Below are positions 1-20,029 of a stretch of 20,029 bases of DNA, piece after piece. A program made the translations under genes and the position numbers. How positions within the stretch are numbered: position 1 is the stretch's first letter; every line of letters begins with the position of its first letter. The stretch is from a virus: positions 1 through 20,029 of IMG/VR virus record IMGVR_UViG_3300001844_000064; one strand, written 5' to 3'. The notes under the pieces are model-generated. The model had not been told where the DNA came from. It did no database searches and saw only the letters and a list, made by a program, of their open reading frames with translations.

Positions 1-6
1 GGTCGG

Positions 7-501
7 TCACTTGGCGGTGCCCTGCGCGTCTAGCGCATCAATTATCGGCTGCGCCGCCTGGAGGCCAATATGCGCGACAACTTGCTCGCGAACGTCGGCG
101 GTAGCAAGGTCGGTCACGTCCTTCTCAACGCGCTCGAAGGCGCCGCCCTCAGCGCGCTCGTATGACACGAGAAGGACGCGGCCGGCGGCGCTCACGGCGA
201 CGTGATTAGCGACGCCGTAGCCCGCCTCGTAGCTGTCGAGCACACCGTTCCAGGCTGCGCGGTCCGCGTCTGTGAAGGTGAACGGCAGCCCCGTCTCGGG
301 GTGCAGCGGGCACGGCTCGAAATCCCACGAGCCGTCTGGCTGCATTTTGAGGCACGCGCGGTGCGGCTTCGACTTGCCGAACTGCGCCCCGTCAACGAGC
401 AGCACATCGCAAATTTCGATGTGCGCGGAGGGCTGGAGTTTGCCACCCGGTGCAAGGCTGAACTCCGGCGGCGTGACGACTGTGATCTTTGTGGCGCCCA
501 T
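7..501 (-). CDS. Unknown 164-aa protein after the tail fibre
   Basis: An acidic, soluble-looking protein with no recognised family. It begins MGATKITVVTPPEFSLAPGG and contains FEPCPLHPETGLPFTFTDADRAAW, AVSAAGRVLLVSYERAEGGAFERVEKDV and a C-terminal helix (ADVREQVVAHIGLQAAQPIID). Two Cys and a His (PCPLH) are present but no full metal site. An AAGGGA element lies eight bases before the ATG, and the gene starts 11 nt after the fibre stop, so both share a message. Position suggests a fibre-associated protein or chaperone, which is inference only. Its TGA stop overlaps a GTG at 8-10 (GTGA) with AGGG nine bases upstream, a plausible start for a further gene outside the window. Confidence 0.75.
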   Translation of the reverse strand: MGATKITVVTPPEFSLAPGGKLQPSAHIEICDVLLVDGAQFGKSKPHRACLKMQPDGSWDFEPCPLHPETGLPFTFTDADRAAWNGVLDSYEAGYGVANHVAVSAAGRVLLVSYERAEGGAFERVEKDVTDLATADVREQVVAHIGLQAAQPIIDALDAQGTAK

Positions 502-512
502 TGGTCGATCCC

Positions 513-2096
513 TTATGAGGTGCTCGCGGGGTACGCGCCCGCGAAGTAGACAGCGGACGTGTTACTCATTACCGTATCGTCCATTCCGGCCGCGGTCTGG
601 CCGGAGCCGCTTTGAATGAACGTCGCGGTAGTCCCGGCGGACCCCACCGACAGCCCGACGAACGTGTAGTTGGCCGTAAGGGTAATCCCAGGCCCCCAGC
701 GGAACACACAGAGCCCGAGCGGGCCGTTCGTAATCGTCTTTGACGTGAACGGGAGGCCCGTGATCGTGCAGTTTCCGGTGCCCGTGCCGTTGTTAGTCAG
801 CGTGACTTGGCCGCTGACAGTCACTACGTTGCCAATCTTGGTGTAATAGCCCTCTTGGACCGAGTACGTGACGCCGGTTGACGAACCGCCGGACGCGAAG
901 CCCGGCGTCCAAGTGCCTTCGTCGTATGTGGACAGCGTCTCGTTGGCAAAAGCGATACCGGCCGAGAACGTGTAGAGCGCGCTAATAGTCGCCGCTTGAT
1001 CCTTCGTCGGGATCGCGTGGCCTTCGATAGAGAGCACGCCACCCGAGCCCGTCAGCGTGTTTGCGGTCGCGTGCGAGAGTTCGATAGCTGCGTGCTGCAC
1101 CGTGCTGCCGGTGCTCACTGCTTGGTCGCCGAACAGCGCCGTGCCGCTGCCGGTTTCGTCAGACAGGAGCGCCGCGAGGTTAGCGGACGATGGCGTTGTG
1201 AAGAAGGTGCGCGCAGCGGCGGGGAAGTCGGCGAGGGCCCAGGCGCCCGCGCCAGTCGCATACGGGACCTTGTTCGCGGCAGAAGTCAGCGCCGCGATGG
1301 CCGTGAGGTCGCTATCGAGCGGCTGGTAGATCGCCGCAAGCTCCGTGCCCAACGCGGCGGCGCTCGCAAGCGTGAGCAGCGAGCGGCCATACGCAGCGGT
1401 TGAGAGCGCGGCGATGGCCGTGAGGTCGCTATCGAGCGGCTGCTTCACCGCGAGAAGCGCGTCAGCCTCGGCGATGCTGTAGACGGACAGGTGCGTCCGA
1501 GACTGCGCGGGCGTGCGGTTGCGCCAAGCGCCCGACGTGTACACCATGAAGTCGTCAGCGGCGGGCGAAACCAGAACCGCATCAATTGCGGAGCTTATGT
1601 CCGCGATGTCCGCAAGATCAAAGCCGTCCTCGTCGTCGTTGACGACAAATACGTACCCCGCGCGGTCGTCGAGCAGCGGGACCTCGGTGTTGATTGTTCC
1701 AGTCTGCGCCTTGTTCGTACGGATGGCGCGCACCGCGTCGAGCGCTGCCTCCTGTGCGAACAGCGTCAGCTTGTCAAAGCGCGTCTCTACGCTGTCAGCG
1801 GGGATTTCACCCTGCACGACGAGGTCAGTATCCTGCACAAGTTCACTGACGCGCTGGATCACAAGGCGGTGCCCGGTCGCCGGGGCAGCGAGCATCGTTA
1901 CGGTTCCGGTGCTGCCGGCGCCGCCTGACACAGTGTAGTGCGTCGTGATTGTCTTGACCGTCTCGGTGCCATCCGACACGAGCACGTCGGTCACGACGAG
2001 GTCGCTCTCGTCGAAGAACTGGAACAGCGTCGGGAATGCAGTCGTGCTGCCGTTGCCGCTGTAGACGGTGCGCGTGGTCTGCGTCGTGATGGTCAT
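513..2096 (-). CDS. Tail fibre protein with T7 gp17-like N-terminus
   Basis: Host-recognition fibre of 527 aa (T7 gp17 is 553). Residues about 1-125 carry the virion-anchoring domain: YSGNGSTTAFPTLFQFFDESDLVV, then a VSGGAGSTGTVTMLAAPATGHRLVIQR region (in part), and a helix with ETRFDKLTLFAQEA. The middle includes two copies of QPLDSDLTAIAAL at 219-231 and 258-270, a shaft-repeat type common in fibres. The C-terminus has YDEGTWTPGF near 391 and GYYTKIGNVVTVSGQV near 416-431, then ITGLPFTS, the beta-sandwich domain that ends many fibres and probably touches the receptor. ATG at 2096 follows AGGG by five bases. The stop lies 11 nt before the next start. Confidence 0.9.
   Translation of the reverse strand: MTITTQTTRTVYSGNGSTTAFPTLFQFFDESDLVVTDVLVSDGTETVKTITTHYTVSGGAGSTGTVTMLAAPATGHRLVIQRVSELVQDTDLVVQGEIPADSVETRFDKLTLFAQEAALDAVRAIRTNKAQTGTINTEVPLLDDRAGYVFVVNDDEDGFDLADIADISSAIDAVLVSPAADDFMVYTSGAWRNRTPAQSRTHLSVYSIAEADALLAVKQPLDSDLTAIAALSTAAYGRSLLTLASAAALGTELAAIYQPLDSDLTAIAALTSAANKVPYATGAGAWALADFPAAARTFFTTPSSANLAALLSDETGSGTALFGDQAVSTGSTVQHAAIELSHATANTLTGSGGVLSIEGHAIPTKDQAATISALYTFSAGIAFANETLSTYDEGTWTPGFASGGSSTGVTYSVQEGYYTKIGNVVTVSGQVTLTNNGTGTGNCTITGLPFTSKTITNGPLGLCVFRWGPGITLTANYTFVGLSVGSAGTTATFIQSGSGQTAAGMDDTVMSNTSAVYFAGAYPASTS
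1294..1442 (-). repeat. Perfect 32-bp direct repeat in the tail fibre gene
   Basis: The 32 bases at 1294-1325 are identical to 1411-1442 (117 nt, or 39 codons, apart). They encode the two QPLDSDLTAIAAL motifs. Identity at wobble positions points to recent duplication or gene conversion of a shaft module. Confidence 0.85.
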
Positions 2097-2105
2097 AGCC
2101 GCCCT

Positions 2106-2134
2106 ATTCTACCAGCTTAATCGCGTTTTGGCAA
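2106..2134 (-). promoter_or_regulatory. sigma70-like promoter before the tail fibre
   Basis: TTGCCA (2129-2134, 5/6), a 17-nt spacer, and TGG-TAGAAT (2106-2111, 5/6 with extended -10). It overlaps the last codons and stop of the large ejection protein. The -10 ends nine bases before the fibre ATG, with AGGG in between acting as a possible Shine-Dalgarno. An mRNA start near 2099 would leave only a few bases of leader. Confidence 0.55.
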
Positions 2135-5100
2135 GCGCCCGGAAGTCGGCCGCGCCCGCTGGTCCGGCAGGCCAAGGTTGTCGGACAGGCCCTCCTCGGC
2201 GCGGTTCAGGAGGTATTGCAGATAGAACAAGTTCTGCCCCGGCATGAGCCGGCGCAGGCGGTGCATATCCGCGGTTGTCATGGTGTCCTCGCCGAACGCG
2301 TTCAGCACGTCCTTGATGCTCTCGATCTGGCTGGCGGACGGGCCGAGGACGCTGGCTAGGAGGCTGCGCCCCTGGTAGCGCTCCGGCTCTGTGCCCGCGG
2401 CGGCTTGCGCGAGCGACTGCACGCGCCCGCCCGTCGCGGCGCTGTATACGCCCGCCTTGCCGAGCAGGCTATCGCCTTCCATCAGAAGCCCAAGGACGCC
2501 GCTGCGGTCTACCGCGTTGACGGCCCACTCGCGCGCTGTGCGGTCCTTCACCTCGCCGTCCGCGGCAATGTCACGGAATACCTGCGACAGCGCGCCGAGC
2601 GCGACCATGCTCGTCAGACCCGCAAGTGCGGTGCCGTCACGCATCTGCAAGTTGAGAAGCAGGATGCGGGAGATTGCGGCCGAGCTAAAGCGCTTGAATT
2701 GGAACAGGGTCTTGCCCCACTCTTTGCTCGTCCACAGCGGGGCGTCGCCCGCGCCCGGCGTGATGATCGTGCGGCGGATGCCGCCGACAAGCGCATCGCG
2801 GAACGCGCGAACCGCGACAGCATCGTCCCACAGTTCTGTGTTCGCGATGATAACCTGCGCGCCGCGTTCCCACTTGCTGGACTGCGCCCAAATGCGCGAG
2901 GCCATATTCTCGTCGAGGTAGGACTGGCTGAGTTGAAGCTGCTCACGGCGCGTCAGCGTCTTGCCGTTGGCGAGCTTCTCCACTGTGCGAAGGATGCTTG
3001 TTCCCTTGTAGTAGGAGGTCGCGGCCTTCATCACCGTGTTCCACAGGTTGATGCCCGTGACATCGGCGAACTTCGAGGCGGTCCAGTCCGACCAGCGCTC
3101 GGCCGCATTGACGGCGTCGTACGCTGTGCCGCGGTCCATGAGTGCCCGCAGGCGCGAGGATTTGCCGAGTTCGATTACCTCGCCCGCAAGCTGCGCCTCT
3201 TTCGCGGCCATGCGGATGCCCTTGAAGCCACGCGCGAAGTCAACGGCGAGCCCGCCGATAACGCGCCCGAAGCCGTGCTGCGCTACGATCTGGCCCAAGT
3301 CCATCACCGACGCCGGCACAGTTGCGCCGAGCATCGTTGTCAGGTTCCAGTCGCGCACGACTTTCGCAGTCGTGCGCATCGCAGCCATCGCGGGGTCCGT
3401 CGGGATTTCAGCCGTGCCGCGGATCAGGTTCAAGACGGCCTGAACCTTCTTCGCCTCGATGGCCGCCCGGTTCTGGAGCGCTGTGCGCTCCGCTTCGGTC
3501 CATTCCTTGCCGTTTGCCTTCGGCTTGCTGACGATGTCGCGCGCCTCCGCGATGATGTCGCCGCTTAGGTCGGGGTCTGGCCGGCCGAACTTGCGCGCGA
3601 GTTCGGTGTCCGTAACCATTGTGCGGATGAAACGCGACATTATCTGCTGCACGTCGTGAACTAGGAAGTCCTCGATGCGCTCGTCAGGGATGTTGAATGT
3701 GCGCTCTTTCATCGGCCCGCGCGCTTTCGGGATTTTGAGGAACGGCACGCGGCCCGCGGGCGAGCCCATAATGTTCGCGGTTATGTCGCGGGCCATGAGA
3801 GCGAAGTCGCCCGCTTCGAGCCCATCCTCGGTCACGACTTCACGGAGCCACTGCGCCACAGCCGCCTCGAAGTCCGGCAAGCGTGCCTTGATCTTCTCGC
3901 GGTCATAGACGCGCGTGAAGTAGCTGTCGGCGGTTTTCACGTCCACGTCGGGCGGGAGCAGCTTTTGGTCGATAGCCTCTTTCTTCAAGGCTTCGACAAT
4001 CGTGCGTGCGGCGCCCGCGGCTTTCGCGACAGTCGGCTCTGGCGACACGTCGCCTCGCCGCATCGCGCGGCCGACAACTTCACGCCACGTCTTATCGTCC
4101 ATCGCGTTGGCGCCGCGCTCGACGCCGTGTTCGCGCACGAGCGCGCGGAGCGTGTTTCCAAGCTGGAAATCCAACGCATTCGCACGGCTCTCGATGCGGA
4201 CTTCAACCGGGTACGGCATGTTGACGCCGCGCTCGGCGCCTTTCCAAACCGTGCCGATGTCCACGAGGTCTGCAATGGCTGAGCGCACGGTTGGGAGTTC
4301 TGATACCGCGAGTTCTACAGCCGGCGCAGCGAGCCCGACCTTTCCGAGTTTCGCAAGCGTCTCCGCGGCGAGCCCGGTGGAAATGAGCTTCGTGTCCTCG
4401 GGCGCTGCGCGCGTAGACGCGGCCGACAGCGAGGCCGGCCCTAGGGCCATATCGGTATAGTCCTTGACGGCTTTCGCGTACACGTCCGCGGTGCGGGCAG
4501 ACGACCGCGCTGCCGCACCCGCGAGCGCGCCGCCGATGCCCAGGCCGAACGCGCCGCCAAACATCACGGCGATGGCGCTCTCTTGTGCCGTACGCGTCTG
4601 CTGCGTTGCCTGAAGCGCGAGTTCGCTGACGGCGACTTCGCCGGCTGTGCGCGCTGCAAGCGAGACTGCCATCCGGGCGCCCGTTGCCGCCTTCGAGCCC
4701 CACCCGAAGAACGGGATGTAGCTCGTCGGATCGGCGAGGACCGCAAGCCCCGTCGCAAGGATTTCGGGCAGCGGGCCGTTGCCGAGTTGCTGGCGAAGTA
4801 GTGTTTCGGTGTCGCGCTCGCGCCGGATTTCGTTCATTTCAGCGAGCGAGCGAGCGTCCGCTAAGTGCGCCCAGTTCGTCTCCTCACCGGGAAGCAGGTG
4901 CTCCACCGGATTGAAGCCGGGCTCCGCTTTGAACGCGCGCCGCGTGCCGAAGATTTCCTCGGCGCCCGCAACGATAACATTCTCGGAACGGAACGCGGCA
5001 CCAAGCTGTTGGCCCGGCGTTACGCCTGTGTCGTCCGTTTCGGGCGCAACCGGAAGCGGGTTAAGGTTTGTTACGACGCGTCGTACCCGAGAGAGCGGGA

Positions 5101-5218
5101 CGTTCAACGTGGGCGACGGCTCGGTCGCCGCCGTCTCCGCGGATTGCGGCGTCGGCGAAGCACTCGGAGTGCTTGCAATCGGCGAGGGGTTGGGGCTCGG
5201 AGCGTCCGCAGCGGCCAC
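2117..5218 (-). CDS. Large internal virion / DNA-ejection protein, T7 gp16-like
   Basis: At least 1033 aa. It opens with a Pro/Ser/Ala linker, then EEIFGTRRAFKAEPGFNP and LADPTSYIPF (162-170), and a glycine-rich hydrophobic stretch at about 216-235 (AIAVMFGGAFGLGIGGALAG) suited to membrane insertion. The C-terminus has LRRLMPGQNLFYLQYLL, typical of this family in podoviruses. The frame is open back to about 5268, but the GTG at 5218 has no adjacent Shine-Dalgarno and the first in-frame ATG comes only near residue 128. Either a +1 shift from the upstream lytic frame makes a 1274-aa fusion (T7 gp16 is 1318 aa and carries the same two parts), or translation starts at CTG 5242. The gene stop overlaps the tail fibre promoter. 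Confidence 0.88.
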   Translation of the reverse strand: MAAADAPSPNPSPIASTPSASPTPQSAETAATEPSPTLNVPLSRVRRVVTNLNPLPVAPETDDTGVTPGQQLGAAFRSENVIVAGAEEIFGTRRAFKAEPGFNPVEHLLPGEETNWAHLADARSLAEMNEIRRERDTETLLRQQLGNGPLPEILATGLAVLADPTSYIPFFGWGSKAATGARMAVSLAARTAGEVAVSELALQATQQTRTAQESAIAVMFGGAFGLGIGGALAGAAARSSARTADVYAKAVKDYTDMALGPASLSAASTRAAPEDTKLISTGLAAETLAKLGKVGLAAPAVELAVSELPTVRSAIADLVDIGTVWKGAERGVNMPYPVEVRIESRANALDFQLGNTLRALVREHGVERGANAMDDKTWREVVGRAMRRGDVSPEPTVAKAAGAARTIVEALKKEAIDQKLLPPDVDVKTADSYFTRVYDREKIKARLPDFEAAVAQWLREVVTEDGLEAGDFALMARDITANIMGSPAGRVPFLKIPKARGPMKERTFNIPDERIEDFLVHDVQQIMSRFIRTMVTDTELARKFGRPDPDLSGDIIAEARDIVSKPKANGKEWTEAERTALQNRAAIEAKKVQAVLNLIRGTAEIPTDPAMAAMRTTAKVVRDWNLTTMLGATVPASVMDLGQIVAQHGFGRVIGGLAVDFARGFKGIRMAAKEAQLAGEVIELGKSSRLRALMDRGTAYDAVNAAERWSDWTASKFADVTGINLWNTVMKAATSYYKGTSILRTVEKLANGKTLTRREQLQLSQSYLDENMASRIWAQSSKWERGAQVIIANTELWDDAVAVRAFRDALVGGIRRTIITPGAGDAPLWTSKEWGKTLFQFKRFSSAAISRILLLNLQMRDGTALAGLTSMVALGALSQVFRDIAADGEVKDRTAREWAVNAVDRSGVLGLLMEGDSLLGKAGVYSAATGGRVQSLAQAAAGTEPERYQGRSLLASVLGPSASQIESIKDVLNAFGEDTMTTADMHRLRRLMPGQNLFYLQYLLNRAEEGLSDNLGLPDQRARPTSGRLPKRD

Positions 5219-5942
5219 AGCGAAAGGGGGCCGGGCTAACAGCGCCCGGCTCCTCCGCGGTCGTGGGCGTCAGGTCCGGCACAGGGGCGGCAAATACTCG
5301 CGCCTGTCCGGCCGCGACGGCAGCGCCGCCGGCCTGCGCGCCCGCATCAGCGGCGCCTTGGGCTACAGTGCGCTCCGGGGCGTCGGTGCCAACGATATTC
5401 TCCTGCGGGGGCGCGACCGGGCGACGAGCGACCGTCGGGAGCGGCCGGTCGCCGAGGAACGGGTTCGGGTTGTCATGCTCAACGACCGCTCGAACGGCGC
5501 CTTCTTCAGTGACTGGATCGGTAAAACCCGGCGCCTCGCCCGAGGCCATCTGCACGCCGCGGACGATCTGCTGCTTCGTGTACGGGTTGCTGCCGTTCTC
5601 GTGATACACGATGGCGGAAATCAAGTCCGGCAGCTTGCCGGGATCGAGGCGCGCGTCCGGGCGAACGCCCATCTGCGACGACACGGACTTGATGTACGCC
5701 TCGGTGTCGTTCTCGACATCCGGCGCCCAACGCGAGACGATCTTGCGGATCGTGTCGAGGCCGTACTTCTCGCGGTACGTCGTGAGCACGCGCGCCATCG
5801 CGCGAATGCCGTACTCCGGCGTGTCAAACGTGACGAACGCGTCGTCGCCCTGGACAGGGCTCGCGCCCTCCCACTGCGTCTCGCTCTTGCGGATGTTGCC
5901 GGGGTTGTTGTTGCGGATGCCGCGCGCGGGTTGCGTTGCCAT
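5061..5942 (-). CDS. Virion peptidoglycan-cleaving protein (0 frame of overlapping pair)
   Basis: Residues about 8-140 form a lysozyme-like domain of the kind seen in structural lytic virion proteins such as PRD1 P5-like ones: RGIRNNNPGNIR at 7-18, QWEGA at 23-27, FDTPEYGIRAMARVL at 39-53, KIVSRWAPDVENDTEAYI, and YHENGSNPY at 113-121. Glu25 and Glu115 are candidate catalytic or structural acids. Its job would be local cell-wall opening during DNA entry, the role of the N-terminal transglycosylase of T7 gp16. A Pro/Ala-rich linker follows to about residue 240. The last 53 residues are unlike the rest (Cys-, His- and Arg-rich) and overlap the next gene's linker in another frame, which suggests that ribosomes often leave this frame near 5223. 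It starts directly after the previous stop (TAAATG). Confidence 0.85.
   Translation of the reverse strand: MATQPARGIRNNNPGNIRKSETQWEGASPVQGDDAFVTFDTPEYGIRAMARVLTTYREKYGLDTIRKIVSRWAPDVENDTEAYIKSVSSQMGVRPDARLDPGKLPDLISAIVYHENGSNPYTKQQIVRGVQMASGEAPGFTDPVTEEGAVRAVVEHDNPNPFLGDRPLPTVARRPVAPPQENIVGTDAPERTVAQGAADAGAQAGGAAVAAGQARVFAAPVPDLTPTTAEEPGAVSPAPFRCGRCGRSEPQPLADCKHSECFADAAIRGDGGDRAVAHVERPALSGTTRRNKP
5220..5256 (-). promoter_or_regulatory. Candidate +1 frameshift or CTG re-initiation site
   Basis: In the 0 frame the codons read CCC TTT CGC (5228-5220). Slipping of the Phe codon TTT to TTC moves the ribosome +1 into the frame of the large downstream protein. CCC-T is also a known type of +1 site. 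Upstream lie a GGAGGAG (5250-5256) and a 7-bp stem (arms 5244-5250 and 5230-5236, 7-nt loop) ending five nt before the TTT. The same GGAGGAG is seven nt before a CTG at 5240-5242 in the downstream frame, so internal initiation is a real alternative. Confidence 0.5.
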
Positions 5943-8207
5943 TTACTTCGTCACCTTCGAGGTGGATTTCGTTAGGGGGGCTGTGGCCGGGCTCTTGAAC
6001 AGATCGCGCGGGCCAACATAGCCCGGTGGCTTCTGATACGGGCCAATAGTTTGATCCATGCGCTGGATCGTCGGGCGCACCGCGTCGCGGACCGCGTTCA
6101 GCGCGGGTGGGACGTTCTCCTCCAGCCCCTTGCGGAGCAGCGAGGGCGCGACGGCCCGCGCCGCGTCGGCGTTCGCCTGCGCGATGATCGCGGCGTACTC
6201 CGGCGTCGCGGTGAGCCGCGCGGCGTCGGGCATTGTGTAGCGCAGGCGCACGGTCGCACCGTCGTCGCGCTCGACGATGATCGGCACGAGTTGGCCCATG
6301 TTGTTGCGGGCGCGAAGCTCGTACGACGGCCGAAGCCCGTTCACAATCTCAGCCTCAGTTACGGGGTCCGCATGGAGGTCGAAGTCGGGCGTGCCGCTCG
6401 CGTCCTCGCCGTCGCCAACGACGGTTGCCGGCACGACACCGTACGCGCCCATCACGCGGCGCACGTCGCCGTCGAGGATCGTGCGCTTCTGCGCATCCGA
6501 GAGCACGTCGGGCTTGTTGTAGACGCCGGGGAAAAACTGTTCTGCCGGATACTTGACGATGCGCTCCTGGCCGCCCGCAGTTCCGGTAACGCCGTAGCGC
6601 GACGCGAAGTAGCGATTGGCAGCGCCGAGTGCCGCGCGGCGTTCACCGAACACGTCGTAGAACGCGCGCACCGAGCGCTCGTAATCCACCGCGAGCGCGG
6701 GGTCAACTTGCGCGCTCGTGCCGATGCCGAGGAACGCTTTAGCGCCAGGGATCGCTTTGCGCAGTTCGGCCGCGAAGTCATAGCCGACCTTGAAGTCCGC
6801 TTTGTACTGCTCGCGGCGGTGTGCAAGCGTCGCGTTGTCGGGAACGCGCTCGTTGACAAGCGCCGCCGCATCGTCGTACAGCATCCCCGTGTCGGCCACG
6901 AGGCCGCTAACCAGGAGCGCGCGAGAGCCGTCCTTGAAGATGTCCGCGAACACCGCGTCGGGGGCGCCGGCCTTGTGCAGCCCGTCGTACAACTGCGCTG
7001 CGCTGGCGAGCAGCGCCGGATCGTTCACGCGGTCGCTGTTCTCTAGAACGCGCCGGTACTCAGTCGGGACGCGGCCACCACGGTTGACAAAGTCAGAGAG
7101 CAGCGCCAGCCGCGCCCCGAGCGGGGCGCCCTGCGGGAGCACGCCGCTGATGCTGGCCCACACCGCGTCCGCTTGCTTCTGATCGTCGAGCCCGACGCCG
7201 TTGCGGTAGTTGTTGAGGCCCGTGACGAGGTCGCGGCTCGCTGTAACAATTTGGCCGCGACGCGTCTCCATAGCGGCGCGAAGTTGCGCGTAGACCTGCG
7301 GCTGGTGCTGGAACAGCCCCGCAGCCTCCTGCGCATCGAGTTGGCGGCGTTGCTCCTCCAAGGCAGCGACGGTCGGGCTCTCGTCGATAGCCGTCCGGTG
7401 CTGCGCGACCATCGCTTCAGTCGCCGCTAGGAACTTGCGCTCTTGGTCGCTCTCGATTTCGTTTATGAGCCGGCCGGCGCCTCGGCGAGCGGCGTCCGTC
7501 AGCGCGTCGTTGTGTGCGCCCAGGTACGCCCGCGCCTCGTCGTTGCGGCCCTGGAGTGACAAGCCCTCGGCCTTTGCGATGATCGCGTCCTGCGCAAAGC
7601 TCAGGGCCAAAGCGGCAGTCTTGACGCCCGGCAGCGCCGCGCCAATCTCGGCGGCCTTCGGCTGGAACTGCGCGAGGTACACATCCTCGCCGTCCGGGTC
7701 CTTGCGGATTTGCGCGAGCGTCGCCTGCGCTGTGGTGCTGTACTGCGCTTCGGCGACCGCCTCGACGGCCTTGTGGCGAGCGCCGATGGCCGCGCGCTGC
7801 GCAGTACCAACCGCCTGCTCGATGTTCGCCCGCATTTGCAGGAGCGGGACTTGCGAGTGGAACTGATCTGCCGCGGCTTCCGTAATGCCGGCGCCGGCTT
7901 CGCGGTACGCCTCGACGACCTTCGTCTCGTAATCCACTTCCATCGGGTCGAGCGTCGCAGCCTTTGCAGCCGCTTCCGTCTCGAAGCGCTGTTCGAACTC
8001 GATCCGCTTCAGCGTGTCCCGGTTGGCTTGGTCGTCGCCGATGGCCTTGGCAAAGTCAGACAGGCCCTTGGCAAAATTCTGGAGCCCCGCGCCCGTGCTG
8101 ATAACGGGAACCTGCGGCGCGGGCGCCGGCCCAGCCATGCGCGGAAGCGGCGGCGGGCTCGGAGCCATAGCCGGAGCGGTGAGTACGTTGCGTGCGCGGT
8201 TTGCCAT
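5943..8207 (-). CDS. Internal virion protein, T7 gp15-like
   Basis: A 754-aa protein, close to the 747 aa of T7 gp15, made almost wholly of charged helices. The N-terminus is a Pro/Ala-rich stretch (residues 10-35), then GLQNFAKGLSDFAKAIGDD, a common opening in internal core proteins. Repeated helical units follow, then FFPGVYNKPDVLSDAQKRTI and a beta-like region (MGQLVPIIVERDDGATVRLRYT). The C-terminus ends in a basic Ser/Thr/Lys tail. It lies exactly between gp14-like and lytic/gp16-like genes, and both boundaries are TAAATG. The expected job is the periplasmic part of the DNA-ejection conduit. Sequence similarity within this family is low, so the call leans on order, size and composition. 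Confidence 0.82.
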   Translation of the reverse strand: MANRARNVLTAPAMAPSPPPLPRMAGPAPAPQVPVISTGAGLQNFAKGLSDFAKAIGDDQANRDTLKRIEFEQRFETEAAAKAATLDPMEVDYETKVVEAYREAGAGITEAAADQFHSQVPLLQMRANIEQAVGTAQRAAIGARHKAVEAVAEAQYSTTAQATLAQIRKDPDGEDVYLAQFQPKAAEIGAALPGVKTAALALSFAQDAIIAKAEGLSLQGRNDEARAYLGAHNDALTDAARRGAGRLINEIESDQERKFLAATEAMVAQHRTAIDESPTVAALEEQRRQLDAQEAAGLFQHQPQVYAQLRAAMETRRGQIVTASRDLVTGLNNYRNGVGLDDQKQADAVWASISGVLPQGAPLGARLALLSDFVNRGGRVPTEYRRVLENSDRVNDPALLASAAQLYDGLHKAGAPDAVFADIFKDGSRALLVSGLVADTGMLYDDAAALVNERVPDNATLAHRREQYKADFKVGYDFAAELRKAIPGAKAFLGIGTSAQVDPALAVDYERSVRAFYDVFGERRAALGAANRYFASRYGVTGTAGGQERIVKYPAEQFFPGVYNKPDVLSDAQKRTILDGDVRRVMGAYGVVPATVVGDGEDASGTPDFDLHADPVTEAEIVNGLRPSYELRARNNMGQLVPIIVERDDGATVRLRYTMPDAARLTATPEYAAIIAQANADAARAVAPSLLRKGLEENVPPALNAVRDAVRPTIQRMDQTIGPYQKPPGYVGPRDLFKSPATAPLTKSTSKVTK

Positions 8208-8900
8208 TTAGCGGTACTTGTATGCGTTGGCGCCGCCGGACAGGAGCGTGCCGACAGCGGTAAGGTTGGCGGACGTGCGGAGCGCGCTCGCTTGGCTCTG
8301 CGCGAGGGACGAGCCGGCGGCAGCGTTGGCGCGGATGTCGTCAGCGCGAACTTTGGCGAACGCGTTCGCGAGGAGGCCGCTCTCGCGGAGGTAGCCTGAC
8401 TGGTATTGGGCGAGGCTCAGAACGTCGGCGCGGCGGCTCCGCAAGCTCGCTACCGCGGTATTCAAATCCTGGTCGAGCCGGGTATCTTCGACAGCGTAAT
8501 ACTTCGCGACATCCGCGCGTACCTCGAAAGCCGAGCCCTCCGTCGTAATCTGGCCCTGCGCGGCAAGCGCGGCGCGTGTCTTACCGAGCGCCCGGCGGCG
8601 CGCGAGCGCGAGGTCAGCCTTATCGCGGCCCGTGGCGATGTTCTCTTGGATGATCGTATCGTCAATATAGCGCGCCTCGGCGGCGGCGTTACGCTCAACG
8701 ACGTAGGCTTCGCTCTCGGACTGACGGAGGTCAAGTTCGCCGTTGACTTCAGTCGCGCGAGCCTCTGCCTGCGCGACCTTCTCTTGAAGGGCCGCGTTTC
8801 CTGCTACGGCTGCGGCCTGGGCTTTACCCGCCTTTGCCTGTCCAACAGCACTGACAACGGCGCCCGCGGCGAGCGCGATAGCGACAAGCGGAAAGGCCAT
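8208..8900 (-). CDS. Internal virion protein, T7 gp14-like
   Basis: A 230-aa ejection protein, expected to leave the capsid first and help form a channel in the outer membrane. Residues about 4-20 (PLVAIALAAGAVVSAVG) form a hydrophobic segment, followed by a long Ala/Glu/Arg-rich helical region with heptad-like spacing. RRRALGKTRAALAAQGQ near 100-116 followed by GSAFEVRADV is a familiar pattern in gp14-like proteins (a KxRAxxAAxG motif). T7 gp14 is 196 aa. The ATG at 8900 has AGGGG only one base away, an unusually short spacing for a Shine-Dalgarno, consistent with either weak or leaderless initiation. Its TAA stop is followed at once by the next ATG. Confidence 0.84.
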   Translation of the reverse strand: MAFPLVAIALAAGAVVSAVGQAKAGKAQAAAVAGNAALQEKVAQAEARATEVNGELDLRQSESEAYVVERNAAAEARYIDDTIIQENIATGRDKADLALARRRALGKTRAALAAQGQITTEGSAFEVRADVAKYYAVEDTRLDQDLNTAVASLRSRRADVLSLAQYQSGYLRESGLLANAFAKVRADDIRANAAAGSSLAQSQASALRTSANLTAVGTLLSGGANAYKYR

Positions 8901-8905
8901 CCCCT

Positions 8906-8934
8906 ACTTTAGCACGCCGAGGGCGCTTTGTCCA
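8906..8934 (-). promoter_or_regulatory. sigma70-like promoter before the internal virion genes
   Basis: TGGACA (8929-8934, 5/6) and TGC-TAAAGT (8906-8911) are separated by 17 nt. The -10 ends five bases before the ATG, with AGGG between. It aligns without gaps to the promoter at 18385-18413: both share GACAAA, GGCGTG and TAA-GT at the same positions. The spacer holds a short CGCC-CTC-GGCG repeat. It probably drives the three or four ejection-protein genes that follow without gaps. Confidence 0.5.
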
Positions 8935-8935
8935 C

Positions 8936-11236
8936 CTAGCTGTTCGGGTCCGCCTCAATCCGCGGGTATACGCCTAGCACCGTGCAAGGGAGCGGGTCCG
9001 CGTTGCGGAAGCGGACGGTTGTCTCAGTCGTCCAGCCGCCGTTCACGTCCGTAAGAATATCGTCCGAGACGCGGAGCGCGGGGGGCTCGTCCCAGTTATC
9101 GCCGCCCTGGCGGGACGGGACCGTCTCGTACGCGATTTCGCTGCTTGACGTGACGGATACCTGAAGGCCGACCGCGTTGTGGACACGCACGCCGACTTTC
9201 GCAATACGCGCCTTCACGCCCTGCCCGCCCCCGGTGCTGCCGGGCGCAAAGAAGCGCTGCGTCTCGCCCTCGTACGGGCACGCGAGCCCGACGTGGACAA
9301 TGGAGCCCCAGCGCGTAAACTGGACCGCGCCGCTGTTGACCGTGTCAACAGGCTGCACGCAGCCGTCCGCGATGATCTGCACTTCTTGGCCTTCGAGATG
9401 CGACAGGCCAGATACGGCTTGAACCTCCTCGCGCGCTGTGCCGCCGGCTACGTACGTCGTGTAGCCTGACGTATTCACGTTGTTGCCGTCGAGGTCGTGC
9501 AACTGGAAGTCGTTCGCGTTGGCGCCCGCGACGATGAACGACGTGTGGTTCACTTCGGTCATGCCGAGCACGTCGCGGATGCGGACGCGGTCGCCGTTGC
9601 TGAAGCCGTGGCTTGTCGCCGTCACCACGCCGGGGTTCGCTTTTGTGATACCGGAGATTGTGATGGGGCTGTCGAGCGTCAACGAGCAGTCGAGGAAGAT
9701 CGCGCTCTCGGTCGCTGCGATCTTCTCCCGCTCCGTGCTGCGCGGCGACACGGTCGGCCGATAATCGTCGGTCATAAATTCGACGTAGCGCTTCGTGGCG
9801 CCGCCGATGGTGCGCGACACGAGCAGCCAAAGGTGATCTTGGTCCGCGTCGGGCGACGGAATGACCGCCATGCTCTCGACGACGGGCTTGTCTGTCAGGT
9901 ATGTACCGCCAAGGACGTGGCGATGCGCGGCGTAGACTTGGTGCGCCGGCTCGCGCGTGATGCCAATAAGCTCGCCATCGCCGCGGGTCGCCCACACGAC
10001 GCTGTGCGGGTCCTGCTGGTATGCGACCTCGGTCGTGCCGCTGTTGAGAATGTGCTCGGCGAGGATCGTAAGTTCGCGCGAGGTGTCGTTGCGCTCGGTG
10101 TTGCGGCCGTGGAACTCGCGCAGCTTGCGCGCGTTGCGCTGAATGTAGATCACATCGTCGGCGACAGCGGCCGGCACGTCGTGCGTCGAGCCGCGGCGCG
10201 AGCGCGAGCGGACGAAGCAGGCGCTCGGTGTGATGATGCCGTCAGCGTCGCCCTCGACGACGAACTCGCCCGACTGCGTGCCGATGCACAGCGCGTCGTC
10301 GGTGCTCGCGAGCCACTGGATCGCGTTCACGCTGCCGCTCGTCGCGCGCCGGCTGATGGCGTTATCGTCGTTTGCGCCGTACTCGAAATGGTCGAAGTCG
10401 TCGGACGTGCTGCCGATGATGCGGTCGGGCTGGTTGTACGTGCCGCCGTACCACAGGCGCCCGCCGTGCAACACCGCCGCGCGGGGGCCTTCTGTGTTCG
10501 AGAACATGCCGAGCGCCCAATCAGCGCCCGCGCCAAGCGCGACCGTCGTGGTGCCGCCCATGAGCGTCGCCTCAACGACCGTAGTGCTCGTGTACGTGTC
10601 GATCCGATACCACGCCTCCGTCGCGCCCACCTTGTGGCGGACGTAGCGGCCAACGTCCCCGCTCGACCACGTCGCGCTCGACATCGTCAGGATGATTGGC
10701 GTGCCGGGCTTCGTCGCCGTCAGTGTGACCGCGGTGTTGTTCGTCGGACGCATCGGCGCTCGGCCGTCGCGCCAAGCAATTTTGGTGAGTGAGAACGTCG
10801 TCGCGCTGGTGCGCGCGAGCTTGTACGGGTGGTAGTCCGGGTGGAACACCCACAGCGTGTCCGTGGACTGCGTGTAGCCGAGGTCGGCGAGCGCTGTGTG
10901 CGGGAACACCGTCACTGTCTCGACCGGCGTGCCCGGTGGGCTCTCCAGGCGCCCCTCGTCCGTGTAGTAGCGGAAGTACAAGTCGCCCGCCTCAATCACG
11001 TAGGCTGCGTCCACAGACGACACGAACGGGACCAGACGCCCGCGGTTGGAACTCGCCTTAACCTCGGCAACAAAGCGCGTGCCGGGCCGGCGCTTAAAGC
11101 CGCCGTGCGGCAGCACAATGCCGTTCTGTGCAAAGCGCATGCCTTGGAAGTACGCGTCGAGGTCGTCGCGGGCTTCGAGGATCGGGGAGAGTTCGCCGGC
11201 TACGAAGCCGGACTTGGCGAGGTTGAACTTCGGCAT
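8936..11236 (-). CDS. Tail nozzle / tubular protein B-like, with FCCH-like domain
   Basis: Forms the lower part of the short tail. At 766 aa it is close to T7 gp12 (about 794). The start MPKFNLAKSGFVAGELSPIL with GFKRRPGTRFVAEV near 46-60 is typical of podovirus nozzle proteins. GGRLWYGGTYNQPDRIIGS near 258-276 and VIYIQRNARKLREF near 362-375 are hallmarks of the propeller-like core. Residues about 523-600 (ITISGITKANPGVVTATSHGF, continuing NGDRVRIRDVLGM) match the FCCH-type beta domain first named in ubiquitin-activating enzyme E1 and known from phage tail proteins. ATG at 11236 is the first codon after the TATCAT/AGGG element. Its TAG stop lies one base before the -35 box of the next promoter. 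Confidence 0.88.
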   Translation of the reverse strand: MPKFNLAKSGFVAGELSPILEARDDLDAYFQGMRFAQNGIVLPHGGFKRRPGTRFVAEVKASSNRGRLVPFVSSVDAAYVIEAGDLYFRYYTDEGRLESPPGTPVETVTVFPHTALADLGYTQSTDTLWVFHPDYHPYKLARTSATTFSLTKIAWRDGRAPMRPTNNTAVTLTATKPGTPIILTMSSATWSSGDVGRYVRHKVGATEAWYRIDTYTSTTVVEATLMGGTTTVALGAGADWALGMFSNTEGPRAAVLHGGRLWYGGTYNQPDRIIGSTSDDFDHFEYGANDDNAISRRATSGSVNAIQWLASTDDALCIGTQSGEFVVEGDADGIITPSACFVRSRSRRGSTHDVPAAVADDVIYIQRNARKLREFHGRNTERNDTSRELTILAEHILNSGTTEVAYQQDPHSVVWATRGDGELIGITREPAHQVYAAHRHVLGGTYLTDKPVVESMAVIPSPDADQDHLWLLVSRTIGGATKRYVEFMTDDYRPTVSPRSTEREKIAATESAIFLDCSLTLDSPITISGITKANPGVVTATSHGFSNGDRVRIRDVLGMTEVNHTSFIVAGANANDFQLHDLDGNNVNTSGYTTYVAGGTAREEVQAVSGLSHLEGQEVQIIADGCVQPVDTVNSGAVQFTRWGSIVHVGLACPYEGETQRFFAPGSTGGGQGVKARIAKVGVRVHNAVGLQVSVTSSSEIAYETVPSRQGGDNWDEPPALRVSDDILTDVNGGWTTETTVRFRNADPLPCTVLGVYPRIEADPNS

Positions 11237-11258
11237 GGCCCTATGATAGCACAGGGCC
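11237..11258 (-). promoter_or_regulatory. Candidate extended -10 promoter with inverted repeat before tail nozzle
   Basis: TGC-TATCAT (hexamer at 11243-11248) ends six bases before the ATG of the nozzle gene. No good -35 lies 16-18 nt upstream, so any promoter would be of the extended -10 class. The -10 lies inside an inverted repeat, GGCCCT at 11253-11258 and AGGGCC at 11237-11242 (minus strand). AGGG might instead act as a closely spaced Shine-Dalgarno. Called by analogy with neighbours. Confidence 0.35.
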
Positions 11259-11262
11259 GCTT

Positions 11263-11907
11263 CTAGCCGCGCGCCCAGCCCATGTTGCGGAGGTCGCCGC
11301 CGAAGCGGCTATCTACCCACGCGCTGCTCTCGATTACTTCAGGAGTGCTCTCGAACGCGTGGTGCTCTTTCGCTTCGCGGATGGCGTCCTTGTAGAGCTT
11401 CGCGGCCTTATTGTACGCCTCGGGGCCAGAAGTCAGGAGCCCCGCGAGGTTCTTAGCGAGCAGGCACGCCAGAGCCTCGCCGAAGTGCGGGTCGTAGTTG
11501 AGCGTGTTTGTCACGCGGTACGTGTAGACGGCGTTGACTTCCGTCTCGTCCGTCACGAGCACGCGCTGGTCGTCCACGCTCTCGATCTTGTGGATGATTT
11601 CGGTGGCGGTGTAGTTCGCCTTCGACTGCTGCGCGTCGTAGACCCCGATGAACTTCAGGAAATCAGACGGCAGCGCGTACGCGTACGCGAAGCCGAACGT
11701 CGGCGTGTCGGCGAGTTGCGCCAACGCCACCCGCTTCGTGGCGAACCCCCAGCGGTACTTGCACAGGAGTTCGTCGCGCTTGATCGGGTACTGCTGGTTG
11801 GCGTAGACCGCTCGGCGGCTGGTGTCACTCGACAAGGACGTGATGCGGTCCTCGCCGATAATCACCAGCGCCGAGTTGGCTATCGCCGTGTCAGACGCGT
11901 AAGTCAT
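11263..11907 (-). CDS. Tail tubular protein A, T7 gp11-like
   Basis: Adaptor ring protein joining portal to tail nozzle. It is 214 aa (T7 gp11 is about 196). The N-terminal helix region shows the family pattern: AIANSALVIIGEDRITSL, then a segment with YPIKRDELLCKYRW and ATKRVALAQL, followed by YALPSDFLKFIGVY. The later stretch YDPHFGEALACLLAKNLAG with AYNKAAKLYKDAIREAKEHHA is also typical. The gene starts directly at the upstream stop (TAAATG) with no strong Shine-Dalgarno, so translation is probably coupled. It precedes the nozzle gene as in T7. The assignment is firm by pattern and order. Confidence 0.9.
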   Translation of the reverse strand: MTYASDTAIANSALVIIGEDRITSLSSDTSRRAVYANQQYPIKRDELLCKYRWGFATKRVALAQLADTPTFGFAYAYALPSDFLKFIGVYDAQQSKANYTATEIIHKIESVDDQRVLVTDETEVNAVYTYRVTNTLNYDPHFGEALACLLAKNLAGLLTSGPEAYNKAAKLYKDAIREAKEHHAFESTPEVIESSAWVDSRFGGDLRNMGWARG

Positions 11908-12393
11908 TTAGGCGCGCTCGAACAGGAGGCGGATGCTCAGGTCGGTGGTCGCTGCATACGTCGGCGCGTTCGTGCGCGCGATGATCGCAGCGTACAGCGA
12001 CGTGCCGGCGCTCGGGACGAGCCGGATGCCCGGCGTCGCCGCGAGGAAGCAGTTGTCGGACATAATGGCCGACACCGTTACCTGCGCGAGCCCGCACACC
12101 TTAGCGATGTCGGTATCCGCAACGTCGAGCGCGCTGTTGAGCGTGAACGTCGTCCCGCTCGGGTCGGCGTCGAAGAACACGACATCATAATCGACCGTGC
12201 TCTGGTTCGCGTTGTCGTGGATCAGAACGTCGCGCAGCACAACCGCGTTGCGCTTTGCGGCGGACACGATGTTTTCGAGCGTGATTTTCGCGCAGACCAA
12301 GTCGCCCGCGGAATACGCGCCGGCTTCAACCGTGAGCGCGACTTCGTACTCCAGAAAGCGATTGTCCGCGGTAACTAGCGTCGGCGTGGTCAT
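11908..12393 (-). CDS. Unknown structural-type protein before tail tube gene (161 aa)
   Basis: A beta-rich protein with phrases such as FLEYEVALTVEAGAYSAGDLVCAKITLENIV (in part), VVLRDVLIHDNANQSTVDYDVVFFDADP and DLSIRLLFERA. No membrane segment or signal peptide. GGAG lies seven bases before the ATG, and the gene starts 14 nt after the previous stop. Its TAA stop is immediately followed by the ATG of tail tubular protein A (TAAATG). Proteins of this kind and place in podoviruses are usually virion components, often head fibre or stabilising proteins, but the family is not identified here. Confidence 0.78.
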   Translation of the reverse strand: MTTPTLVTADNRFLEYEVALTVEAGAYSAGDLVCAKITLENIVSAAKRNAVVLRDVLIHDNANQSTVDYDVVFFDADPSGTTFTLNSALDVADTDIAKVCGLAQVTVSAIMSDNCFLAATPGIRLVPSAGTSLYAAIIARTNAPTYAATTDLSIRLLFERA

Positions 12394-12407
12394 TGTCGGG
12401 CTCCGCG

Positions 12408-12992
12408 TTAGTCGGTAACGGTGCCCGACGTGCTCAGGCTGGCGGTGGTGCTCTTGGTCGTGAAGTCCTTGCTGATGATGCGGTACAGCGCACGCACAGC
12501 GAGAAGCAGCCCAATCTTGGTCGTCACGACCGCGTCATTGACGAGGAGCGCGACGGCCTTGCCCGAAAGCGGGATCGAGAGCGCCGTGTTGAGCGCCGAA
12601 GTCGCAGTGCGCGACTGCGACGCGGTGCCAAACGCGGACATCGCAATCGTCGCGCTGTCGGCAATCGGCGTCAGGCGGATGATCGCACCGGACGGGTTGG
12701 TCGCGACGTACACGAGGCCATCAGTAGCGTGGGCGCTGATGTTCGTCGCAGCCGCAGCCGCCGTCAGCGCGGCGCTGCCGGCGATGGTGACTTCGCGGTT
12801 CGCAGCGGTGCCCGAGGTCTTGAACGTCCACGTCACGCCGCCGAAGATGATCGTCTGAGCATCCGACGGGTTGGCCGAGAGCGTGATGTCGAGCACGCCC
12901 TTCGAGCCATCCGAGACGGTGCTCAGGGAGCCGCGGGTCGCCGTATGCTTGGCACCAGTGCCAATAGCTACGTCGTAGCGGTGGATAGTCAT
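12408..12992 (-). CDS. Unknown structural-type protein with small beta domain (194 aa)
   Basis: Family not recognised as a whole. Residues about 40-110 (ANPSDAQTIIFGGVTWTFKTSG, then ATNISAHATDG and IIRLTPIADSA) match the general pattern of a small beta domain common in phage virion proteins: gly-val-thr-aromatic-thr-phe, then an Ala-rich helix with ATN, then a closing strand. The rest is Ser/Thr/Ala-rich with a C-terminal segment containing LLLAVRALYRIISKDF. The Shine-Dalgarno is weak (GGG only) and no good promoter is visible between it and the terminator above, so expression probably depends on read-through. Likely a head or head-tail structural protein by position. Confidence 0.75.
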   Translation of the reverse strand: MTIHRYDVAIGTGAKHTATRGSLSTVSDGSKGVLDITLSANPSDAQTIIFGGVTWTFKTSGTAANREVTIAGSAALTAAAAATNISAHATDGLVYVATNPSGAIIRLTPIADSATIAMSAFGTASQSRTATSALNTALSIPLSGKAVALLVNDAVVTTKIGLLLAVRALYRIISKDFTTKSTTASLSTSGTVTD

Positions 12993-13007
12993 GTTTGTTA
13001 CCCGTAG

Positions 13008-13044
13008 GTAAAGAAATCAGTGGGGCGGCAAACCCGGCCGCCCC
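13008..13044 (-). terminator. Rho-independent-type terminator after the capsid pair
   Basis: A perfect 8-bp GC stem, GGGGCGGC with GCCGCCCC (13022-13044) around a 7-nt loop, begins 12 bases past the stop of the 147-aa gene and is followed on the minus strand by ACTGATTTCTTT, an interrupted T-rich tract. The imperfect tract implies partial termination. It would lower transcription of the tail genes relative to capsid. Confidence 0.68.
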
Positions 13045-13056
13045 GGCGGGTACTCG

Positions 13057-13500
13057 TTACTCGACGGCGTAGAACAGCCAGACTTCCAGGTCCTTGTCGT
13101 CGGCCGGGTTGGCACCTTCGAACTGCGCGTACACCGCAGTCGTGGCCGTGGTGCTCACGACAGAGGCGTCGTCACAGAAGCCGAACGTCGAGCCAGCGGC
13201 CGAGATGTCGAGCGCGCTCTCGAAGGCATTCTCGGTCGAGGCGTCAGCCGCGCCGTAGCCCACGTCCAGCGTGACGGACGCGCCGAATGCGCCGTACTTG
13301 GTGCGCAGGAGCAGCGGGGCCGCGTTGGGCGGGAGGTCGAACAGGTAGACGCGGTCGTTCTGCGCGATGGTCTGCGCCGAGGCGGCGATCTTGCCGTAAG
13401 CGACGCGGAGCTTGCCGCTGACTTCCCACGGTGAGTTGAGGGTCTGCACCGCGGTGGTGGAGCCGCGGCGGGCTACCTGGATGGAGTTGATGTCGGTCAT
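13057..13500 (-). CDS. Unknown structural-type protein after capsid (147 aa)
   Basis: An acidic, probably beta-rich protein (VYLFDLPPNAAPLLLRTKYGAFGASVTLDVGYG, then a Ser/Thr/Ala-rich region and KDLEVWLFYAVE at the C-terminus). No signal peptide or membrane segment. An AGGA element lies nine bases before the ATG. It is the only gene between the capsid and a good hairpin terminator, so it should share the high-level capsid message. High abundance, size and position suggest a head decoration or stabilising protein, or another virion part; the family is not recognised, so this remains inference. Confidence 0.78.
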   Translation of the reverse strand: MTDINSIQVARRGSTTAVQTLNSPWEVSGKLRVAYGKIAASAQTIAQNDRVYLFDLPPNAAPLLLRTKYGAFGASVTLDVGYGAADASTENAFESALDISAAGSTFGFCDDASVVSTTATTAVYAQFEGANPADDKDLEVWLFYAVE

Positions 13501-13569
13501 GTTCGTGTGTCCTAAAGCGGGGTTAGTGTTAGGTCTGTGTTACATTACGGCCGGAGCCGCCGGCACCGA

Positions 13570-14436
13570 TTACTCGGTGCAGGCGACCTGAACGACCATC
13601 GCGTCCTCTTTGCGCACGGCGCCCCAGGAGCCGAACGTGTAAATCTGCTTCGCGTGGCGCTTGTCCGGGCGATCCGACGCAATCGAGTTCGGGTCGGTCT
13701 GCGGACGGAACTCGATGCCGGGGCGAGCGAACGCGTAGCACAGGCGGGCGCCGCCGGACGAAGTCAGCCGCTCGCTGCGGACGAACTTGAAGCCCAGGTA
13801 GGTGTCGATCTGGCCGGCGACAAGCGCCTTAATCGTGTTGAAGTCGGACGACGTGACCTTGTCGTCCTCCAGCAAGTCGGCGATCTGCTCGGCCGAGCAC
13901 ACGAAGAAGCGGTCCATGAAGTCCTCGACCTCGGCAGCGTCGAGCAGCTTCTTGGCGTCGATCAGCTTGCCGACCGTCAGGCCGACAGAGCCCGACGCGA
14001 TCTGCTGCGCAGACGGGAAGGACGTGGTCGTGGTGCCGTTCTGGCCCTCAATCACCGAGCCTTCGAGGGCGTTGATGATCGTGGTGTCCATCGTACGGCC
14101 CATCACGCCAGCGTGCTTGATGGTGTACGAGCTATCCGGGTCGATCAGCAGCTTGACACGATCCTGGCGGTCGATCAGGTCCGCCACGTCGTAGTCGGCG
14201 ATGAAGCCCCAACGACGGGTGTGCGGGGTGTTGTTGAGCGGGGTGTCGCCGTGGCGCACAGTCACCGTGTTCGCGGAACTCTGCGTGGTGCCGATGCGCT
14301 CGACAGTGAAGCTCTCGCCGGTCACGCGCTCACCGACGGTGACGCACGGACGCAGGCGCGAGAAGCGCTGCTCCGACAGGAGATGCACGTTCGCGGAGAA
14401 CTGCTTGACGAAATGGGCGGGGATCGAAACGGACAT
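13570..14436 (-). CDS. Major capsid protein
   Basis: The 288-aa coat subunit of the icosahedral shell. It begins MSVSIPAHFVKQFSANVHLL, followed by a QRFSRLRPCVTVGERVTGESF segment, then HGDTPLNNTPHTRRW and IADYDVADLIDRQDRVKLLIDP, the layout of capsid proteins in BPP-1-like and related podoviruses. Late motifs include LGFKFVRSERL, YAFARPGIEF and KRHAKQIYTFGSWGAVRKED. The fold is expected to be HK97-like. ATG at 14436 is chosen over the upstream GTG at 14484 because GGAG lies six bases before it and conserved sequence starts here. Position after scaffold, its own promoter and a downstream terminator all fit the most abundant virion protein. Identification rests on pattern and position. Confidence 0.9.
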   Translation of the reverse strand: MSVSIPAHFVKQFSANVHLLSEQRFSRLRPCVTVGERVTGESFTVERIGTTQSSANTVTVRHGDTPLNNTPHTRRWGFIADYDVADLIDRQDRVKLLIDPDSSYTIKHAGVMGRTMDTTIINALEGSVIEGQNGTTTTSFPSAQQIASGSVGLTVGKLIDAKKLLDAAEVEDFMDRFFVCSAEQIADLLEDDKVTSSDFNTIKALVAGQIDTYLGFKFVRSERLTSSGGARLCYAFARPGIEFRPQTDPNSIASDRPDKRHAKQIYTFGSWGAVRKEDAMVVQVACTE

Positions 14437-14587
14437 CGTAGGCTCCAGGTTGGCAGAGTTGAATGGGGCACCGACGCACGACACCGTGCGCCATGAAAGA
14501 GGCGGTTCCTTAGTTCCGCTTCCCTCGGGTGTCCCTGTCTGCCGTCACCCTCGCGGGTCGGAGCCAATCAGAGGCCGAATGAAGTTC
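14437..14587 (-). promoter_or_regulatory. Structured 5' leader of capsid mRNA
   Basis: The stretch between the predicted transcription start and the capsid ATG has no credible gene. It contains an 8-bp stem with a GUGU loop (14473-14492, one G-U pair) and two mutually exclusive pairings: a GGGTG segment at 14546-14550 can pair upstream with ACCC at 14555-14558 around a GCGA loop, or downstream with CACCC at 14527-14531. It ends in a good Shine-Dalgarno, GGAG six bases before the ATG. It may stabilise the capsid message or tune translation. No known RNA family is recognised. Confidence 0.4.
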
Positions 14588-14611
14588 GGGGCCATCATAC
14601 AGGATGGCCCC
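14588..14611 (-). repeat. Perfect 9-bp inverted repeat over capsid promoter -10
   Basis: GGGGCCATC (14603-14611 on the minus strand) and GATGGCCCC (14588-14596) are exact reverse complements around a 6-nt centre that contains part of the -10 box. No run of T follows on either strand, so it is not a standard terminator. It could be an operator for a protein dimer, or a hairpin ending or protecting read-through transcripts of the scaffold gene. Confidence 0.7.
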
Positions 14612-14622
14612 GAGCCTGTCAA
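14594..14622 (-). promoter_or_regulatory. Strong sigma70-like promoter for capsid gene
   Basis: Perfect TTGACA (14617-14622) sits directly after the scaffold TAG stop, with an optimal 17-nt spacer and TATGAT (14594-14599, 5/6 to the -10 consensus). Transcription would start near 14587, about 150 nt before the capsid ATG. By sequence it is the best promoter in the window, fitting the need for several hundred copies of coat protein. A perfect 9-bp inverted repeat covers the -10 region (separate entry). Confidence 0.72.
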
Positions 14623-15453
14623 CTACTTACCGGCCGCAGCGGCGGCCCATTCCTTTTCGGCGAGGTCGTTCAAGCGGCGGCGTTCGAACTGATCCTTCGA
14701 GTTCATCGCTTGCCGCTGGTAGTCCAGAGCCTTCGCTTCATGTGCGCTCGGCGTGCCAGAGCCAAAGCCGCCGTTGTTGCCGTCGCTCTCGCCGCCGCGG
14801 GCAGCGCCGCTGTCGTCCTCGGCCGTCAGACTGCCGAGCAGCGCGAGCGCGTCGAGCACGTCCGGGTCAGTCGCAAGGCCAGCGTCTTTCAGCTTGTCGT
14901 GCAGGCGGGCGGCGCCGCCCTCGCCCAGCTTCTCGCCGGCTTTGGCGAGCCCTGCGTTCGCGAGCTTGACGTGGTTGTCGAAGCCGGCGCCTAGGCGGGT
15001 CTTGAGCGCGTTGATGTTCTCGGTGTGCTTGGCGTCGCGCTTGGTTGCCTCGTCGGTGGCGCCCTGCTTCGCGTGGCCCGCGAGAGCTTCGGCGACCGCC
15101 TGCACATGCGACGGATGGAGGCCCTTCTCGGCGGCGACCTTGGCGAGCACGGGCACGAGGCCCTTCACGCTCTCCGGCGCGTCGGCAGCGAAGTTGATCT
15201 TGTAGGCGTCCGGCTTGTCGGCAGCGCCGAGCCGGCGCCACGCCGCGAGGCGGCCGGCGTCGTCCTTCGGGACTTCGATCAAGTCCTCCGGCTTCTTCCC
15301 GATCAGATGAGATGCGCTGACGTAGCTGCGTGCCAGCGCTTCAGGGCTCTCAAACTTGGTGACGTTCGGGTTCGTCTTGAGGTCGTCCGGCAGCGACGCG
15401 TGCCAGGGCGTATTGGTCGTAGTGGTCGTCTGCGTCGTGTTCTCGGTCGTCAT
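14623..15453 (-). CDS. Capsid assembly scaffolding protein
   Basis: Guides shell assembly around the portal and is absent from the mature particle. At 276 aa it is near T7 gp9 (about 300 aa). The N-terminus is a Thr-rich disordered tail followed by WHASLPDDLKTNPNVTKFESPEALARSY and an IGKKPEDLIEVPKDD segment, both typical of podovirus scaffolds, then DKPDAYKI. The rest is long amphipathic helices. A flexible Gly/Ser/Asn region near residues 212-230 precedes a charged C-terminal helix (KDQFERRRLNDLAEKEW) that would be the expected coat-binding element. An AGGGG Shine-Dalgarno precedes the ATG, and an ATGA overlap joins it to the previous gene. Its TAG stop directly abuts the -35 box of the capsid promoter. 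Confidence 0.88.
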   Translation of the reverse strand: MTTENTTQTTTTTNTPWHASLPDDLKTNPNVTKFESPEALARSYVSASHLIGKKPEDLIEVPKDDAGRLAAWRRLGAADKPDAYKINFAADAPESVKGLVPVLAKVAAEKGLHPSHVQAVAEALAGHAKQGATDEATKRDAKHTENINALKTRLGAGFDNHVKLANAGLAKAGEKLGEGGAARLHDKLKDAGLATDPDVLDALALLGSLTAEDDSGAARGGESDGNNGGFGSGTPSAHEAKALDYQRQAMNSKDQFERRRLNDLAEKEWAAAAAGK

Positions 15454-15752
15454 TGCTGCCCCTTGGGCTGGGTGGACTGTTCATACGCGGCAGGGTCCAC
15501 ATCCTGCATGTAGCCGATGTGAGTGAGCACGGCGCGCTGCCCCTCGTTGAACGCCTGCTTGCGCCCCTGCGGGTCGTCCTGTTCGAACGTCGAACGCCGC
15601 GTGAAGCCGAAGCGGCGGACGAGGTCGGCGAGCACGATGGCGCCGTCCTCTGACGCCGCGAGCGCGCGGTAGGCGCGACACAAGTCGCCTGGGGAAATCT
15701 CACGCGCTTTTGCTACCGCGCGGCGCTGGCGCTCGCGTGCTTTGTCGTTCAT
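15450..15752 (-). CDS. Bbp19-like small phage protein
   Basis: A 100-aa protein with a basic N-terminus (NDKARERQRRAVAKARE), a helical core (YRALAASEDGAIVLADLVRRFGF) and the stretch AFNEGQRAVLTHIGYM. The pattern of a segment like DGxxVLADL followed by F-EG-RxVxxHI is that of the small protein found just after the portal gene in Bordetella phage BPP-1-type and many other podoviruses (Bbp19-like). Its molecular role is not established. It overlaps the portal stop and the scaffold start by ATGA at both ends (15749-15752 and 15450-15453), a strong sign of coupled translation with head assembly genes. Assignment is from pattern memory, not a search. Confidence 0.8.
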   Translation of the reverse strand: MNDKARERQRRAVAKAREISPGDLCRAYRALAASEDGAIVLADLVRRFGFTRRSTFEQDDPQGRKQAFNEGQRAVLTHIGYMQDVDPAAYEQSTQPKGQQ

Positions 15753-17359
15753 GCTGCCGCCTTTGCGCGTGCGTTGGCCGTAACAAGCTTCGCTTGCGCG
15801 TCGGCACTCGCCAAGAGATTTGCGTTTTGCTCGGCGCGCTGCTGCGCTTCGAGCTTGATCTTGCGGAACTGCTCAAGCGCCGACTTCGTCCGCATTATCT
15901 TCGACGGAGCGCCGGAGCCAGCGTGAACGACCTTCGCGACTTCGTCCGGGTCGAAGATGTCGAGCACGCCCGGCGCGATCTGCGCCCACGGCAGCAACGC
16001 CTCGATGATACGCAACGTGCCGAGGCTTTCGAGTTCGTGCTGCGATGCCGACAGCGGCGAGACGTAGCGGACGGCAACCTTGTAGCGCTGCGCCTCCTGC
16101 GGGATCGGCGGCAGCAAGCCCGCACGGAGCAGGAGGCCAAAGACGCGCAGGAGCAGCGTGCCGTAGCGCTCGGTCTGGAGGCGCGTCACCATCGGGGCAA
16201 CGGCGCGATTGCGCTCGTCGCGGCTCTGCAAGACTTCGGTCGCGGTCTTGACGGGGCTGTCCGGCGATGCGAACAGCGGCACGAAGAAGCCGCGCTCGAT
16301 GTTGTCCTGGCGCTGCTTCAGCAAGCCGTCGCCAACCTCGATGCGCGATGCGCCCGGCGGGATCAGCGGCTTCGGGTCCCAGTTCCCCTCGGTGAACGTC
16401 AGGCCGCCAGGGAACATGCGTACAGGCGACACGAGGCCGCCCTCGGGAATTGCCATCGGCGGGTCCACCAGCTTCTCCGCACCGCGGAGAATGGTGTCCG
16501 ACATCCGGTTGACCATGCGCACGTCCGGCAGCACCGTCATGGCCGGCGAGCAGCCGTACATATTGCGGCGCTCGCGATACCAGCGCGACACGCTGTATGG
16601 GAACTCCTCGAAGCCGCTGGAGCGGAGCACCGATTTCTCCTCGGTGTCGATCCAGATGCTCGCGTACGGCTGTCCCGCCGCGCGGACGCGCGCCGGCAAG
16701 AGGTCTGCGTATTCGCTGTCCGTCGTCGGAAAAGTCGCGTGCAAGAACTTTGCCTTCGCGCCCTTCTTCTTCGGCTTGTAGTCGGGGAAAAGCTGCTGCG
16801 CCTGACGCTGCGAGTAGCACGCGGTGCGTAAGACAGTGTCCACCACGCCGTACGCGTCCTCGTCGATCACGACATCCTGCAAGTGGAACGAGCGGATACG
16901 CAGATCGTTGCCCACCATTTCAGTGAACTCGACATCCGTACCGAACGCGCCGAGGTCGAGATTTCCCTCGTGCAGTGTCGAATACACGTTGCAGCGCGGC
17001 GCCTCCATGTAGCGCTTCATGCGCTTGGAGACTTCTTCGCACCACTGCTGCACGATGGTCTGCTTCATCGCCTCGTCGGCGCCGTCGCCTTCGAGTTCGA
17101 CCTTGAACCACTGGACGGCCGGATTGTTCGAAAGCGTGTGCAGGAACGACGCGAACAACTCCAGCGACCGCGGCGCGGTGCTGTCGAGGATCGTGCGGTT
17201 GCGCTCGGTGCCCGGCGTCACTTCTTCGGTGAACGTGGCCTTGCGCGGAATGACGTAGTTCGCCACATCCTGCCACAGCGCCTCTTGCGGCGCGCGGTCG
17301 CCGCGCAGGCTCTCCTCGCGAGCAATCAGTTCTTCTGCGAGCTTCGCGTGCGATGCCAT
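15749..17359 (-). CDS. Portal (head-tail connector) protein, T7 gp8-like
   Basis: Forms the ring at the unique capsid vertex through which DNA enters and leaves and to which the tail attaches. The 536-aa length equals that of T7 gp8. Hallmarks of the podovirus head-to-tail connector family are visible: WQDVANYVIPRK near residues 29-40, TAPRSLELFASFLHTLSNNP near 61-80 followed by VQWFKVEL, and LGAFGTDVEF near 136-145. The C-terminus is an Ala/Gln-rich helix typical of the barrel end of such portals. ATG at 17359 is preferred over GTG at 17392 because the longer form overlaps the upstream gene, while GGAG lies nine bases before the ATG. The start follows the upstream TAA by one base, and the stop forms an ATGA overlap with the next gene. 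Confidence 0.94.
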   Translation of the reverse strand: MASHAKLAEELIAREESLRGDRAPQEALWQDVANYVIPRKATFTEEVTPGTERNRTILDSTAPRSLELFASFLHTLSNNPAVQWFKVELEGDGADEAMKQTIVQQWCEEVSKRMKRYMEAPRCNVYSTLHEGNLDLGAFGTDVEFTEMVGNDLRIRSFHLQDVVIDEDAYGVVDTVLRTACYSQRQAQQLFPDYKPKKKGAKAKFLHATFPTTDSEYADLLPARVRAAGQPYASIWIDTEEKSVLRSSGFEEFPYSVSRWYRERRNMYGCSPAMTVLPDVRMVNRMSDTILRGAEKLVDPPMAIPEGGLVSPVRMFPGGLTFTEGNWDPKPLIPPGASRIEVGDGLLKQRQDNIERGFFVPLFASPDSPVKTATEVLQSRDERNRAVAPMVTRLQTERYGTLLLRVFGLLLRAGLLPPIPQEAQRYKVAVRYVSPLSASQHELESLGTLRIIEALLPWAQIAPGVLDIFDPDEVAKVVHAGSGAPSKIMRTKSALEQFRKIKLEAQQRAEQNANLLASADAQAKLVTANARAKAAA

Positions 17360-17360
17360 G

Positions 17361-18170
17361 TTAGCCAACTCCGAGGAGCGTGCGGCGGACACCGCGGCCG
17401 GCGTACTGTTGTAGTGGCGTCAGGCCAGTGAGCAGCGTCTCCTGAATGCCCGTGCGCAGCACCTTCGGAGGCGAGTTCACCTTGGGCTTGAGCGGGCCGG
17501 TCGTCGCTGCGCCCGCGGAAAACAGCGTGTCGATGCCGCCCGGCGCTGCCGAGACGGTCGGCGCCGCGAGCAGGCTCTCGTTGACAAAAGACGTGAGCGC
17601 GGTAGCAATCTCCGGTGTAAGCGGCGTACCAACTGGCACGCTCGGCACGTCGAGTAAAGTCTGCGCGCGTGGGCCGGCAACCGGCGTCACGATCTTCGTG
17701 CTCGCTGCGCCCGTCTGTGTCGCAGCTTCGGCCCGGAGGGCGTCAGTCGCCTGTGCAGCGGCAGTCGTCTCAGCCGCAAGCGCAGCCTGCGCGGCCGGGG
17801 GCGCGGCGGGTGGCGGCGCTGCGAGAAGCGTTTCGAGCGGGCGACTTGGGCCGACGCTCTGCTGCGGGCCTTCAAGGTCCGCTGGTGTTGGAAACTTGCC
17901 GTCGAGCGCATCAAGTTCGGCCTGGACGCCTTTTATCCGGTCGGTATAGAGCACACCCTCGTTTGTGCGCTCGTCCGCGTTGCGCGCGACGACCTTACCC
18001 CACTGGTTGAGGACTTTCTGAAGGCGGCGGCGCTCTGCGTCCCGCTCCTCGTCCGGCAGCGTATTGAAGTAATTCTGCCGTGCTGCGATGTCCGCGAGGA
18101 CATTTTCTAGGGAGGTCTTGGGACCCGCCCCTTTTGCCCTTGCGAGAAGGCTGTCGAGCGCGCTAGCCAT
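17361..18170 (-). CDS. Unknown 269-aa Ala/Pro/Thr-rich protein before portal
   Basis: No family is recognised. The ATG at 18170 is chosen because a GGAG Shine-Dalgarno sits seven bases upstream; the frame stays open to 18239 but the extra N-terminal residues are arginine-rich read-through from the overlapping gene. Residues 1-90 look helical and charged (LENVLADIAARQ, DEERDAERRRLQKVLNQW). The middle is a low-complexity Ala/Pro/Thr linker. The C-terminal third carries short recurring LL-motifs (LETLLAAP, TLLDVP, ESLLAAP, ETLLTG) and ends in GVRRTLLGVG. Neither signal peptide nor membrane segment is seen. The gene ends one base before the portal ATG, so the two are probably co-translated. Repeated short leucine motifs on a flexible linker could be docking peptides, but that is speculation. 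Confidence 0.78.
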   Translation of the reverse strand: MASALDSLLARAKGAGPKTSLENVLADIAARQNYFNTLPDEERDAERRRLQKVLNQWGKVVARNADERTNEGVLYTDRIKGVQAELDALDGKFPTPADLEGPQQSVGPSRPLETLLAAPPPAAPPAAQAALAAETTAAAQATDALRAEAATQTGAASTKIVTPVAGPRAQTLLDVPSVPVGTPLTPEIATALTSFVNESLLAAPTVSAAPGGIDTLFSAGAATTGPLKPKVNSPPKVLRTGIQETLLTGLTPLQQYAGRGVRRTLLGVG

Positions 18171-18378
18171 CAAACACTCCTGCCGCGCCGCGCGCGTTCT
18201 TCCGCTTCTCCTGCATCGCCCACCAGCGCGCCTGCCCAACGGGCGAACGCTCGCGGAGGTCTACGAACGCGGGAGACAGCGGGTCGTCAAGCTCGGGATT
18301 GTCCACAATCCGCTCGTTGGCGGGCTTGGACGCGTCCTTGTGGTATTCGAGCTTGGCTTGTTTTAGCTTGCGGCCCAC
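18163..18378 (-). CDS. Unknown 71-aa protein between terminase and portal
   Basis: A small, charged, soluble-looking protein beginning MGRKLKQAKLEYHKD and containing PVGQARWWAMQEKRKN near its C-terminus. No family is recognised. The GTG at 18378 is the first usable start, because a TAA is in frame just upstream. It is preceded by a strong promoter-like sequence and lacks a Shine-Dalgarno. Its stop overlaps the next gene's ATG by eight bases (18163-18170), which suggests translational coupling and supports reality. Position between terminase and portal suggests a packaging or head accessory role, but this is inference only. Confidence 0.7.
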   Translation of the reverse strand: MGRKLKQAKLEYHKDASKPANERIVDNPELDDPLSPAFVDLRERSPVGQARWWAMQEKRKNARGAAGVFDG

Positions 18379-18384
18379 GCGCGG

Positions 18385-18413
18385 ACATTATCACGCCCCG
18401 CGGCGTTTGTCAA
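18385..18413 (-). promoter_or_regulatory. sigma70-like promoter abutting terminase stop
   Basis: A perfect TTGACA (18408-18413) directly follows the TAA stop of terminase. A 17-nt spacer leads to TGA-TAATGT, an extended -10 at 18385-18390. The -10 ends six bases before the GTG of the 71-aa gene. The spacer contains an inverted repeat, ACGCC-GCGG-GGCGT (18393-18406). The nearby GATAAT resembles the -10 consensus more closely but would give a 15-nt spacer. The segment aligns without gaps to the promoter at 8906-8934. Confidence 0.55.
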
Positions 18414-19886
18414 TTACAGTTGGGCGATCCGCGCCGTGTGCGGGTCAATCTCGCCCTCAAGCCGTTGCCGGCGGCGGCCCATCGCGAGCGTCCGCATTGC
18501 GTCCGCGGCGTGCGACGCCTGATTATGGATCGGCTTCTCGCGGAACACGCCGTCCGTCTCGACGAACTCGCGCCGGTACAGCACCAGCGCGTCCATGCCG
18601 CCCGCGCACTTGTCCTCGTTGAACCGGCACAGCGGCAGCATCGCCTCGACCGCGGCGATCCCGTCCGTGACGTGCTTCGTCTTGGGCACAACGACGATGC
18701 GGACGCCGAGTTCCTTCAGCACGCTCGCGCGGGTCTTGCCCGTCCCGAGTTCTCCGACCGTCACGTCCCACGGCAGGTAGTGGTGGCCGTAGCGGTAGTT
18801 CTTCTCGGCCAGAAGTTCGACGGTGCGGGGCAGGCCGGCGTTCGTGATTTCCAGGTAGTCGATCAGCCGGACCTCGCCCGCGATTTCTTGGAAGAACCAG
18901 ATCGCGGTCGCGTCGTCGAAGCCCAGGTCCCACGCGGTGTGGACCGGCAGGAGCGGGTTGACTGGGAAGTGCCCGACGCGGCCGGCGACGCGCAGCGCCT
19001 CGATGGCCCGCGCGTAGATGGCGCCCTCGACTGCGGCGTCGAAGGAGCACTCGTACTCCTGTTCGTACTTGCCGGCGCCCATATCGACGCGCGCCTGCGC
19101 CAGTTCCTTCGGGTCGATCACGCCCGTCTGCGACGCCTTGTAGAGCCGCGCGTCCCACTCGTCGGAGAACACGTCCTGCTCGCGGTCGGTGACTGGATCG
19201 AACTCGCGCACCGGCAGGCCCTTGCTCCACAGTTCCGCGCGGCGGAACATCGTGTGCGCGTGATTGCGGCCGAACGGCGTGAAGATGAAATCGAACCACT
19301 GATTGCGGTTGCCCGCGAGGTCAACGCCCGTGCGCTCTTTGTCCGAGAGCATCGGGCGCACCTGCTGCGTCCACACGGACGGCGGTATCCACGCCCACTC
19401 GTCGCCGACGCCGCCATCGAGGTACAGGCCGCGGATGCGCTGCTTCGGGCTGTCCACGCCGTAGAGGCGGACGCGGCTCCAGTTGCCGCCGTAGGTCGGG
19501 ACCATGACGGCGAGCTTGCCGACCTGCTGGTAGTCCTCCGGGTTGCGACCGCAAGCCCGCATGAGGTTGCCGTGGAAGTCCTTCAGGTACAGCCACGCGA
19601 TGTCCTCGGCGAGTCCGTAGGTGGGCGCGAGGTAGGCGTAGCGGCCGTTCGGGTATGGGCAGAGTGCGGCACGCTCGATCAGCTTGGCGACCTCGCGAAC
19701 GGTTTTGCCGAAGCGGCGGTGCAGGACGCGGACGTTGAAGCGGCGGTCGTAGCCGTCGAGTTCGGCCTGGACGGAGCGCGGCTTGTAGCCCATCGCCGCG
19801 CGTATGTCGTCCGGCAGAATGACCGCGCTCTTGGCCTGTTGCGCCTTGACGAGCCGCTGGGTTTGCGCGAGAATGCCGCCTGCCAC
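18414..19886 (-). CDS. terL: Phage terminase large subunit
   Basis: This 490-aa protein is the packaging motor: an ATPase that pumps DNA through the portal, with a nuclease that cuts the concatemer. The ATPase domain shows a Walker-A-like RRFGKT at residues 57-62 and a Walker-B-like stretch ending in D162-E163 (GLYLDGGVGDEW). The C-terminal RNase H-like nuclease shows D320 in TAWDLGFDDATA, D374 in LPWD and D462 in HAADAM, the usual acidic triad. The length is normal for podovirus terminases (T7 gp19 is longer). The GTG at 19886 is the first possible start, because an in-frame TAA lies three codons upstream. It has no clear Shine-Dalgarno, matching a possible leaderless mRNA. It stands before the portal gene, unlike in T7. 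Function is certain; closest family not resolved. Confidence 0.96.
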   Translation of the reverse strand: MAGGILAQTQRLVKAQQAKSAVILPDDIRAAMGYKPRSVQAELDGYDRRFNVRVLHRRFGKTVREVAKLIERAALCPYPNGRYAYLAPTYGLAEDIAWLYLKDFHGNLMRACGRNPEDYQQVGKLAVMVPTYGGNWSRVRLYGVDSPKQRIRGLYLDGGVGDEWAWIPPSVWTQQVRPMLSDKERTGVDLAGNRNQWFDFIFTPFGRNHAHTMFRRAELWSKGLPVREFDPVTDREQDVFSDEWDARLYKASQTGVIDPKELAQARVDMGAGKYEQEYECSFDAAVEGAIYARAIEALRVAGRVGHFPVNPLLPVHTAWDLGFDDATAIWFFQEIAGEVRLIDYLEITNAGLPRTVELLAEKNYRYGHHYLPWDVTVGELGTGKTRASVLKELGVRIVVVPKTKHVTDGIAAVEAMLPLCRFNEDKCAGGMDALVLYRREFVETDGVFREKPIHNQASHAADAMRTLAMGRRRQRLEGEIDPHTARIAQL

Positions 19887-19892
19887 GCGGCT

Positions 19893-19921
19893 ATGTTACC
19901 ACGCAGCCTCGCAGGCGTCTA
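19893..19921 (-). promoter_or_regulatory. Candidate sigma70-like promoter before terminase
   Basis: On the minus strand, TAGACG (4/6 to the -35 consensus) lies 17 nt before TAACAT (4/6 to the -10 consensus), with a TGG extended -10 element. The -35 overlaps the upstream TAG stop codon. Only six bases separate the -10 from the GTG start of terminase, so transcription would begin at about the start codon. A small inverted repeat (GCCT-GCG-AGGC) lies in the spacer. This is one of the weaker members of the set and is called mainly because it shares the architecture of the stronger ones. Confidence 0.35.
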
Positions 19922-20029
19922 CCAACCGTCGCGCTCCATTTGAACTTGATACGGCAGCGGTTCGGGCGGCGGGAGCGGGATTTGAACCTGCCGCGGGTCG
20001 ATCACGCAGAGCCAGCGGCCATCATCCTC
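19919..20029 (-). CDS. Unidentified protein, 3' end only
   Basis: An open frame enters from the right edge and ends with TAG, giving 36 visible residues. The tail is proline-rich (IPLPPPEPLPYQ) and ends in MERDGW. The frame is open to the window edge, and its stop sits 32 nt before the terminase start, the tight spacing seen elsewhere in the block. It lies directly upstream of the large terminase gene, a place where small terminase or other packaging genes often sit, but these residues do not show any such family. No function is assigned; the rest of the gene is outside the window. Confidence 0.5.
   Translation of the reverse strand, partial: EDDGRWLCVIDPRQVQIPLPPPEPLPYQVQMERDGW

Follow-up and report, generated by a model that had tools for sequence, protein, structure and literature searches.

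Overlapping lysozyme and gp16-type ejection protein frames in an uncultured podovirus: a possible past fusion with a separately started body

How does a virus make a lysozyme and an ejection protein whose genes run into one another in different reading frames? The question arises in the contig of an uncultured virus, analysed here as one window of 20,029 bases, which carries a podovirus structural module on its minus strand. The module comprises genes for terminase, portal, scaffold, capsid protein, tail tube proteins, a gp14-like and a gp15-like protein, the lysozyme, a gp16-type body and a fibre, some of them named from position and size, and its order tubB-14-15-16-fibre is that of T7-like phages. 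The gp15-like protein has no PHROG match and matches weakly the gp15-like/lytic protein of EC.W1-9 (E 0.016). A sequence-only reading of this DNA had proposed that ribosomes shift by +1 at CCC TTT CGC and so fuse part of the lysozyme to the body. We examined both proteins, the junction between them and their relatives. Coordinates are given in Table 1.

Table 1. Features of the lysozyme-ejection protein locus (positions in the window)
Feature	Position	Strand	Remarks
gp15-like internal virion protein, 754 aa	5943..8207	-	stop directly before lysozyme ATG; identified mainly by position
Lysozyme (endolysin-type) gene, 293 aa	5061..5942	-	ATG directly behind gp15-like stop
Lysozyme catalytic domain with RGIRNNNPGNI motif	5520..5942	-	alignment and tree
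gp16-type internal virion (ejection) protein body, 1,033 aa from GTG 5218	2117..5218	-	phrog_342, phrog_16310, homologues
Stretch open in both frames, 209 nt	5061..5269	-	ORF list, frame scan, codon model
GGAGGAG, Shine-Dalgarno-like	5250..5256	-	spaced for CTG 5242, -9.5 kcal/mol
7-bp hairpin GCCGGGC-GCTGTTA-GCCCGGC	5230..5250	-	just before tract, CTG 5242 in loop; not significant against shuffles
CCCCCTTT tract at frame switch	5223..5230	-	CCC TTT CGC in frame 0; CCC CCT TTC GCT in +1
GTG, favoured body start	5216..5218	-	without Shine-Dalgarno (-1.7 kcal/mol)
P/S/A/T-rich +1 linker	5108..5218	-	absent from relatives aligned
TTG, where relatives' body proteins start	5105..5107	-	window MNVPLSRV.. 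vs MPLI../MPFI..

Over its first 140 residues the lysozyme matches phrog_873 (E 9e-57) and is 37-51% identical to the N-termini of T7-like gp16 proteins. The protein also matches the endolysin of phage Enc34 (PDB 7q47) by sequence (E 3e-17), and Foldseek comparison with the same structure (E 7e-9, 36% identity) shows an Enc34-type catalytic-domain fold; the AlphaFold model of the lysozyme is confident for the catalytic domain only. The Enc34 protein is an endolysin, whereas the window gene sits in an operon for virion proteins and has a long linker. Its catalytic domain (about residues 7-138) is followed by an A/P-rich linker to about residue 240 and by a Cys/Arg-rich frame-0 tail of 53 aa. 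We rejected a zinc-ribbon reading of this tail (CxxC..CxxxxC), for which Pfam gave no match and the PDB marginal matches only. No more than 8 residues follow the domain in 33 of 39 stand-alone lysozymes of the same family. Most thus stop at the domain, and the long linker here therefore favours an earlier link with the body.

The body matches phrog_342 (E 5e-79) and phrog_16310 (E 4e-98) and is homologous to the T7-like gp16 proteins of PHROG 342; its AlphaFold model was too poor for use as a structure query. When TTTC is read as one step, with nothing else changed, the two frames give a protein of exactly 1,274 aa, as the sequence-only reading had predicted. This joined reading matches phrog_342 in a single stretch (10-1253 on 52-1227) and is colinear with it, and the gp16 of the T7-like Escherichia phage Penshu1 (1,296 aa) matches phrog_342 along its whole length. 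It is likewise colinear with Gp29, a 1,295-aa chain (PDB 9vvp_L) that carries both domains in the same order, although Gp29 is a single chain with an only distantly related body. Because the joined reading and Penshu1 gp16 both span phrog_342 and Gp29 holds both domains in order, the architecture shared with T7-like gp16, lysozyme then body, is real.

T7-like gp16 thus resembles the window proteins in its homologous body, in an N-terminal-side lysozyme of the same broad family and in gene order. It differs in being one uninterrupted ORF, whereas in the window, as the sequence stands, lysozyme and body occupy separate frames and a low-complexity linker of ~170 aa is present. The lysozyme clades differ as well: in the tree, the four T7-like gp16 lysozymes form a clade of their own and the window lysozyme lies in the other half, across a starred branch (95/92). 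Since it sits outside the T7 gp16 clade, its pairing with a body is probably independent of T7's.

Both overlapping frames described by the sequence-only reading, the lysozyme in 0 and the body in +1, are present. The +1 frame of the body is open from 5269 onward and has GTG 5218 as its earliest ATG, GTG or TTG codon; counted from there the overlap is 158 nt. This length is ordinary at high GC, where 4 of 37 relatives (GC at least 60%) have overlaps of at least 118 nt. The proposed frame switch at the C5T3 tract agrees with our analysis: composition passes from frame 0 to +1 at CCCCCTTT (5230-5223), adjoining GTG 5218, with linker-like sequence on both sides of the junction. After GTG 5218, 30 of 36 residues (83%) in the +1 frame are P, S, A or T, and none is R, G, C, W, H or K. 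In counts that are not independent, as the composition windows overlap, such a make-up was found in 0 of 13,805 windows of +1-type out-of-frame reading and equally in 0 of 34,377 in-frame windows; 4 Cys in 40 residues, as in the frame-0 tail, occur in 0 of 5,417 in-frame windows of the phage versus 2-12% of those read out of frame. Where relatives have an open frame ahead of the body start, the extensions that it encodes are junk-like (P/S/A/T 0.23-0.39 in seven). Because the make-up of the +1 linker is unlike out-of-frame sequence, the frame-0 tail is Cys-rich and the relatives' extensions are junk-like, we conclude that the +1 linker is probably translated.

A codon model that compares the frames directly prefers frame 0 clearly before ~5225 and +1 clearly after ~5090; between these points it is nearly neutral, with 8-10 nats toward +1 over 38 codons. 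This comparison superseded a first analysis, in which each frame was set against out-of-frame background and the switch fell at 5142, with 5227 just 1.8 nats worse. The near-neutral preference over 5218-5063, shared by both frames, is what two translated frames would give.

We next consider the elements proposed to promote a shift. A shift-prone codon does stand at the switch of two coding frames (CCC TTT C, 5228-5222, within CCC TTT CGC at 5228-5220 in frame 0), and it is rare in the phage: among 6,039 in-frame codons, TTT_C and CCC_T occur 3 times each and CCC_TTT never. The A-site codon, however, is neither slow nor hungry nor a stop, CGC being the commonest Arg codon (315 of 6,039). For slippage on CCC the A-site codon would be TTT, a minor codon (27 vs 171 for TTC). 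Hairpins had been suggested as stimulators and were rejected, as perfect 7-bp stems number 34 in the window, some overlapping, and folding around the junction is no better than that of shuffled sequences (z -0.80, -0.67); an Rfam search gave nothing near gathering scores. GGAGGAG, put forward for the same role, is separated from the slip codon downstream by ~22 nt, more than a Shine-Dalgarno stimulator of the RF2 type (prfB) tolerates. Its spacing suits CTG 5242, where it is stronger than at any start listed for the window. CTG starts are rare, and since five other CTGs in the window are preceded by such Shine-Dalgarno-like sequence, this pairing may be due to chance.

Pattern and alignment scans of viral_contigs and genome_contigs yielded 221 distinct body proteins. 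None of the 221 shares an ORF with this lysozyme, 4 have a split body ORF, and of the 211 whose N-terminus is present, 207 begin with a start codon of their own at the canonical position (201 ATG; 178 then Pro). The relatives' gp15-like gene usually abuts the body or runs a few bases into it (median overlap 1 nt). When this lysozyme lies just upstream of the body, it is inside the gp15-like gene, and no relative examined has it as a separate gene between the two. Among annotated proteins, the closest homologues of the body, at ~30% identity and in the same gene neighbourhood, are TL-2011b-type ejection proteins of Escherichia, Klebsiella and Vibrio phages and prophages; unlike the window, they have a body started separately directly behind the gp15-like gene, and the lysozyme, where present, inside the latter. 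The overlap arrangement occurs in 0 of 221 relatives. None of them is near enough for the junction to be aligned: scans of viral_contigs with single proteins, alignments and exact DNA, scans of genome_contigs and taxon searches gave no relative closer than ~40% identity. An exact search of viral_contigs for the junction with variable tract length found nothing, in a collection that may omit records very similar to the window.

In the window a Val (GTC) takes the place of the body's canonical Met, and TTG 5107 stands two codons upstream. The N-terminus that it would give aligns with the relatives' true starts, for example MPFIDANEQPVGGIRPLPPE.. in L013, and its Shine-Dalgarno is weak (-2.2 kcal/mol). 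The start that we favour for the body is GTG 5218, with CTG 5242 and TTG 5107 as alternatives.

Four explanations were weighed, and the weights that we attach to them are judgements rather than computed probabilities. The one we favour, at somewhat less than even confidence, is that lysozyme, linker and body were once fused, that a single base now breaks the frame and that the body has a start of its own. A disordered Pro/Ala/Ser linker would earlier have connected the lysozyme and the gp16-type body in a T7-gp16-like protein that arose independently of T7's. A one-base interruption at C5T3 would then have let the lysozyme run on into 53 unconstrained residues, and the body would be made as a separate protein, most likely from GTG 5218, where the +1 frame turns protein-like. 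Both products would be expected in the virion, the lysozyme opening peptidoglycan, its predicted activity, and the body forming part of the ejection channel. A separate body is favoured because no relative shares the ORF, nearly all have their own start and in one relative, L110, the separately started body has a Pro-rich extension at its N-terminus; the past fusion we infer from the lysozyme's long linker, unlike that of stand-alone family members. Against this explanation, the favoured GTG lacks a Shine-Dalgarno, a CTG would be an unusual start and the canonical Met is lost. Furthermore, a linker that continues across the junction is also expected of one continuous protein, and no relative closer than ~40% shows whether the interruption is real. 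On another explanation, the gene would be one uninterrupted lysozyme-linker-body ORF, as in T7 gp16, with a one-base contig error in the C5T3 run. The window has only four adjacent-run tracts that reach 8 nt and 11 runs that reach 5 nt, and the junction falls on one of each; linker composition is unbroken across it, the joined reading is colinear with PHROG 342, and the split body ORFs among the relatives indicate that broken frames occur in such records. We nevertheless hold an error to be rather unlikely, given that none of the other genes in the 20-kb window shows a visible break, that by length a random error would, we estimate, fall between the two domains about 1 time in 7 and, more weakly, that use of +1 only should give a clearer codon-model preference over 5225-5090.

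Programmed +1 frameshifting at CCC TTT C, by which a fraction of ribosomes would make the 1,274-aa fusion and the rest free lysozyme, we consider less probable still. The slip-prone site stands exactly where composition switches, both frames could be in use, and the codons have precedents. In the Listeria phages PSA, A118 and A500, CCC is a +1 shift codon, and the sites have a stop codon or pseudoknot (PMC5009743), and influenza PA-X shifts at UCC_UUU_CGU (PMC3498833). The window shares the slip codons CCC or UUU_C with these systems and has none of their stop codon, pseudoknot or conserved UCC/CGU context (PMC5009743, PMC3498833). Bacterial +1 shifting is aided by slow or stop codons (PMC3498833, PMC10885494), whereas the codon at this A site is a common one and the other candidate aids are too distant or not significant. 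Even PA-X shifts at only ~1%, and changes of the UCC before UUU, CCC among them, lower shifting by 40-70% (PMC3498833). With the usual +1 aids missing, the arrangement in no relative and the body started separately in almost all of them, the claim of programmed recoding is not supported; an indel in the same run accounts for the site equally well. Separate initiation and a one-base assembly error account for the data at least as well as programmed recoding, which is the least needed among the mechanisms that fit. A further explanation, to which we give little credence, is that of two ordinary overlapping genes, with the body started at TTG 5107, an overlap of 47 nt and the upstream +1 linker (including SPNPSPIASTPSASPTPQSAETAATEPSPT) never translated. 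The alignment of this N-terminus with relatives such as L013 agrees with it, clear +1 codon preference begins only there, and GC-rich relatives sometimes have an open frame upstream of the start. The composition of the +1 stretch 5218-5108, unlike out-of-frame sequence and unlike the junk-like extensions of relatives, argues against it, as do a frame-0 tail that is Cys-rich like out-of-frame sequence and the weak Shine-Dalgarno.

Across these phages the wall-cutting domain of ejection proteins is mobile: enterobacterial relatives have it within the gp15-like protein, T7-like phages on gp16, and the window in a gene of its own between the two, followed by a linker suggestive of an earlier fusion. 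A stand-alone lysozyme gene at this place, seen in no relative, appears to be a new variant. To our knowledge, recoding has not been reported for any gp16-type ejection protein, and a shift here, if real, would be the first in that class; +1 frameshifting in a domain linker would then set the proportion of lysozyme that is free to lysozyme that is fused to the ejection protein. If the proteins are made separately, the locus would represent domain fission at a linker.

The body protein (the gp16-type ejection protein) of contig L110 has its own ATG and a long Pro-rich N-terminal extension, and so shows that a body with a linker-like N-terminus can have a start of its own. The homologue in L152 carries an N-terminal extension of 776 aa, which sets it apart from the other relatives. 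Few genes of the window phage have a strong Shine-Dalgarno sequence, and most directly abut or overlap the preceding gene.

Among the nearest relatives of the window body is that of L096 (the same contig as L362), with ~40% identity in the second half. There the body is split into two ORFs overlapping by ATGA, and the break coincides with an inserted extra stretch, apparently coiled-coil.

Large ORFs in L253 and L265 begin with a domain of the same lysozyme family as the window's; the former additionally matches phrog_11190, a virion structural family. These represent a further fusion of the lysozyme domain to a large virion protein, apparently of independent origin.

Coordinates of the window capsid gene and of related loci
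Locus	Coordinates	Feature	Size (aa)
L096	5917-9179	split body	495 + 598
L110	5683-9048	body	
L152	3523-9492	body	1,990
L253	4989-10058	lysozyme-family N-terminus	1,690
L265	4989-10013	lysozyme-family N-terminus	1,675
Window	13570-14484	capsid protein	

Neither the lysozyme nor the body was found on the inspected contigs carrying the nearest capsid proteins. The window capsid protein is closest to Pelagibacter HTVC010P-like phages (45-48%), whereas for the ejection body the nearest group is the TL-2011b family of Escherichia, Klebsiella and Vibrio phages and prophages; because their closest groups differ, the structural module is mosaic.
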